Shown: positions 1 to 64,000 of the stretch, one piece after another
Position numbering within the stretch: position 1 is the stretch's first letter
Layout of the letters: every line of letters begins with the position of its first letter
Source: Koleobacter methoxysyntrophicus
Lineage (GTDB): Bacteria; Bacillota; Thermosediminibacteria; Koleobacterales; Koleobacteraceae
Direction: 5' to 3'
DNA: 64,000 bases
Assembly: GCF_017301615.1 (NCBI RefSeq)
Contig: NZ_CP059066.1
Span: 62,001 to 126,000 of the forward strand
Position numbers and translations under genes: made by a program
The notes under the pieces: generated by a model
Told to the model about the DNA's origin: nothing
Database searches by the model: none
What the model saw: the letters and a program-made list of their open reading frames with translations, nothing else

Positions 1-27
1 CATTGTAGGTTCTACCTTTCGAAACAA
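1..27 (-). CDS. ileS: Isoleucyl-tRNA synthetase, N-terminus only (runs off left edge)
   Basis: Only nine codons are visible, read from a TTG at 27-25: MFRKVEPTM. An AAGGAGG ribosome site lies 8 nt upstream (about 36-44). This start resembles IleS proteins that begin F-x-K-V followed by an FP-x-x-E segment, but nine residues alone would not decide it. The identification rests mainly on the upstream T-box leader, whose specifier reads ATC (Ile). The enzyme would charge tRNA-Ile in the cytoplasm. Alternatives are another Ile-responsive gene such as an ilv gene or an amino-acid transporter; the N-terminus fits neither well. Confidence 0.6.
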
Positions 28-73
28 ATCTCTCTCCTCCTTTTTAAGATGTGAAATAAAATGGAAAAATGCC

Positions 74-260
74 TATATACTTTGCTCTCAGGTACGGCAA
101 GTCAGTTGAATAAATGGCAAATCCCGGAGCGACTGTTAATTTGGCTCGGAGCCATGGAAGGCGGAGAGCCAAATTCCAGAGTGAGCGGAGCATGGATGCG
201 AAGCGAACGGCAAGCGGAGGGATGCCATTTAATTCTTCCTGAGCCAAGGGGATAGTCATA
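74..260 (+). repeat. Dispersed structured repeat, copy A (full length)
   Basis: About 187 bp nearly identical to the copy at 60375-60563. It starts with TATATACTTT and ends with GGGGATAGTCAT. Nested inverted repeats are visible: an outer arm AAATGGCA (112-119) with TGCCATTT (223-230), and an inner arm AATTTGGCTC (138-147) with GAGCCAAATT (166-175). The 3' half carries AGCGGA/AGCGAACGG motifs. It sits between the T-box terminator and the ileS start, on the strand opposite to that gene. No convincing protein is encoded. Confidence 0.85.
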
Positions 261-277
261 AATGAAAATATAAGACC

Positions 278-525
278 TAATCAAAAAACCCCGGCCCTAA
301 AAGGGACGAGGTTATAATTCGCGGTACCACCCTAATTGGTTCCCCCTAAGGGAAAACCCGCTCTTGTTCCTTTAACGGAGAAACCGGACCTGCTTAATCG
401 CCTTTATGCTTTCAGCAGTCAGCTCCAGGGTGATTTTCTACAGGGTAAAGGGACCGGATTTCACCTTCACCGGCTCTCTGCACCTCTTTACGCTCCTGTA
501 TACTCTTCCCTATCATCGTCAAAAT
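278..525 (-). promoter_or_regulatory. T-box riboswitch, predicted isoleucine specifier
   Basis: The minus strand has the T-box hallmark AGGGTGGTACCGCG at 333-320, an AGTA on the 5' side of the specifier loop (504-501), and distal Stem I sequence AGAGAGCCGGTGAAGG near 479-464. The helix above the specifier loop is ACAGG pairing with CCTGT. The 3' side of the loop reads GAAAATCACC, so the specifier is ATC (434-432), i.e. Ile, followed by ACC as in other T-boxes. Uncharged tRNA would stabilise the antiterminator and allow transcription of the gene at the left edge. Confidence 0.92.
283..312 (-). terminator. T-box regulated terminator
   Basis: On the minus strand CCTCGTCCC, loop TTTTA, GGGCCGGGG is followed by TTTTTTG. 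This is the intrinsic terminator that competes with the T-box antiterminator. It lies about 255 nt before the ileS start, an unusually long gap that is filled by the dispersed repeat. Confidence 0.85.
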
Positions 526-547
526 CCCTATCTAAATTTTCCTTAAA

Positions 548-576
548 ATATTACCACATCTTCTGCCCCTAGTCAA
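548..576 (-). promoter_or_regulatory. SigmaA-type promoter of the T-box transcript
   Basis: TTGACT (576-571), 17-nt spacer, TAATAT (553-548) on the minus strand, directly upstream of the T-box Stem I and just past the end of dppF. Confidence 0.8.
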
Positions 577-603
577 GTTTAACGGAAAAATATCATATTT
601 AAC

Positions 604-1572
604 CTATCTCAAATGACACGCAACAAAGTGACCGTCCCCTACATCTTTGAATTCGGGGTCCTTTTCTCTGCATATGTCCCGGGCCTCCCTGCATCTTGTA
701 TGAAACCTGCATCCCCGAGGGGGGTCTACAGGGCTGGGAACATCGCCTTCAAGGAGGATCCTCTGCCTCTTAAGCTCCGGGTCCGGTATCGGGATTGCTG
801 ATAAAAGGGCACAGGTATACGGGTGCAGTGGTGATTCATACAGCTCGTCTTTATCTGCCAGTTCTACGATTTTGCCCAGATACATAACGGCAACCCTGTC
901 GCTTATATGTTTTACAACACTTAAGTCATGGGCTATAAACAGGTAGGTTAGGCCAAATTTTTCCTGAAGCTCCTCCATCAGGTTTATTATCTGGGCCTGA
1001 ATAGACACGTCCAGGGCTGATACCGGTTCATCACAAACAATAAACCTCGGATAGAGGGCAAGTGCCCTTGCGATACCTATGCGCTGACGCTGGCCGCCGC
1101 TGAATTCATGAGGGTATCTCCTGATATGCTGGGGTCTTAATCCTACCTCATTTAAGAGCTCCAGTATCTTTTCCTCCCGTTTCCTTCCTTTTGCGACCCC
1201 GTGAATATCCAGGGCTTCACCGATAATGTCTCCTACGGTCATTCTGGGATTCAAGGAAGCATAAGGGTCCTGGAAAATTATCTGCATATTCCTTCTCATT
1301 TCCTGCAGTTCCTCTTTTCCCAGGGTCATAATATCCTTCCCCTGAAAAATTACCGTACCTTCTGTAGCTTCAAGCAGCCTCAAGATAACCCTTCCTGTGG
1401 TGGATTTGCCGCAGCCGCTTTCCCCAACAAGGCCCAAAGTTTCACCATTTTTGACATAAAAGTCAACACCATCAACAGCCTTAACATGGGCTACTGTTTT
1501 AGAAAAGATTCCCTTTTTAATAGGGAAGTACTTTTTCAGGCTTTTAACTTCAAGGAGCACTTCATTTATCAT
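604..1572 (-). CDS. dppF: Peptide ABC transporter ATP-binding protein DppF/OppF
   Basis: A 322-aa ABC ATPase that powers peptide import with the other genes of this operon. Walker [10 protein letters not shown] lies at residues 50-58, the Q-loop at IIFQDP, the signature FSGGQRQR at 157-164 and Walker B IVCDEP near 178-183. A C-terminal oligopeptide/dipeptide-type domain follows. Four cysteines (C288, C294, C301, C319; GCRFHTRC...DIC) match the position of the C-terminal [4Fe-4S] site described in DppD/DppF-type ATPases. The start codon overlaps the dppD stop (ATGA), indicating translational coupling. It is the last gene of the operon; no clear terminator was seen before the next promoter at 576. 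Peptide specificity is inferred from family; nickel or oligosaccharide transport is possible. Confidence 0.93.
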
Positions 1573-2564
1573 ACCGCTTTAACCCCCCCTGCCCATTGAT
1601 TCGAATATTTCCAGCACCTTACCAGACTGTTCCCTTCCTTTACAATTTCCGGTTCCCGCACAAAACAGATTTCCTGGGCTTCTTTACACCTCGGATGAAA
1701 CCTACACCCTGACGGCATCTCAAAGGGGTTGGGTACGATACCTTCAATAACATTCAACTTTTTCTTCTTTTCATCAAGTCGTGGTATAGAACCTAAAAGC
1801 CCGACGGTATATGGGTGCTTAGGGCTTTTAAAAATGGTTTTTACATCTGCGTATTCCACAACCTTTCCGGCATACATTACCAGGACATTTTCCGCCGTTT
1901 CCGCAATGACCCCCAAATCGTGGGTAATCAGCATGATAGCGGTGCCGAAACGGTCCTTCAAGTCTTTTATCAATTCTAAAATCTGGGCCTGGATCGTCAC
2001 ATCCAAAGCCGTTGTAGGCTCATCGGCAATCAGCAGTTCTGGGTTACATGAAAGGGCCATGGCTATCATAACCCTCTGCCTCATACCGCCGCTGAGCTGA
2101 TGGGGATATTCATTAACCCTGCGCTCGGGGAGCGGGATTCCAACCAACCGCAGCATCTCCACAGCCCTTTTGGTTGCATCGTGTTTATTCATGCCCTGGT
2201 GGAGTTCTAGTGCTTCTACAATCTGGTCCCCTACGGTGTAAACGGGGTTTAGGGATGTCATGGGTTCCTGAAATATCATGGATATATCGTTCCCCCTTAT
2301 TTTCCTCATTTCGGCATCGGTCTTTCTAATCAAGTCTTCCCCTTTAAACCAGATCTGGCCATCAACAATTTTCCCCGGAGGGCTCGGAATAAGCTTCAAA
2401 ATAGAGAGGGCCGTTATGCTCTTCCCGCACCCGGATTCTCCTACAATACCTAGGGTTTCTCCCTTTTCAAGGTTAAAATCCACGCCGTCTACCGCAGGAA
2501 CTACCCCGTCCTCCGTGAAAAAATACGTCTTTAGATTTTTAACTTCCAACAGTGTTTCTCCCAA
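1569..2564 (-). CDS. dppD: Peptide ABC transporter ATP-binding protein DppD/OppD
   Basis: A 331-aa partner ATPase of DppF. Walker A GESGCGKS is at residues 42-49, the signature LSGGMRQR at 157-164 and Walker B LLIADEP at 177-183. The C-terminal domain has cysteines C287, C293, C300 and C317, again the spacing of a possible [4Fe-4S] cluster. A longer open frame runs upstream to 2687, but it overlaps dppC. The TTG at 2564 is the likely start because AGGGAGG (2580-2574) lies 9 nt before it and the protein then begins [11 protein letters not shown] as family members do. Confidence 0.93.
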
Positions 2565-2578
2565 TCTATTCACCCTCC

Positions 2579-3502
2579 CTATTGTTTTAACCTCGGGTCT
2601 AACGCGTCCCTCAGGCCGTCCCCTAATAGGTTGAAACCTAGCACCAGCATCATGATAGCAAATCCCGGAAAAACTGACCACCACCATTTTCCTGTCATAA
2701 GATACTGTCTTCCCTGATCGATCATATACCCCCAGCTCGGTTCAGGGGGCTGAACACCAAAACCCAGGAAACTTAATCCTGCCTCCAACATAATTATGGA
2801 ACCCATTCCGAGGGTTGCCTGGACTATGACCGGCGCCATAACATTTGGAAGTATATGCCTGAATATGACCCTGAAGTCCCTGGCACCTAAAGCTACCGCC
2901 GCCTCCACGAATTCTTTAGTTTTAATTGACAGGACCTGACCCCGCACTACCCTGGCAATTTCAGCCCAGTTTACAAAGCCGATGGCAAAATACATTATGG
3001 TAAGGCTGGGAGGTAGATAGGCTACAATGGCCAAAACGAAAAACAGGAAGGGAAAGGCAAAAATAACGTTGATAAGCCATGAAATAAAGTCGTCCACTTT
3101 CCCTCCGTAGTATCCTGCTATAGCCCCGAGGATAACCCCTATTACTACAGATATTAGAGTTGATGCAAGGGCTATTTGTAAAGATATTCTGGCCCCATAA
3201 ACAACCCTTGTATATATGTCCCTGCCATATATATCTGTCCCAAACCAGTGTTCTCTGCTGGGTGGAGCTAGTTGAGCGTCTTTTCCTTTAGTCCATATAA
3301 ACTGCTCGTATGGTGAGTATGGGGTTATTAAGGGTGCAAAAATGGCTGCCAACACTAATACTGTAACCAAAAAGAGTCCAAACATTGCCAGCTTATTTCT
3401 CTTTAACCTAATCCAGCCATCTGCCCATAGGCTTCGCCCCTCTTTTTTCTTTTTGAATTTTATTCCTTTCTCATGTGATATAACCGGTCTTTCTATTTCC
3501 AC
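2579..3502 (-). CDS. dppC: Peptide ABC transporter permease DppC/OppC
   Basis: A 307-aa inner-membrane permease. It has an N-terminal OppC-type segment with a first membrane helix (about residues 38-60), then a typical five-helix permease core. The ATPase-contacting EAA loop (EAAVALGARDF...HILPN) is at 200-220. The start is GTG, preceded by AAGGGGGG. It lies 12 nt after dppB, and its stop is 14 nt before the dppD start, so the four transporter genes form a tight unit. Confidence 0.93.
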   Translation of the reverse strand: MEIERPVISHEKGIKFKKKKEGRSLWADGWIRLKRNKLAMFGLFLVTVLVLAAIFAPLITPYSPYEQFIWTKGKDAQLAPPSREHWFGTDIYGRDIYTRVVYGARISLQIALASTLISVVIGVILGAIAGYYGGKVDDFISWLINVIFAFPFLFFVLAIVAYLPPSLTIMYFAIGFVNWAEIARVVRGQVLSIKTKEFVEAAVALGARDFRVIFRHILPNVMAPVIVQATLGMGSIIMLEAGLSFLGFGVQPPEPSWGYMIDQGRQYLMTGKWWWSVFPGFAIMMLVLGFNLLGDGLRDALDPRLKQ

Positions 3503-3514
3503 CCATATCCCCCC

Positions 3515-4441
3515 TTAATCATATTTAATTCTCGGATCAAACAGCGGGTATGTCAAATCAACTAAAAGGTTTACAAAAACAAAACACAGAGCCATAAACA
3601 GCACTACACCTCTAATTACTGGAAAATCCCTGTTTACTAAAGCCTCGACACTTAATCTCCCTAAACCTGGCAAAGCAAAGATAGTCTCAGTCAGAACGAC
3701 ACCACTTAATAGGCTTGCAGTTTGACTTCCAATTACTGTTACTACAGGAATCATAGAATTTCTAAGGGCATGTTTTAAAATTACAACTTTTTCTGAAAGC
3801 CCTTTAGCTCTTGCCGTCCTTATATAATCCTGTCTTATAATTTCAAGCATACTTGAGCGGGTTAGTCTTGCTATTAAAGCTGCAGGCCTGACACCTAACG
3901 TCAATACAGGTAATATAAAATAATACCATTCACCATTTCCGGTTCCAATCCCCGGTATCCAACCCAAAACCACACAAAATAATAAAACCAGAAGTACCCC
4001 TACCCAAAAAGTTGGAGCTGAAATACCTAAAAGGGCAATCAACATTGAGCCATAGTCTAAAATAGAATACTGTTTAACCGCAGATATTATACCAACTGTA
4101 ACTCCCAACAAAACAGCTACTGCCATAGAAGCGAAAGCCAGTTTTGCAGTTATCGGCAGTCTTTCTATTATCGCTTGAGTTACAGGCATGTTATTTCTAT
4201 AGGACTTTCCTAAATCAAAAACCACCGCTTTACGGAAGAAATTTATATATTGCACTAATATAGGGTCGTCCAAACCCATTTCTTTTCTAATGCGCTCTAT
4301 TGTTGCTGGGTCGCCCCTCTGACCCATCATTATCCTCGCAGGGTCCCCGGGGACTATAGTAGTCAATATAAAAACAACGGTAATAACCCCGATTATTACG
4401 GGTACTGCTCCCAGCAGTCTTTTTATGATATATGTAAGCAA
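3515..4441 (-). CDS. dppB: Peptide ABC transporter permease DppB/OppB
   Basis: A 308-aa permease that pairs with DppC to form the transmembrane channel. It begins MLTYIIKRLLGAVPVIIGV, the usual DppB N-terminus and first membrane helix. The EAA loop (YIRTARAKGLSEKVV...HALRNS) lies near 200-225. The start chosen is TTG at 4441 with AAAGGAGG 8 nt upstream. An in-frame ATG at 4462 would place that ribosome site inside the coding sequence and is rejected. A strong hairpin lies between dppA and this gene. Confidence 0.93.
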   Translation of the reverse strand: MLTYIIKRLLGAVPVIIGVITVVFILTTIVPGDPARIMMGQRGDPATIERIRKEMGLDDPILVQYINFFRKAVVFDLGKSYRNNMPVTQAIIERLPITAKLAFASMAVAVLLGVTVGIISAVKQYSILDYGSMLIALLGISAPTFWVGVLLVLLFCVVLGWIPGIGTGNGEWYYFILPVLTLGVRPAALIARLTRSSMLEIIRQDYIRTARAKGLSEKVVILKHALRNSMIPVVTVIGSQTASLLSGVVLTETIFALPGLGRLSVEALVNRDFPVIRGVVLFMALCFVFVNLLVDLTYPLFDPRIKYD

Positions 4442-4503
4442 ATGCCTTGCCCTCCTTTGCATTAGGGTAAAATCCTTTTAAGCTTTTAAAACTTTCTTTT
4501 CAT

Positions 4504-4537
4504 AACTTGGCTTCCATTGAAAAATGGAAGCCAAGTT
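4504..4537 (-). terminator. 15-bp perfect hairpin between dppA and dppB
   Basis: AACTTGGCTTCCATT (4504-4518), a 4-nt loop, and the exact complement (4523-4537). No T-run follows on the minus strand, so it is not a standard full terminator. Such hairpins after binding-protein genes usually stabilise the 5' message or cause partial attenuation, letting the binding protein outnumber the permeases. That role is inferred. Confidence 0.6.
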
Positions 4538-4567
4538 AAAGTTTGTATATTTACCTGTACCTATATG

Positions 4568-6235
4568 TTACTTATCCAGCCATACACTGTAATATTTCGC
4601 CGAATAAGCGCCAAAGGAAGGAAGCTCATATCCTTTCACATAGGGTTGCAGGATTTGATGGGTCGTGTAGTGGTAAATAAACACCCAGGGAGCTTCTTCA
4701 ACAATAATCTCTTCAGCCTCTTGGTAATATTTTCTCCTCAACTCTTGGTCAGATTCAGTCCGGGCTTTATTTGTCAGCTCATCTACTTTTGGATTGCTAA
4801 ACCGTGTAAAATTCCCTTTTTCTCCAAAGTTATCTGAATTAAACAGGACATATATGAAATTATCCGGATCAGGGTAATCTACAACCCAACCCATCCTGAA
4901 TAATGGAACTTCTCCTCTTTCACATGAATCTAAATGTGCACCCCAATCAACATTCTTAATCTCCATATTTATGCCTACGGCTTTATACTGCTCCTGAAGG
5001 GCTTCTGCTATCCGTTTATGGCCATCACTGGTATTGTATTGTAATGTAACATTGATTCCATTTGGATAGCCAGCTTCTTTCAGCAACTGTTTTGCTTTTT
5101 CAGGGTCATAATTATATCCTTTAAGATTCGGATTATATCCGAACATGCCTGGGGGCAATACTCCTTTAGCAGGTGTAGCACGCCCGTTCAATACCAAATC
5201 GATCAAAGCTTCCCTGTTGATCGCGTAATTCATAGCCTGGCGCAGTGCCTTATTATTCTTGAATGGTTCAAGAACCATACTCATGCCGTAATAATATGTC
5301 CCCATCTGCGGCCTTTCAAAAAAGCTGTCCCTATAGCTTGCGATTGCCTCTTCATAATAGGGGTTATCCAGTTCTTCAATAGATTCAAAATTGCCGAGTT
5401 TAAATTCAGTCCACTGCATACTCGAGTCAGGTATTATCCTGAACTCAAGACCATCCAGATATGGCAGCTGGTTCCCTTCCTCATCTACCCGCCAGTAATT
5501 TTCGTTTCTAGACAAAATCAGTTTGTTGTCCTGCACCCATTCCTCAAATTTAAACGGGCCTGTGCCAACAGGATGGAAATTGAATTGGTCTCCCCACTTC
5601 TCCACATCTTCTCTGGGAAGCACTCCAAAGGAGTTGTATGCCAAAATCGCCAAGAAGGGGCCAAAGGAGTAATCCAGCTCAATCTCCAGGGTATAGTCAT
5701 CAATCTTCCTTACACCTTCTATTACATCAGTTTTGCCTTCCTGCAGGTCATTATAACCTTTAATCATATCCAGAAAATATGCCCTTTTCGCATTGTTTTT
5801 CGGGTTAAGTACCCTGTTGAAGGTCCATACCCAGTCATCGGCAGTTACTTCCCTCCCGCCGTTGGCCGTAGGTTGACCGCCTTCCGTCGTTGCATGGAAC
5901 CTAACTCCTTTTCTCAGATTAAAGATATATCTCTTCCCGTCATCTTTAACTTCCCAGGATTCCGCAAGGCATGGAACTATTTCACCTTCGGGGTCAATTT
6001 CAACGAGTGTTTCAAAAATCTGATACATTATCCTGGCAGAACTGGTATCTGTTGCCATGTTTGGATCCAGCACCGGCGGGTTAGACATAAGAGCCATCCT
6101 GAATATTCCGCCGTATTTGCCGCTTTTTTCAGTATCCTGACCTGCCGGCGGGGTTTCCTTTTTACCACCGCAGCCTGCGAGCATCCCGGCAACCAGAACA
6201 ATTACCAGTAACAAAATTAAACTCTTTCGCAACAT
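4568..6235 (-). CDS. dppA: Peptide-binding lipoprotein DppA/OppA (SBP family 5)
   Basis: A 555-aa extracellular solute-binding lipoprotein that captures peptides for DppBCDF. The N-terminus is a lipoprotein signal peptide with lipobox LAGC, lipidated Cys22. It continues as an SBP_bac_5 fold beginning GGIFRMALMSNPPVLDPN, with YGMSMVLEPFKNNKALRQAMNYAI in two parts typical of the family. The start at 6235 is preceded by GGGAGGGACTTTA. First gene of the operon, separated from dppB by a hairpin. The substrate is not decided by sequence. Confidence 0.93.
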   Translation of the reverse strand: MLRKSLILLLVIVLVAGMLAGCGGKKETPPAGQDTEKSGKYGGIFRMALMSNPPVLDPNMATDTSSARIMYQIFETLVEIDPEGEIVPCLAESWEVKDDGKRYIFNLRKGVRFHATTEGGQPTANGGREVTADDWVWTFNRVLNPKNNAKRAYFLDMIKGYNDLQEGKTDVIEGVRKIDDYTLEIELDYSFGPFLAILAYNSFGVLPREDVEKWGDQFNFHPVGTGPFKFEEWVQDNKLILSRNENYWRVDEEGNQLPYLDGLEFRIIPDSSMQWTEFKLGNFESIEELDNPYYEEAIASYRDSFFERPQMGTYYYGMSMVLEPFKNNKALRQAMNYAINREALIDLVLNGRATPAKGVLPPGMFGYNPNLKGYNYDPEKAKQLLKEAGYPNGINVTLQYNTSDGHKRIAEALQEQYKAVGINMEIKNVDWGAHLDSCERGEVPLFRMGWVVDYPDPDNFIYVLFNSDNFGEKGNFTRFSNPKVDELTNKARTESDQELRRKYYQEAEEIIVEEAPWVFIYHYTTHQILQPYVKGYELPSFGAYSAKYYSVWLDK

Positions 6236-6493
6236 TAAAGTCCCTCCCAGTAATTTTTGTTGAAAAATCTGACCTTTACACCAAAATTATCGACTTATTA
6301 TTGTTCTCTATCCCCCCTTTTTTTCTTCTAAGATTTCCCGGGGATAAAATCTGGTTAATGTTCTGTATTTTAATGAAATGCTTTTGGCTGTATGATTACT
6401 AATTGTATAGACTACTATATAACAATCCGCTTTACCCCGGGGGAAATTATTTCTTTTTACACAAAATTTATGTATTCCTCATTTGGTTTATTC
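6236..6493. other. Upstream region of the dpp operon
   Basis: No gene. It must contain the dpp promoter, but no convincing -35/-10 pair was found. A long-range inverted repeat is visible: TTTCCCGGGGATAAA (6334-6348) and TTTACCCCGGGGGAAA (6431-6446). An insertion sequence starts at 6500 and has cut off whatever lay further upstream. Confidence 0.4.
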
Positions 6494-6499
6494 TATATA

Positions 6500-8491
6500 C
6501 CCAAGTTTGGCGCAAAAAATTTCCAGCCAAGTAGTAGCAAGGGTTTGAAGGGACAAAAAGCGATTTTTCTCTACTACTTGGTAGAATGTTCCAGTATTTG
6601 ATTTAAATACTTTTTAGAAATGAGATATTCAAAACCTAACTTCCTCAGGATCTCCAGTTGCTGTGTGGTGACTTCAGTAATACTTTCTGCATACGATTCA
6701 CTGTTTTTAAACCCGATACGATTCAAAAGGCACTTGCCCAATATTTCCAGAGCAGTTGCTGCACTGCATTGATAGTGTTGTTGTTGTAGTTTTTCTTCTA
6801 ATGCATTTAGCAGAAGGTATCCCAGCACACAGATGGTGACATGGGCCCTGACTCTTTTTTCACGGCTCAAGAAAAATGGCCTCAAATGGAGGTGATCCTT
6901 GAGTTCTCGAAAGGCATCTTCCACTTTGCTTTTACGCCGGTAATATCGGATTACCTGGCAGGCAGGAAGCTTATCTGTGGGCTCATTGGTTACAAAGCAC
7001 ATAATTCCATCCAGGCTCGCCTGTTGTTTGAGTTTGTCTTCATTAATGGTGTAAACTACTCGAAAGGAGTCAATCTTTTGTCCGGTGCCTCTTTTAGTAA
7101 TAGCAATAGGCTCCAGTTCCCAAATAAATACTTTATGCATATTCCATTTTCTGAGCTTGTTTTCTATCCTGCGTGCTGTTGCTTCTCTGTTCCGGCTCTT
7201 TTGGGCATGTTTGAGTTCATTGTTGCAAGCTGCTAAATATGATTCCGCTTTTTGCAAACGTTCCTGCCTGTTTTGCTGTTGGTCCTGATATGCTTGACGG
7301 TTAAAGGCCAGGATATATCGCACCTTACCTTTAATGTGTTCACGGTAAACAAGGTTTTCGTCATAGAGATTAAAACCGAGGGATAAAAGGTTATCTCGCC
7401 AGTAACGTTCATCTACCACCAGACTTTGAAATTCGGCTTCCATAAGCCCAAGACCGGACACCTCATCTTTATCAAGGGCAGAAATATAAGTGAGTTTCTT
7501 TTCCGCAATGGCTTCGAGGTTATTTTGGGAAACCATACCACGGTCAAATACTAATAAACATTCTTCAATCCCAAAACGTTCTTTAAGAATCAGTAATAAA
7601 TCTTCTACCGTGGTAACATCCTGGGTATTACCCGGCATCACCCGCCAGTAAAAAGGGTAGCCATCCGGTGTGACCACCAGAGCGATAGTAATTTGAAGTC
7701 TGTCAGGCCGATGATCGCGAGAATAACCCTTAAAAGCCAAAACACATTTTGTTCCCTCAAAATAGCTGGAGGTAATATCGTAAAAGACAGCCTTTTCGTC
7801 AGTATAACCTAACTGCTTGCATTTTCGATAAACATGTTTCTGCAACTCTACTTCTTGGTCAGTGATTTTATCCAGAGTACGGTAGATGCTATATTCACTG
7901 TCAGCACTAAAGTCGTATCTCAATAAACGGGGTAGAATGGTCTGCTGTGTCCAGTCTTGAATTTGAATTTTGCTTTTGGGATCCAAACAACGATTAACAG
8001 CCATAGCTTCGGCATATGGCAGTTCGGCAAAGTATTGATCTAAATCAAACTGCCGCCAAATATCATCAAGCACAGCAACATCAAGAAAACGATAATGCTC
8101 TTTGGCTACTACATCAGACAAATGACCAACGAAGACATCTTCAATTTGTTTTGCCTTAAGCACAAGTTTAATACGCTGGGCTTGTTCTTTAGTCAAGGAA
8201 CCCAGATTTGCGATATGACGGTGTTTTACTTTACCGTTTTCTCGATAAGATTCGGTTAAAGCATAAGTTTCATAAACCTTACCTTTATAAGTTTTTCTGG
8301 CTTTTTTAAGGAACATCACTGGCCTCCTGCAGATTATTGGCTACTACAATTATACCACAGGAAGCGCTCAATATCAAGTAAACTCGAAAGTTGAATGAAA
8401 GCATCGCATATTTTCTCTACTACAATTCACTGTTCTATGGCACGTAATCCTTGATTTATAAAGGTTGGAAAATATTGTCGCCAAACTTGAG
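6500..8491 (-). mobile_element. IS1634-family insertion sequence, apparently intact
   Basis: The 1992-bp element encodes one transposase. The terminal inverted repeats start CCCAAGTTTGGCG at the left and CTCAAGTTTGGCG at the right (inverted), and match at about 23 of 29 positions. It is flanked by a direct repeat TATATA at 6494-6499 and 8492-8497, a 6-bp AT-rich target duplication as expected for this family. Matching ends, target duplication and a full-length transposase point to a recent insertion. Confidence 0.9.
6574..8316 (-). CDS. IS1634-family transposase (DDE type)
   Basis: A 580-aa transposase, the usual length for this family. The N-terminus (FLKKARKTYKGKVYETYAL...RHIANLGSL) is characteristic. 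Candidate DDE residues are the Asp in FYDITSSYFEG, the Asp in VFDRGMVSQ and the Glu in KSKVEDAFRELK. The ATG at 8316 has AGGAGG 6 nt upstream; a GTG directly before it is too close to that site. No frameshift or internal stop is present, so the element may be mobile. Confidence 0.92.
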   Translation of the reverse strand: MFLKKARKTYKGKVYETYALTESYRENGKVKHRHIANLGSLTKEQAQRIKLVLKAKQIEDVFVGHLSDVVAKEHYRFLDVAVLDDIWRQFDLDQYFAELPYAEAMAVNRCLDPKSKIQIQDWTQQTILPRLLRYDFSADSEYSIYRTLDKITDQEVELQKHVYRKCKQLGYTDEKAVFYDITSSYFEGTKCVLAFKGYSRDHRPDRLQITIALVVTPDGYPFYWRVMPGNTQDVTTVEDLLLILKERFGIEECLLVFDRGMVSQNNLEAIAEKKLTYISALDKDEVSGLGLMEAEFQSLVVDERYWRDNLLSLGFNLYDENLVYREHIKGKVRYILAFNRQAYQDQQQNRQERLQKAESYLAACNNELKHAQKSRNREATARRIENKLRKWNMHKVFIWELEPIAITKRGTGQKIDSFRVVYTINEDKLKQQASLDGIMCFVTNEPTDKLPACQVIRYYRRKSKVEDAFRELKDHLHLRPFFLSREKRVRAHVTICVLGYLLLNALEEKLQQQHYQCSAATALEILGKCLLNRIGFKNSESYAESITEVTTQQLEILRKLGFEYLISKKYLNQILEHSTK

Positions 8492-8502
8492 TATATATAA
8501 CA

Positions 8503-8757
8503 AAAAAATCCTTTTTTTATAAATCCAAATTATTAGCAATTAACAGCCTTATACAAACAGAATATGGTAAAATTTCGTATAAATATGAATATTTTTAGAC
8601 ATAAATATATTAAAAAATGTATAACTTTTAAAAAATATTTATAAAAAATTTTTATGCTTATTTAAAGTTTTGTATATTTTTACATAGTAGTGTGCTGATA
8701 TAATAATTTTATAATATTTTAAATTTTTAATATCTAAAATCAAGTTATACTAACTGA
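8503..8757. other. Very AT-rich intergenic stretch
   Basis: Long runs of A and T with no coding potential, RNA gene or clear promoter pair. Composition is much more AT-rich than the flanking genes. I see no function in it. Confidence 0.5.
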
Positions 8758-8758
8758 T

Positions 8759-8985
8759 TATGTACTTTACTAAGGAAATAGTAAGCCCTGTATTGAATTA
8801 ATGAGAATCCCGGAGCGCTTTTAGGCTTTAAAGCCTGTAATGGCAGAGAGTCAATTTCAGAGTAAGCGGAGCTAAGAGCGGTGCGAACAGCGCAAGCGGA
8901 GAAATGCCATTACTTGTACAGGCTTTGCCTGTGAATATTTAACCTGAGCTAATGACATAGTCATATTGAATAAATGGGAAACCTT
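8759..8985 (+). repeat. Dispersed structured repeat, divergent copy D plus start of a second unit
   Basis: Aligns to copies A and B from the TGTACTTTACT start, through ATCCCGGAGCG and GAGAGTCAATTTCAGAGTAAGCGGAGC, to GAGCTAATGACATAGTCAT at 8964. An extra AGGCTTTAAAGCCT is inserted. The ability to pair is kept by GTAATGGCA with TGCCATTAC. From about 8958 the sequence TAGTCATATTGAATAAATGG resembles the start region of copy A again, so a second truncated unit may follow in tandem. Confidence 0.7.
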
Positions 8986-9011
8986 ACAGGCAGCACTGTA
9001 CTTTGTAAAAC

Positions 9012-9045
9012 AATAAGGACAGGATCGTTTTTACCTGTCCTTATT
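9012..9045 (-). terminator. Terminator downstream of gatB
   Basis: A perfect 12-bp stem AATAAGGACAGG / CCTGTCCTTATT around a 10-nt loop, 32 nt after the gatB stop. On the minus strand it is followed by GTTTTAC, so the T-run is weak. Confidence 0.65.
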
Positions 9046-9076
9046 CCTCAATTCACTACCCTTTAAAGGGCTCTTT

Positions 9077-10501
9077 TTATAATTTCCCCTTCAGCAGTTT
9101 ATTTACCAGCTGGGGATTGGCCTTTCCTTTAGTATGCTTCATGACCTGGCCTACTAAAAAGCCCAGGGCTTTTTCCTTGCCATTGCGGTAGTCCTCAACC
9201 GATTGGGGATTTTCCTGTATCACTTTATCTATAATTTTTTCAAGCTCTCCTTCATCGCTTATTTGGACCAAACCCTTTTCCTCCACTATTTTTGCCGGCT
9301 TTTTACCGGTTTCGAACATCTCTTTAAACACCGTTTTTGCAATCTTTCCGCTGATAGTTCCTTTATCCATAAGTGTAAACATCTCAACCAGGTGATCCGG
9401 GGTAAGGGGGGTATCTTCAATCTCTTTGTCTTCGGCATTTAAAGCCCCTAAAAGTTCTCCCATGATCCAGTTGCTTACAACCTTTGCGTTAGGGTATTTC
9501 CTGACACATTCCTCAAAGAAATCCGAGAGTTTTTTTGAATCCGTCAGGACACCTGCATCATATTCGGGCAGCCCGTATTCATCTATATATCTCCTTTTCC
9601 TCTCATGGGAAAGCTCCGGAATACCGGCCCTTATCCTTTCAACAAATTCCCTGTCAATAACTACAGGCGGCAGGTCCGGTTCCGGGAAATACCTGTAATC
9701 GTGGGCTTCTTCCTTGCTCCTCATGGATACGGTAATACCCCTTGATTCATCCCATCTTCTGGTTTCCTGGATAACGGATTCTCCCCTCTCCAAAACCTTA
9801 CGCTGTCTCTCGATTTCATAATCCAGGGCCTTTTGAACTGCTTTAAAGGAATTCATATTCTTCAGTTCGGTTTTGGTGCCGAATTCCCCGGAACCTTTCG
9901 GCCTCAAGGAGATATTGGCATCACATCTCAAGGACCCTTCCTGCATTTTGCAGTCGGAAACCTCGGTATACTGCAGGATGCTCTTCAGCTTATTGAGATA
10001 GAGTCTGGCTTCTTCCGATGACCTGATATCGGGTTCTGAGACTATCTCGATTAGGGGAACTCCCGTCCTGTTGTAATCGACAAGGGAATAATCACCTGCC
10101 TCACCGTGGACCAGTTTCCCCGCATCCTCCTCCATATGAACCCTTTTAATACCGATCCTCTTTACTCCTTCTTCCGTCTCTATATCCACATAACCGTTAA
10201 CAGCTAGAGGCAGGTCATACTGGGAGATCTGATACGCTTTTGGAAGGTCAGGATAAAAGTAGTTCTTCCTGTCGAATTTGCTGTAACCGGCAATTTCGCA
10301 GTTTAATGCAAGGGCTGCCTTAACAGCAAGTTCAACGGCCTTTTTATTCGCAACCGGCAGGACCCCCGGCAGACCTAAACACACCGGGCAGCAGTGGGTA
10401 TTGGGGGCACCTCCGAATTCCGTAGTGCAGCTGCAGAAAATCTTTGAATCTGTCAGGAGTTCCGCATGAACCTCAAGGCCTATAACAACTTCATATTCCA
10501 A
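9077..10501 (-). CDS. gatB: Asp-tRNA(Asn)/Glu-tRNA(Gln) amidotransferase subunit B
   Basis: A 474-aa tRNA-binding and kinase subunit of the GatCAB complex, which converts mischarged Glu-tRNA(Gln) and/or Asp-tRNA(Asn) to the amide form. It begins [15 protein letters not shown], the family N-terminus, and includes the zinc-site cysteines of [10 protein letters not shown]...[11 protein letters not shown] (seen as CSC and CCPVC). The GatB/YqeY domain fills the C-terminus. The TTG start at 10501 has GGAGGTG 6 nt upstream; the in-frame GTG at 10510 overlaps that site. Last gene of the pdp/pcrA-ligA-gatCAB cluster. Confidence 0.96.
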
Positions 10502-10539
10502 TTTTTCCACCTCCGTCTTCTTTTCTCAATTTGGTCGAT

Positions 10540-11997
10540 TTACAGTCCGGGCCGTTTTTTATGGAAATCCGTGTTCTGCTCAAAGGTATATGCAACCCTT
10601 ATTAAGGTGCCTTCATCAAAGGGCTTTCCAATTATCTGCAGCCCTACAGGCAGGCCTTCACTAAACCCGCAGGGTATAGAGATAGCGGGCACCCCCGCAA
10701 GGTTAATGGGTATCGTACATACATCCGTAAGGTACATGGTCAGCGGGTCATCGGTTTTAGCTCCGATTTTAAAGGCCGGAGTCGGGGATGTAGGTGATAT
10801 CAATACATCAAATTTTTCAAAAGCCCTGTCAAAATCCTGTTTTACCAGGGTTCTAACCTTCTGGGCCTTAAGGTAATAAGCATCATAGTACCCGGAACTC
10901 AGGGCATATGTCCCCAGCATTATCCTCCTTTTAACCTCAGGGCCGAAACCTTCACTCCTCGTCTTTTTATAAAGGTCTATCAGGTCCTGAAAATTTTCAG
11001 CCCTGTAACCGTACTGGATCCCGTCATATCTGGCCAGATTTGAACTGGCTTCAGCAGGGGCAATAATGTAATATGTAGCAAGACCGTAATCGGTATGGGG
11101 CATTGATACCTCATCTAATTCTGCCCCTAAGTCTTTTAAAAGTTCAATAGCATCCCAAACGGCTTTTTTAACACCTTCATGGATGCCTTCACCGAAATAC
11201 TCTTTAGGAACCCCTATTTTAAGGCCCCTTACATCGTTTTTCAAAAATCCCGTAAAATCGGGGACCTCAACCTTTGCCGACGTTGAATCCTTTGGGTCAT
11301 GGCCGAAAATAGCGTTCATAACAAGGGCGCAATCTGTAACATCTTTGGTTATTGGGCCTATCTGGTCAAGGGATGAAGCATAAGCTATCAACCCGTAGCG
11401 GGAAACATATCCATATGTGGGTTTTAGGCCGACTACGCCGCAGAAGGCTGCCGGCAGTCTTATAGACCCGCCGGTATCAGAACCCAGTGCAAAGACGGCC
11501 TCATCAGCTGCAACGGCTGCAGCCGAACCCCCGCTGGAACCCCCCGGGACGGCCTGAAGGTCCCACGGATTTGCGGTAACAAAAAAGGCCGAGTTTTCGG
11601 TTGATGACCCCATAGCGAATTCATCCATATTCGTTTTCCCCAGGAGGATAAAACCGCTTTCATCTAATTTCTCTACCACCGTAGCGTTGTATGGGGGCAG
11701 AAAATTATAGAGGATTTTTGAGGAGCAGGTAGTCTTGATTCCCCTGGTGCACATATTGTCTTTTACAGCTGCGGGAATCCCTTTTAAAGGGGAGTTTGAT
11801 TCCATCGTTTTGAACTCTTCATCCAGCTCAGCAGCCCTTTTAAGGGCTTCCTCTTCTGTCACGGTCACGTATGCCCTGACCTTCTCATCCACATCCTTTA
11901 TTCTATTTAGAACTGCTTGCGTTAATTCCATGCAGGAAATCTGACGGGTTTTAAGCAGATCCGCTAATTCATGGGCCGTTAACCTGTATAATTCCAT
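10540..11997 (-). CDS. gatA: Asp-tRNA(Asn)/Glu-tRNA(Gln) amidotransferase subunit A
   Basis: A 485-aa amidase subunit that releases ammonia from glutamine for GatB. The amidase Ser-cisSer-Lys triad is present at the positions known for Gram-positive GatA: K79 (AAVKDN), S154 (GGSSGGS) and S178 (SDTGGS). The start at 11997 ([15 protein letters not shown]) follows GGAGGGA by 7 nt; an earlier in-frame ATG at 12018 lacks a ribosome site. It lies 29 nt after gatC. Confidence 0.97.
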
Positions 11998-12026
11998 TAT
12001 TCTTCCCTCCAATCTCAACCTTAATT

Positions 12027-12317
12027 TTAATCCTCAATTATTTTCGGCACCTTGAAGAAACCCTCTTCTCTGTCAGGGGCATTCCGGAGAACCTCTTCTA
12101 TGTCCATAGATTGTTCAACCCTGTCTTCCCTGAACACATTTTTAATAGGAAGGACATGGGCTGTTGGTTCAACATCACCGGTATCCAATTCCCCGAGCTT
12201 TTCCATATAGTTCAGAATCGAATTCAGCTGCCGGGTATACAGCTCCTTTTCCTCTTCCTCTAAATGGAGGCGGGCTAATTGGGCTACATGTTCAACATCC
12301 TTTTTGCTTATCTTCAT
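12027..12317 (-). CDS. gatC: Asp-tRNA(Asn)/Glu-tRNA(Gln) amidotransferase subunit C
   Basis: A 96-aa small subunit that wraps GatA and GatB together. It has the family pattern [17 protein letters not shown], a central [15 protein letters not shown] segment and VEPTAH...FREDRV. Ribosome-site sequence AAGGAGG lies upstream. Gene order gatC-gatA-gatB directly after ligA is common in Clostridia. Confidence 0.96.
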
Positions 12318-12333
12318 ATTCCCTCAATCCTCC

Positions 12334-14367
<2,034 letters not shown>

Positions 14368-16482
14368 TCATACCCTCATAATAGGAGCATACCGTAAAAG
14401 CAGGTGTTTTATACCATAGGTACCGAAATCCACAGATAATTCCTGATCAAGGCCCGTACCCCTTACATCAATTACCCTTCCCCTGCCCCATCTTTCGTGA
14501 ACCACTACCTCTCCGGGGGTAAAACCTACAGCATAATCTTCATTCCCTAATTCCCCTTCCCCGATTTTTTCCACAAGGTTTAAAGGTATTTCATTCAGGA
14601 AGCGGGACGGCGAATTATAGGTAATATTCCCGTAAAGGTTCCTCTGCCACGCATGGGACAAATACAACCTTTCCCGGGCCCTGGTTATGCCCACATAACA
14701 CAGCCTCCGTTCCTCTTCAAGCTCCTCTTCATCCAGGAGGGAACGGGAATGCGGGAATATACCCTCTTCCATCCCGCTTATAAAAACAACGGGGAACTCC
14801 AGACCCTTAGCACTGTGAAGGGTCATGAGGACCACAGAATTTTCATCCTCTTCCATGGAATCGATATCTGTAACAAGGGAAATATGGGCCAGGAATTCCT
14901 CCAAACCCTGGTCGGGATTCCCCTGCTGAAATTCAAGAGCCACTGAAATGAACTCCTTCAGGTTTTCGATCCTGCTTCTGGATTCCGCTGTATTTTCCTC
15001 CTCCAGTTCCTTAATATAGCCCGTCCTCTCCAGAACCTCTATTATGAGGTCTGAAACCACCATTTTTTCTTTGAGCCCAATCAGGGAACCCATGAGGTTG
15101 TAGAACTCCTGTAGATTTTTTACAGCCCTTGAACCTAAATCCGGCACTTCTTCAGGTCTTTCTATTATTTGGAAAAGACCTAGCCCTTCTCGGTTGCTGT
15201 AATCTGCCAGCTTATCACGGGTTGACATGCCTATACCCCTTTTAGGCACATTCATTATCCTTAAAAGGCTGATATTGTCCATAGGATTTGAAATAACCCT
15301 CAGGTATGCTGTTATATCCTTTATCTCCTTTCTTTCATAGAACCTCAAACCGCCTACTATCTTATACGGCAAACCCATTTTCATAAAAATGTCTTCAATA
15401 ACCCTTGACTGGGCATTGGTCCGGTAAAGAACTGCAAAGTCCTTAAAATTGTATCCCCCGCCCGCAAGGTTCATTATTTCTCCGGCAATAAATCTGGCTT
15501 CATGGTGTTCATCGGAAGCACAAAACACCTTTATTTTCTCGCCCTTCCCCTTTTGGGTCCACAGTTCTTTTTCCTTTCTGTTGAAGTTGTTGGATATAAC
15601 CCGGTTTGCCGCATCGAGTATAATCTGGGTTGACCGGTAATTCTGCTCCAGCTTTACCACCCTAGCATCCGGATAATCCCTTTCAAACTCCAGGATATTC
15701 TTTATATCTGCCCCCCTCCACCGATAAATGCTCTGGTCGTCATCCCCTACCACACACAGATTCCTGTGTTTTTCGGCCAGAAGGCTTACCAGCTTATACT
15801 GTGCAAAATTCGTATCCTGGTATTCATCCACCATTATATACAGAAACCTGTTCTGATAAAATCTCAGAACATCCGGAAAAAGGGTAAATATTTCAACCGT
15901 CTTCATTATGAGGTCGTCAAAATCAAGGCTGTTGTTTTCTTTAAGCTTTTTTTGATATAGTTTATAAATCTCTGCTATTTTAGATTTCCTGAAATCCCCT
16001 CCTGCTTCCCTTTCAAAATCAAGAGGTGTTAAAAGGCGGTCCTTGGCACTCCCGATAACGGAGCTGACATTCCTTTCCGGAAACTGCTTTTCATTTATAT
16101 CAAGCTCCTTTAAACATTCCCTGATTAAAGAAAACTGGTCCTGCACATCGAGGATTGCAAAATTCTTATTGTAACCGAGTTTTTCTATTTCTCTCCTTAA
16201 AATCCTGACACATGCCGAGTGAAAGGTACTGACCCATATATCCATGCCCTTCCCGGAAACCAGGCTATCAACCCTCTCTTTCATTTCTCCTGCAGCCTTA
16301 TTTGTAAAGGTTATCGCCATGATATTATGGGGCGGCACCCCGACATCTTCGATCAGGTATGCTATCCTGTAGGCTATCACCCTGGTCTTCCCGCTCCCGG
16401 CACCTGCCAGAATCAAAAGGGGGCCGTTTATATGGCAGACAGCTTCCCTTTGAGCAGGGTTCAAATCCTTTAGAAAATCCAT
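14368..16482 (-). CDS. pcrA: ATP-dependent DNA helicase PcrA/UvrD
   Basis: A 704-aa SF1A 3'-5' helicase for repair, rolling-circle replication and removal of RecA filaments. Walker A GAGSGKT is at residues 27-33. Further motifs are VDEYQDTN (motif II), GDDDQSIYRWRGADI (III), EQNYRST (IV), TLHSAKGLEF (V) and VGITRARE (VI). The C-terminus has the Tudor-like GEVVVHERWGRGRVIDVRG patch that contacts RNA polymerase. Ribosome site AGGAGG is upstream. It lies 6 nt before ligA, the usual neighbour. Confidence 0.97.
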   Translation of the reverse strand: MDFLKDLNPAQREAVCHINGPLLILAGAGSGKTRVIAYRIAYLIEDVGVPPHNIMAITFTNKAAGEMKERVDSLVSGKGMDIWVSTFHSACVRILRREIEKLGYNKNFAILDVQDQFSLIRECLKELDINEKQFPERNVSSVIGSAKDRLLTPLDFEREAGGDFRKSKIAEIYKLYQKKLKENNSLDFDDLIMKTVEIFTLFPDVLRFYQNRFLYIMVDEYQDTNFAQYKLVSLLAEKHRNLCVVGDDDQSIYRWRGADIKNILEFERDYPDARVVKLEQNYRSTQIILDAANRVISNNFNRKEKELWTQKGKGEKIKVFCASDEHHEARFIAGEIMNLAGGGYNFKDFAVLYRTNAQSRVIEDIFMKMGLPYKIVGGLRFYERKEIKDITAYLRVISNPMDNISLLRIMNVPKRGIGMSTRDKLADYSNREGLGLFQIIERPEEVPDLGSRAVKNLQEFYNLMGSLIGLKEKMVVSDLIIEVLERTGYIKELEEENTAESRSRIENLKEFISVALEFQQGNPDQGLEEFLAHISLVTDIDSMEEDENSVVLMTLHSAKGLEFPVVFISGMEEGIFPHSRSLLDEEELEEERRLCYVGITRARERLYLSHAWQRNLYGNITYNSPSRFLNEIPLNLVEKIGEGELGNEDYAVGFTPGEVVVHERWGRGRVIDVRGTGLDQELSVDFGTYGIKHLLLRYAPIMRV

Positions 16483-16555
16483 CTGTGTTTCCTCCTAGCG
16501 GTATTTCCGAAATTTGACTCATCTGTAATTATACCATAAAAGCCGTGCTGCTGTT

Positions 16556-16960
16556 TCATTTATTTTCAAACAGATCCTTTTTTGTAAAAGCCCCCGGCAG
16601 GAGTTCTATTAACCTTTTTACGGTATACATCCCCCTTTTACTCCCGCAGATTACCATCATATCGGGGTTAAATTCCATTAAAACCTGGCGGCATGCCCCA
16701 CAGGGGGAGATGTACTCTTCCACATCAGAATAAACGGCAATTGCCTCAAAATCCCTTTCACCTTCAGAGATTCCCTTAAATACCGCCGTCCGTTCAGCGC
16801 AGTTGGATAAACCGAAAGAGGCATTTTCAACATTACATCCGGTAAATATCCTCCCATCTTTGCTCAGGAGGGCTGCGCCTACTTTAAAATTGGAGTACGG
16901 AGCATACGCGTATTGAGCAGCTTTTTTTGCTTCTTCCAGCAATTTATCGTATTTGATCAT
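16556..16960 (-). CDS. cdd: Cytidine deaminase
   Basis: A 134-aa homotetrameric-type enzyme that converts cytidine or deoxycytidine to uridine or deoxyuridine. The zinc site is complete: C54-A-E56 in NCAERTA, and C87/C90 in PCGACRQV, with E56 as the proton shuttle. AAGGGAG lies 8 nt before the ATG. It follows pdp by 37 nt and together they form a pyrimidine nucleoside salvage pair. Confidence 0.96.
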   Translation of the reverse strand: MIKYDKLLEEAKKAAQYAYAPYSNFKVGAALLSKDGRIFTGCNVENASFGLSNCAERTAVFKGISEGERDFEAIAVYSDVEEYISPCGACRQVLMEFNPDMMVICGSKRGMYTVKRLIELLPGAFTKKDLFENK

Positions 16961-16997
16961 AATGAAAACTCCCTTCGGTCAGTTCACTATTGTTCGA

Positions 16998-18308
16998 TCA
17001 GTTCTCTATTGTTTTATATATTAGCGGGGGTAAGGAATCAGGTTTTCCTTCTGATATATGTAATGCCATTTCCAAGATATTGATCGCTTCCTTCAAGCCT
17101 TTACCTCCGTTCACATAAATATCCGCTATAGTTTCGCCCTGTTCGACCCTATCGCCCAGGCGTTTTTTCAATACAAGGCCTACACTGGGATCGACCCTAT
17201 CACCTTTTTTCTCCCTGCCTGCACCCAGATACAGGGCTGCCTTACCTATATACTCGGCCTCAATCCTTTGGATATACCCGGTTTTAGGCGCTTTAAACTC
17301 CACTATCTCCCTGCTTAGAGGCAGAAGGTCAGGGTTATCTACAACATGGGGATTGCCCCCCTGAGTCTCTATGATTTCCTTCATTTTTGCAAGGGCCTTT
17401 CCGCTGTTAAGGTTGCCTTCCAGTATACTCCTGGCAGCAGCCGTATCACGGGCAATCCCGGCCATGACCAGCATATGGGCACCAAAGGAAAGGCATATCT
17501 CCCTCAAAGCTTCTGAGCCCCTCCCCTTTAGGGTCATAATAGCTTCCCTTACTTCAAGGGAATTCCCAACCGAAGAGCCCAGGGGCTGGTTCATATCCGT
17601 AATAAAGGCAACGGTCTTTCTCCCCAGGTTGTTTCCAATTTTAACCATGCTTTTGGCCAGTTCCTCTCCACCTTTGAGGTCCTTCATAAAAGCACCGCTC
17701 CCCACCTTTACATCCAGCAGAATAGCATCGGCACCTGCTGCGATCTTTTTGCTCATTATGCTGCTGGCAATAAGGGGGATACTTTCTATGGTGGCAGTGA
17801 CATCCCTTAGGGCATACAGCTTGCCGTCAGCCGGTGCGATATTGTAGGTTTGGCCCATTATAGCCGCCTTTATCCTGTTCACATTTGATATAAATTCTTC
17901 CATGGTCAGCTCTGTTCTAAAACCGGGGATAGACTCGAGTTTATCTATAGTTCCCCCCGTGTGACCCAGCCCCCTTCCCGACATCTTTGCCATAGGGACC
18001 CCGCAGGAGGAAACCAGAGGCATCAGAACAAGGGTTGTAGTATCCCCTACCCCGCCTGTGCTGTGTTTGTCAACCTTTATCCCCTCAATACCGCTCAGGT
18101 CCACCTGTTCTCCGGAACGGGCCATGGCCATAGTAAGGTCTGCCGTCTCCCTTTCATTCATACCATTGATAAATACGGCCATTAGAAGGGCAGAAGCCTG
18201 GTAATCAGGTATATTACCCCTGGTATAGCCTTCAACGAAAAACTCGATCTCGGGAGATGTAAGCTCCCGTCCGTCCCGTTTACGTGCTATGATGTCGTAC
18301 ATACGCAT
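16998..18308 (-). CDS. pdp: Pyrimidine-nucleoside phosphorylase
   Basis: A 436-aa enzyme that phosphorolyses uridine, thymidine or deoxyuridine to the base and (deoxy)ribose-1-phosphate. The glycosyl-transferase family 3 phosphate/nucleoside motifs KHSTGGVGDTT and SGRGLGHTGGTIDKLES are present. The C-terminal PYNP domain (IEAEYIGKAALYLGAGREKKGD) completes it. AAGGGGAG lies upstream of the ATG. It leads the pdp-cdd-pcrA-ligA-gatCAB run. A possible -10 TATAAT is at 18398-18393 on the minus strand. Confidence 0.95.
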   Translation of the reverse strand: MRMYDIIARKRDGRELTSPEIEFFVEGYTRGNIPDYQASALLMAVFINGMNERETADLTMAMARSGEQVDLSGIEGIKVDKHSTGGVGDTTTLVLMPLVSSCGVPMAKMSGRGLGHTGGTIDKLESIPGFRTELTMEEFISNVNRIKAAIMGQTYNIAPADGKLYALRDVTATIESIPLIASSIMSKKIAAGADAILLDVKVGSGAFMKDLKGGEELAKSMVKIGNNLGRKTVAFITDMNQPLGSSVGNSLEVREAIMTLKGRGSEALREICLSFGAHMLVMAGIARDTAAARSILEGNLNSGKALAKMKEIIETQGGNPHVVDNPDLLPLSREIVEFKAPKTGYIQRIEAEYIGKAALYLGAGREKKGDRVDPSVGLVLKKRLGDRVEQGETIADIYVNGGKGLKEAINILEMALHISEGKPDSLPPLIYKTIEN

Positions 18309-18437
18309 ACAGATCTCCCCTTTCCCCTTAATTGAACCTCACAGCGAAAAAACACCATTACCCAACCATCCTATCCATATTGTAGCAAATCGATTATAGC
18401 ATAGCAAACAGAACATTAGTTAATAAGAAAAACGCGT

Positions 18438-18463
18438 AAAAAAATCCGGCTAAAAGCCGGGAT
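18438..18463 (-). terminator. Terminator of the arsR-type gene
   Basis: On the minus strand CCGGCT-TTT-AGCCGG is followed by ATTTTTTTA, a standard intrinsic terminator 15 nt after the stop codon of the upstream gene. Confidence 0.9.
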
Positions 18464-18477
18464 AGTATTCAATTAAC

Positions 18478-18840
18478 TCAATCATGATTTATATGTTCCA
18501 GCCCCTGCCGGAAGAGCTGCATAATGTGGTCATCATCCAGGGAATAAAATACCGATTTCCCCTCTTTCCTGTACTTAACCAACCTTGTATTCCTTAGAAT
18601 TCGGAGCTGATGGGAAATAGCTGATGGTGTCATATTTAAAAGTTCGGCTATATCACATACACACAATTCCCTATGGGATAAAGCATCAATAATCCTCATT
18701 CTGGTTGGATCCCCCAGAACCTTAAATATATCTGCTAAACGGGATATGGTTTCAATGGGAAGGAGGACAGGCTTCGCTTCTTCCACCGCATCTTTATGGA
18801 TTTCCAGTTCCCTGCACATATCATCATTATGACAAGTCAT
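18478..18840 (-). CDS. ArsR/SmtB-family metal-sensing repressor, CadC-like
   Basis: A 120-aa winged-helix repressor. The recognition region is TPSAISHQLRILRNTRLVKYRKEGKSVFYSL. The ELCVCD motif (C60, C62) plus N-terminal C3 and C9 match the four-Cys alpha-3N site of CadC-type Cd/Pb/Zn sensors. The C-terminal DDDHIMQLFRQGLEHINHD resembles the alpha-5 zinc site of SmtB. GGAGG lies 7 nt upstream of the ATG. No metal exporter is adjacent, so its target is unknown; it may act at a distance or only on itself. The yerC gene lies 27 nt upstream on the same strand. Confidence 0.88.
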   Translation of the reverse strand: MTCHNDDMCRELEIHKDAVEEAKPVLLPIETISRLADIFKVLGDPTRMRIIDALSHRELCVCDIAELLNMTPSAISHQLRILRNTRLVKYRKEGKSVFYSLDDDHIMQLFRQGLEHINHD

Positions 18841-18867
18841 TTTTTTACCTCCGATTTGCTTTGTTTT

Positions 18868-19179
18868 TTAATTGTTATGTTCTTCCTGTTTCTTGAGCCT
18901 GTCCAGTATAATATTATACCCATCTGCACCATAATTTAAAAACCTCTTAACCCTGCTGATGGTAGCCGTACTTGCCCCCGTTTTTTCGACAATATCGTTG
19001 TAGGTGCTCCCTTCCTTAAGCATTTTGGCCACCTGGAACCTCTGAGCCAGGGCTTTCAGCTCACCTACGGTACATATATCTTCAAAAAAACGGTAGCATT
19101 CTTCGACATTTTCTAAAAGAAGTATACCTTTAAATAGATTATCTACAGCATCATCCCTCAATTTTTTGTTAAAATCCAT
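18868..19179 (-). CDS. yerC: YerC/YecD family TrpR-like protein
   Basis: A 103-aa DNA-binding protein of the TrpR fold. Visible pattern: FFEDICTVGELKALAQRFQVAKML followed by the helix-turn-helix TYNDIVEKTGASTATISRVKRFLNYG. In Bacillus this gene lies next to pcrA; here pdp, cdd and arsR intervene. Its regulon is not well known. The upstream ribosome site is weak (GTGGGGTGATCA). It is divergent from the M20 peptidase. Confidence 0.9.
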   Translation of the reverse strand: MDFNKKLRDDAVDNLFKGILLLENVEECYRFFEDICTVGELKALAQRFQVAKMLKEGSTYNDIVEKTGASTATISRVKRFLNYGADGYNIILDRLKKQEEHNN

Positions 19180-19423
19180 TTGATCACCCCACTAATCTTT
19201 CGGCACGAATTAAATCCATCCAAATCTGTTAATACATTAATTCTCTAAAAACATTTGAAATCCTTCCTTATGTTAAAATTTTCTTAAATATATTAAGCAT
19301 TATTCTGCACTTTTTAGGGGTAAACGTAAAATAAAACGATAGGTAAAATGATTAACCCAATAGTAATTAATTAAAATTACTATTAGAAAATTTGAAAATT
19401 TAAGGTTGTGAGGGGGGTTTTTA
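19180..19423. other. Divergent intergenic region, yerC / M20 peptidase
   Basis: AT-rich spacer of 244 nt that must hold promoters in both directions. I could not assign a convincing -35/-10 pair or operator. Confidence 0.4.
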
Positions 19424-20635
19424 TTGTTGAATAAAAACAGTTTTAAACAGTACATCAACCGCAAGCGGGTAGAGGAACTGCTGGCGGACCTGGTTCACAT
19501 TTACAGTCCGTTTTTCCATGAGGATGAGGTAATGGAATATACCTATAACTGGTTTCGAAAAAAAGAACTGCCTGTTGAATTCCACCAGTTTCATGAAGAT
19601 AAGATTACCGGTTTTCGCGGAACAAATATAATCGGAAAACTGCAGGGGCACGATGAAGGCCCTACGGTCCTGCTAAACGGCCATTTAGATACCGTCGAAA
19701 TATGTGAAGGCTGGACTAAAGAACCCTTAGGAGCTGAAATAATCGGCAACAAAATGTACGGATTGGGCACCCTTGATATGAAGGGCGGGTGCACGGCCAT
19801 TATGCTAGCAGTCGAAGCCTTCGCAAAAACGGTAGATAGATTCAACGGCGAAGTCCTTTATACCCTGGTTTGTGATGAAGAGGGGCCCTTTGGTTTGGGC
19901 ACCGATGCCCTGATACTGGATGGAATTATAGATAATGCAGATGTGGCTGTTGTTCCTGAACCCAGCAGCAGTTTTGCAGGCATAGAGTTTCCGTGTCTAT
20001 GTCTGGGAGCCCGGGGTGGCTGGAAATATACCGTTGAATTTAAGGGCAAATCAGCCCACGGAGCTAACCCGGAGAAAGGTATAAATGCAATAAGTGAGGC
20101 TTCTAAAGTCTTATTAGAACTTGAGAAAACCGAACTTATATCCCATGATAAACTGGGAAAGGGTTCTATCTGTGTAATTGAATTTACGGGAGGCGGCGCC
20201 CCCCTTTCCGTGCCTGATAAAGCCTCATTCTCAGTATTCAGGCATGTAACTATAGGTGAAAACAGGACCGATCTCAGAAAAGAAGTGGAAGAAGCCATAA
20301 GACGGGCCAATATCAAGGGCAGTGCCACAATAAAGTTTCGGGAATCCCCTCATCCCGATAATGCCGGATTCCAGCCATATGTGGTATCAGAAAGCAATCC
20401 CTATACTAAAGCTATCAAAGAGAGCATCTTATCCGCTGCCGGAACAGAACCCAATATAGGATACTTCTCAAGTGTCGGTGACTTTAACTATCTGGGGTCG
20501 AGGGCAAAACTTCCAACATATGTTTTCGGACCCAAGGGTGATAATTATCACAGTGCCGATGAATATGTGGACCTGGATACGGTAGTTAAGACGGCCGAAG
20601 TCATATATGATTTTCTAAAACGGGTTTTAACATAG
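19424..20635 (+). CDS. M20-family peptidase/deacylase (ArgE/DapE type)
   Basis: A 403-aa zinc amidohydrolase of the M20 clan. Metal-binding motifs are in order: NGHLDTV (His), GTLDMKGG (bridging Asp, residues about 115-122), CDEEGPFG (general-base Glu and metal Glu), VVPEP, and a late His in NYHSADEYV. The dimerisation domain begins near ARGGWKYTVEFKGKSAHG. The start is TTG at 19424, 6 nt after GGGGGG; TTG at 19427 is a close alternative. Substrate is unknown: an N-acyl amino acid, dipeptide or carbamoyl compound is possible. It lies upstream of an amidohydrolase on the same strand, separated by a repeat. Confidence 0.88.
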   Translation: MLNKNSFKQYINRKRVEELLADLVHIYSPFFHEDEVMEYTYNWFRKKELPVEFHQFHEDKITGFRGTNIIGKLQGHDEGPTVLLNGHLDTVEICEGWTKEPLGAEIIGNKMYGLGTLDMKGGCTAIMLAVEAFAKTVDRFNGEVLYTLVCDEEGPFGLGTDALILDGIIDNADVAVVPEPSSSFAGIEFPCLCLGARGGWKYTVEFKGKSAHGANPEKGINAISEASKVLLELEKTELISHDKLGKGSICVIEFTGGGAPLSVPDKASFSVFRHVTIGENRTDLRKEVEEAIRRANIKGSATIKFRESPHPDNAGFQPYVVSESNPYTKAIKESILSAAGTEPNIGYFSSVGDFNYLGSRAKLPTYVFGPKGDNYHSADEYVDLDTVVKTAEVIYDFLKRVLT

Positions 20636-20670
20636 ATTTTATTTAGCCTCTCCAATTAAGCTTTATTAAT

Positions 20671-20766
20671 TAGAGCCAAATTCCAGAGTGAGCAGAGCTA
20701 AGAGAGGAGCGAACGGCAAGCGGAGGGATGCCATTTAATCCTTCCTGAGCTAAGGGGATAGTCATA
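20671..20766 (+). repeat. Dispersed structured repeat, copy C (3' half)
   Basis: Matches copies A and B from GAGCCAAATTCCAGAGTGAGC (20673 on) through GGAGCGAACGGCAAGCGGAG to AAGGGGATAGTCAT. The 5' half, including the TATATACTTT start and the outer left arm, is missing. It lies in the spacer between the M20 peptidase and the amidohydrolase. Confidence 0.85.
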
Positions 20767-20891
20767 TTTTTTAATAAGTTTAAAAAAGGATATTGTCTTT
20801 AATTATAGAAATAAATACTTAACACTTACAAAAAACCGGTAAATGCTTGAAAAATAGCGGAAACTCTTTGGCAGGGGGATAGATAAACATT

Positions 20892-22463
20892 ATGAATTCT
20901 GCTGATATGATTTTAATTAACGGCAATATACTAACCATGGATGATTCAAACAGCCGTGCAGAAGCTGTAGCCATAGGAGACGGCATTATAACATACGTTG
21001 GGGCAAACGACGGGGCAAAGGAATATATTGGCCCCCACACGGAGGTTATCGATTTGAAATGGAAAACCCTGGTCCCCGGGTTTATCGATTCCCATGTTCA
21101 CCTGGTCCAAACAGGGCTGAATACCCTCGGTATTGACCTCAGCAGTGCAGCAAACATCTCACAGTGCCTATCCTTATTAAAAAAAGGTATAGAAAATTCG
21201 CCTAAGGATACCGTTGTATGGGGGATAGGTTTGGAAGAAATTAAACTAAAAGAAAAAAGGTTCCCCACTCGTTATGAACTGGATGCGGTTGCTCCGGACA
21301 GACCCCTTTTCGTAAGTAGAATTGAATATCACACCATTTCTGTCAATTCCTATACCCTGCACCTTTTAAATCTCCCCTTTAATCTTGATGGGATGATTAA
21401 AGATAGTAACGGACTGCCCACCGGCCTGCTATGCCGTCATGCCAGCTCAATGGCGAGGAAGAAGCTTTTTGAAATGATGACGGGTATGATACAAAAAGGC
21501 GTAAAAAAGGCCGTTAATAATGCTATCTCCCGCGGCATTACAACTATCGTGGCAATGGAAGGGGGATTCATGTTCCATGACCAGCATGCAGAGCATTTGA
21601 TCGATTTCAAGAGCTCCCTTCCCGTTGATATTGAGGTTTTTTACCAGACTACGAATGTTGATAAGGTAATCAAAAAGGGGTTAAAGAGGATCGGCGGATG
21701 TATATTTATAGACGGTTCTTTCGGTTCAAGAACGGCAGCTTTATCAGAACCCTACTGGGATGATAAGCAAAATATGGGCAGACTATACTTCGGCCAGGAA
21801 GAAATAGATTCCTTTGTAAGTTCAGCCCATAAGTCCGGCCTTCAAATTGCAGTGCACGCCATAGGGGACAGGGCAATCGAACAGATCCTCTCTTCATATG
21901 AAAAGGTATTAGAGCAGTATCCCGCAGGGGACCACCGCCATAGAATTGAACATTTTGAAATACCTACCGCTGAACAGATAAACAGGGCCGCCCGGCTGGG
22001 GTTGATCCTCTCCATGCAGCCCGCTTATGAGTATTTCTGGGGAGGCGAAGGCCGAATGTATGATGTACGCCTCGGACCTGATCGGCGGAAAAGGACCAAT
22101 CCCCTTAAAACCCTCCTGAATAAAGGTCTGACCATTGCCGGCGGTTCTGATAGTGATGTAACCCCTATGGACCCCCTATTGGGAATCCATGGTGCGGTTA
22201 ACCACCCGAACCCTGAAGAAAGGATTTCTCCTTATGAAGCATTAAAGATGTTTACAATAAACGGGGCTAAAGGGGTCTTTCAGGAAGATATAAAAGGTTC
22301 CATAGAGGTAAACAAATATGCCGACCTTGTGCTTTTAAATGCAAGTCCCCTTGATGTTGACGCCGAGAACATAAAGGAAATCGAGGTAGAATTAACGATT
22401 AAGGAAGGTAATATCCTGTTTTCAGGAAAAAGACATCAAGACCTGCTCGAGGGGGAATTGTAA
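20892..22463 (+). CDS. Amidohydrolase family 3 protein (YtcJ-like)
   Basis: A 523-aa metal-dependent hydrolase. It has the N-terminal ILINGNILTMDD...VAIGDGIITYVG beta domain, then LVPGFIDSHVHL with the HxH metal motif, a middle AVHAIGDRAIEQ and RIEHFE, and the catalytic Asp in IAGGSDSDVTPMDP. The C-terminal part, ISPYEALKMFTINGAK, is typical of the YtcJ group. Its ribosome site (AGGGGGA) is 12 nt away, longer than ideal. The stop codon is followed after 1 nt by the start of the regulator gene, so the two are coupled. The substrate is unknown. Confidence 0.88.
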   Translation: MNSADMILINGNILTMDDSNSRAEAVAIGDGIITYVGANDGAKEYIGPHTEVIDLKWKTLVPGFIDSHVHLVQTGLNTLGIDLSSAANISQCLSLLKKGIENSPKDTVVWGIGLEEIKLKEKRFPTRYELDAVAPDRPLFVSRIEYHTISVNSYTLHLLNLPFNLDGMIKDSNGLPTGLLCRHASSMARKKLFEMMTGMIQKGVKKAVNNAISRGITTIVAMEGGFMFHDQHAEHLIDFKSSLPVDIEVFYQTTNVDKVIKKGLKRIGGCIFIDGSFGSRTAALSEPYWDDKQNMGRLYFGQEEIDSFVSSAHKSGLQIAVHAIGDRAIEQILSSYEKVLEQYPAGDHRHRIEHFEIPTAEQINRAARLGLILSMQPAYEYFWGGEGRMYDVRLGPDRRKRTNPLKTLLNKGLTIAGGSDSDVTPMDPLLGIHGAVNHPNPEERISPYEALKMFTINGAKGVFQEDIKGSIEVNKYADLVLLNASPLDVDAENIKEIEVELTIKEGNILFSGKRHQDLLEGEL

Positions 22464-22464
22464 T

Positions 22465-23901
22465 ATGTCTACCCTTAAAGGATTTTTCCTGGGCAGGATA
22501 GATTTTCTAATTAATGAAAAATCTATATCCCATCTCCTATCACAGAAGGCAAAGGGTCTTCTGTGCTATCTCATAATGAATCATAACCAGCCCCATAACC
22601 GGGATAAACTGGCGGAGATATTCTGGGGAAACAGCAGCAAAGAATCTGCCCGGTATAATTTAAGATATACCCTGTGGTCTCTCAGGAAAGGGCTTAACTC
22701 AACCGCAAAACAGCAGAAGTATTTCCTTATGCCCGAAAAGAACCTGTGTCAATTTAATGCCGAAAGTGATGTTTGGGTTGATATATTTGAATTCTATGAA
22801 CTGTCCAAAAAAGCTAAAGAACCGGGGTTATCTCCTGACGAAAGGATTCGACTTTTAAACCGGGCTTCAGCCCTCTACCAGGGAGAATTCCTTGAAGGCT
22901 TCTATGTAAAGGCTTCTTCTAGCTTTGATGACTGGATTTTTTTTCAAAGGGAAACGGCCCAGAGGACATATTTCGAGGTCCAGAAATCCATTTCGGAATT
23001 GTACAGCGAGAAAAAGGATTATTCTAATGCCATAGCATCCCTCAAAAAATTGCTGGCAATAAACCCCCTGCAGGAGGATATCTACTATGAACTGATAAAA
23101 TTGTACTATATCTCCGGTAACCGTTCTGGAGCTATCAGGGAATATCAAAACTGCTGTAAGGTCTTAAGGGAAGAACTAAATATAAGACCGATGAATAAAA
23201 TTCAGGAACTCTACAATAATATTTTAAAAGAGGAGGAAATCAACAAAACCAAAAAGAACACCGTTAAACCCTCCTCAGAAGACCAAAATCTCTCTTTCAT
23301 GTTGAGGATCCTGGATACTGAGAATAAGGATATTAAGATAGTCTTTTATACAACAACGAATTATGACAGGGATTACGTACAAATCTCAAAATTAATCAGG
23401 CAGTATCAGGAAAAAAATCCCTGCCTTAATATCTCCACCTCCTGCTTGCCGGGGCCGCGAATACAATTCGAGGGGCTTCAAGAAATCATGATTGATATCT
23501 TAAAGAAATACCCCGCTAGTATTCAGCAGATACCCGGGTGGTGCCTTTTTGAAATAAGAAAAATCGTCCCTCAGCTTCAAATAGACCTGCCTTTCCAAAG
23601 AGGCAGCAGTATTTCCAATCCGCAAATAGAAAAATTAAGGGTCTTCTCAGCGGCGGCAAAAATCATCGAATCCGTGGCAGGTCAGCAGCCTCTGCTTTTA
23701 AATTTCACGCAGATTCACAGCCTGGACCGTGTAACCCTCGAGTTCATGCCTTTTCTCTTCAGGCAATACCACGACAAAGGCTTCATGATGATCGGGATTA
23801 ATGATTCTAATAAGGATGTAAAAAACATAGAATACCTTCGGGAAATCTATAAAGGAGAAAAACAGGTGGTATTCATCGGCAACCCCGGCTGCAGCAGGTG
23901 A
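22465..23901 (+). CDS. BTAD/SARP-type transcriptional regulator
   Basis: A 478-aa protein with an N-terminal OmpR-like winged helix (about residues 1-95, including NRDKLAEIFWG and ARYNLRYTLWSLRKGL) and a bacterial transcriptional activation domain made of TPR-like helices (about 100-255, ending RREELNIRPMNKIQELY-like sequence). The remaining 200 residues (KIVFYTTTNYDRDYVQISKL onwards) look like an ATPase-type sensor domain but have no Walker A motif. The ribosome site GAGGGGG overlaps the end of the amidohydrolase gene. It probably regulates that operon. SARP proteins are far commoner in Actinobacteria. Confidence 0.85.
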   Translation: MSTLKGFFLGRIDFLINEKSISHLLSQKAKGLLCYLIMNHNQPHNRDKLAEIFWGNSSKESARYNLRYTLWSLRKGLNSTAKQQKYFLMPEKNLCQFNAESDVWVDIFEFYELSKKAKEPGLSPDERIRLLNRASALYQGEFLEGFYVKASSSFDDWIFFQRETAQRTYFEVQKSISELYSEKKDYSNAIASLKKLLAINPLQEDIYYELIKLYYISGNRSGAIREYQNCCKVLREELNIRPMNKIQELYNNILKEEEINKTKKNTVKPSSEDQNLSFMLRILDTENKDIKIVFYTTTNYDRDYVQISKLIRQYQEKNPCLNISTSCLPGPRIQFEGLQEIMIDILKKYPASIQQIPGWCLFEIRKIVPQLQIDLPFQRGSSISNPQIEKLRVFSAAAKIIESVAGQQPLLLNFTQIHSLDRVTLEFMPFLFRQYHDKGFMMIGINDSNKDVKNIEYLREIYKGEKQVVFIGNPGCSR

Positions 23902-23919
23902 TGGCCGGGGGAATTTTTA
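23883..23919 (+). terminator. Terminator overlapping the regulator stop codon
   Basis: CCCCGGC (23883-23889), a 14-nt loop that contains the TGA stop, GCCGGGG (23904-23910), then GAATTTTTAT. This is a plausible intrinsic terminator for the amidohydrolase-regulator operon. Confidence 0.7.
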
Positions 23920-24062
23920 TAGCTTTGAAATAATTTCTCTAACATTTTGCAATGATTTTGACAGGTTTTCCAATTCATTTTCTCCTAATTGGCGAATACA
24001 TTCCCTGGTGACTATTTAAACTTTATACTGCCTGAATTTTGATGGAAAGGAGATATAAATTT

Positions 24063-25439
24063 ATGGTTGAAAATGCAGCAAGGCTTGGAAAGGAAAAAAT
24101 AACCAAACTTTTGCTAAGCCTTTCCCTCCCTGCGACTGTGGCTATGATGGTTAATGGCCTGTACAATATTGTTGATACCATTTTTATCGGGAAAGGCGTT
24201 GGGGCCCTGGCAATCGGCGGTTTAGCCATAGCTTTTCCTATTCAAATGCTGATTATGGGATTTGCTCAAATGGTTGGAATAGGTGCAGCATCAGCTGTAT
24301 CAAGAAATCTGGGAGCAAAAAATTATGAACGGGCTAAATTTACGGTGAGTAATGCGTATATAATGATACTGCTGTTAAGTGCTGTGTTCGCTTTATTCGG
24401 TTCGGTTTTCGTTAATCAGCTGCTGCTTGTTTTCGGAGCTACAGAAGCTCTTATGCCCTATGCAAGAGATTATATAAGAATCATTTTTATCGGTAGTGTA
24501 TTCTTTTCATTTGCTATGACTTCAAATAGTTTGATTCGTGCAGAAGGCAACGCTAAAGTAGCGATGACTTCAATGATTATCGGTGCAGTACTAAACATGT
24601 TTTTGGACCCGATTTTTATTTTTATATTTAAAATGGGAATCAAAGGTGCAGCATTAGCGACAATTATTTCACAGTTTGCTTCATTTGTTTTCATTATAAC
24701 TTACATGTATTCCGGAACAAGCTTTTTAAAAGTAGGATTTCACCATTTGAGGCCCAAATGGGACATAATTACTGAAATAACAGCTGTCGGTTCTTCTGCT
24801 TTTGCAAGACAAATTACGGGTACAATTTTTGCAATCGTCGTAAACAACTCTCTTAAAGTTTACGGCGGTGATATAGCAATTACTATTTTTGGAATTGTAA
24901 ATCGTGTAATCATGTTTTTGCTTATGCCGCTAATAGGGATAGGACAGGGAATGCAGCCGATAGTAGGATACAATTATGGTGCTCAAAAAATAAACAGGGT
25001 AAAAGAAGCAGTAAAGATATCTGTCCTGGTTTCAACGACTCTTGCGGTATTCGGATGGGTTATTGGAGAATCAATACCCCATATTATAATAAGGATTTTT
25101 ACTGATGAGAGAGACATAATAGAAAATGGTGCAACCGTTCTCAGGATTATTATTGCAATGGTGCCTTTTGTCGGTATCCAATTTGTGGGTGCAATCTTAT
25201 TCCAGGCTATAGGAAAGGCGGCACCCGCCCTTATATTATCCCTGCTTAGACAGTTTATAATATTAACACCTTTGATTTTGGTTCTCCCTAGAATTTTTAA
25301 TCTCGGTTTAACCGGTATCTGGCTTGCTTTCCCTATTGCTGATATACTGGCCGTTATTATTACTGTCATCCTGATAAAAAGGGAAATGAATGAAATAAGT
25401 CTAACTCAAAAGCCAATTAATACAGGGTCTTCTAAATAA
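24063..25439 (+). CDS. MATE-family multidrug/cation antiporter
   Basis: A 458-aa protein with two MatE domains, about 12 membrane helices. The N-terminus LGKEKITKLLLSLSLPATVAMMVNGLYNIVDTIFIG (in parts) is typical, and the second half repeats with GIGQGMQPIVGYNYGAQ. It exports drugs or metabolites in exchange for sodium or protons. AAAGGAG (24046-24052) lies 10 nt before ATG 24063; the open frame extends upstream to 24039 but without a ribosome site. Exported substrate unknown. Confidence 0.93.
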   Translation: MVENAARLGKEKITKLLLSLSLPATVAMMVNGLYNIVDTIFIGKGVGALAIGGLAIAFPIQMLIMGFAQMVGIGAASAVSRNLGAKNYERAKFTVSNAYIMILLLSAVFALFGSVFVNQLLLVFGATEALMPYARDYIRIIFIGSVFFSFAMTSNSLIRAEGNAKVAMTSMIIGAVLNMFLDPIFIFIFKMGIKGAALATIISQFASFVFIITYMYSGTSFLKVGFHHLRPKWDIITEITAVGSSAFARQITGTIFAIVVNNSLKVYGGDIAITIFGIVNRVIMFLLMPLIGIGQGMQPIVGYNYGAQKINRVKEAVKISVLVSTTLAVFGWVIGESIPHIIIRIFTDERDIIENGATVLRIIIAMVPFVGIQFVGAILFQAIGKAAPALILSLLRQFIILTPLILVLPRIFNLGLTGIWLAFPIADILAVIITVILIKREMNEISLTQKPINTGSSK

Positions 25440-25565
25440 TCTTTTAAAATTTATTTTACTCATAAATGTTTATCTTAATTGAAAAAATAATAAAAGTAGA
25501 GCAGGAATTTCAGATTGGATGTAGAATTAGTAATAATAATAATAATTTTTGTTGGAGGTGGTTTT

Positions 25566-25961
25566 GTGATTAACCTCAGAGAGTTGTATAAGTGCGAAAT
25601 ATGCGGCAATGTTGTCGAAGTTGTTTATGCCGGAGCCCCGGCCCTTGTTTGCTGCGGCCAAAAAATGAAAAAGTTGGAAGCTTTTACTGAAGATATCGGA
25701 AAGGAAAAACACGTACCGGTAGTTGAAACATCAGGTGATAGTATTAAAGTAAAAGTAGGCAGCATTGAGCACCCTATGGAAGAAAAGCATTACATAGCCT
25801 TTATTGAAGTTTTGACAGAAGATTGTATATTAAAGAAGGAATTAAAACCTGGAGAAAAACCTGAAGCACTGTTCCGGATTCAAAAAGGGGATGTTAAAGA
25901 AGTAAGGGAATACTGTAATATACACGGCTTATGGAAAAGTAAGAATAAAGGGGTAAGATAA
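25566..25961 (+). CDS. dfx: Desulfoferrodoxin (superoxide reductase, two-iron type)
   Basis: A 131-aa enzyme that reduces superoxide to hydrogen peroxide without making oxygen, typical of anaerobes. The N-terminal desulforedoxin centre is C10, C13, C29, C30. The catalytic centre II is E47-K48-H49, H69, H75, C117 and H120, matching the classical Dfx positions. GTG at 25566 is the start, 6 nt after GGAGGTGG; a longer open frame reading through an AAT-repeat tract is rejected. It leads a stress cluster with a small ACT-like protein and ferritin. Confidence 0.96.
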   Translation: MINLRELYKCEICGNVVEVVYAGAPALVCCGQKMKKLEAFTEDIGKEKHVPVVETSGDSIKVKVGSIEHPMEEKHYIAFIEVLTEDCILKKELKPGEKPEALFRIQKGDVKEVREYCNIHGLWKSKNKGVR

Positions 25962-25963
25962 GT

Positions 25964-26221
25964 ATGGGATGTTATAATGTAATGGCTGTTTTGGTCAATG
26001 AAAGGACGAGCAGCTCAAAAGAACTGCAGGACGTCCTGACTCGCTACGGCTGTATTATAAGTGTACGACTTGGGCTCCATAAGACAGGAAACGCCTGTTC
26101 GGAAGAAGGCCTTATCATCTTGCAGCTGTGTGGCAGTTTGGAGGAAATAAAGGCTCTTGAAGATAGTTTGAATTCTATAAAAGGCGTAAAAGCAAAAAGC
26201 ATTGAATTAAGTGCAGAATAA
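25964..26221 (+). CDS. Small ACT-like regulator (TM1266 / iron-only hydrogenase regulator type)
   Basis: An 85-aa protein of a predicted ferredoxin-like ACT fold: VMAVLVNERTSSSKELQDVL, then YGCIISVRLGLHKT and a C-terminal strand GVKAKSIEL. It resembles the TM1266-like proteins annotated as iron-only hydrogenase system putative regulators. It begins 2 nt after the dfx stop, so the two are cotranslated. Here there is no hydrogenase maturation gene nearby; the link is to superoxide reductase and ferritin instead. Confidence 0.7.
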   Translation: MGCYNVMAVLVNERTSSSKELQDVLTRYGCIISVRLGLHKTGNACSEEGLIILQLCGSLEEIKALEDSLNSIKGVKAKSIELSAE

Positions 26222-26291
26222 AATCCGCAAGTCTTATTACGAGTATAGGTTTTTTTAAAAAATATATTCATTTATATTGGGAGGGTTTGTA

Positions 26292-26804
26292 ATGATTAAA
26301 AAGTCCATCGAGGAAAAACTTAATGAGCAGATACAAAAAGAATTCTACTCTGCTTACCTGTATCTCGCAATGGAAGCCTACTTTTCATCGATAAACCTGG
26401 ATGGTTTTGCTAATTGGTTCCATGTTCAGGCACAGGAAGAATGTGACCATGCCATGTTGATTTTCAATTATATTAATAGGGTGGCCGGCAGGGTTAACTT
26501 AAGGCAGATTGATGAACCCCCTGCAGATTTCGGTTCTATTGAAGAAGTTCTGAAAGCCGCACTGGACCATGAACGTTTCGTTACTGGTTCAATCAATGAT
26601 ATACTTGAGCTGGCTAATTCTGAAAAAGACTATAAAACTGCAGCGTTTTTACAGTGGTTTGTTAATGAGCAGGTAGAGGAGGAGGAAAACGCCGAGAAAA
26701 ACCTGGCTGCCTTCCAATTTGTTAAAGATGACCCCAAGGGGATTTTACTTCTCGACAGAGAAATGGCAGCAAGGGTTTATACCCCGCCGTCTGCAGCAGA
26801 GTAA
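26292..26804 (+). CDS. ftnA: Ferritin (non-heme, bacterial FtnA type)
   Basis: A 170-aa iron-storage protein that forms a 24-mer and oxidises Fe(II). The ferroxidase residues of the four-helix bundle are visible: E17 (QKEFYSAYLY), E50 and H53 (AQEECDHAM), E94 (LDHERFV) and the EQVEEE segment near 127-132. GGGAGGG lies 7 nt before the ATG at 26292. It ends at a strong terminator. Storage of iron together with superoxide removal suits an anaerobe exposed to oxygen and iron. Confidence 0.95.
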   Translation: MIKKSIEEKLNEQIQKEFYSAYLYLAMEAYFSSINLDGFANWFHVQAQEECDHAMLIFNYINRVAGRVNLRQIDEPPADFGSIEEVLKAALDHERFVTGSINDILELANSEKDYKTAAFLQWFVNEQVEEEENAEKNLAAFQFVKDDPKGILLLDREMAARVYTPPSAAE

Positions 26805-26856
26805 AAAACAATCCCCCGAAAGGGCATCAAAGAAATGTGACAATAATAAATATCTA

Positions 26857-26885
26857 ATCTCCAGCGCGATGCTGGAGATTTTTTT
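26857..26885 (+). terminator. Terminator of the ferritin operon
   Basis: ATCTCCAGC, loop GCGAT, GCTGGAGAT and then TTTTTTT on the plus strand. Confidence 0.93.
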
Positions 26886-26890
26886 GAATT

Positions 26891-27838
26891 TCATTTAGAT
26901 ATTGCCGATAATGCAATTGAAAACATATAAGCCATGTTAATCAGTACAAAATTTTTTATTGAAACGATAAAAGTATCCTTTTTGCTCTGTTCGTTCAAAA
27001 ATACCTGGATATTCTTCTTTACAGGTATGAACGTAAAGATTGTCAGCAATAATGTAACCGGTAAAATTCCTAATAAATACAGAATTACAAAATCAGCATA
27101 AATAACATAGTATAATGTCACAAAAAGCTTTAATGCCCTTTTTTTACCGATATAAATAGGTAACGTGTAGCGTTTATTTTCAATATCGTCCTGTATATCA
27201 CAGATGTTGTTAGCCAGCATAATATTTGCAATTCCGTTCATTGTTGGTATCGATATTAAGAAGACATAAAGGATTTCAGTAAGATTGAAACTGATGTTAA
27301 GTATATTATTATTATAAACCAGTGATAAGACGTTCCCATCATGTACATGTATATAAACTGATAGGAAGACTATTATTAGACCCATAAACAATCCTGAGAA
27401 TAATTCGCCAAAAGGCGTTCTTGAAATTGGTACAGGTCCAAAAGAATATAAAATACCGACTGAAAAGGATAATATACCAAGGATTAGGACAATAAAATTT
27501 GTATTTAAAAACAGTAAAATCCCAAACATAACAGCAATACATAAAAGTGTAATTATAACAATTATTACTGTTGACTCCTTCAAATTATCCCTTACAATAG
27601 CATTATGACTTTCATAATTATATCCATAGGTTTTCCTTGCGTTTTTATAATCAAAATAATTATTAATTGCAGTTGTAGCCATATCAATGGCCAACAACGA
27701 TATCAGCATAATAATAAAATTACTAAAATTAAATCTATTAAAATGGTAGTACGCATATAATGCCCCTAAAGCAAAAGGAATCATACTGGCAAGTTTTGTT
27801 TGAATCTCAACCAGTTTTAAAAAACTCTTTATCGACAA
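26891..27838 (-). CDS. dmkA: UbiA-family prenyltransferase (MenA/DmkA-like)
   Basis: A 315-aa integral membrane enzyme that would attach a polyprenyl chain to 1,4-dihydroxy-2-naphthoate, giving demethylmenaquinone. The two metal/diphosphate motifs are NNYFDYKNARKT and NNICDIQDDIENKRYTLP; eight to nine membrane helices are evident. The open frame extends to GTG 27925 and ATG 27919, but TTG at 27838 has AGAAGGGAG 9 nt upstream and yields the usual N-terminus FLKLVEIQTKLAS. It lies next to a polyprenyl synthase, as in the Listeria electron-transfer locus. Ordinary menaquinone synthesis is an alternative role. Confidence 0.85.
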   Translation of the reverse strand: MSIKSFLKLVEIQTKLASMIPFALGALYAYYHFNRFNFSNFIIMLISLLAIDMATTAINNYFDYKNARKTYGYNYESHNAIVRDNLKESTVIIVIITLLCIAVMFGILLFLNTNFIVLILGILSFSVGILYSFGPVPISRTPFGELFSGLFMGLIIVFLSVYIHVHDGNVLSLVYNNNILNISFNLTEILYVFLISIPTMNGIANIMLANNICDIQDDIENKRYTLPIYIGKKRALKLFVTLYYVIYADFVILYLLGILPVTLLLTIFTFIPVKKNIQVFLNEQSKKDTFIVSIKNFVLINMAYMFSIALSAISK

Positions 27839-27929
27839 TTTAAAATTCTCCCTTCTGAATTCCCAATAAACTTTTATTTCGAAACATCTTTCGAGATTTT
27901 TATTAAAAAAATTCTTCATTGTCACAATC

Positions 27930-28895
27930 TCAGTATTCTCTTTTTAAAAGCTTTTCTGCTATATCCATAAAAATAGACTTACTGTTATTATCCGGGAGTT
28001 TGGAAATATGGATAAAAGCCCTATTTGTGTACTTTTTTGCTGTAGCTTTCGCCTTACCTATGCAATTCAATTCTTTAACTATCTCAATGATTTTTAACAC
28101 ATTATCATCGCTATAATCTTTTTCTGACATTATTCTGAGTAGTTCTTTGTTGTCCATTTGTAAAGCATATATTAACGGTAAGGTAAAGATTCCCTGTCTC
28201 AAATCACTTCCAACTGGTTTTTTGACAGTATTCTGATCTCCTATATAGTCAAGAATATCGTCAATTATTTGGAATGCCATACCAATATTGTATCCGACCT
28301 TTGCCAACTGCTTGCTTAGTGTTTCATCACAGCCGCTTTCCGTTCCTCCTATATAACAGCTCAGCGAAAACAATGCAGCGGTTTTAGCAGCTATCCTCTT
28401 CAAATAATTTTTTACAGAAATATTAAAAGAATATCTTGATGAAAACTGCTCGATTTCTCCTGTACATATTCTAGATACAACTTTAGATACATTCCTAATA
28501 TTTGCAATACAAATATCATCAGATAAAAGATTAAAGCATCTGGCAAACAAAAAGTCTCCCATAAAAACAGCATAATCTTTGCCGTATTTGCTTTGAATAG
28601 TAATGTTGCCTCTCCTTAAACCGGCATCATCTACAATATCGTCATGGATTAAGGTAGCCATATGGATCATTTCTATAACAGCACCAAGGCGGCACAGTTT
28701 TTCACTATCATATCTGCCAAACTTTCCTGATAACAGAACAAAAGCCGGACGTATAAGTTTCCCGCCGGAATCAATCAAATTCAACAAAGCTGTTTCTATA
28801 GTTTTTTGACTACACCTCACGTTTTCTTTCATAATTCTTATTATTCTATAAAGTTCTTCCTTAATCTCGGGATATTCGTTCCAGAAGCTATCCAT
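27930..28895 (-). CDS. dmkB: Polyprenyl diphosphate synthase (DmkB/HepT-like)
   Basis: A 321-aa trans-isoprenyl diphosphate synthase that builds the quinone side chain. The first Asp-rich motif is HDDIVDD (D85, D86, D89, D90) and the second IIDDILDY (D212, D213, D216), with GGKLIRP for the allylic diphosphate. GAGGTGA lies 4-5 nt before the ATG. It precedes the prenyltransferase on the same strand. Chain length (hepta- or octaprenyl) cannot be read from the sequence. Confidence 0.9.
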   Translation of the reverse strand: MDSFWNEYPEIKEELYRIIRIMKENVRCSQKTIETALLNLIDSGGKLIRPAFVLLSGKFGRYDSEKLCRLGAVIEMIHMATLIHDDIVDDAGLRRGNITIQSKYGKDYAVFMGDFLFARCFNLLSDDICIANIRNVSKVVSRICTGEIEQFSSRYSFNISVKNYLKRIAAKTAALFSLSCYIGGTESGCDETLSKQLAKVGYNIGMAFQIIDDILDYIGDQNTVKKPVGSDLRQGIFTLPLIYALQMDNKELLRIMSEKDYSDDNVLKIIEIVKELNCIGKAKATAKKYTNRAFIHISKLPDNNSKSIFMDIAEKLLKREY

Positions 28896-28954
28896 TAAAT
28901 CACCTCTACAGTTATGAAAACAGCGTATGTTCTCAGAAACCCCACTCTTTTTAT

Positions 28955-30019
28955 TTATTTGGCGAAATCAGCGGTATCACATATACTAAAACTTCTATCG
29001 GTTAATTTAAAGGTTTCGTTTAGACCCGAAGTTAAATAGATTTTTGAATCATTTGTAATAAAAACTGCCTCAGTGTTATCTAACCCTTCTATTAAATTAA
29101 AACCCTTTTCAAGTCCCATTGCAAAAGCAGATGTGGATAATGAATCGGCATCTATGCCTTTATCGGCTATAACAGTAACGGATACCAAATTGTTTTCAAC
29201 GGGATACCCCGTTTCAGGGTCAAGTATATGATGATATATTTTGCCTTTTGCCTCAAAATATCTTTCATATATACCTGAAGTTACTACCTGTTTATTTATA
29301 ACATTAACAATTCCTACATAGTCACCCCTCGAAGAAAACGGGTTTTGAATTCCTATTCTCCATTCGCTACCATCAGGTTTACTGCCGTAAGCCAAAACAT
29401 TTCCGCCTAAATTTATTATTGCATGTTTTATGTTGTTTTCTTTTAAAATTTTTGCCACTTCATCGGCAGCATAACCCTTTGCAATTCCTCCTAAATCAAT
29501 GATCATCCCCGTTTTTTTAAGCATTATACTTTTTTTTTCAGAATTAAGAAGTACATCGTTATAATCTACCAAACTCTTTTTCTCTTCTATTTGCCGTCGG
29601 TCCGGAATTTCAGCTCCTTCTGTACCTATATTCCAAAGCTTTACTAAGGGCCCGATAGAGATATCAAACCTTCCTCCTGATAGCTCTGAAAAATATTTCC
29701 CTTTTTCTACAACATAAAAAGTATCATCAGAAACCTTTGTAAATTTTGTGCCGGCATTAGAATTTACCAGCATTATCTCGCTGTTCTTTTCATTTATTGT
29801 CATCTTATTTTCAATTTCCTTTAACCTGTTGAAAATTTCATCAAAAAGTTTATCAGAAGCTTTATCATAAATCTGTACCGTAATAATCGTCCCCAAAAGA
29901 AATCTATTTTGTGAAACAGGTTTATTATTTTCTTGATTTTGGCCGCAGGAAGATAGCACCAGCATTACAAACATCAGCAGAATAATCGATACGATGAAAC
30001 GATTTCTTAATCTTAGCAC
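28955..30019 (-). CDS. apbE: FAD:protein FMN transferase, lipoprotein (ApbE/FmnB-like)
   Basis: A 354-aa ApbE-family enzyme that attaches FMN to Thr or Ser of target proteins outside the membrane. The signal peptide ends in the lipobox LSSC (Cys25). Family motifs follow: GGIAKGYAADEVAKIL, INLGGNVLAYG, and DADSLSTSAFAMG near the C-terminus. The GTG start is preceded by GGAGGAGG. The obvious substrate is the FMN-binding lipoprotein encoded directly upstream. The Listeria counterpart is FmnB. Confidence 0.93.
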   Translation of the reverse strand: MLRLRNRFIVSIILLMFVMLVLSSCGQNQENNKPVSQNRFLLGTIITVQIYDKASDKLFDEIFNRLKEIENKMTINEKNSEIMLVNSNAGTKFTKVSDDTFYVVEKGKYFSELSGGRFDISIGPLVKLWNIGTEGAEIPDRRQIEEKKSLVDYNDVLLNSEKKSIMLKKTGMIIDLGGIAKGYAADEVAKILKENNIKHAIINLGGNVLAYGSKPDGSEWRIGIQNPFSSRGDYVGIVNVINKQVVTSGIYERYFEAKGKIYHHILDPETGYPVENNLVSVTVIADKGIDADSLSTSAFAMGLEKGFNLIEGLDNTEAVFITNDSKIYLTSGLNETFKLTDRSFSICDTADFAK

Positions 30020-30113
30020 TTTACCTCCTCCATTTGTTCAGAAAGTAGCTGCCGGCAAACAATCACATCAGCTGACACCCCTGGTAAAGCAAACCTACCT
30101 TTAAATATTAATT

Positions 30114-30173
30114 GCCCCCTAACAATTTTATTATATTTGTTAAGACTATAGGCGTCAAATTTTGTTAGGGGGC
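30114..30173 (-). terminator. 12-bp stem with long loop between FMN lipoprotein and apbE
   Basis: GCCCCCTAACAA (30114-30125) and its exact complement (30162-30173) enclose 36 nt. On the minus strand it is followed by AATTAATATTTAAAGG, not a clean T-run. It may act as a partial terminator or processing site that keeps apbE expression below that of the abundant lipoprotein. Confidence 0.5.
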
Positions 30174-30227
30174 TTTAATCGGAGATACCTCTAAATTTTT
30201 AATATTTAAATCATTCAAGAAATTTTA

Positions 30228-31106
30228 TTACTTGGCATCGGCCAGAGCCTTTTGAGCAAGTTCAAAAAATTCTTTTACATGTACCGATACACCGCTTATA
30301 GCGTCGGTGTGCCCTTCTTCATCCTTATAATCAATAGCGGTAGGGTCCTGAGTTTCTAGCAAATAAGCTTCGACTTTGGCTGCCTGCTCATGCCAAGGCG
30401 CCTTGGCACCACCCTGTTCAACCATGGGATATTGCCCGTTAATAGATAGGGTCTTCTTGTCATCCCCACCATCTCTGTGAACCGCATTCCAATTAGCTGC
30501 AACTATATAACCATTTATAACGGTTAAATCAACGGTATTTTTCCAACCCGTTTTTTCATCAAACTGGTTTTCCTCAGCATGATAATGACCGTCTTTATAT
30601 TTCCCTCTGCCAACAGGGCCTTTTTCTAAAGCCTTTTGAGCAAGCTCAAAAAATTCTTTTACATGTATCGTTACACCGCTTATAGCATCGGTGTGACCTT
30701 CTTCATCCTTATATTCAATAGCGGTAGGGTCCTGAGTTTCTAGTAAATAAGCTTCGACTTTGGCTGCCTGCTCATGCCAAGGCGCCTTGGCACCACCCTG
30801 TTCAACCATGGGATATTGCCCGTTAATAGATAGGGTCTTCTTGTCATCCCCACCATCTCTGTTAGCACCATTCCAGTCAGCTTTAACTATTTTACCGTCT
30901 TTTACTTCTATTGTAACCATATACTTCCAGCCAGTTTTTTCGTTAAAATTATCTTCTTGAGCAAAATATATTCCATCTTGATATTTGGTTTGTTGAGTTT
31001 TTTCTTTGCTGTCAGGCTGTTCTGGCGTATCAGGCTTACTCCCGCATCCAGCAAGCAATGAAATCAACACGACCATAATTATGCATAAGCTTAAAAACCT
31101 CTTCAT
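30228..31106 (-). CDS. pplA: Tandem FMN-binding lipoprotein (PplA-like, extracellular electron transfer)
   Basis: A 292-aa lipoprotein with lipobox LAGC (Cys21). After a short Pro/Lys-rich linker come two tandem domains of period 128 residues (about 42-160 and 170-288), each of the FMN-bind type. Each ends in an ApbE flavinylation motif: DAISGVT with T146, and DAISGVS with S274. The duplicated domains are nearly identical even at DNA level. ATG 31106 has AAAGGGGGAG upstream; the frame is open to 31223 but that part is A-rich leader. Listeria PplA has the same two-domain plan and carries electrons from membrane quinol to outside acceptors. Confidence 0.9.
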   Translation of the reverse strand: MKRFLSLCIIMVVLISLLAGCGSKPDTPEQPDSKEKTQQTKYQDGIYFAQEDNFNEKTGWKYMVTIEVKDGKIVKADWNGANRDGGDDKKTLSINGQYPMVEQGGAKAPWHEQAAKVEAYLLETQDPTAIEYKDEEGHTDAISGVTIHVKEFFELAQKALEKGPVGRGKYKDGHYHAEENQFDEKTGWKNTVDLTVINGYIVAANWNAVHRDGGDDKKTLSINGQYPMVEQGGAKAPWHEQAAKVEAYLLETQDPTAIDYKDEEGHTDAISGVSVHVKEFFELAQKALADAK

Positions 31107-31175
31107 CCGTAAAAGCTCCCCCTTTTTTGTTTTTTTACATTTTTTTTTGTTTTTTTTTACAAAACTTATATATAT

Positions 31176-31204
31176 ATGATATAATAAAACTTGGTCATTG
31201 TAAA
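31176..31204 (-). promoter_or_regulatory. Predicted promoter of the FMN lipoprotein transcript
   Basis: TTTACA (31204-31199), 17-nt spacer, TATCAT (31181-31176) on the minus strand. It is followed by an A-rich leader up to the ATG at 31106. Confidence 0.55.
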
Positions 31205-31241
31205 GTATGAATATATATTTCACGATTCAATAGGGAAAATA

Positions 31242-31340
31242 AATGTGGGGACAGAACAGCCCTTTGAGCGTGGGTAATCTGGTAGTATAAGCTACCTTGA
31301 CCACGAAGCCACCACCTCTATAGGTGGGCGGTAGTTCACT
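31242..31340 (+). mobile_element. Solo right end of an IS200/IS605-like (TnpB) element, omega-RNA-like
   Basis: The segment contains a series of short hairpins ending in GAAGCCACCACCTCTATAGG, TGGGCGGTAGTTCAC. The layout GAA, GC-rich hairpin with CTAT loop, GTTCAC resembles the right end of TnpB-bearing IS200/IS605 elements, where the 3' end of the omega RNA overlaps the transposon end. No tnpA or tnpB gene is in the window. It lies in the 5' leader of ndh2, ending about 40 nt before its ATG. The call is from pattern memory only. Confidence 0.45.
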
Positions 31341-31381
31341 AATCTAAGCTAATCTTAAAGGTCTTAAAGGGGGTATGAAGA

Positions 31382-33238
31382 ATGTCTAATGAAAAAAAAA
31401 TCGTAATCCTGGGGGCGGGCTATGGAGGTGTACATGCTGCCAAGCTGTTTCACAAAAAATTCAAAAAAAAGGATAACATTAAAATTACTCTCATAGACAA
31501 AAACCCATTCCATACGCTTATGACCGACTTACATGAAATTGCAGGTGCGAGGGTAGAAAAAGAAGCAGTTAAGGTGAACCTTAAAGGTATATTTGCAGGA
31601 AAAAAGGTTGAAGTGATAACAGATGAAATAAAAGATATTGATTTCAAAAAAAAGAAACTTATATCCGAGAACACAGTATATGAATATGATTATTTAGTAA
31701 TTGGAACAGGTGCGGAGCCTGCGTTTTTCGGTATCCCGGGTGCGGAAGAATACGGTCTTACTATATGGTCTCTGGAAGATGCTTTAAAGATCAGGAAGCA
31801 TATTGAAGGCATGTTTGATAAGGCATCCAGGGAAAAAAATCCGGAAAAAAGAAGAGAAATGCTGACCTTTGCGGTAGCCGGTGCCGGATTTACAGGAGTA
31901 GAAGTAATCGGAGAACTCGCCGAATGGAAGAAAAAGCTCTGCAGTATATACGGTATTGATAAAAATGAAGTAAGATTATTTATTATTGAAGCACTGCCGA
32001 ATATCCTTCCGATGCTGGAATCCGATTTGCAGGCCAAAGCCGCAAAACATATGAAAAAGATGGGGATTGAAGTTGTAACCAATACCCCTATAGTCGAAGT
32101 TAAAAAAGACGCCGTTGCTTTAAAGGATGGAACAGTTATTCCAACGAGAACCCTTATCTGGACAGCTGGTGTTCAGGGGAACAGCTTTGCTGCAAAATTA
32201 GGGTTAACAATCGGGAAGAAGAACAGGGTTCAGGCAAATAAATTCATGCAGTCGGTTGATTATTCCAATGTTTATCTAATCGGCGACAACGGGTATTTAG
32301 AAGAAGATGGAAAAACCGGATATCCCCAAATAGTTGAATCCGCTCTTCAAACTGCCGAAACAGCAGTTCATAATATAATTGCGGATATTGAGAATGCACC
32401 TAAAAAGCCTTTTAAACCCAATTATCACGGGTTTATGGTATCGATCGGCAGCAGATATGCTGTCGCTAATGTCGTAGGGATTAAGCTTTCGGGTTTCTTT
32501 GCTATGGCAGTCAAACACCTGGTTAATCTGCACTATTTATTCGGTGTAGGCGGATTTGCCTTATGCATTAAATATTTAATGCATGAGTTTTTCGATATTA
32601 AAGATAACCGTTCAATACTCGGCGGACATCTTTCAAATAAAATACCTATTTTATGGCTTCTCCCATTAAGGATTTTCGTCGGTTATAAGTGGCTGGGGCA
32701 AGGCATACAAAAGCTGCCCAAGATATTAGAAGACCCATCAAATATCTTTTTAATCCCTGCACCTGTTAAAGATGCCGTATCATCGGCTACCCAAGCTGCA
32801 GCAGATGCGGCAACCAGTGCAACACCTGCCGGAGAAAGCGCAGTGTCTCAATGGGGTCAAGCACTCCCTGTGCCGGGATTTATTGAAAAAATAGTCGATT
32901 GGTCAATGCAGACATTCTTCTATACCCCGGAAGGCGGTTTTACCGTTTGGGCGCAGGTTTTCCAGGCCGCAATGGTTATAGGAGAAATTGTAATCGGATT
33001 ATGCTTAATTGCAGGGCTGTTTACTACACTAGCTTCAATTGCATCAGTGGGTATGGGTCTTATGATTTGGGCTTCGGGTATGGCACCGTTGGAAATGCTC
33101 TGGTATTTAGCAGCGGGTATAGCCTTGATTGGCGGAGCCGGAAGGGCCTTCGGGTTAGATTATTATGTAATACCTGTTATTAAGGATTGGTGGAAGAAAA
33201 ACAAATTAGCTTATAAGACCTATTTATTTATAGAATAA
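31382..33238 (+). CDS. ndh2: Type II NADH dehydrogenase fused to a DoxX-like membrane domain (Ndh2)
   Basis: A 618-aa fusion. Residues 1 to about 400 are a pyridine nucleotide-disulfide oxidoreductase: FAD site GAGYGG (11-16), NADH site AGAGFTGVE (166-174) and the second FAD contact VYLIGDNG near 300. From about residue 425 a C-terminal membrane part follows (LRIFVGYKWLGQGIQKLPKIL and later helices GEIVIGLCLIAGLFTT), DoxX-like. It oxidises NADH and reduces membrane quinone without pumping ions. AAAGGGGGT lies upstream. It is divergent from the FMN lipoprotein. The same fusion type is the dedicated dehydrogenase of flavin-based electron export in Listeria. Confidence 0.9.
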   Translation: MSNEKKIVILGAGYGGVHAAKLFHKKFKKKDNIKITLIDKNPFHTLMTDLHEIAGARVEKEAVKVNLKGIFAGKKVEVITDEIKDIDFKKKKLISENTVYEYDYLVIGTGAEPAFFGIPGAEEYGLTIWSLEDALKIRKHIEGMFDKASREKNPEKRREMLTFAVAGAGFTGVEVIGELAEWKKKLCSIYGIDKNEVRLFIIEALPNILPMLESDLQAKAAKHMKKMGIEVVTNTPIVEVKKDAVALKDGTVIPTRTLIWTAGVQGNSFAAKLGLTIGKKNRVQANKFMQSVDYSNVYLIGDNGYLEEDGKTGYPQIVESALQTAETAVHNIIADIENAPKKPFKPNYHGFMVSIGSRYAVANVVGIKLSGFFAMAVKHLVNLHYLFGVGGFALCIKYLMHEFFDIKDNRSILGGHLSNKIPILWLLPLRIFVGYKWLGQGIQKLPKILEDPSNIFLIPAPVKDAVSSATQAAADAATSATPAGESAVSQWGQALPVPGFIEKIVDWSMQTFFYTPEGGFTVWAQVFQAAMVIGEIVIGLCLIAGLFTTLASIASVGMGLMIWASGMAPLEMLWYLAAGIALIGGAGRAFGLDYYVIPVIKDWWKKNKLAYKTYLFIE

Positions 33239-33346
33239 CTAATTCAGTTTCTGTTCATTTTTACATCTAATATCTGCCCACCATAAGTTATTTTAATATT
33301 TTAAATTAAATTAGAAACCCCTACTGCTGTTCAAAAGTTATGGATA

Positions 33347-33389
33347 TTTAACGCCGCTTGTGCAAAGCAAAAGCACCTGCGGCGTTAAA
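33347..33389. terminator. Convergent terminator between ndh2 and birA
   Basis: TTTAACGCCGC (33347-33357) and GCGGCGTTAAA (33379-33389) form an 11-bp stem that contains the birA stop codon. T-rich sequence follows weakly on either strand, so bidirectional action is likely but not certain. Confidence 0.65.
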
Positions 33390-34374
33390 CGTCTTTGGAG
33401 GGGATACTGCGCAGTGAAACATCTCCGCTTATGATTCTCTCCACCGACCCGTCCTCCTTTTCAACTAACAGGGCACCCGTTTCGTCCAGGTCTACTGCCC
33501 TTCCTTCAATGATGCTGCTCGGTCCTATAACCCTGACAATACTGCTCAGTGTATCGGAAAGCCCTTTCCATTGTTTCAATATTTCTTTTTGCCGACCCGT
33601 AATAAATGCAAAATATTCCTCTTCAAACCGATGCAGTAATTCGCAGAGGAGCTGCACTCGATCCAGTTTTTCTTTTCCGGCCTGCTCTATTTTTAATGAA
33701 GTGGCAATTTCCCTTAATTCTTCAGGGAAGGATTCATTATTTACATTAATACCTATACCGACCACAATAAAATTAACGACCTCTATTTCGGCACTCAGTT
33801 CTGTTAAAATCCCTCCGACCTTTTTGGAATTCAACATCAGGTCATTGGGCCACTTTATTTTAACAGGTAAACCCGTAACATTTCTTACAGCTTTAGCAGC
33901 CGCAACAGCCGCAACCAGAGTCAGGCCGGGAGCCTCAACAGGGGAAATTTGGGGTCTAAGAATTACAGATACCCATATACCCATCCCAAAGGGAGAATTC
34001 CACGCCCTTCCCTTTCTTCCCCTTCCTCCCGTCTGTTCTTCAGCTATCACTACTGTACCCTCCTTTTCTCCCATCTGGGCCAGTTTTTTCGCCTCAGTAT
34101 TAGTAGAATCAATCTTTGAATAATATTTGACCTCCGACCCTATAATTCGTGAATTTAGATTTAATCTGACCTCTTCCGGCAGGAGCAAATCGGGTTTCTT
34201 TACAAGGCGGTAACCTAATCTCGTTTGGGATTCTATTATATAACCGTCTTCCCTAAGGGCATTAATATGCTTCCATATTGCCGTTCGTGAAACCTTCAGT
34301 TTTTCACTGATCTCTTCACCTGAAACAAAATTACCTTTATTAAAAGACAGTATCCTCAGTATTTCCTGTTTCAT
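33385..34374 (-). CDS. birA: Bifunctional biotin-protein ligase / biotin operon repressor
   Basis: A 329-aa group II BirA. The N-terminal winged helix (EILRILSFNKGNFVSGEEIS...SRTAIWKHINALREDGY in parts) binds DNA. The central ligase has GGRGRKGRAW for biotinyl-AMP and KIKWPNDLM...KVGGIL; a small SH3-like C-terminal domain follows. It attaches biotin to carboxylases and represses biotin genes when biotin is plentiful. GTGAGGTGA precedes the ATG. No biotin gene is adjacent. Confidence 0.95.
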   Translation of the reverse strand: MKQEILRILSFNKGNFVSGEEISEKLKVSRTAIWKHINALREDGYIIESQTRLGYRLVKKPDLLLPEEVRLNLNSRIIGSEVKYYSKIDSTNTEAKKLAQMGEKEGTVVIAEEQTGGRGRKGRAWNSPFGMGIWVSVILRPQISPVEAPGLTLVAAVAAAKAVRNVTGLPVKIKWPNDLMLNSKKVGGILTELSAEIEVVNFIVVGIGINVNNESFPEELREIATSLKIEQAGKEKLDRVQLLCELLHRFEEEYFAFITGRQKEILKQWKGLSDTLSSIVRVIGPSSIIEGRAVDLDETGALLVEKEDGSVERIISGDVSLRSIPSKDV

Positions 34375-34433
34375 TTTAGTTCACCTCACTAGAATTTTAT
34401 TCCATAATATAGGTGAAGTCAAGAAACATGGAC

Positions 34434-34464
34434 AAGAAAAAACTTCGGGTACTTTACCCGAAGT
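34434..34464 (-). terminator. Terminator of the metallo-hydrolase gene
   Basis: ACTTCGGGTA (34442-34451), 3-nt loop, TACCCGAAGT (34455-34464). On the minus strand it is followed by TTTTTTC. Confidence 0.92.
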
Positions 34465-34481
34465 AAAAACCAAAGGTGTTG

Positions 34482-35171
34482 TCAGATTTCTAAAGTGTCT
34501 CCCGGTTGAACTATCTTGACTTCAGCCAGGTTTTTGCCCTCCACCTTATTTTTGAACTCGACAGGGTCCTGTTTTATTACATCAAAGGTGTTGTAATGCA
34601 TGGGTACCGCAATTCGGGGTTTCAGAAATTCCACAGCGGTAACGGCATCATCGATACCCATTACGAAATTGTCCCCTATCGGAATAAGGGCAGCATCGAT
34701 CTTATATTTATCCCCCAGTAATTTCATGTCTCCGAAAAGGCCGGTATCACCCGCATGGTATATGGTTTTCCCCTCCAGCTGGATTAAGAATCCGCAGGGA
34801 TTTCCAGTATAACATATGTTGCTCCCGTCTACAACACTGGAACCATGAAGGGCTTGGGTAAGTTTAACATAACCGAATTCAAAGGAATACCCGCCCCCAA
34901 TATGCATCGAATGGGCCTTTGCCCCCTTCTGCTGGCAAAAGGTTGCCAGTTCGTACGGCGCAATTATCGTGCCGTTATTTTGGATCGCAATCTTTACGGC
35001 ATCCCCGAGATGGTCTCCATGGCCGTGGGTTACAAGTATGTATTCGGCTTTAATTTTATCAGGACCAATATCTGCCATGGGATTCCCCGAAAGCCATGGA
35101 TCAATAATCAAATTGTAACCCCCTCCGGAAACCTCAAAACATGCATGACCGTGAAATTTAATTTTTACCAT
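34482..35171 (-). CDS. UPF0173 metal-dependent hydrolase (metallo-beta-lactamase fold)
   Basis: A 229-aa compact MBL-fold hydrolase. Metal ligands: THGHGDH, HAGDTGLF and the late His in PMHYNTFD. It matches the UPF0173 (YtkL-like) family in length and order; the physiological substrate is not established. ATG 35171 has AAGGAGGGG upstream; the frame is open to 35210 without a ribosome site. It is a single-gene unit with its own terminator. Confidence 0.92.
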   Translation of the reverse strand: MVKIKFHGHACFEVSGGGYNLIIDPWLSGNPMADIGPDKIKAEYILVTHGHGDHLGDAVKIAIQNNGTIIAPYELATFCQQKGAKAHSMHIGGGYSFEFGYVKLTQALHGSSVVDGSNICYTGNPCGFLIQLEGKTIYHAGDTGLFGDMKLLGDKYKIDAALIPIGDNFVMGIDDAVTAVEFLKPRIAVPMHYNTFDVIKQDPVEFKNKVEGKNLAEVKIVQPGDTLEI

Positions 35172-35435
35172 AATACCCCTCCTTAAATTTAGCAATTTTA
35201 TCCAAACCATAAAATTCTACTTCAAATAATATTCATAATATCAATCTCATATAATTCTATTGTTTTCCCCGTTATAGGAATATATTCTTCAAATTTGCCA
35301 TAATTCCCTTCTTTTAAATTTATAAATAAGAGCATAAAGTCCTCTTAGTATCCCTGCAAGTTTTTATTTTTTCTTTTTAAGAGGAAAGACCGCATTTATG
35401 TTGAAATAAATATAAAGAGCGGAGGTGACAGCAGA
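35172..35435. other. Divergent intergenic region, MBL hydrolase / nucleoside kinase
   Basis: 264 nt, AT-rich, with promoters expected in both directions. No confident -35/-10 pair, riboswitch or repeat was recognised. Confidence 0.4.
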
Positions 35436-37094
35436 ATGAAGATAACCCTATTCCCAAGCGGTGAAGTCTTTTTTTATAAAGACGGGACTTCCCTTTTGGA
35501 AATCAGCCGTGATTTCCAGGATAAATTTCCGTTAACCATTGTTGCTGCAAGGGTTAATAACATGCTGCGGGAATTGACTTATATACCTGAAGGGGATGTG
35601 GAATTAGAATTTGTTGATTTAACCAGTGAAGACGGTGAAAGGATATATGTAAGAAGCCTCTCCTGTGTATTTATCAGGGCAGCACGGGAGATTATTAAAG
35701 GATGCAGGGTATCCATTGAGCACTCTCTTGGAAACGGTATCTACTGCGAGATCCATGGTGATAGGTCGATAACAGAGTCTGATGTTCTGGCTATTGAAAA
35801 GAGAATGAGGGAAATAATTCAAAAGGATATTCCCTTTATAAAGGAATCAATACCCCTTGAAGAAGCTGTAGAAATGTTTGAAAAGGACGGGCAGCTCGAT
35901 AAGGTGCGCCTTTTAAAATATAGAAAACGTCCTTTTATAAACATATATTCCTGCGGCTGGTTTAAAGATTATTTCTACGGGTATATGGTGCCCAGCACCG
36001 GTTTTTTAAAAAAATTCGGCCTTAAATTTTACCCTCCCGGGCTTATCCTTCAATTCCCTAACAGGTACTCCCCTGATGATATACCCCCATATATAGACCA
36101 GCCCAAACTTGCAGCGGTTTTCAAGGAAGCAGAACAATGGGGCGAAATCTTAGGGGTGGCTGATGTGGGCTCTTTAAATGAGCGCATTTCAATGGGAAGG
36201 GGAAGGGAACTCGTGCGCATTGCCGAAGCCCTGCATGAAAAAAAGATTGCTCAGATTGCCGATGAGATCGCCCAACACAGCGACAGACTCAGGGTAATTC
36301 TTATTGCTGGGCCGTCTTCCTCGGGAAAGACTACATTCGCACAGAGGCTTTCTGTTCAGCTGAAGGTCAACGGCTTAAGACCCGTTTCTGTATCCCTCGA
36401 TGACTACTTCGTAAACAGGGATATGACCCCTAGGGATGAAAATGGAAATTACGATTTTGAATCTATAGAAGCTATAGACATTGCCCTTTTCAACAGGCAG
36501 CTGGTAGAATTAATTGAAGGCAAAAAGGTAGAGGTCCCAACATACAATTTCCAAAAGGGAGTCAGGGAGTACAGGGGTAATATGCTCCAGGTTGAAAAGA
36601 ACCAGCCGATAATTATAGAGGGAATCCACGGCCTTAATGAACGCCTTACATCCTCAATACCCAAAGAAAACAAATTTAAGATATATGTAAGCGCACTAAC
36701 CCAGCTGAATATCGATGACCACAACCGCATCCCCACCACGGATACCCGAATTCTAAGGCGGATAGTAAGGGATTCCCAGTTTCGTTCAAATGATGCCCTG
36801 AACACTATAAAAATGTGGCCGTCGGTACGGCGTGGAGAAGAAAAATACATCTTCCCCTTCCAGGAAGATGCCAACGTTATGTTCAATTCTGCTTTAATCT
36901 ATGAACTTTCAGTGCTCAAACGGTATGCCGAACCCCTTTTACAGAAAATTGACAGCAGATATCGGGAATTTCCCAAAGCAAGGATTCTTTTGAAGTTCCT
37001 GGATTACTTCCTTCCCTTTGATGAAGAAGATGAAATCCCGCCAAATTCAATTATACGGGAATTCATCGGGAAAAGCTGTTTTTATAAAAGTTAA
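35436..37094 (+). CDS. Nucleoside kinase with TGS/ThrRS-like N-terminus (Udk family)
   Basis: A 552-aa protein. The N-terminal 60-70 residues look like a TGS domain (ITLFPSGEVFFYKDGTSLLEI), followed by a threonyl/alanyl-tRNA-synthetase second-additional-domain-like segment (IEHSLGNGIYCEIHG). The C-terminal half is a phosphoribulokinase/uridine kinase domain with Walker A AGPSSSGKTTFA near residue 290-301, then SLDDYFVNRD and IIIEGIHGLNE. Such fusions are widespread in Firmicutes and Thermotogae and are annotated as nucleoside kinases; the synthetase-like part has no aminoacylation core. GGAGGTGA precedes the ATG. Confidence 0.9.
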   Translation: MKITLFPSGEVFFYKDGTSLLEISRDFQDKFPLTIVAARVNNMLRELTYIPEGDVELEFVDLTSEDGERIYVRSLSCVFIRAAREIIKGCRVSIEHSLGNGIYCEIHGDRSITESDVLAIEKRMREIIQKDIPFIKESIPLEEAVEMFEKDGQLDKVRLLKYRKRPFINIYSCGWFKDYFYGYMVPSTGFLKKFGLKFYPPGLILQFPNRYSPDDIPPYIDQPKLAAVFKEAEQWGEILGVADVGSLNERISMGRGRELVRIAEALHEKKIAQIADEIAQHSDRLRVILIAGPSSSGKTTFAQRLSVQLKVNGLRPVSVSLDDYFVNRDMTPRDENGNYDFESIEAIDIALFNRQLVELIEGKKVEVPTYNFQKGVREYRGNMLQVEKNQPIIIEGIHGLNERLTSSIPKENKFKIYVSALTQLNIDDHNRIPTTDTRILRRIVRDSQFRSNDALNTIKMWPSVRRGEEKYIFPFQEDANVMFNSALIYELSVLKRYAEPLLQKIDSRYREFPKARILLKFLDYFLPFDEEDEIPPNSIIREFIGKSCFYKS

Positions 37095-37126
37095 GGGCAG
37101 TCCACCAGGACCAGCCCTTAATTTTT
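37091..37126 (+). terminator. Terminator of the nucleoside kinase gene
   Basis: TTAAGGGC (37091-37098), an inner GTCC/GGAC pair, GCCCTTAA (37114-37121) then TTTTT. Confidence 0.9.
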
Positions 37127-37146
37127 AACCGACCATATATACTCTG

Positions 37147-39837
37147 CTATTCCTTTGTTCTTTCTTCCAGCTGCCTCAGGACGTTTTCCAGTTCATTTAT
37201 CATCCTGCCGTATCCGGCCCAGTCTCCTTCTCTCTGCCTTTCCTGGGCCTTTCTAAACAGGTCATTGGCCCTGATAATTAATTCCTCGATGGTCTCTATC
37301 TCCTCCCCTACAGGGGGTTGTGTTTCTATGGGTGTTAACTGGCCGGTAAATACCCGGTTCAGGGCATCCTCCAGGGTCCTCTCCATAACAACCACATCCT
37401 TATATGCCACTATAACCCTTATGAGTTCAGGGAGCTGACTCTGTTCGGCCTGCAGGAAAATAGGTTCCACATACAATATGGAATTAGCCATAGGCAGGAC
37501 CAGCAGATTCCCCCTGATGACCCTTGAACCCCTCTGGTTCCAGAGGGTTAACTGCTGGGATATCTGGGAATCCTGATCTATTCTCGCCTCTATCTGAGAC
37601 GGCCCGTATACCAGCTTATCCTTCGGGAAGAGATATAGTATGAGTCTGCCGTAATTTTCACCATCACACCTGCCTGCCATCCAGGATATCATAACATTTT
37701 TCGTATATGGAGAAAAGGGCTGCATTAGAACGAATTCCGGGTTATCCTCTTCCGGCAGTTGAATGATGGTGTAATACGGCTCTACCGGTATTGTATCCCC
37801 GGCATATACCTCCTTTGGTATCTCCCACCGGTCTTCCTTGTTGTAGAAAACCTTAGGGTCATTCATGTGATATATGAGGTACATCTGGGACTGTATTTTG
37901 AAGAGGTCTTCAGGATAACGGATGTGTTCTTTCAAGCCCGCAGGCATTTCAGCAAAGGGTTTAAACAATTCAGGGAAAATTTTCGACAGGGTTTTTGCTA
38001 CAGGTTCATCCTCATCTATTAAATAGAAATCCACACTGCCGTTATATGCATCTACAACAACCTTAACGGAGTTCCTTATATAATTTATCCCTTTATAAGG
38101 TTTTGAATATGGAAACATATCCGTAACAGTGTAAGCATCCCGAATCCAGTAAAGTCTTCCGTTATTTAATACAATATAGGGGTCACTGTCATAAATGAGA
38201 AAAGGGGCTATTTTTCTTATCCTGGAATTTATATTCCTGTCAAACATTATCCTGCTTTCAGGTGTTATGTTCCCCGAAAACACTATCTTATAATCCCCAA
38301 ACCTCAGTGCAAAAAGGAGCCTTCTAAAGAAATTGCCGATAGGAATTCCCCCGCTGCCTTCATATCTGGTATATGCATTGCTTTCCCCTTTAGGGTAGTT
38401 AAATTCCTGAATATCTGTTTTTACGATTACATACTCATCGGTCATCTCACCATAATAGATTTCAGGGTTTTCGACACTCAAGCCTTCTGCCGATACCGCA
38501 GGCGGGATATTCCTTATAAAGAATATGGGAAGCCCGCTTGATGTAACTTCATTGACAGGGCTTACAACCAAACCGTACCCGTGCGTATACTGCAGCCTCT
38601 TATTAACCCATCTCTGATCAATCCTCGTTTGATCAAGTTCTCTGACAGACAGCATAACCTGACGGTACACACCGTTTATAAAGTATCTGTCTGTATCGAT
38701 TTGCTTAAATTTATAGTAAGGGCGTATTTCCTGCAGCTGACTGAAGGTTGCTTTAAGGGGCCGGTAATCCCATAACCTTACATTATTGAGGGTCCCCTGA
38801 TACTTCCGTATATCCTGTTCCGTCAGGCCGTCCTCTACCTGAAAAACCTTTCGTTCTATTTTGTCAAGGCCGTAAGCCATCTGTGTAAATTTAATATTAT
38901 TCTCTATATAGGGCTTTTCTCTATTAAATTCATTGGGTTCAACCCTAAGCCTCTGAATAATAGAGGGGTAAAGCTGGCCCAGGACAAAAGAAGCCCCTAT
39001 TAAACCGATGAAAGCAAAAACAAGGATCTTAGGCTTTTTGACGAATATATTGAGAATAAGCATTACCCCCAAAAAGAGGGCGATAAAATAAAGGATTCGC
39101 AAACCCGGTAATTGGGCATGAATATCCGTATAGCTTGCTCCAAAAGCAACACCTCTCGGCGAATAGAGTAAATTATACATCTGGAGGCGGTAGCCCCATG
39201 CCTTCAAAAAGAAAACCAGCGCCAATAAAAAGGACAGGTGTTTCTGCCCGTCAGGAATGAAATTCCATCTTCCCCTTTGATGCCTTACAGGATTCGAAAT
39301 GAAATATATTACGAAAACCAGTATCAGAGATGCGGCTACCATCATTAAAAGGAACTGATACAGGAACTGATAAAAAGGAAGCTGGAATACATAAAAACCT
39401 ATATCTTTGCTGAAAACGGGGTCAGCAGTTCCGAAGGGCGACCTGTGGAGAAACTTCTGTATTTCCAGCCAGTACCCCCCTGAAAATGACGTAAAAACCA
39501 GTGATAAAATAGCACTTGCTATAGCAAACAGAAACGGAAACTTTGCCCCTGACAACCTGCCCCCGGGCGAAATATCGATTACATTATCGTCTCTAGTTCT
39601 GTTCAGTATCTGTTTTATTTTCTCCTTGGTCAGTAAGAGATTAACAAATATGAACAGGAAAAAAATTAAAAATGTAATTATTCTTACTCCCCATTGTGTA
39701 ATAAGGGTAGTCAAAAAAACCCCCGTATAGTTTACTTCTTTAAACCACAAGAAATCTAAATACAGGTTATTTAAAACCAGAACTGCCGTTATTAACAGCA
39801 GAGCAACAACTATTATCGTAAAAATAAATCTCCTCAA
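37147..39837 (-). CDS. UPF0182 family large membrane protein
   Basis: An 896-aa protein with about seven N-terminal membrane helices (first 300 residues) and a large extracytoplasmic part containing conserved blocks such as LEPNEFNREKPYIENNI-like sequence (seen as VEPNEFNREKPYI), VVDAYNGSVDFYLID and MPAGLKEHIRYPEDLF. The C-terminus is an acidic, predicted coiled segment. Length matches the family. Its function is unknown. The TTG start has GGAGGG 7 nt upstream. It lies downstream of the phosphohexomutase on the same strand. Confidence 0.93.
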   Translation of the reverse strand: MRRFIFTIIVVALLLITAVLVLNNLYLDFLWFKEVNYTGVFLTTLITQWGVRIITFLIFFLFIFVNLLLTKEKIKQILNRTRDDNVIDISPGGRLSGAKFPFLFAIASAILSLVFTSFSGGYWLEIQKFLHRSPFGTADPVFSKDIGFYVFQLPFYQFLYQFLLMMVAASLILVFVIYFISNPVRHQRGRWNFIPDGQKHLSFLLALVFFLKAWGYRLQMYNLLYSPRGVAFGASYTDIHAQLPGLRILYFIALFLGVMLILNIFVKKPKILVFAFIGLIGASFVLGQLYPSIIQRLRVEPNEFNREKPYIENNIKFTQMAYGLDKIERKVFQVEDGLTEQDIRKYQGTLNNVRLWDYRPLKATFSQLQEIRPYYKFKQIDTDRYFINGVYRQVMLSVRELDQTRIDQRWVNKRLQYTHGYGLVVSPVNEVTSSGLPIFFIRNIPPAVSAEGLSVENPEIYYGEMTDEYVIVKTDIQEFNYPKGESNAYTRYEGSGGIPIGNFFRRLLFALRFGDYKIVFSGNITPESRIMFDRNINSRIRKIAPFLIYDSDPYIVLNNGRLYWIRDAYTVTDMFPYSKPYKGINYIRNSVKVVVDAYNGSVDFYLIDEDEPVAKTLSKIFPELFKPFAEMPAGLKEHIRYPEDLFKIQSQMYLIYHMNDPKVFYNKEDRWEIPKEVYAGDTIPVEPYYTIIQLPEEDNPEFVLMQPFSPYTKNVMISWMAGRCDGENYGRLILYLFPKDKLVYGPSQIEARIDQDSQISQQLTLWNQRGSRVIRGNLLVLPMANSILYVEPIFLQAEQSQLPELIRVIVAYKDVVVMERTLEDALNRVFTGQLTPIETQPPVGEEIETIEELIIRANDLFRKAQERQREGDWAGYGRMINELENVLRQLEERTKE

Positions 39838-39896
39838 TGCAAGGCCCTCCTCAAAATTACTCTAAATTCCATAGTTTGCATCGACAATGCCAGATA

Positions 39897-41324
39897 CTAA
39901 AGGCCCAAAATTTCTTTAACCTCCTGCTGCACGCTTTCTACCATAACCCCGTCACCTGCCTCCGCATAAATTCTGAATAGGGTCTCCGTTCCCGAAGGTC
40001 TTATCAGACACCAGCTTCCGTCTTCCATGACCAGCTTTAATCCATCAATTGTAATCCTCCTTACTACCTTCTTACCCTGTAGGGCTTCCGGACTGAAACT
40101 ATTTAATTTACCGATAACTTCTATCTTTTTTTCTTCAGAACAGCGGACATCCAACCTACCGCTTACTTTACGGCCAAACTGAGCCTGAATGTCCCTGATT
40201 ATCTCCCTGAAATTTTTCCCTTCCAGTGAGGCAATCTCCATCATCAGGGCATTGGCAAGGATTCCATCCTTTTCAGGAATATGCCCCTTAATACTAAGGC
40301 CTCCACTTTCCTCACCCCCCAAAATCGCTCCCCTTTTCATCAGGCATTCACCGATATATTTAAAGCCTACCGGTGTTTCTATAAGTTCAAGATTGTGTTT
40401 TTTAGCTATTTCGTCCAGCATATGAGTTGTTGCAACGGTCCTGGCTACAGCACCACGCCATCCCCTTTTATTCAATAAATAATTCAGCAATATATAAAGC
40501 ACCTCATTAGGGCAGATATAGGTGCCATCGGAATCTATAATCCCGAATCTATCGGCATCCCCATCCAGAGCCATACCGAAATTGGCATTGGACTTAATAA
40601 CCCATTCCCTTAAAGCATGGAGCCTCTCTTTTGTAGGTTCAGGAAGGTTGCCGCCGAACAGCGGGTCGGGCCTGTTATTTATTTCTATTAAATTCCAACC
40701 TAAATCCTCGGCTATTTCCCTTAAGTAACCTATCCCTGCACCATGCATAGGGTCTATTATTATCTTCAGTTTATTTTTCTTCATTTCTTCAAAAGGTATG
40801 ATTTTTTTTATATGTTCTAAATACATATTATCTATATTAAATTTCTGAAGTGATGCCTTTTTGTTTACAGTGTATTTTTCACCGGAATAATCACCATTTT
40901 TATTATCGATTATCATTTTCAGGATATTTTCAATGCTTTCCGTAATGTAAGGCAGTGCCGGGCCTGCATATTCCGGTATGTACTTTATTCCATTGTGCTG
41001 TGGGGGATTATGGCTTGCAGTAATCATCACCGCCCCCGATGTCCTGTAAAACTTGATTGCAAAAGCCGTTACAGGGGTCGGTATAGGTTTTTCGGAAAAG
41101 TAAACAGGTATACCGCGGCTTAACATAACTTCTGATACCTCTTCGGCAAACTCCTTTGATAAAAACCTGTTATCGTACCCCACTACTACACCTCTACTCC
41201 CCAAATTCTGCTGATTTATATAAATGGCAATGGCCGCTGCAACCCGATTTACATTATCAAAAGTAAAGTCCCTGGCTATTGCCCCTCTCCAGCCGTCTGT
41301 CCCGAATTTGATCCTGTTTCTCAT
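39897..41324 (-). CDS. Phosphoglucomutase/phosphomannomutase family protein
   Basis: A 475-aa alpha-D-phosphohexomutase. The four domains are recognisable: N-terminal IKFGTDGWRG, active-site phosphoserine loop TASHNPP, metal loop DGDADRFG, sugar-ring loop GGEESGG, and the phosphate-binding RPSGTETLFRIYAEA near the end. It interconverts hexose 1- and 6-phosphates for cell-wall or storage sugars; exact sugar unknown. ATG 41324 follows GGGGGTG; eight extra upstream codons of the open frame are rejected. Confidence 0.93.
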   Translation of the reverse strand: MRNRIKFGTDGWRGAIARDFTFDNVNRVAAAIAIYINQQNLGSRGVVVGYDNRFLSKEFAEEVSEVMLSRGIPVYFSEKPIPTPVTAFAIKFYRTSGAVMITASHNPPQHNGIKYIPEYAGPALPYITESIENILKMIIDNKNGDYSGEKYTVNKKASLQKFNIDNMYLEHIKKIIPFEEMKKNKLKIIIDPMHGAGIGYLREIAEDLGWNLIEINNRPDPLFGGNLPEPTKERLHALREWVIKSNANFGMALDGDADRFGIIDSDGTYICPNEVLYILLNYLLNKRGWRGAVARTVATTHMLDEIAKKHNLELIETPVGFKYIGECLMKRGAILGGEESGGLSIKGHIPEKDGILANALMMEIASLEGKNFREIIRDIQAQFGRKVSGRLDVRCSEEKKIEVIGKLNSFSPEALQGKKVVRRITIDGLKLVMEDGSWCLIRPSGTETLFRIYAEAGDGVMVESVQQEVKEILGL

Positions 41325-41438
41325 TAAATTGCACCCCCGGTCAATCAATATATCCCTTTATATTTTTTATACTTTATATTAAAGTTATTCTTCAATATTG
41401 CAAAAAATCCTTCCATAAAAAACTTATAGAAGGAAAAA

Positions 41439-41521
41439 ATGGCTTTGAGCCAAATTAACAGTCGCTTATGTATTTGCCTTTTGCTCGACTTGGCTCCGTA
41501 TCCTGAGTAAAGTATATAATC
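41439..41521 (-). repeat. Dispersed structured repeat, partial inverted copy E (5' half)
   Basis: On the minus strand it reads TATATACTTTACTCAGGATACGG, split here, followed by AAGGCAAAT and AGCGACTGTTAATTTGGCTC, the same order as the first half of copies A and B. The 3' half is absent. It sits between the cstA terminator and the phosphohexomutase promoter region. Confidence 0.75.
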
Positions 41522-41530
41522 ATAAAAAGG

Positions 41531-41561
41531 AAAAACGGGTTAACGGGAATCCCGTTAACCC
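41531..41561 (-). terminator. Terminator of the cstA gene
   Basis: A perfect 11-bp stem GGGTTAACGGG / CCCGTTAACCC with a 3-nt loop (41537-41561), followed on the minus strand by GTTTTTCCTTTTT. Confidence 0.93.
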
Positions 41562-41575
41562 AATATGCTGCGCAT

Positions 41576-43201
41576 TTATGCATTTATATCTGTAGGGGGC
41601 TTTTTAAGGTTGGACAGTACTTTATTAGCCTGTACCGCAAGAATTACAGCCAGAACAAAGAGAAGGGCGCCTATAACTGCTAAGATTAAATTGCCTTTAG
41701 CCAGATTGCTTTGAACTACAAAGACCAATGCTGTCAGTGTTACGGCAAACATGAATATCATAGGATACTTAGTATTCGTATTGTCCTTACCATTATTAGC
41801 AAGCCATACGGAAACCGCAAGTAAAGCCAGGGCTGCCAGTAACTGGTTTGCAGAACCGAATATCGGCCACACCGTTGACCATTGACCTGATAATGCCAGC
41901 GCTCCTCCGAATGCTACAGTTACCAGAGTTGCAAAATATTTATTCGTCATCAGACTTTCTGCAGCTTTTTCATCATCTGAGGAGAAATACTCCTGGAATA
42001 CGAAACGACCTAAACGGGTTGCAGTATCCAGGCTTGTGAGAGCAAAAGCTGATACGGCAAGGGCCGCAAAGCTGGTTCCGGCTTTTTGAGGTATCCCCAA
42101 TCTAGCTATAAAGCTGCCGACCCCGGTGGAGAATACTGTTACCGGCCCTCCGGCTTTCAGAAGCTCTGCATATTTGTCCTTCAGCAGCATTGCTGCTGTC
42201 ACCAATGCAATAACAGCAAGGAAGCACTCAATTAACATTCCTCCGTATCCTATTAATCTGGCGTCTTTTTCACTGTCCAGCTGTTTGGCTGTAGTCCCCG
42301 AACTGACCATTGAATGGAAACCCGAAATAGCTCCACATGCAACGGTTACGAAGAGGATGGGGAATAAATAGCCCAGATTGGTTTTAAAAGATGTAACCGG
42401 TGCAAGCTGTATAGTCGGATTTGCAATAAAAATCCCTATAGCCGCTCCGATTAACATTGCGTAGAGCAGGAAGGAATTAAGGTAATCCCTCGGCTGCAGC
42501 AGAATCCAAACGGGAGTTACTGAAGCTATGAATACATAAACCAGCAGTATTAGTGCCCATGTCTTTTGCGGTAATACTATCGGGAAGTATAAGCCGGCAA
42601 CAATGCACAAAAACAGCAAAATAACGCCGATTACTGTCCCTACTCCAAGAGGGACGTTCAACCTGTTTGTTGCATAACCGAACAAAACTGCCAGGAGTAT
42701 AAACAGTATCGAAGAAGTAGCAGCTTCCGGAACCCCTACAAAGGTATTAGAAGTTACGATAGTAAAAGCTGCAACAACGAGAACAAGGGTTAACCACGCA
42801 AAGATGGAAAACAGCTGTTTACCGCTCTTTCCGATATTCTTTTCAATAATTTCTCCGATTGAACGGCCGCCGTGCCTTACCGATGCGAATAATGCCCCAA
42901 AATCGTGAACGGCTCCCATAAAGATTCCACCGATTACGATCCAGAGAAAAACAGGAACCCATCCAAAAACAGCTGCCGTTACGGGACCGATAATCGGTGC
43001 TGCACCGGCTATCGATGCAAAGTGGTGGCCCAAAAGCACCGGTGCCTTTGCAGGCACATAATCAACCCCATCATACATTGTATGGGCAGGGGTTTCCTTT
43101 CCGGGGTCTATGCCCCATTTCTTTGCTAGATACGCACCATAGGATACATAAGCAATAAAAAATAGGATAACGGCAATTACAACTAAAATAACAGCACTCA
43201 T
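41576..43201 (-). CDS. cstA: CstA-family carbon starvation / pyruvate transporter
   Basis: A 541-aa membrane protein with about 15 helices. CstA hallmarks: VLLGHHFASIAGAAPIIGP near residues 56-74, AVHDFGALFASVRHGGRSIG, and FHSMVSSGTTAKQLDSE. CstA proteins import pyruvate or peptides. Ribosome site AAAGGATGG. The start codon directly follows the stop of the upstream hypothetical gene (TGAATG), so they are coupled. Confidence 0.93.
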   Translation of the reverse strand: MSAVILVVIAVILFFIAYVSYGAYLAKKWGIDPGKETPAHTMYDGVDYVPAKAPVLLGHHFASIAGAAPIIGPVTAAVFGWVPVFLWIVIGGIFMGAVHDFGALFASVRHGGRSIGEIIEKNIGKSGKQLFSIFAWLTLVLVVAAFTIVTSNTFVGVPEAATSSILFILLAVLFGYATNRLNVPLGVGTVIGVILLFLCIVAGLYFPIVLPQKTWALILLVYVFIASVTPVWILLQPRDYLNSFLLYAMLIGAAIGIFIANPTIQLAPVTSFKTNLGYLFPILFVTVACGAISGFHSMVSSGTTAKQLDSEKDARLIGYGGMLIECFLAVIALVTAAMLLKDKYAELLKAGGPVTVFSTGVGSFIARLGIPQKAGTSFAALAVSAFALTSLDTATRLGRFVFQEYFSSDDEKAAESLMTNKYFATLVTVAFGGALALSGQWSTVWPIFGSANQLLAALALLAVSVWLANNGKDNTNTKYPMIFMFAVTLTALVFVVQSNLAKGNLILAVIGALLFVLAVILAVQANKVLSNLKKPPTDINA

Positions 43202-43732
43202 TCAAACCATCCTTTCTATAGATTTATTTCCCCTTTCGGGTAAATAAAAGCCCATCACCTCCTTTGCTTTTTTATTGCCATAAACCTTGTTATTTATCAG
43301 GTCCACCAGAATAAGTCTCAGGTCACACCACCCTTTAAAACCAAAGCAAAATGACCTGGAATATTTAAAGCCGGTTACAGTATTTAACACATCTTCAGGA
43401 ACAAAGCATTCGACAGCCATAACCCCCGTGATAATACTTGACATGTGTTCATCATGGGGGTTTACAAATTTACTTATTGCATCTTTAAGCAATCCCTGAT
43501 AGTCTTTAACGATTTCTATATCAATTCTTTTATCGAAGTGCTTTATTAAACAGTACTCATTATTTTCAAAGCCCCATATTTTAATATTTTTCACGGCAAA
43601 GTATTTCTCATTTCTTATATTAGATGATGCAAAAAGGTCGATATAATCTCCGCCAAAATAATAATCCTCTTCTACATCGAAATAGCGCATCAGGCGTTCT
43701 CTCATTACAATTTTATATTCCTTAAAATTCAT
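43202..43732 (-). CDS. Hypothetical soluble protein coupled to cstA
   Basis: A 176-aa protein I do not recognise. It has no signal peptide or membrane helix and is of mixed alpha/beta character. Features: an acidic/aromatic N-terminus (RYFDVEEDYYFGGDYIDLFASS), a middle KNIKIWGFENNEYCLIK and a run FCFGFKGWCDLRLILVDL. Its stop abuts the cstA start, so it may regulate or assist the transporter. That role is only inferred from position. Confidence 0.75.
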   Translation of the reverse strand: MNFKEYKIVMRERLMRYFDVEEDYYFGGDYIDLFASSNIRNEKYFAVKNIKIWGFENNEYCLIKHFDKRIDIEIVKDYQGLLKDAISKFVNPHDEHMSSIITGVMAVECFVPEDVLNTVTGFKYSRSFCFGFKGWCDLRLILVDLINNKVYGNKKAKEVMGFYLPERGNKSIERMV

Positions 43733-43855
43733 TTATAACACCCTTTCCCTTAGAATATATTATAGAATTAAAAAAAATTTCTGATAATAAAAATGGAATA
43801 TAATGCATAATATAAGGGTCAACCTGCAATATATTGTGATGTATTACATTGATTT

Positions 43856-43885
43856 TTAAAAAAAGAAAAAGCCCCATTCAGGGGC
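43856..43885 (-). terminator. Terminator of the FBP aldolase/phosphatase gene
   Basis: GCCCC-ATTCA-GGGGC (43871-43885); on the minus strand it continues TTTTTCTTTTTTT. Confidence 0.88.
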
Positions 43886-43929
43886 AGTTCAACGGATAGT
43901 TAAATCTATCTATTATTATTTATTATGTT

Positions 43930-45030
43930 TCATTCAATATCTTCAAATCTGTTTTTAAGCTTTTTCATTACCAAAGGCAGTGTCGTATACTCCATCTCAT
44001 CAAGGTGTAAACGATGGGGTTCAAAGGGCCCCAGGTGCCTTAAATAATCCGCTACATCATTGGCCTTTTTCCTTGCACTATCGAAAGAAACATCTGCAAA
44101 AAAGTCCTGGGGCCCTACCAGCTTTCCGTTACTCAATTGGAATCCTAGGGCTACAACCCTGGGAGGACCGTCAAACCTGGCAGGAGTAGCATCCTTTAAA
44201 GAGACCGGCATAAGGGGTCCGGAGTGAGAACCCCTCATCCAGCCGCTGACCAAATGGGGATTAGCAAAGGGTTCCAGGGCTTCTCCGACAGCAGGAAGGC
44301 CGCTCTGACACCTAACGATACATACAGGATCATCCTTCCCGATGTATTTGCCTGCCATTAGATTCAACCTCTGGGTTGAAGAAGCGGCAGCAATTTCACC
44401 GGTCGTCTTGCTGAAAACATTTTTAATACAATATCTTCCCGGGGCCCCTATAAGGACCAGGAGGTCGTAGAGTTCCTCCGGGGTAGAAAAGGTTATCTTT
44501 TTATTGTCAATCAAATCATGGACTTCAAATTTAAAACCATCATGCATTTTAGGATCAATTACAAGTCCGATAGTATTAAAGGGATCGGCAAACATCTTAT
44601 AAAGCGGGTAATTCCACGCACCCGGTTCGGTTTTGTCAGCCATGAAGATTATTACCGGTTCGCTGGGCCGTTCCGCAAATTCCATTTCCGCCACACCGGG
44701 GCCTAAACCCTTTATGTTGCCCGAAAAGGCATCTTTAAGAAGGTCCTGGCCGGCGCCATACAGTTTTAGCTCCTTTGCTGCTTCTGTAGCAGCCTTAAAG
44801 GCATCCCATGCAAGGCCGTGAATTTCGGAATTATCCGGCCCTTCCCTATGAGTGAGGATGAGATTAATATCGTCCCCCACATGGGTCACATGGAAGTCAA
44901 TAAGCAGGTCTCTGCCGTTTTCTTTTAAGTGCGCTTCTGCCTTTTGCAGGAGTTTTGGGTGCACGCTGGAGTGACCTACAAAACCGCCTACATCGGCCTT
45001 AATAACCGTCAATGTTAGCTTTTCTTCCAT
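43930..45030 (-). CDS. fbp: Bifunctional fructose-1,6-bisphosphate aldolase/phosphatase (class V, archaeal type)
   Basis: A 366-aa gluconeogenic enzyme that condenses DHAP with glyceraldehyde-3-phosphate and removes a phosphate to give fructose-6-phosphate. N-terminal TVIKADVGGFVGHSSVHP is diagnostic, with metal-binding HVGDDINLI, GADKTEPGAWNYP-like (seen as MADKTEPGAWNYPLY) and GWMRGSHSGPLMPV. ATG 45030 has GAGGGGAG 7 nt upstream. This family is typical of archaea and deep-branching, often thermophilic bacteria. It lies just downstream of the dha operon, whose product DHAP is its substrate. Confidence 0.95.
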   Translation of the reverse strand: MEEKLTLTVIKADVGGFVGHSSVHPKLLQKAEAHLKENGRDLLIDFHVTHVGDDINLILTHREGPDNSEIHGLAWDAFKAATEAAKELKLYGAGQDLLKDAFSGNIKGLGPGVAEMEFAERPSEPVIIFMADKTEPGAWNYPLYKMFADPFNTIGLVIDPKMHDGFKFEVHDLIDNKKITFSTPEELYDLLVLIGAPGRYCIKNVFSKTTGEIAAASSTQRLNLMAGKYIGKDDPVCIVRCQSGLPAVGEALEPFANPHLVSGWMRGSHSGPLMPVSLKDATPARFDGPPRVVALGFQLSNGKLVGPQDFFADVSFDSARKKANDVADYLRHLGPFEPHRLHLDEMEYTTLPLVMKKLKNRFEDIE

Positions 45031-45242
45031 ATAGTTTCTCCCCTCTGTCATTTTATATGTTTTGCTCTATTAAATAAATATGCTATACTATTTAATTTTA
45101 TTTCGACATTTTTTATAATATTCCTTCTTTGTTTTGATTATTTATGTAGCATAATTATAAAATACAGCCCCAGATAATTTTTTTCATGGCATTTAAAGAA
45201 AGTTCGGCAAAATCCTCTTATGGCTAGTTTTCCATAAATAAC

Positions 45243-45283
45243 AAAAACAGGCGAATCTTCATTATGAAAATCGCCTGTTTTTT
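45243..45283. terminator. Terminator after dhaKLM (bidirectional)
   Basis: AAAAACAGGCGA (45243-45254) and TCGCCTGTTTTTT (45271-45283). U-tracts are produced on both strands. On the minus strand it lies 40 nt after the dhaM stop. Confidence 0.85.
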
Positions 45284-45325
45284 CTTATACCCTGTAAAGA
45301 CGGCTCCAAATATAAATACAAAAAC

Positions 45326-45721
45326 TCATCCCAGCTTACTGTACGCCTTTACACCCTCGGCCGCAGCCCTGACTTCGGCCAGGCTCTTACCGAAACTTGA
45401 CTCAATGGCTGCCGCTACAGTACCTTCAACAAAGGGTGCATCGGCTATAACTGTAGCTGACGCAAGCGGTTCTTCCAGGTTTTCTATGGCAAATTCGGTA
45501 CTCAACACCGCGCTACCTAGGTCTACCATAACCAGTACTCCGTCGCCTCCGTAGACTTTTCTAATTTTTTCTCCTATCAAGTCAGCATCGGTACCAAGCC
45601 TACCGTCGGCTGTACCTGCGGCAATTTCAATCGGCACTTTATCTCCCACCATCTGCCTGACGAGGTCCATCGTCCCCCCGGCTATCCGGGGGCTGTGGGA
45701 TACAAGCACTATACCCACCAT
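45326..45721 (-). CDS. dhaM: Dihydroxyacetone kinase phosphotransfer subunit DhaM
   Basis: A 131-aa EIIA-Man-type domain. The phosphorylated His is H9 in VGIVLVSHSPRIAGG, and DLGSAVLSTEFA is conserved. It receives phosphate from HPr and passes it to ADP bound on DhaL. Only the single EIIA domain is present, without the HPr and EI-like parts found in E. coli DhaM. Last gene of dhaKLM, 12 nt after dhaL. Confidence 0.95.
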   Translation of the reverse strand: MVGIVLVSHSPRIAGGTMDLVRQMVGDKVPIEIAAGTADGRLGTDADLIGEKIRKVYGGDGVLVMVDLGSAVLSTEFAIENLEEPLASATVIADAPFVEGTVAAAIESSFGKSLAEVRAAAEGVKAYSKLG

Positions 45722-45733
45722 AGAACCGCCCCC

Positions 45734-46372
45734 TCAGGATTGTTTGCCTTCCAGAAGCCGGGCGGTCAAGGCTTCCAGCATTATATAGCTTGAAGTGGCA
45801 CCGGGGTCCTGGTGACCTACACTTCTCTCTCCCAGGTAGCTGGCCCTGCCCTTCCTGGCTAATATTTCCTTAGTGTATTCCATGCCTCTTCTAGCAGCTT
45901 CAACGGCCTCCCGCAGTGCGACCCTGGAACCTTCTTCCCTGTGCATTTTCAAGGCTTCAACCGCCGGTTCCAGAGCATCCACTATGGTCTTTTCCCCCTT
46001 TTCCGCTTTACCGCGGTCTTTTATTCCTTCCAGGGCAGCTTCCAATACGGAAATGAGATCGTTAAAATCCAGGGCGGTTTTGCCGGCCACCGCCTGTCCC
46101 GCCCGCATAAAGGCAGTACCGTAAAGCGGGCCTGAGGCTCCACCGACGTTAGAGACTAGCGTCATGCCAACGGTCTTCAAAATTGCACCGCAGTCCTTTT
46201 CCGCCATACCCGATATCTTCCCGACCACTGCCCTGAATCCCTTGCTCATATTTATACCGTGGTCAGCGTCCCCTATGGCCGAGTCCAGCTGAGTAAGGTA
46301 TTCCCTGTTTTCTGTTATCTTATCCGCCATGGCTTCTATTATCTCGATGAGTTTCGCTGAATCAACCGTCAT
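45734..46372 (-). CDS. dhaL: Dihydroxyacetone kinase ADP-binding subunit DhaL
   Basis: A 212-aa all-helical subunit whose bound ADP is rephosphorylated by DhaM. The Mg-ADP site GDADHGINM is near residues 32-40, with the later GGASGPLYGTAF and DPGATSS motifs. AAAGGAG lies 8 nt before the ATG. Middle gene of the operon. Confidence 0.96.
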   Translation of the reverse strand: MTVDSAKLIEIIEAMADKITENREYLTQLDSAIGDADHGINMSKGFRAVVGKISGMAEKDCGAILKTVGMTLVSNVGGASGPLYGTAFMRAGQAVAGKTALDFNDLISVLEAALEGIKDRGKAEKGEKTIVDALEPAVEALKMHREEGSRVALREAVEAARRGMEYTKEILARKGRASYLGERSVGHQDPGATSSYIMLEALTARLLEGKQS

Positions 46373-46394
46373 TTTTGCAGCTCCTTTCGGTTAT

Positions 46395-47393
46395 TTATAA
46401 TTGCTTGAACGCGGGAGTGTCAGCAGGCGCATCCAGCAGGGATTTGAGTTCCTCGTCCAGTTTAAGGAGCGTGATGGATGCCCCTGCCATTTCAAGAGAA
46501 GTCATGAACTCTCCCACAAAAGTACGGTATATTTTTATTCCCTTCCCTGCAAGGATTTGGCTTGCTCTCCTGTTCAGAATGAACAGTTCCATAAGCGGGG
46601 TACCGCTCAGGCCGTTCACCATTACCGCCACTTCGTCCCCGGTTTCCATAGGCATGTCGGCAAGGATTTTTGACATGAAGTGATCCACAACCTCATCGGC
46701 TTTCATGAGTTTAGTCCTCGTAGTACCAGGCTCTCCATGGATGCCCATACCTATTTCCATCTCATCTTCGCCAATAGTAAAAGTAGGCTTTCCTGCTGCT
46801 GGTACAATGCACGGCGTAAGTGCCATGCCCATGCTACGCACGTTTTTGATGACCTTTTCAGCCACCACCTTGACTTCTTCCAGCGTTCCCCCTGCCTGGG
46901 CTTTGGCTCCGGCTATTTTATGTACGAAGACCGTACCGGCTATACCCCTTCTGCCAACCGTATAGGTGCTGTTTTCTACTGCCACATCGTCATTGACCAC
47001 GACGCTGTCAACCTTGATGCCCTCCATCTCGGCCATTTCTCCGGCCATCTGAAAATTCATAACATCTCCGGTGTAGTTTTTAATTATTAACAGTACACCG
47101 GCCCCGCCGTCAACGGCTTTTATAGCCTCAAAGATCTGGTCCGGCGTCGGGGAAGTAAATACGGCTCCTGCAACTCCGGCATCCAGCATACCCTTCCCCA
47201 CATATCCTGCGTGTGCCGGCTCATGACCGCTGCCTCCGCCGGAAACCAGTGCCACCTTGCCCTTAACCGGTGCATCTGCCCTAACCACCACATTAAATCC
47301 TTCCAGTTTTTTTACAAATTGAGGATATGCAGCTACCATCCCCTGAAGCATTTCCTCGACCACCACTTCAGGATTATTAATTAATTTTTTCAC
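46395..47393 (-). CDS. dhaK: Dihydroxyacetone kinase substrate-binding subunit DhaK
   Basis: A 332-aa subunit that binds dihydroxyacetone covalently and forms DHAP with DhaL-ADP. GGGSGHEPAHAGYVGKGML lies at residues 52-70 and the substrate His is H219 in GIHGEPGTT. GTG start with GGAGGTG upstream. A sigma54-type promoter is found 44-58 nt upstream of the start codon, which suggests control by the HPr-PAS-sigma54 activator encoded upstream. Confidence 0.96.
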   Translation of the reverse strand: MKKLINNPEVVVEEMLQGMVAAYPQFVKKLEGFNVVVRADAPVKGKVALVSGGGSGHEPAHAGYVGKGMLDAGVAGAVFTSPTPDQIFEAIKAVDGGAGVLLIIKNYTGDVMNFQMAGEMAEMEGIKVDSVVVNDDVAVENSTYTVGRRGIAGTVFVHKIAGAKAQAGGTLEEVKVVAEKVIKNVRSMGMALTPCIVPAAGKPTFTIGEDEMEIGMGIHGEPGTTRTKLMKADEVVDHFMSKILADMPMETGDEVAVMVNGLSGTPLMELFILNRRASQILAGKGIKIYRTFVGEFMTSLEMAGASITLLKLDEELKSLLDAPADTPAFKQL

Positions 47394-47436
47394 ATCTAAA
47401 CACCTCCACAGTAATTTAATTTAATTTCTAAGATCC

Positions 47437-47451
47437 GCAAGAATTATGCCA
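47437..47451 (-). promoter_or_regulatory. Sigma54 (-24/-12) promoter of dhaKLM
   Basis: TGGCAT-AATTC-TTGC on the minus strand (47451 to 47437). Consensus is TGGCAC-N5-TTGC; only one base differs and the spacing is exact. It lies between the terminator of the chemoreceptor gene and dhaK. Confidence 0.82.
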
Positions 47452-47489
47452 AATAAGAAAGCCCCGAAAAATGCCTATTCCGGGACTTT
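47452..47489 (-). terminator. Terminator after the chemoreceptor-PhnD fusion gene
   Basis: AAAGTCCCG pairs with CGGGGCTTT on the minus strand (47489-47481 and 47466-47458), followed by CTTATTT. It separates the long glp transcript from the sigma54-driven dha operon. Confidence 0.7.
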
Positions 47490-47505
47490 ATATTGGTATT
47501 TTTTA

Positions 47506-49272
47506 TCAACCCGCCTCTTTTAACACCGCTCTTATTATGTCATAATTCTCATCTTTTGCTTCTATAAATCCGTTTATATTGGTACCACTACCCATACCGT
47601 ATCCGCTTTGCTTGTATGTAAGGAAACCTTCTTTTATTCTTTCTACAACGTTTTGATCCATGCCAGGCCTCGCGGCTATGCAGTCCTTTGGAATTGGGTC
47701 GGTTTCGGCTAAACAAATCAGTGTTTCCACCTTAAGTCCTCTTTTTTGGGCTTCTTCCAGAGCCTCGGAGTACGTAGCTCCTGCATCCACAGTTCCATTA
47801 ATTACAGCTTCTACAACCCTGCTGTGGGTACCAAAGAAGACTTTTTCCAGGAGGTCACGGTCGGGGTCTATTCCTGACATTTTCAGAAGCATTCGCGGAT
47901 AAATATAACCTGATGCTGATTTAGGGTCAACAAAACCGACTCTTTTACCTCTTAGATCCTTAATCGATAAAATTTTTGAGCTTTTAGCGGCTATTATATA
48001 CCCTCGATAAAACGGGGCATTATTTACTACGGGTGTAACAATCTGAATGATGTCAGCCTTATTCTTTGCGTTTACATAAGCCAGCGGAGAAAACCAGCCG
48101 ATATCTACAATACCTTCTATAAGACAATCAGCCAGCGAATTGTAATCCGCAGCTATTAACACCCTAAAGGTATAACCCGCTTTTTCTCCAGCTGCACTGA
48201 TAACCGGCAAATACATCGCTTTGATTACATCAGGGCTTAGTGCCGGATTTATTCCAATAATTAATTCATCTTTTTTCTTCAACTTAAGCGTTTTTTTCTG
48301 AAGCGCATAAACATTTTCAGCAAGTTTTTCTGCAATTTTTAGCAAAAGCGCATTGTTGTTTCCCTGTTCCTTAATTAAATCCTCTACCTTCCCGGTGGAA
48401 TCAATATTAGACAATGTCTCTTTAGAAAGAGAAGAAATAATATTGCTGTGGGAGGTTGTCGCCTGGGTCTGCCGAGCAATGGATTTGAAAAGCATGTCGT
48501 TTAACCTTGCAATTTCTTCAAAGGCCCCAACCGATTCATCCATAGTGTTCATGCCTAGCTGGGTTTTTTGTCTAACATCTCTTAACCTGGCAGCGTTTTC
48601 TTTAAAAATTTGTTGGAGCTTGCCAATACCCTCGTTTATAAAAACCGCGGCTTCTTGGATTTCATAAGCCCTGGCGTTGCTCATTTCAGCCATCTTTCTT
48701 ATCTCTGATGCAACTACTCCAAAACCTCTCCCAGCCTGACCCGCTCTGGCAGCCTCGATAGCTGCATTTAAAGACAGTAATTGTGTTTGACGTGCAATTT
48801 CTTTTGTAAAATCAACAAAGTCTGCAATCTTTTCGATAAGTTCCTGAAGACCGTCCACATCTTCCGCCGAACCATCCATTTCTTCAGAAACTCTGGCGAT
48901 CAAATTCTGAACCTCGGCTATAGCCTGACTTCCCTGTCTTACTTTTTCCAAACTTTCCTTTGACATCTTTAAAACTTCGACAGCGTTTTCATTTATTACC
49001 GAAGCAAGTTTTGATAGGTCCTCAAGCTCTAAGCTGCCTGACTCGAGACTCGAACTGTTTTTCCTTAACTTTTTGTATATATCGTCAAAGATTTCTGCTA
49101 GCCTTTTTGCTTTTTCAGTATTTTTGCTGACTATCCAGTTTATTTCATGGGCGTTGTAACCCAGTTTCTCGCTTTCTGCGAGAATTTCTTCCATTTCCAA
49201 AAGATCACAATTGTTTTCCTTCCTGAGTTGTTCAGAACCCTCCTTTTTGAGAGAAGAAAAAATTCCCAGCAT
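47506..49272 (-). CDS. Soluble chemoreceptor signalling domain fused to PhnD-like binding domain
   Basis: A 588-aa fusion with no signal peptide and no membrane helix. Residues about 90-330 are a methyl-accepting coiled coil with the conserved hairpin tip [20 protein letters not shown] (near 165-184). From about 336 comes a phosphate/phosphite/phosphonate-binding (PhnD) domain: [53 protein letters not shown] 49272 has GGAGG 6 nt upstream; the open frame to 49302 lacks one. It lies directly after the sigma54 activator gene. It may sense a phosphorylated metabolite in the cytoplasm, such as glycerol phosphate, but the ligand is unknown. Confidence 0.85.
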
Positions 49273-49303
49273 GGTTTTCCTCCATTTTTTAAAACTATCC
49301 ATT

Positions 49304-50986
49304 TTAATTCAGCAGCCCATATTTCCTCGCCTTTGCCGCCACCGTTTTATGGGTTAACCCCAGCACTTTCCCGGCAGCGTTAAAGCTCTTATATTTTTTC
49401 AGGGCAAGTTTTATAATAATCCTTTCGTATTCCTCAAAAGGTGCTACTTCCCCGTCTGCATCTAAGTTAACTAAGTACTGTTTGTCTTTAGTGCTGAGGC
49501 CAGTGATATATGTGGGAAGGTCATCCACGTCGATAATATTATCGTCGGTGACATTAATGGCTCGCTCCACTACATTTTCTAGTTCTCGCACGTTACCGGG
49601 CCAGTCATAGCTCAGTAAGTATTTCATAGCCTTATGGGTAATGCTCGTTATGTCCTTGCCGAGTTCTTTGCACAGCTTTTTCAAGAAGTGTTCTGCAAGC
49701 ATTGGAATATCTTCTTTTCGCTCTCTGAGGCTGGGCAAAAATATGGGGACCACATTGAGCCGGTAATATAGATCTTCCCTGAATCCTCCCTTTTTCACCA
49801 TTTCTTCGAGGTTTCTATTGGTAGCAGCTATAATTCTTACATCCACCTTTATAGTTTGGTTACCACCGACCCTTTCAAATTCCTTTTCCTGTAATACCCT
49901 GAGCAGCTTGGCCTGCATTTCATTTCCCATCTCTCCGATTTCATCCAGAAAAACAGTTCCGCCGTCGGCTAATTCAAATTTGCCTATCTTCTGGTACAAC
50001 GCTCCAGTAAAAGCACCCTTCTCATGGCCAAAGAGCTCACTTTCCAGAAGGGTCTGCGGGATGGCAGGACAATTTACTCGGACAAAAGGGCCGTGTTTTC
50101 TCCTGCTGGCACAGTGGATAGCCCGGGCTACTAGTTCCTTTCCTGTACCGCTTTCGCCCCTTATCAATACCGTGGAAGTCGTAGTAGCAGCTTTACCTGC
50201 CATGGCAAGGGCATCCATTAGCTTTCCGCTCTTACCGACGATTTCGTCAAAGGCATTGTCCAGTTTTTTACTCCTCATTAGTTCTTCTTCCAGATATTCT
50301 GCCCGGGCTACTGCTTGTTTGAAGTCCTTCATTTCCCTTAAAAGCCTCTCCATGCGGGAAATGTCCTGAAAAATTATGACTCCCCCAACAGTTTTCTTAT
50401 TTATTATTATAGGTAACAGGTCAGCAATCACAGGGCTGCCATTGAAGATCTTTTTTATTTCGTATTCGCCTTTTCCTGAAGCCAACACCTTATCTATACC
50501 GGTCCCCGGCAGCAGGAAACTGAGATTTTTCCCCATGGCAAGCGCCCGTGGTATCCCGATAATTTCCTCCGCCGCCCTGTTATAGGATATAATGGTAGAG
50601 TCCATATCCACCACAATAAGGCCGTCGGTTATACTGTCCAGAATAACGTCGGACGTGAGGGCGTTTTCTTCCAGTATAGAGTCAATCTTATCATTTTCCT
50701 CGATGCCTTTCGGAACCAAATCTCCTTCCAGCAACCTCGAAAACCTTTCCAAGGCTTCGCCCGCATCTGAACCATCTGCCAACACGGTAACCCTATCTCC
50801 CGGCTTAATGCGCAGGGAATAAAGTGCCATAAGGGCTGTGGCCGGGACTTCGTGACCCCGCTGATTCCTGACGAAGAGGGTAGCGTTTAGCTCTTTTTCC
50901 ATCTCATTTGCCTTTTGGGCAAGCATAGCAGCTGCCCTAATATGGAGAACCTTTCTATTTTTAAAAAAAATCTCCTTTTTTAACAT
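49304..50986 (-). CDS. HPr-PAS-sigma54 activator (AAA+, Fis-type HTH)
   Basis: A 560-aa enhancer-binding protein. Residues 1-88 look like an HPr domain with His15 in the position of the PTS phosphorylation site ([17 protein letters not shown]). A PAS domain spans about 112-215. The AAA+ domain has Walker A GESGTGKE (277-284), the sigma54-contact loop GAFTGA (324-329) and Walker B FLDEIGE. A Fis-type helix-turn-helix ends the protein ([22 protein letters not shown]). ATG 50986 chosen; GTG 50995 is possible. Context and nearby sigma54 promoters suggest it controls glycerol and dihydroxyacetone genes. Confidence 0.92.
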
Positions 50987-51004
50987 TATTACCACCGCCG
51001 GTTT

Positions 51005-51379
51005 TTATTTCCAGCTCCTGGTTGCCACCACGTTTACTCCGGTATCGGCCACATTAGGATAAACCACCTGACCGATTTTTACCGGTGCTTTGACCCTCAC
51101 GTGGCTTAATTCCTTCATGGCGTCAAAAATTAAAGCCTTCGGTAAAGGGCGCTCTGTCTTTACGGGCAGCAAGCGGTTGTCTTCCATACGCACCGTAGTA
51201 GTAAGTATCCTCATTGGATTGATCACTTCAGTTTTGGCGTAGTCGGTACCCTTCCTGCACATATTGCCGCTGATTCCAGCTATTTTACCTCCTTTTAATA
51301 CTACTCTTACCACGCATCCACTGGGACACACTATACACGTAACTGTCTTCTCCTCAATTGCCGTGCTCAACTCTACCAC
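51005..51379 (-). CDS. DUF1667 protein, GlpC-like small Fe-S subunit of the G3P dehydrogenase cluster
   Basis: A 124-aa protein with four cysteines near the N-terminus: CIVCPSGC (C15, C18, C22) and C41 in GNMCRKG, a likely iron-sulfur site. The C-terminal VKIGQVVYPNVADTGVNVVATR is typical of DUF1667. It overlaps the end of the upstream FAD oxidoreductase gene by about 26 nt. The trio of GlpA-like, FAD oxidoreductase and DUF1667 genes is common beside glycerol genes in Clostridia and Thermotogae. AGGAGG lies close to the GTG start. Confidence 0.88.
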   Translation of the reverse strand: MVELSTAIEEKTVTCIVCPSGCVVRVVLKGGKIAGISGNMCRKGTDYAKTEVINPMRILTTTVRMEDNRLLPVKTERPLPKALIFDAMKELSHVRVKAPVKIGQVVYPNVADTGVNVVATRSWK

Positions 51380-52631
51380 CTTCCTCCTGAAGTCTGAATT
51401 TTATTATTTCGCTCCCTATCATTTCATCGCGGCTCACTTGGATGCTTATCATCTCACTGGGCCTGACATGCCTCAATGTCCTTGATTTTATTACGCCCCA
51501 TTCCGACTCTATGAAGAGCTCAGCCTTCGCCATGGGCCTGACACTTCGCATGAAGAAGTTCACTTTTCCCTCCAGTACAGCATCCACGTTTATCCTCTGG
51601 GGAAGCACGTACCTAAGGTTATCCCCTGTGACAACGGGTATGTGCTCGTATTTTTTGCTTCCGCTGGCAAGGTACAAAGCTGCTCCCCTTGCAGCCAGCA
51701 CGGCCTCCTGAGTGACATAATCTACCAGATCGTGAACGTGCAGCACGTTTCCGCAAGCGAAAATGCCGGGGAGTGATGTCTCCAGTCGCTGATTTACCAC
51801 AGGCCCTCCGGTGACTTCGTCGATTTCGATATTTGTCATCCTGGAAAGCTCGTTTTCCGGTATCAGACCTACGGATAACAGGAGCGTATCGCAGGACACA
51901 AATCTTGCAGTTTCCATAACCGGCTTCATGTCGTCGTCGACCTCAGCGATAGTAACCCCTTCGACCCTTTTCCTACCGTGAATATTCACAACCGTGTGCT
52001 TTAAGAGCAAGGGTATATCGTAATCCTCCAGGCACTGCACGACATTCCTTATAAGGCCGTTGGAGTAAGGCATTATCTCTACAACACATTGAACCTCGGC
52101 TCCCTCCAGAGTAAGACGCCTTGCCATTATCAATCCTATGTCTCCGGAACCCAGGATCACTATTTTTCGCCCCGGCATATAGCCTTCGATATTTACAAAC
52201 CGCTGGGCGGTTCCTGCAGTGAAAACGCCGGCCGGCCTGAAACCGGGTATGTTGATAGCACCCCTGGTCCTCTCCCTGCAACCCATAGCCAGGATGACCG
52301 TCTTTGCCTTTATTTCTACCAGCCCTTCCCGGCTGTTTATCGCTACTAAGCGCCGGTCTGCCGTTAGTTCCAGCACCATCGTGTCGAGCATTATTTCTAC
52401 ACCCAGTCTTTCCGCTTCTTCTATGAAGCGCTCCGCGTACTCGGGACCGGTAAGTTCCTCATTGAAGATATGCAACCCGAATCCGGTGTGAATGCACTGC
52501 TTTAATATCCCGCCCGGTTCCGACTCCCTGTCGATTACCAGCACATCCTTAATACCCAGCTTGCGGGCTTCCACGGCGGCTGACAACCCTGCAGGTCCCC
52601 CACCGATTATTACAAGCTCCCTATTTTGCAC
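51354..52631 (-). CDS. FAD/NAD-dependent oxidoreductase of the glycerol-3-phosphate dehydrogenase cluster
   Basis: A 425-aa flavoprotein. FAD site VIIGGGPAGLSAA at the N-terminus, second dinucleotide site VILGSGDIGLIMARR near residue 165-180, and the late GIFACGNVLHVHD contact. It contains the CRERTRG motif seen in this subfamily. It probably passes electrons from the GlpA-like subunit to NAD or another carrier. Start is uncertain among TTG 52652, GTG 52643, 52640 and 52631; all overlap the end of the upstream gene, which implies translational coupling. Confidence 0.9.
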   Translation of the reverse strand: MQNRELVIIGGGPAGLSAAVEARKLGIKDVLVIDRESEPGGILKQCIHTGFGLHIFNEELTGPEYAERFIEEAERLGVEIMLDTMVLELTADRRLVAINSREGLVEIKAKTVILAMGCRERTRGAINIPGFRPAGVFTAGTAQRFVNIEGYMPGRKIVILGSGDIGLIMARRLTLEGAEVQCVVEIMPYSNGLIRNVVQCLEDYDIPLLLKHTVVNIHGRKRVEGVTIAEVDDDMKPVMETARFVSCDTLLLSVGLIPENELSRMTNIEIDEVTGGPVVNQRLETSLPGIFACGNVLHVHDLVDYVTQEAVLAARGAALYLASGSKKYEHIPVVTGDNLRYVLPQRINVDAVLEGKVNFFMRSVRPMAKAELFIESEWGVIKSRTLRHVRPSEMISIQVSRDEMIGSEIIKFRLQEEGGRVEHGN

Positions 52632-54090
52632 TTTTGACACCACCAGTCTCAATAAATTCTTTCGTTCTTCCTTTCAACATCTCGGAACCGCTGCCGCATT
52701 TTGTCACTTCCAGAGGGTCTATGCCGAGTTCTCTGGCTAGGATTGCCATCACCCTGGGCGAACAAAAACCCCCCTGACACCTACCCATTCCGGCCCTGGT
52801 GCGGCGCTTTACGGCGTCCAAACTACGGGCACCCAGCGGCCTTCTAATTGCATCAATTATTTCTCCTTCGGTCACCGTCTCGCACCGACAGACTACTCGG
52901 CCATAGACCGGATCCCGCCTTATAAGCTCTTTTTTTTCTTCGTTGTTGAAAAGACGGAATTTATTAATTTGGGGTCTTCCTGGATTATAGTTGCTCTTTT
53001 CTTTAAGCTCTAACCCTTCTTCCTTCAAAATATCAACGACCATTTCGGTGATGGCGGGTGCAGCGGAGAGCCCCGGCGATTGGATGCCTCCGATATTGAT
53101 AAATCCCCTGACTTTCTTCGATGCCCCTATGACAAAGTCATTGGTATTCGACACGGCTCTCAACCCGGCGAACGAGGCAATAACGTGCATCAGGGGCAAC
53201 CTGGGGATAAGTTTGCGAGCTCCCCTTACGATCTCCTCGATCCCCTGCAGGGTCACGCTGACGTCATCTTTTTCCCGAACATCATTGGAATTCGGGCCGA
53301 TGAAAAAGTTACCGTCAACCGTAGGGCATACAAGAATACCCTTGGATATCTTTGTAGGTGAAGGGAATATTACCCTGTTAACGATGTCTCCGAACCTCCT
53401 GTCGAAGATCAGATATTCACCTTTGCGCGGTGTTATACTGTAGTCTTCCGCCCCTGCCATTCTGGATATCTCGTCAGCGAAAAGGCCCGCTGCGTTGATA
53501 ACATACCGTGTGTGAATAATTTCTCCCGGGGTCTCAACGGACAGCCCCCCTCCACTTTCCGCACGTATTCCAATGACTGGGGAATTCAATTTTATATCTA
53601 CTCCGTTCAGGCAGGCATTTTCCGCCAACGCGATCGTAAGTTCGTAGGGGCAGATAATTCCTGCCGTTGGAGCATAAAGTGCCGCCCGTGACTCACTGGT
53701 GATATTAGGCTCCATTTCCAGCAGCTTTTCCCTATTTATAATTTCGAGGTTGGGAACACCGTTATTCTTCCCCCTCTCCATCAATTCTTCCAGCACATTG
53801 ACCTCCTCTTCGTTTAATGCCACCACCAGGGAACCTATCCTTTTAAATGGTACATCAAGCTCTCTGCAAATTTCATCATAAAGAGGGTTCCCCTGCACAT
53901 TCAGTTTGGCTTTCAAGGTGCCGGGTTTTGCATCGTAGCCGGCGTGAATAACGGCGCTATTGGCTTTGCTGGTGCCGCTCGCCACATCATCTTCCTTTTC
54001 AACCAGTACCACCTTTAATTGGTACCTGGAAAGTTTGCGGGCGATCATGCACCCCACCACACCCCCGCCTACTATTGCTACATCTATCAC
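52621..54090 (-). CDS. glpA: Glycerol-3-phosphate dehydrogenase, GlpA-like with BFD [2Fe-2S] domain
   Basis: A 489-aa protein. The N-terminal DAO domain begins VAIVGGGVVGCMIARKLSRY and oxidises glycerol-3-phosphate to DHAP. The C-terminal BFD-like domain carries cysteines CRCET and RCQGGFC for a [2Fe-2S] cluster. GTG start with AAGGAGG 8 nt upstream. The ribosome site lies inside the T-rich tail of a terminator hairpin, so expression probably needs antitermination. Length and domain plan fit the anaerobic GlpA type of Clostridia. Confidence 0.92.
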   Translation of the reverse strand: MIDVAIVGGGVVGCMIARKLSRYQLKVVLVEKEDDVASGTSKANSAVIHAGYDAKPGTLKAKLNVQGNPLYDEICRELDVPFKRIGSLVVALNEEEVNVLEELMERGKNNGVPNLEIINREKLLEMEPNITSESRAALYAPTAGIICPYELTIALAENACLNGVDIKLNSPVIGIRAESGGGLSVETPGEIIHTRYVINAAGLFADEISRMAGAEDYSITPRKGEYLIFDRRFGDIVNRVIFPSPTKISKGILVCPTVDGNFFIGPNSNDVREKDDVSVTLQGIEEIVRGARKLIPRLPLMHVIASFAGLRAVSNTNDFVIGASKKVRGFINIGGIQSPGLSAAPAITEMVVDILKEEGLELKEKSNYNPGRPQINKFRLFNNEEKKELIRRDPVYGRVVCRCETVTEGEIIDAIRRPLGARSLDAVKRRTRAGMGRCQGGFCSPRVMAILARELGIDPLEVTKCGSGSEMLKGRTKEFIETGGVKSAK

Positions 54091-54103
54091 TTTGATGACC
54101 TCC

Positions 54104-54144
54104 TTAAAAAAGTAAAGAGAACCACCCCTAAAGGTGTGGTTCTC
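54104..54144 (-). terminator. Leader terminator before glpA, candidate GlpP target
   Basis: GAGAACCAC / GTGGTTCTC (54117-54125 with 54136-54144) and an inner CC/GG pair, followed on the minus strand by TTTACTTTTTT. It lies between the glpK stop (54282) and the glpA start (54090), as the glpD leader terminator does in Bacillus. Readthrough would need the GlpP antiterminator encoded upstream. Confidence 0.8.
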
Positions 54145-54281
54145 CTCTTCTCCACCACAACTTTTTCAAATGCCCTTTTTAAAAATAATACTATAGCATA
54201 TTCTTTTATATATTATAATTATATTCCTCAATTTTATTATTATACTTCTTCCACAAATTCCGTTATTCTTTCTCCCATCCG

Positions 54282-55799
<1,518 letters not shown>

Positions 55800-55837
55800 C
55801 TATATTCTATTTTAAAGTAATACTTTAAACTTACTAT

Positions 55838-56188
55838 TTATACCATTGCAAACAACAACAACCCTCCAAGTACCCCACCCAGGAGACCGCTTACAATCGC
55901 TTCCCAGTCAATCTTCTTGCCTTCAATTAGGTCGGCTACAAAAAGACCCCAAAAGGCCGCCAATGCCATATCGCTCCACGGGCCGGGCAGACTGCTGCTC
56001 ATCTGAGGCTCATGCATCAATCCGATACCGTGATTCAAAAGCCAGATGGTACCCACTATGAAAAACCCGGCAAGGACCCCTCCAAAGCTCTTGTAGTCAT
56101 CGGCCAGCTTTCCCCACACCAGACCGATTACCAGTGGGAAAATTAGACCACCGAAGATGGTAGTTAATACGGTCTGCCATGTCCACAT
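55838..56188 (-). CDS. Small membrane protein, putative glycerol transporter subunit B
   Basis: A 116-aa protein with about four membrane helices. It shares the pattern W-L-x-N-H ... P ... W-x-D-M-A-L with the protein encoded just upstream, so the two are distant paralogues. The start overlaps the upstream stop by one base (TAATG) and GGAGGAG lies upstream. No GlpF-type aquaporin gene is found in this glycerol operon, and this pair occupies its place. From memory it resembles the Listeria Lin0367/Lin0368 proteins annotated as putative glycerol transporter subunits. Confidence 0.7.
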   Translation of the reverse strand: MWTWQTVLTTIFGGLIFPLVIGLVWGKLADDYKSFGGVLAGFFIVGTIWLLNHGIGLMHEPQMSSSLPGPWSDMALAAFWGLFVADLIEGKKIDWEAIVSGLLGGVLGGLLLFAMV

Positions 56189-56586
56189 TACACATCACTC
56201 CTCCTCATGGTGTAGAGTAGATACCCTGCCAGTGTCGCCCCGACAAGCTGCAGAAATATAGTCATCAAAGCAGCACCCGTGTTAGCACCGTGGAATATGC
56301 CGTAAGCTCCCCTGACAAGGCCATTTACAGGGTCCAGTATCACGGTTCCGCCTAACAGGGCTGAAAGCCATATCGGCAGTGCCATATCCACCCAGGCACC
56401 GTTGCCCCTATTAGGCATACCACTGGCATAGTGATTGACCAGCCAGCCTGTCGTAATTATGATCCCGGCAGCCAGCCAGCCGCCCAGCCAGTTCCACCGA
56501 GCCAGGCTCGAGGGCCATATAGTAAACACACCGAATCCAACAAATGCCCCCGTACACATACCCGTAAAAATCCGCCTTAAATCCAT
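56188..56586 (-). CDS. Small membrane protein, putative glycerol transporter subunit A
   Basis: A 132-aa protein with about four membrane helices and no signal peptide. Central motif GWLVNHYASGMPNRGNGAW, then VDMALPIWLSALLGG. It pairs with the next gene. GGGAGGG lies upstream of the ATG. A strong terminator sits between glpP and this gene. Function is inferred from operon position (between glpP and glpK) and from the paired-paralogue layout. Confidence 0.7.
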   Translation of the reverse strand: MDLRRIFTGMCTGAFVGFGVFTIWPSSLARWNWLGGWLAAGIIITTGWLVNHYASGMPNRGNGAWVDMALPIWLSALLGGTVILDPVNGLVRGAYGIFHGANTGAALMTIFLQLVGATLAGYLLYTMRRSDV

Positions 56587-56659
56587 TCTTAAATCCCTCC
56601 CATTAAAGTATTAAGGTAAAAAAAGGCGATCGGTTTTTTTATCACCTCCCCACGCTGAA

Positions 56660-56710
56660 ATAAAAATCCTCCCAGAAAAGGCCATATTTAAATTACCTTT
56701 TCCGGGAGGA
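56660..56710 (-). terminator. Terminator between glpP and the transporter-glpK genes, candidate GlpP target
   Basis: TCCTCCCGGAAAAGG and CCTTTTCTGGGAGGA on the minus strand form a 15-bp stem with one mismatch around a 14-nt loop, then TTTTTATTT. It ends the glpP message unless antitermination occurs, which would put the downstream genes under GlpP control. Confidence 0.88.
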
Positions 56711-56754
56711 CTTTCTCCAACTCTCCTAGCCCTCCGTCTTCTAACTGTAGGCTT

Positions 56755-57321
56755 TCAAAAAGCATTCCACAGATCGTCCCTGCTGGCAGACACTGCCCAG
56801 GCTCCGGCTTTCAGAGCATCGCTCACCTCTTTTTTCCCCTCTATGAGCCCCCCCGCTATCAGCGGGTGATAGACGTTTTCGTGAATCTTTTTAATTATCT
56901 TCGGTATAACTCCGGGTAATACCTCTACAGCATCGGGGTCCACCTGCCGTATTGTGCGGACAGCGGTATCGACGGCCAGACTATCAAGTAAAAATATGCG
57001 CTGGATAGCGAAGATGCCTTCCTTCTTTGCTGAAGAAATTAAATTGCTCCTTGTCGAGATTATTCCGTCAGGCTTTATTTCTTCGGCTACATATCTTAAA
57101 CCGGCGGCGTCCTTACTGATGCCTTCCAGTAAATCTATGTGAAGAAAAACCCTTTTTCGTGCCTTTTTTATGTGGGAAACAGGGTATTTGATATTAAAGA
57201 TATCACCTATAAGCATAAATATACACCTAACCGGTTTGTCCAGGGCTAGATCTACGACATCGATATCCCTAATAGCCGCTATGACCGGGTAGGCTTTCAG
57301 GTCAGTCAGTAACTCCCTCAA
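56755..57321 (-). CDS. glpP: Glycerol uptake operon antiterminator GlpP
   Basis: A 188-aa protein with a TIM-barrel-like fold. Family signatures: PVIAAIRDID at the N-terminus, FLHIDLLEGISKD, GIISTRSNLISSAKKEG, and PLIAGGLIEGKKEV near the end. GlpP, activated by glycerol-3-phosphate, binds leader mRNA and prevents termination. TTG 57321 has AGGAG 8 nt upstream; the GTG at 57330 overlaps that site. It is the first gene after a consensus sigma54 promoter. Confidence 0.93.
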   Translation of the reverse strand: MRELLTDLKAYPVIAAIRDIDVVDLALDKPVRCIFMLIGDIFNIKYPVSHIKKARKRVFLHIDLLEGISKDAAGLRYVAEEIKPDGIISTRSNLISSAKKEGIFAIQRIFLLDSLAVDTAVRTIRQVDPDAVEVLPGVIPKIIKKIHENVYHPLIAGGLIEGKKEVSDALKAGAWAVSASRDDLWNAF

Positions 57322-57383
57322 CGGTTTCACTCCTGACTAAACTTATTGAATTAAAAATTCTGTCTCTCCCTAAATTTTAAATA

Positions 57384-57398
57384 GCAAAATTTGTGCCA
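57384..57398 (-). promoter_or_regulatory. Sigma54 (-24/-12) promoter of the glp operon
   Basis: TGGCAC-AAATT-TTGC-T on the minus strand (57398 to 57384), a perfect -24/-12 consensus with exact N5 spacing, about 63 nt upstream of the glpP start. Confidence 0.9.
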
Positions 57399-57571
57399 GG
57401 GGGCTAAGCCCTGCAACTGACAAACTTGTTGGGAAAAAATATCAATCCCATAAAACTTAGTGGGTAATTTTCACCAATCAGCCTTTGTCCAATATATTTT
57501 TATTCTGGATTTGCCTCAAATATTCTCTTAAAATTATCTATTAGAGTTTTTTATTCGGTAATTTGGATATT

Positions 57572-58168
57572 TTAGGGCTTAATCTTTTTGCCAAGTTTAT
57601 GCTCCTTACCTGACAGAAGCCTTTTTATATTGCTCCTGTGCCTGTAAACAGCTATCACAGCTATTATTGCACCGTACATTAAGTATTTGGCCGGGTAGCG
57701 GAAAACCGCTAGGAAAAATGGGAAAAGACCGCTGCCTACGATAGACCCCACGGAAACATATCTCGTTAGCATAATTGCTCCTATGCCCACCAGAGAAGAA
57801 AACAGCGCCGCCTTAGGGGCCAGGGCAAAGGTAACGCCCATGCTTGTAGCTATGCCTTTGCCACCGCTGAAATTGAGGAACAGCGACCAATCGTGGCCGA
57901 TTATCACAAAAAGGCCGCTAAAGAGTGCCAAGGTCTCGCCGCCCAATAATCTGGCTAGCGTAACCACGAGAAATCCTTTAAGGAAGTCGGCTGCATACAC
58001 CGCTGCTGCAGCCCTGCCGCCCACTACCCTGAACACATTTGTGGTTCCCGGGTTGCCGCTGCCGTATTTTTTTATATCGATACCGTAATATTTTTTACAT
58101 ATCAGATCTGCAAAAGATATAGAACCTATTAAATAACTTGTAATCCCTGCAAGTAAATATATAAACAT
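57572..58168 (-). CDS. plsY: Glycerol-3-phosphate acyltransferase PlsY
   Basis: A 198-aa membrane acyltransferase that moves the acyl group of acyl-phosphate to glycerol-3-phosphate, the first step of phospholipid synthesis. Three conserved motifs are present: KYGSGNPGTTNVFRVVG, GHDWSLFLNFSGGKGIATS and a C-terminal AVYRHRSNIKRLLSGKEHKLG. ATG 58168 has GAGAGGTG 6 nt upstream; GTG 58177 is an alternative. It lies upstream of the glp genes but before their own promoter. Confidence 0.95.
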   Translation of the reverse strand: MFIYLLAGITSYLIGSISFADLICKKYYGIDIKKYGSGNPGTTNVFRVVGGRAAAAVYAADFLKGFLVVTLARLLGGETLALFSGLFVIIGHDWSLFLNFSGGKGIATSMGVTFALAPKAALFSSLVGIGAIMLTRYVSVGSIVGSGLFPFFLAVFRYPAKYLMYGAIIAVIAVYRHRSNIKRLLSGKEHKLGKKIKP

Positions 58169-58177
58169 AACGTTCAC

Positions 58178-58747
58178 CTCTCGCTCTTACTTATAGCTCT
58201 CTCGAAAACTCTCAAAGCATTATGGATTCTACCTTTAACAGTTGGTAAAAACCCGTTAAGAGTTTTTCTTGGCGCTTTTTGCCGCTATATTGAGAGTGTC
58301 TATTTCGTCATGCATATGTTCCCTGCATCATCTTCTCTCACATTTAATCTTCTATTCTCCATTCGGTTTTTTAATGCTTTTGTATTACAGCCATCAAATT
58401 TTTAAAGTGTAGTTATGAAAAATTATCGTCTTAATTATTTTAATCTTTTTCTGTTTTTCAAGTTTATCTTTACTTATTTTTATTTTAACATATTTATTAA
58501 TTAATGGAAATAAAAAAATTATACTTTTTAAAAAAATCTCCTTTTTCCCCAAATTGAAATAATAACTGCAACATTTCACGAAAAACATGATGATTGGTTA
58601 TTCCAGTCTTATCAAGCCTAACAACGACAGTTATTGAAGGTAGGTTACCCTTTGATTACCAGTTAAACCACTATCATAACCTCAGGGGAGCGGAATGGTC
58701 TACACCTTCAGGCTATCTGTTTATTCTGATAAGATTCTATTATTTGA
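58178..58747. other. AT-rich intergenic region with decayed sequence
   Basis: 570 nt without an intact gene. It should contain the plsY promoter (not confidently located). The part 58590-58747 has short open stretches that may be remains of a transposon, but I could not identify them. Confidence 0.4.
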
Positions 58748-58996
<249 letters not shown>

Positions 58997-59143
58997 TCAT
59001 ACCAGGTCTTTCGCTTTGGTTCTACTTTTTTTGCCTTGTTGCATTTAATTTTACAATGAACCTTTCCAGCTGCGTTACTTCTTACAGACACAAAATTCTT
59101 GACAAGTCTCCCTTTTTAAGAAGGTATACTTATCATCTTAATT

Positions 59144-59650
59144 TTAGCGCTCCTCCTCTTTTATAATAGATTCCATCTCATTGATAAATTTCTCAACATC
59201 CTTTTTTAGATTATCCACAGCTTCTGGAAAAATCTCTAACAATCTTGCTATTCGTTCGGGCATAAGATTAAACCCATAAATATTTCTAAAAATATGTCTA
59301 AATCCCCTAAATTCATTAAGCAATAATTTAGAATCTGTATTTATAAAAGCTGGTCTCTCCCCTTCTATCGGCATAGACATTTGCTCAAGTAATTCTAAAT
59401 GCCATTCAGCCCCAGATGGCATAAAACCATCTATATTTTTTGCAACAATTTTAAACATATTTTCAACAGCAGTATAAAAATCATGGAAAATAGAACCAAC
59501 AGCTCTTAACACAAAATCATCAGTCTGTTTTTGCTTCAAAGTTTTTTTGTCAAACATATCTTTGGTTTTTAAAGTATCATACAATTTTTGTATATTCTCA
59601 AGTTCCATTTTGAGTCTTGCTGAAATAACTTTTATTTTACCCACATCCAC
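59144..59650 (-). CDS. HEPN-domain protein, HepT-like toxin candidate
   Basis: A 168-aa helical protein that pairs with the nucleotidyltransferase gene immediately upstream; the start overlaps its stop by one base. The active motif of HepT RNases, R-x4-H-x-Y, appears here as R118-HIFR-N123-I-Y125 within RGFRHIFRNIYGF, so the catalytic His is Asn. It may therefore be an inactive toxin or a family variant. GTG start. The pair lies in a zone rich in mobile-element remnants. Confidence 0.8.
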   Translation of the reverse strand: MDVGKIKVISARLKMELENIQKLYDTLKTKDMFDKKTLKQKQTDDFVLRAVGSIFHDFYTAVENMFKIVAKNIDGFMPSGAEWHLELLEQMSMPIEGERPAFINTDSKLLLNEFRGFRHIFRNIYGFNLMPERIARLLEIFPEAVDNLKKDVEKFINEMESIIKEEER

Positions 59651-60027
59651 TACCCTATTTCCCTCCCCTCTTTCTCTATTTCCTTTAACAAAGCCTCTGT
59701 AGCATCCCGTTGTGTAACTATACTCACTTTATAAGGTCTTGCAATATTCTCTATCTCAGCAAACATTGTCCAGTAGTTAAACTTATCATCATCCCAATCA
59801 TCTATAAAAATGTCAATATCTGAAAACTTCCAAAAATCAAATCCCCTTGCCAGTGATCCATACAAGACAACTTTACTCACATTATATTTTTCTTTCAAAA
59901 ATTTAGCAATCTTATACGCTTTATCTAACGCATCCTTTTTTCGTATTTTTAGCATTTCTTTCTCTTTTTCACTCTTTAACCGCCAATTTTCACATATTTT
60001 CTTTTTCTCCTCATCAGTGATACTCAT
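59650..60027 (-). CDS. MNT-type nucleotidyltransferase (MntA-like antitoxin)
   Basis: A 125-aa minimal nucleotidyltransferase. The N-terminal helical part precedes VVLYGSLARGFDFWKFSDIDIFI, with the GS motif and the D-x-D metal ligands. In MntA-HepT modules the enzyme AMPylates a Tyr of the toxin; the candidate target here is Y125 of the partner. ATG 60027 is chosen; GTG 60036 is also open. Both genes are co-transcribed. Confidence 0.85.
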   Translation of the reverse strand: MSITDEEKKKICENWRLKSEKEKEMLKIRKKDALDKAYKIAKFLKEKYNVSKVVLYGSLARGFDFWKFSDIDIFIDDWDDDKFNYWTMFAEIENIARPYKVSIVTQRDATEALLKEIEKEGREIG

Positions 60028-60249
60028 CTTCCTCACCCCACAAAATTTCTTTATATATATTCTGCCATTTTATAGCATTTATATCAATCACCCCAAAAAG
60101 CTCATAAGAAGCACCGCATTTAAAACCGTCACTATAATTCCTATAGTCTACAACAACACTTTATAAAGCGATGTATTTGCAAACTTACCCATGATCTTTT
60201 TTGAAGAAGTCAAATAAATGGGCAAAAGGATTGTAATTTTGTATGTGCG

Positions 60250-60370
60250 TGGTCAAAAAAGTTTATACCTTTCCTAAAGCAGTATCAATAAGCTCTTCTA
60301 CTTGTTTTATAGGCTTATCACTTATTCTCATGCACCCCAAAGCTATAGAGGAAGCCTTTATTTCTTCAAA
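60250..60370 (-). pseudogene. Aldo/keto reductase, truncated and frameshifted remnant
   Basis: On the minus strand the peptide IKASSIALGCMRISDKPIKQ, then VEELIDTALG is visible, the N-terminal region of YdhF-type aldo/keto reductases. A frameshift follows, after which GINFFDHAH (the family GINFFDTADIYG motif) can be read in the next frame. The original 5' end is missing: the sequence starts exactly at the edge of repeat copy B. Confidence 0.75.
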
Positions 60371-60374
60371 AGAC

Positions 60375-60563
60375 TATATACTTTGTTCAGGATACGGGCA
60401 AGTCCAGTTGAAGAAATGGCAAATCCCGGAGCGACTGTTAATTTGGCTCGAAGCCATGGATGGCGAAGAGCCAAATTCCAGAGTGAGCGGAGCATGGAGG
60501 CGGAGCGAACGGCAAGCGGAGGGATGCCATTTATAATTCTCTCTGAGCTAAGGGGATAGCCAT
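60375..60563 (+). repeat. Dispersed structured repeat, copy B (full length)
   Basis: 189 bp, nearly identical to copy A at the far end of the window, with the same ends (TATATACTTT and GGGGATAG-CAT), the same outer arms (AAATGGCA at 60414-60421 with TGCCATTT) and inner arms (AATTTGGCTC with GAGCCAAATT). It abuts the broken aldo/keto reductase gene. Confidence 0.9.
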
Positions 60564-60619
60564 ATTTCTTCATTGCCAATATTTATATACTTCACCTTTT
60601 ACACCTTCTCCTTTCAACT

Positions 60620-60819
60620 TCAATCAATAATTTCCTCCCCATTTTCTAGGTTAATCACATAAGCTCTGCCCTTCTCAATTTCAATAAACCCAATGGAATT
60701 TACCTTACCCTCCCTCTTGCTGAGAGAAGTAGTATAACACTACACTCTTTCAAAAACCTAAACGCCTTTTCCCAGGACTTATAATCCCCGTGAGTATTAC
60801 TTACAAGTCCTATTTTCAC
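60620..60819 (-). pseudogene. Metallophosphoesterase (YfcE-like), internally deleted remnant
   Basis: From a GTG at 60819 the minus strand encodes KIGLVSNTHGDYKSWEKAFR, FLKECSVI, the start of a YfcE/MJ0936-type phosphodiesterase with the D/N-x-H metal motif. About 80 residues are then missing. After a frameshift the family C-terminus SIGFIEIEKGRAYVINLENG follows. It is therefore a deletion relic. Confidence 0.75.
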
Positions 60820-60833
60820 AAATACCACCTTCT

Positions 60834-61442
60834 TCAAACTTTGTATTTATCAAGCTCCTTCTTAAAGTTTGTAACAAGTGTCTCCATCTGCTTTATCTGT
60901 TCTATAAATCCCCTTATTCTGTTTGAATACTCTGTAACATTGGCACTCATTTCCTCAGAAGAAGCCGAATTCTCTTCTGAAATGGCTGCTAGATTTTCAA
61001 GATGCCCAAAGACTTCTGAAAGCTTATCTGCCTCTTCATAAAGCCTGTTTGCAGATTCGACTATGACACTTGATATCCCAGCAACCTCTTCTGTCGCCTT
61101 TGTATTCTTTTCTGCCACTTTCTTCAGAGTAGAAATACTCTTTTTGAGCCTTTCAAACTGGGCACTTATATTCTCTGCCAAAGCCTCCACCTGACCTGTA
61201 AAATTGACTAAGCTTCCTGTTATAGTCTTTACCGCATTCTTTGAATTTTTAGCTAAATTCCTCACCTCTTCTGCTACTACTGCAAACCCTCTTCCTGCTT
61301 CTCCTGCCCTTGCCGCCTCAATAGCCGCATTTAGCGCCAGCAAATTAGCCTGGTCTGAAATTTCTTCCACAGTAGTAGCTATTGCCATGATGTCTTTAGC
61401 GCTGTCTGAAAGCAACCTGCCCATTTCGTATGTACTAGAAAA
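60834..61442 (-). pseudogene. Methyl-accepting chemotaxis protein, C-terminal part, interrupted
   Basis: About 200 codons of a chemoreceptor cytoplasmic domain: tip region [20 protein letters not shown], then a coiled coil ending [20 protein letters not shown]. The N-terminal sensor, membrane helices and HAMP are missing because an IS110 fragment begins at about 61443. The open frame continues to an ATG at 61484, but that part is antisense to the transposase and is not chemoreceptor sequence. Confidence 0.82.
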
Positions 61443-61448
61443 AGGCAT

Positions 61449-61991
61449 TTGGATATTATCGAGTACTTTGATAGACAGATCCAAGCCATACTTGCAGAGA
61501 TTAAAACCATTATTGATGAGAACAAGAATACCCGGTTTGTTAAGCAGCTTAATCTCCTTGAATCCATCCCCGGAGTTGGCTTTATATCAGCTTTCACCAT
61601 CATGTGTGAAATCGGGGATTTTGACGCTTTTAAAAGCCCCAAGCAGCTTATTGCTTACTTCGGCATAGACCCTTCTGTTAATGAATCCGGTAAGTTCAAA
61701 GGCTCAAAAAACCGGATATCTAAACGTGGAACCAGGATCGGAAGGCGGGCGTTGTATGCAGTAGCTATTGCTTTGACAAGAAAAAGAAGAAATGGCCAGT
61801 TGATAAATCCTGTACTCTACAAATACTATCAGAAGAAACTTGAATCAAAACCTAAAAAGGTAGCATTAGTGGCTATCATGCATAAGGTCAGTAACATTAT
61901 CTTTGCTCTGCTGCGGGATGAAAAGCCATTTGTGCTCAAAACCCCGGAAGAGCATTGCATGGAATATAAAAACCTTGTTACTGCTGCTTAG
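61449..61991 (+). pseudogene. IS110-family transposase, C-terminal fragment
   Basis: 180 codons corresponding to the transposase_20 half of IS110 proteins: [57 protein letters not shown]. The N-terminal DEDD RuvC-like domain is missing, so this is a 5'-truncated element. It is joined directly to the interrupted chemoreceptor gene. Confidence 0.88.
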
Positions 61992-62467
61992 TATACTGTT
62001 GTAATACCTGGCAAGGCACCAGATGTATTTCAACCTTAGTCATCCCCCCATTGGATGGCCTGCAGGTGAAAGTTGCAGATGCCCTTTTGGCTGGTTATCG
62101 TATGCTGAAAGGCTCGCTGTCAACTGGATTTTTGAAAAAGTTTTTTCCTAAATTAACCAGTAAGTTTGGGTTTTATTGCTTTTGCTAACTACCTGTCTTA
62201 ATTGGTAATTTGCTGTTTTGCTTTTTTTAAGTCAATGTTCGACTTTTTCATTGGCTTGTTCACTGTGCCTATTTTTATCAATAAATTTCCTCGGGGTTTT
62301 TAAAATTTATCCCTTGACTTTTTCTAGCTGGTCTAAAACTACATTAATGTATGTTATATTATCTATTCTATAAAATTTGTTGAAGATCCTTTATATTTCC
62401 ATAAAAAATGACACTACATTTCATAGCGCCCTTATTTTTACACCCACACCCACCCCCACAAAAGAGT
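61992..62467. other. Non-coding tail of the IS110 fragment and AT-rich spacer
   Basis: No gene. The first 200 nt probably belong to the right non-coding end of the IS110-type element. Later sequence holds a C-rich tract (CACCCACACCCACCCCCAC near 62438-62456). No RNA gene was recognised. Confidence 0.4.
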
Positions 62468-62686
62468 TAAGTCCGTATAATTGTGTAAAGAGGGGTTGAG
62501 CCACCTCCACCCCTCTGGTTAGAATTAAAGGTAAACAAAAGCTAACTGGAGGGATGAGAAATGGCTCAATATAATATTACCATTGATTCAGAACTTTTGC
62601 ATTATCTTTTTTAAAAAGAGGCCCAAGATGAAGGGATGGTCGAGTTTTTATCCGTACTCAATCAAATACTGCAGGCCCAAGCTTGA
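62468..62686 (+). pseudogene. IS256-family (Mutator) element, left end and transposase N-terminal remnant
   Basis: AAGTCCGTATAATTGTGTAAAG at 62468 on resembles the terminal inverted repeat of IS256-type elements. From ATG 62561 (after GGAGGG) the frame reads MAQYNITIDSELLHYLF, stop, KEAQDEGMVEFLSVLNQIL, QAQA, stop: the usual N-terminus of Mutator transposases with an in-frame stop at 62612-62614. The rest is gone. Confidence 0.75.
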
Positions 62687-62764
62687 TACCGGATTAATGG
62701 ATGAAATAAGCAAAAAAGCCGAGATGATGGGGATTTCAGTATCACCATTAGGAAGATAAATAAA

Positions 62765-62798
62765 AAAATTCAAAAACCCCGCAAATCCTTGCAGGGCT
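62765..62798 (-). terminator. Terminator downstream of tRNA-Thr
   Basis: CCCTGCAA-GGAT-TTGCGGGG on the minus strand (62796 to 62777) followed by TTTTTG and more T-rich sequence. Confidence 0.88.
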
Positions 62799-62809
62799 TG
62801 GTTTTCGTC

Positions 62810-62884
62810 TGGAGCTGATGGAGGGATTCGAACCCTCGACCTGCGCATTACGAGTGCGCTGCTCTACCCCTGAGCCACATCAGC
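62810..62884 (-). tRNA. tRNA-Thr (anticodon CGU)
   Basis: 75 nt including encoded CCA. Acceptor GCTGATG/CATCAGC, D-arm GCTC-AGGGGTA-GAGC, anticodon stem GCGCA/TGCGC with loop CTCGTAA, and T-arm GAGGG-TTCGAAT-CCCTC are all intact. It is read on the minus strand. Confidence 0.97.
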
Positions 62885-62980
62885 CCATTTTAATTTTTTC
62901 TACAGACAAAAGGATAGCAGATTATCATCTCCGTGTCAATAATTTTTACCGCATCTTATACCGGCATAAGCTCAAAGTTT

Positions 62981-63505
62981 CTAGATTATCTTTACGCCGA
63001 GGGTATTTTCCATTTCTCTTAAAGCAAATTTATGAGCTTCTTCATCGAATGAAGCAACCCCATCTTTTATCACCGTTACCTTGTAATTCAGCATCCTCGC
63101 ATCAGCTGCAGTATACAGGACACAGATATTAGTGCAAACACCAACAAGTATTAACTCTGAAACGTTCATCTCTCTTAGGGTGGCATCCAGGTCCGTTCCG
63201 AAGAATGCGCTATATCTCCTCTTCGGAATGATGTAGTCTCCGGGCCGGGGGGCCAGTGAATCTATAATTTCTCCGCCCTTAGTATTTTTTATGCAGTGCG
63301 GTTTAAACATCTGAAATTCGGCATCATCTGTTCTGTGGCAGTCGCAGATGTAAATAACGGGCATTTCTTCTTCCCTTGCTTCTTTTATGATTCTTTGAAT
63401 TTCCGCAGCAATCCTTTCTGCAGATTTACCGATATAAAGAGCCCCATCCGGCTGGATGAAATCGTTTAGCATATCTATGACCAGCAATGCTTTTTTCCCG
63501 TTCAA
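62981..63505 (-). CDS. Isochorismatase-like cysteine hydrolase
   Basis: A 174-aa alpha/beta hydrolase of the isochorismatase/nicotinamidase superfamily. The catalytic triad is visible as Asp11 (VIDMLNDF), Lys in IPKRRYSAFFGTDLD and Cys in GVCTNICVLYTAADA. The DCHRTDD segment may bind metal, as in nicotinamidase, but the substrate (nicotinamide, carbamoyl compounds or others) is not settled. TTG start with AAAGGGGG 8 nt upstream. Confidence 0.9.
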   Translation of the reverse strand: MNGKKALLVIDMLNDFIQPDGALYIGKSAERIAAEIQRIIKEAREEEMPVIYICDCHRTDDAEFQMFKPHCIKNTKGGEIIDSLAPRPGDYIIPKRRYSAFFGTDLDATLREMNVSELILVGVCTNICVLYTAADARMLNYKVTVIKDGVASFDEEAHKFALREMENTLGVKII

Positions 63506-63525
63506 ACTCTATACCCCCTTTCCTT

Positions 63526-63807
63526 TTAAGGTTTATCCGAAATCAACATATACGATTTCTTGCCGGTGTCCTCGTTTTCTTTTACCTCATAGAGCCGGTC
63601 CATCTGTAATTTGTGGGTTTTAACAAAGCCCTCAATGAAATCGGTGCTTTCTCCTGTAAATCTTACGGCTATACCGCAGCTTGAACTGATTTCTCTGGGA
63701 ACGGGTATTGAATAAGTGTAATAGCCGGCTTGCTTTAACACTTTTTCGAATTTAACGGCATGAGAAACAGATAAAAAGGTAGCGAGAAAGGTTTTGTTTT
63801 CTTTCAT
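63526..63807 (-). CDS. DUF3343 protein (putative Se/S carrier-like)
   Basis: A 93-aa protein. The pattern FLSVSHAVKFEKVLKQAGYY, TYSIPVPREISSSCGIAVRF with the conserved SSCG is characteristic of DUF3343, which is often annotated as a putative Se/S carrier. It lies 20 nt upstream of the cysteine hydrolase and after a SufB/D-like gene on the same strand, which suggests a sulfur/selenium link. That link is inferred from context only. Confidence 0.85.
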   Translation of the reverse strand: MKENKTFLATFLSVSHAVKFEKVLKQAGYYTYSIPVPREISSSCGIAVRFTGESTDFIEGFVKTHKLQMDRLYEVKENEDTGKKSYMLISDKP

Positions 63808-63836
63808 TTAAACCGCCTCTTAAAGAATGTCATGAT

Positions 63837-64000
63837 TTATCTTAAAAAACCTTCTATGACCGCCCGAACGGCTTCTTCTTCTGTAAGGCCCAGGCTCATC
63901 AGCTTGATTATCTGTTCCCCTGCTATTTTACCTATTGCTGCCTCATGGGTAAGTTCAGCCAGAGGGTGTTCGGCCCATATTTCGGGAACGGATCTTATTT
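63837..64000 (-). CDS. SufB/SufD-like Fe-S assembly protein, C-terminus (runs off right edge)
   Basis: 53 codons are visible, ending FLR-stop: AELTHEAAIGKIAGEQIIKL, MSLGLTEEEAVRAVIEGF. This matches the C-terminal motif of SufB/SufD proteins (H-E-A-x-I-G-K-I ... L-M-x-x-G-L-x-x-x-E-A). The protein would take part in iron-sulfur cluster assembly. The rest lies outside the window, so B versus D cannot be decided. Confidence 0.85.
   Translation of the reverse strand, partial: IRSVPEIWAEHPLAELTHEAAIGKIAGEQIIKLMSLGLTEEEAVRAVIEGFLR

What the first reader, a model, noticed from the sequence alone, without database searches (positions are those of the whole stretch)
26891..33238. Flavin-based extracellular electron transfer locus lacking EetA/EetB
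Side by side lie a DoxX-fused NDH-2, a lipoprotein with two FMN-attachment domains, an ApbE lipoprotein, and a dedicated DHNA-prenyltransferase plus polyprenyl synthase. This is the Ndh2-PplA-FmnB-DmkB-DmkA set of Listeria. EetA, EetB and flavin transport genes are absent here, so this is a reduced or split version, possibly for Fe(III) reduction. A Dfx-ferritin cluster lies next to it.
Basis: partly seen in the sequence, partly recalled or inferred. Interest (0 to 1): 0.7.

Follow-up and report, generated by a model that had tools for sequence, protein, structure and literature searches.

The report
Split electron-export locus lacking quinone-head genes
This anaerobe carries the known Listeria-type gene set for passing electrons out of the cell; the two genes reported missing sit elsewhere in its genome beside the Rnf ion pump, and it seems unable to make the quinone head the chain needs, so it probably takes that from its neighbours.

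Summary
Divergent from ndh2 (31382-33238 +, DoxD/DoxX-like C-terminus) lie pplA (lipoprotein with two FMN-attachment domains; better start at 31106), an ApbE whose nearest solved relative is Listeria FmnB, a polyprenyl synthase (dmkB) and a DHNA prenyltransferase (dmkA). [quoted passage not shown] "Lacking EetA/EetB" is true only of the window: both are encoded 1.9 Mb away, directly after rnfCDGEAB, an arrangement already reported as common.

(1) The locus holds the genome's only ApbE, so that enzyme must also serve RnfG. (2) The locus holds the genome's only UbiA-family prenyltransferase. (3) MenB and MqnA/D are absent and MenD has only sub-cut-off matches in this single-contig genome; 15 PplA-bearing relatives of the same class also lack MenB over cut-off and true MqnA/D. 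The quinone head is therefore probably scavenged, as in Lactiplantibacillus plantarum. E. coli CydA, FrdB and NuoH queries found nothing. The Dfx-ferritin neighbourhood is not conserved in the closest relative. New variant of a known kind; electron transfer itself is untested.

The parts
26891..27925 (-). dmkA: 1,4-dihydroxy-2-naphthoate polyprenyltransferase; the only UbiA-family protein of the genome
   Evidence: uniqueness; 77% identical to the UBA3567 orthologue
27930..28895 (-). dmkB: long-chain polyprenyl diphosphate synthase (HepT-like)
28955..30019 (-). apbE/fmnB: lipoprotein FAD:protein FMN transferase; the only ApbE of the genome
   Evidence: best solved relative 7ESA set (325 bits, next 193)
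30090..30200 (-). long GC-rich hairpin (GCCCCCTAACAA...TTGTTAGGGGGC) between pplA and apbE; possible mRNA stabiliser or attenuator
   Evidence: z = -2.6, 2 of 200 shuffles as stable
30228..31106 (-). pplA: lipoprotein with two FMN_bind domains, motifs DAISGVT and DAISGVS; start revised from 31223 to 31106
31240..31339 (+). about 100-bp insert in the ndh2/pplA intergenic region, absent from the closest relative; resembles the right end of an IS200/IS605 element (resemblance from memory)
   Evidence: no Rfam match
31382..33238 (+). ndh2: type II NADH dehydrogenase with a C-terminal membrane domain similar to DoxD/DoxX

Best explanation
A FLEET-type electron export chain. Ndh2 oxidises cytosolic NADH and reduces a naphthoquinone in the membrane (inferred). 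DmkB makes the polyprenyl tail and DmkA joins it to a scavenged DHNA-type head group, giving demethylmenaquinone (inferred from families plus missing head-group pathways). The quinol, perhaps through the DoxX-like part of Ndh2, reduces the FMN groups on PplA at the outer membrane face, and these pass electrons to Fe(III), flavins or other acceptors (inferred by homology). FAD for the FMN groups is exported by EetB (with EetA), encoded next to the rnf genes, and attached by the single ApbE of this locus, which must also flavinylate RnfG. Shown: gene content, single-copy status of ApbE, EetB and UbiA, absence of MenB and MqnA/D, no MenD over cut-off. Inferred: every electron-transfer step and the scavenging.
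For: Gene set and families; ApbE closest to the 7ESA flavin transferase, the FmnB structure set, by a wide margin; conserved block in relatives, with EetA and EetB inside the cluster in Fervidicella and a Clostridia MAG and EetA inside it in Petromonas; EetA/EetB after rnfB in this genome and in UBA3567; one ApbE, one EetB, one UbiA; no MenB, MenD only below cut-off at ThDP-enzyme level, no MqnA/D; no match to E. coli CydA, FrdB or NuoH, the only FrdA-like match being NadB. Published: eetB most often colocalises with Rnf and EET systems and EetB is the flavin-export ECF-S subunit (PMC9973259); L. plantarum does this with exogenous DHNA (PMC9888254; PMC10746273).
Against: The FMN motifs read SGVT/SGVS, not the usual SGAT/S; the valine is conserved in the nearer relatives, but flavinylation of such a site has not been shown. 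PplA scores well below NCBI's PplA cut-off. In L. plantarum dmkA and dmkB were dispensable for DHNA-driven current, so the role of the prenylation genes may be minor. No importer for DHNA was identified in this genome. FmnA and EcfA/EcfA' were not searched.
Confidence: 0.72

Rival explanations
1. The locus serves a quinone-linked respiratory chain inside the membrane, with PplA as an electron carrier on the outer face to an unidentified oxidoreductase rather than to an outside acceptor.
For: Flavinylated FMN_bind proteins feed many extracytosolic enzymes (PMC8238504). The window also has a glycerol-3-phosphate dehydrogenase-like pair (51354-54090; DAO+BFD and Pyr_redox_2) that could donate to quinone.
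Against: No match to E. coli CydA, FrdB or NuoH in the genome; no terminal reductase gene in or beside the conserved block.
Confidence: 0.15
2. The quinone head group is made internally by an unrecognised or very divergent pathway, so the organism is not dependent on neighbours.
For: Absence by profile search cannot exclude non-homologous enzymes; DmkA is intact and conserved.
Against: MenB and MqnA/D lack matches in a single-contig, 100% complete genome and MenD has only sub-cut-off ones, while the same MenB and MqnA/D searches find these genes in other genomes of the phylum. No MenB over cut-off or true MqnA/D in 15 further PplA-bearing genomes of the class.
Confidence: 0.12
3. DmkA and DmkB act on another aromatic acceptor, or the locus reduces flavins or iron for assimilation or for peroxide and superoxide defence (desulfoferrodoxin and ferritin lie next door).
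For: Dfx, a TM1266-like regulator and ferritin lie at 25515-26804.
Against: DmkA exceeds curated cut-offs for DHNA polyprenyltransferases. The Dfx-ferritin group is convergent and is not next to the block in UBA3567.
Confidence: 0.08

Closest known systems
Listeria monocytogenes FLEET locus (Ndh2, PplA, FmnA, FmnB, EetA, EetB, DmkA, DmkB)
   Same: Same five protein types; ApbE closest to the 7ESA flavin transferase structures (one search lists the FmnB structure paper, PMC8906456); two-domain FMN lipoprotein.
   Different: EetA/EetB lie beside the rnf genes; one ApbE serves both systems; DmkA is the only prenyltransferase; no DHNA pathway found; FMN motifs have V for A; FmnA not tested.
Lactiplantibacillus plantarum FLEET, driven by exogenous DHNA (PMC9888254, PMC10746273)
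   Same: Ndh2, PplA, DmkA/DmkB; quinone head taken from the environment.
   Different: Here the genome also has Rnf and the locus is split. In L. plantarum dmkA and dmkB are dispensable for DHNA-driven current.
Fervidicella metallireducens FLEET-like cluster (L060)
   Same: PplA (71% identical over one part), ApbE, Ndh2 and DmkB in one cluster.
   Different: EetA and EetB are inside the cluster; no dmkA was matched within the fetched stretch.
Clusters of more distant genomes of the same class (e.g. L050, L055)
   Same: PplA, DmkA-like UbiA, DmkB and Ndh2 together, without EetAB; no MenB over cut-off and no MqnA/D.
   Different: No ApbE in the cluster; in four genomes MqnP, UbiD, UbiX and an ABC importer lie beside it.

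Membership tests
FLEET (flavin-based extracellular electron transfer) locus | Type II NADH dehydrogenase with C-terminal membrane domain | tested here: met
   NDH-2 domain; DoxD 23.3 bits, over cut-off; helices in a low-confidence model
FLEET (flavin-based extracellular electron transfer) locus | PplA-type lipoprotein with FMN_bind domains | tested here: met
   Lipobox and two FMN_bind repeats; NCBI PplA model matched below cut-off (58.6 of 325 bits)
FLEET (flavin-based extracellular electron transfer) locus | Dxx[ST]GA[ST] flavinylation motifs | tested here: inconclusive
   DAISGVT and DAISGVS: acceptor Thr/Ser present, Ala replaced by Val, conserved in close relatives
FLEET (flavin-based extracellular electron transfer) locus | ApbE/FmnB flavin transferase | tested here: met
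FLEET (flavin-based extracellular electron transfer) locus | DmkA and DmkB | tested here: met
FLEET (flavin-based extracellular electron transfer) locus | EetA and EetB within the locus | tested here: not met
   Not in the window; present once in the genome after rnfB. Related clusters vary in this respect, so this is treated as a variant, not an exclusion
FLEET (flavin-based extracellular electron transfer) locus | FmnA (ECF-T) and EcfA/EcfA' for FAD export | not tested
FLEET (flavin-based extracellular electron transfer) locus | Reduction of an extracellular acceptor | not testable with these tools
   Needs an assay
DHNA auxotrophy (quinone head scavenging) | Prenyltransferase present, DHNA synthesis absent | tested here: met
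   MenC, MenE, MenF and the radical-SAM futalosine enzymes were not searched

The most novel reading that the evidence does not exclude
A whole class of anaerobes (this genome and its PplA-bearing relatives) runs extracellular electron transfer on quinone heads taken from other microbes. In some relatives a dedicated import-and-finish module (NMT1-type ABC importer, MqnP, UbiD, UbiX) sits beside the electron-export genes, which would make it a naphthoate salvage system. In the window's own genome the only such link left is DmkA.
Probability: 0.25. Interest if true: 0.62.

Novelty: new variant of a known kind. Interest (0 to 1): 0.38.

Why it matters
It shows that two flavin-dependent systems, the Rnf ion pump and extracellular electron export, can share one flavin-attachment enzyme and one flavin exporter divided over two loci. 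It also runs counter to a published generalisation that pplA(cad)-apbE pairs occur only in genomes without rnf (PMC7074142). If the quinone head is indeed scavenged, electron export in this lineage depends on neighbours, a cross-feeding link so far shown in lactic acid bacteria and directly testable with added DHNA.

Tried and rejected
EetAB 'absent': rejected. A weak MqnA/D match in UBA3567 (41.7 bits) proved to be an ABC-importer-type binding lipoprotein. MenD-like matches in the genome are 55-71 bits against a cut-off of 244 and are read as ordinary ThDP enzymes. A fumarate reductase-like match is NadB in a nadABC cluster. Rfam found no riboswitch or other RNA near the locus. The Ndh2 structure model was too uncertain in its C-terminal part (pLDDT about 30-70) to compare folds, so no fold search was made. 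Naming the organism from papers gave nothing.

Full report
What is there. The window lies at G000:C1:62001-126000 of a 3,102,782-base single-contig genome rated 100% complete. The block runs dmkA-dmkB-apbE-pplA on the minus strand (26891-31106) and ndh2 on the plus strand (31382-33238). Pfam and NCBIfam name them as a UbiA-family DHNA polyprenyltransferase (over two curated cut-offs), a HepT-like polyprenyl synthase, ApbE, FMN_bind and a type II NADH dehydrogenase. The C-terminal part of Ndh2 matches DoxD just over its cut-off and DoxX just under. ApbE's best solved relative is the 7ESA flavin transferase set at 325 bits, with the next at 193; that 7ESA is Listeria FmnB is my reading of that set together with the FmnB structure paper listed. 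PplA's first FMN domain is strongly similar to the solved single-domain protein 2KZX.

PplA details. The ORF caller's GTG start is too early; an ATG at 31106 follows a strong ribosome-binding site, gives a standard lipoprotein signal (LLAGC) and equals the length of the UBA3567 orthologue. The two attachment motifs are DAISGVT and DAISGVS. The usual motif has Ala before the acceptor; Val is shared by most of the nearer relatives, while the more distant class relatives and Petroclostridium have Ala. Flavinylation is therefore likely but not certain.

Conservation. The same block is found in UBA3567 (77-90% protein identity). PplA relatives with varying neighbours occur in Petromonas, Fervidicella, a Clostridia MAG, a Spirochaetales MAG, Tissierellales and Tepidibacter. 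In Fervidicella EetA, EetB, Ndh2, ApbE, PplA and DmkB lie together; in the Clostridia MAG PplA, ApbE, EetA and EetB do. So the window's block belongs to the FLEET family of loci, with EetAB separated.

EetA and EetB are not missing. The genome has one NusG_II protein (EetA, C1:1986643-1987038) and one PF07456 protein (EetB, 1987116-1987649), directly after rnfCDGEAB and before maf and radC. The order EetA-EetB-maf-radC is kept in nearly all genomes of the class examined, with or without rnf alongside, so this looks like an old position. The literature already reports that eetB most often colocalises with Rnf and EET systems, and that EetB is the substrate subunit of a flavin exporter (PMC9973259).

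Shared flavinylation. The genome has four FMN_bind places: RnfG, PplA and two smaller proteins, but only one ApbE, the one in this block. It follows that this ApbE must serve RnfG as well, if RnfG is flavinylated as usual. [quoted passage not shown] this genome and UBA3567 do not fit that rule.

Quinone supply. DmkA is the only UbiA-family protein of the genome, unlike Listeria, where (from general knowledge) DmkA is a second copy beside MenA. MenB has no match at all and MqnA/D none; MenD has only sub-cut-off matches at the level of other ThDP enzymes. Across 61 genomes, MenB over cut-off was found in three and true MqnA/D in a number of others, all outside the class. In the class, 15 other genomes have a clear PplA (E below 1e-18), and none has MenB over cut-off or a true MqnA/D; the one weak MqnA/D-like match is an importer-type lipoprotein. 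Most of these genomes nevertheless carry UbiA prenyltransferases. The simplest reading is that the head group is scavenged. L. plantarum does this with DHNA (PMC9888254, PMC10746273), although there dmkA and dmkB are dispensable for current. MenC, MenE, MenF and the radical-SAM futalosine enzymes were not searched.

Other users of quinone. A joined query of E. coli CydA, FrdB, FrdA and NuoH found only NadB. This argues against an oxygen, fumarate or complex I chain of those types but does not cover all reductases; distant homologues could be missed.

Mechanism. NADH to Ndh2 to (demethyl)menaquinone to PplA-FMN to an outside acceptor, by homology with Listeria. Gene content and copy numbers are shown; electron flow, acceptor and scavenging are inferred. 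The Dfx-ferritin group is convergent with dmkA and absent from that position in UBA3567, so it is not counted as part of the system.

Verdict. A new variant of a known kind: a FLEET locus split from its flavin exporter, sharing ApbE with Rnf, in a probable quinone-head auxotroph.

Noticed in passing
L055:588-6010 and matching stretches in L044, L046, L049: In four relatives the PplA-DmkA-DmkB-Ndh2 group lies beside menaquinone decarboxylase (TIGR03701, 678 bits, over cut-off), an MqnP-like prenyltransferase, UbiX and an NMT1-type ABC importer, while MqnA/D are absent from those genomes: a possible naphthoate salvage module.
   Followed up: partly
window 30228-31000: The second two thirds of the two FMN domains of PplA are about 97% identical in DNA while the first 120 bases are about 65%, which suggests recent gene conversion around the FMN sites; weaker in UBA3567.
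   Followed up: partly
window 31240-31339: About 100-bp insert between ndh2 and pplA, absent in UBA3567, with two hairpins and the end GGTAGTTCAC; looks like a solo IS200/IS605 right end or orphan omega-RNA-like remnant. No Rfam match.
   Followed up: partly
window 30090-30200: 12-bp perfect GC-rich stem between pplA and apbE, more stable than shuffles (z = -2.6).
   Followed up: no
window 47506-49302: A protein that joins a chemotaxis signalling domain to a phosphonate-type substrate-binding domain, next to a sigma-54 activator carrying an HPr domain and a Dak1 protein.
   Followed up: no
L062:7977-9422: In Tepidibacter thalassicus a PplA-type FMN domain is fused to ApbE in one 481-aa protein.
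   Followed up: no
window 51354-55784: Glycerol kinase with a glycerol-3-phosphate dehydrogenase-like pair (DAO+BFD, Pyr_redox_2); a possible second donor to the quinone pool.
   Followed up: no
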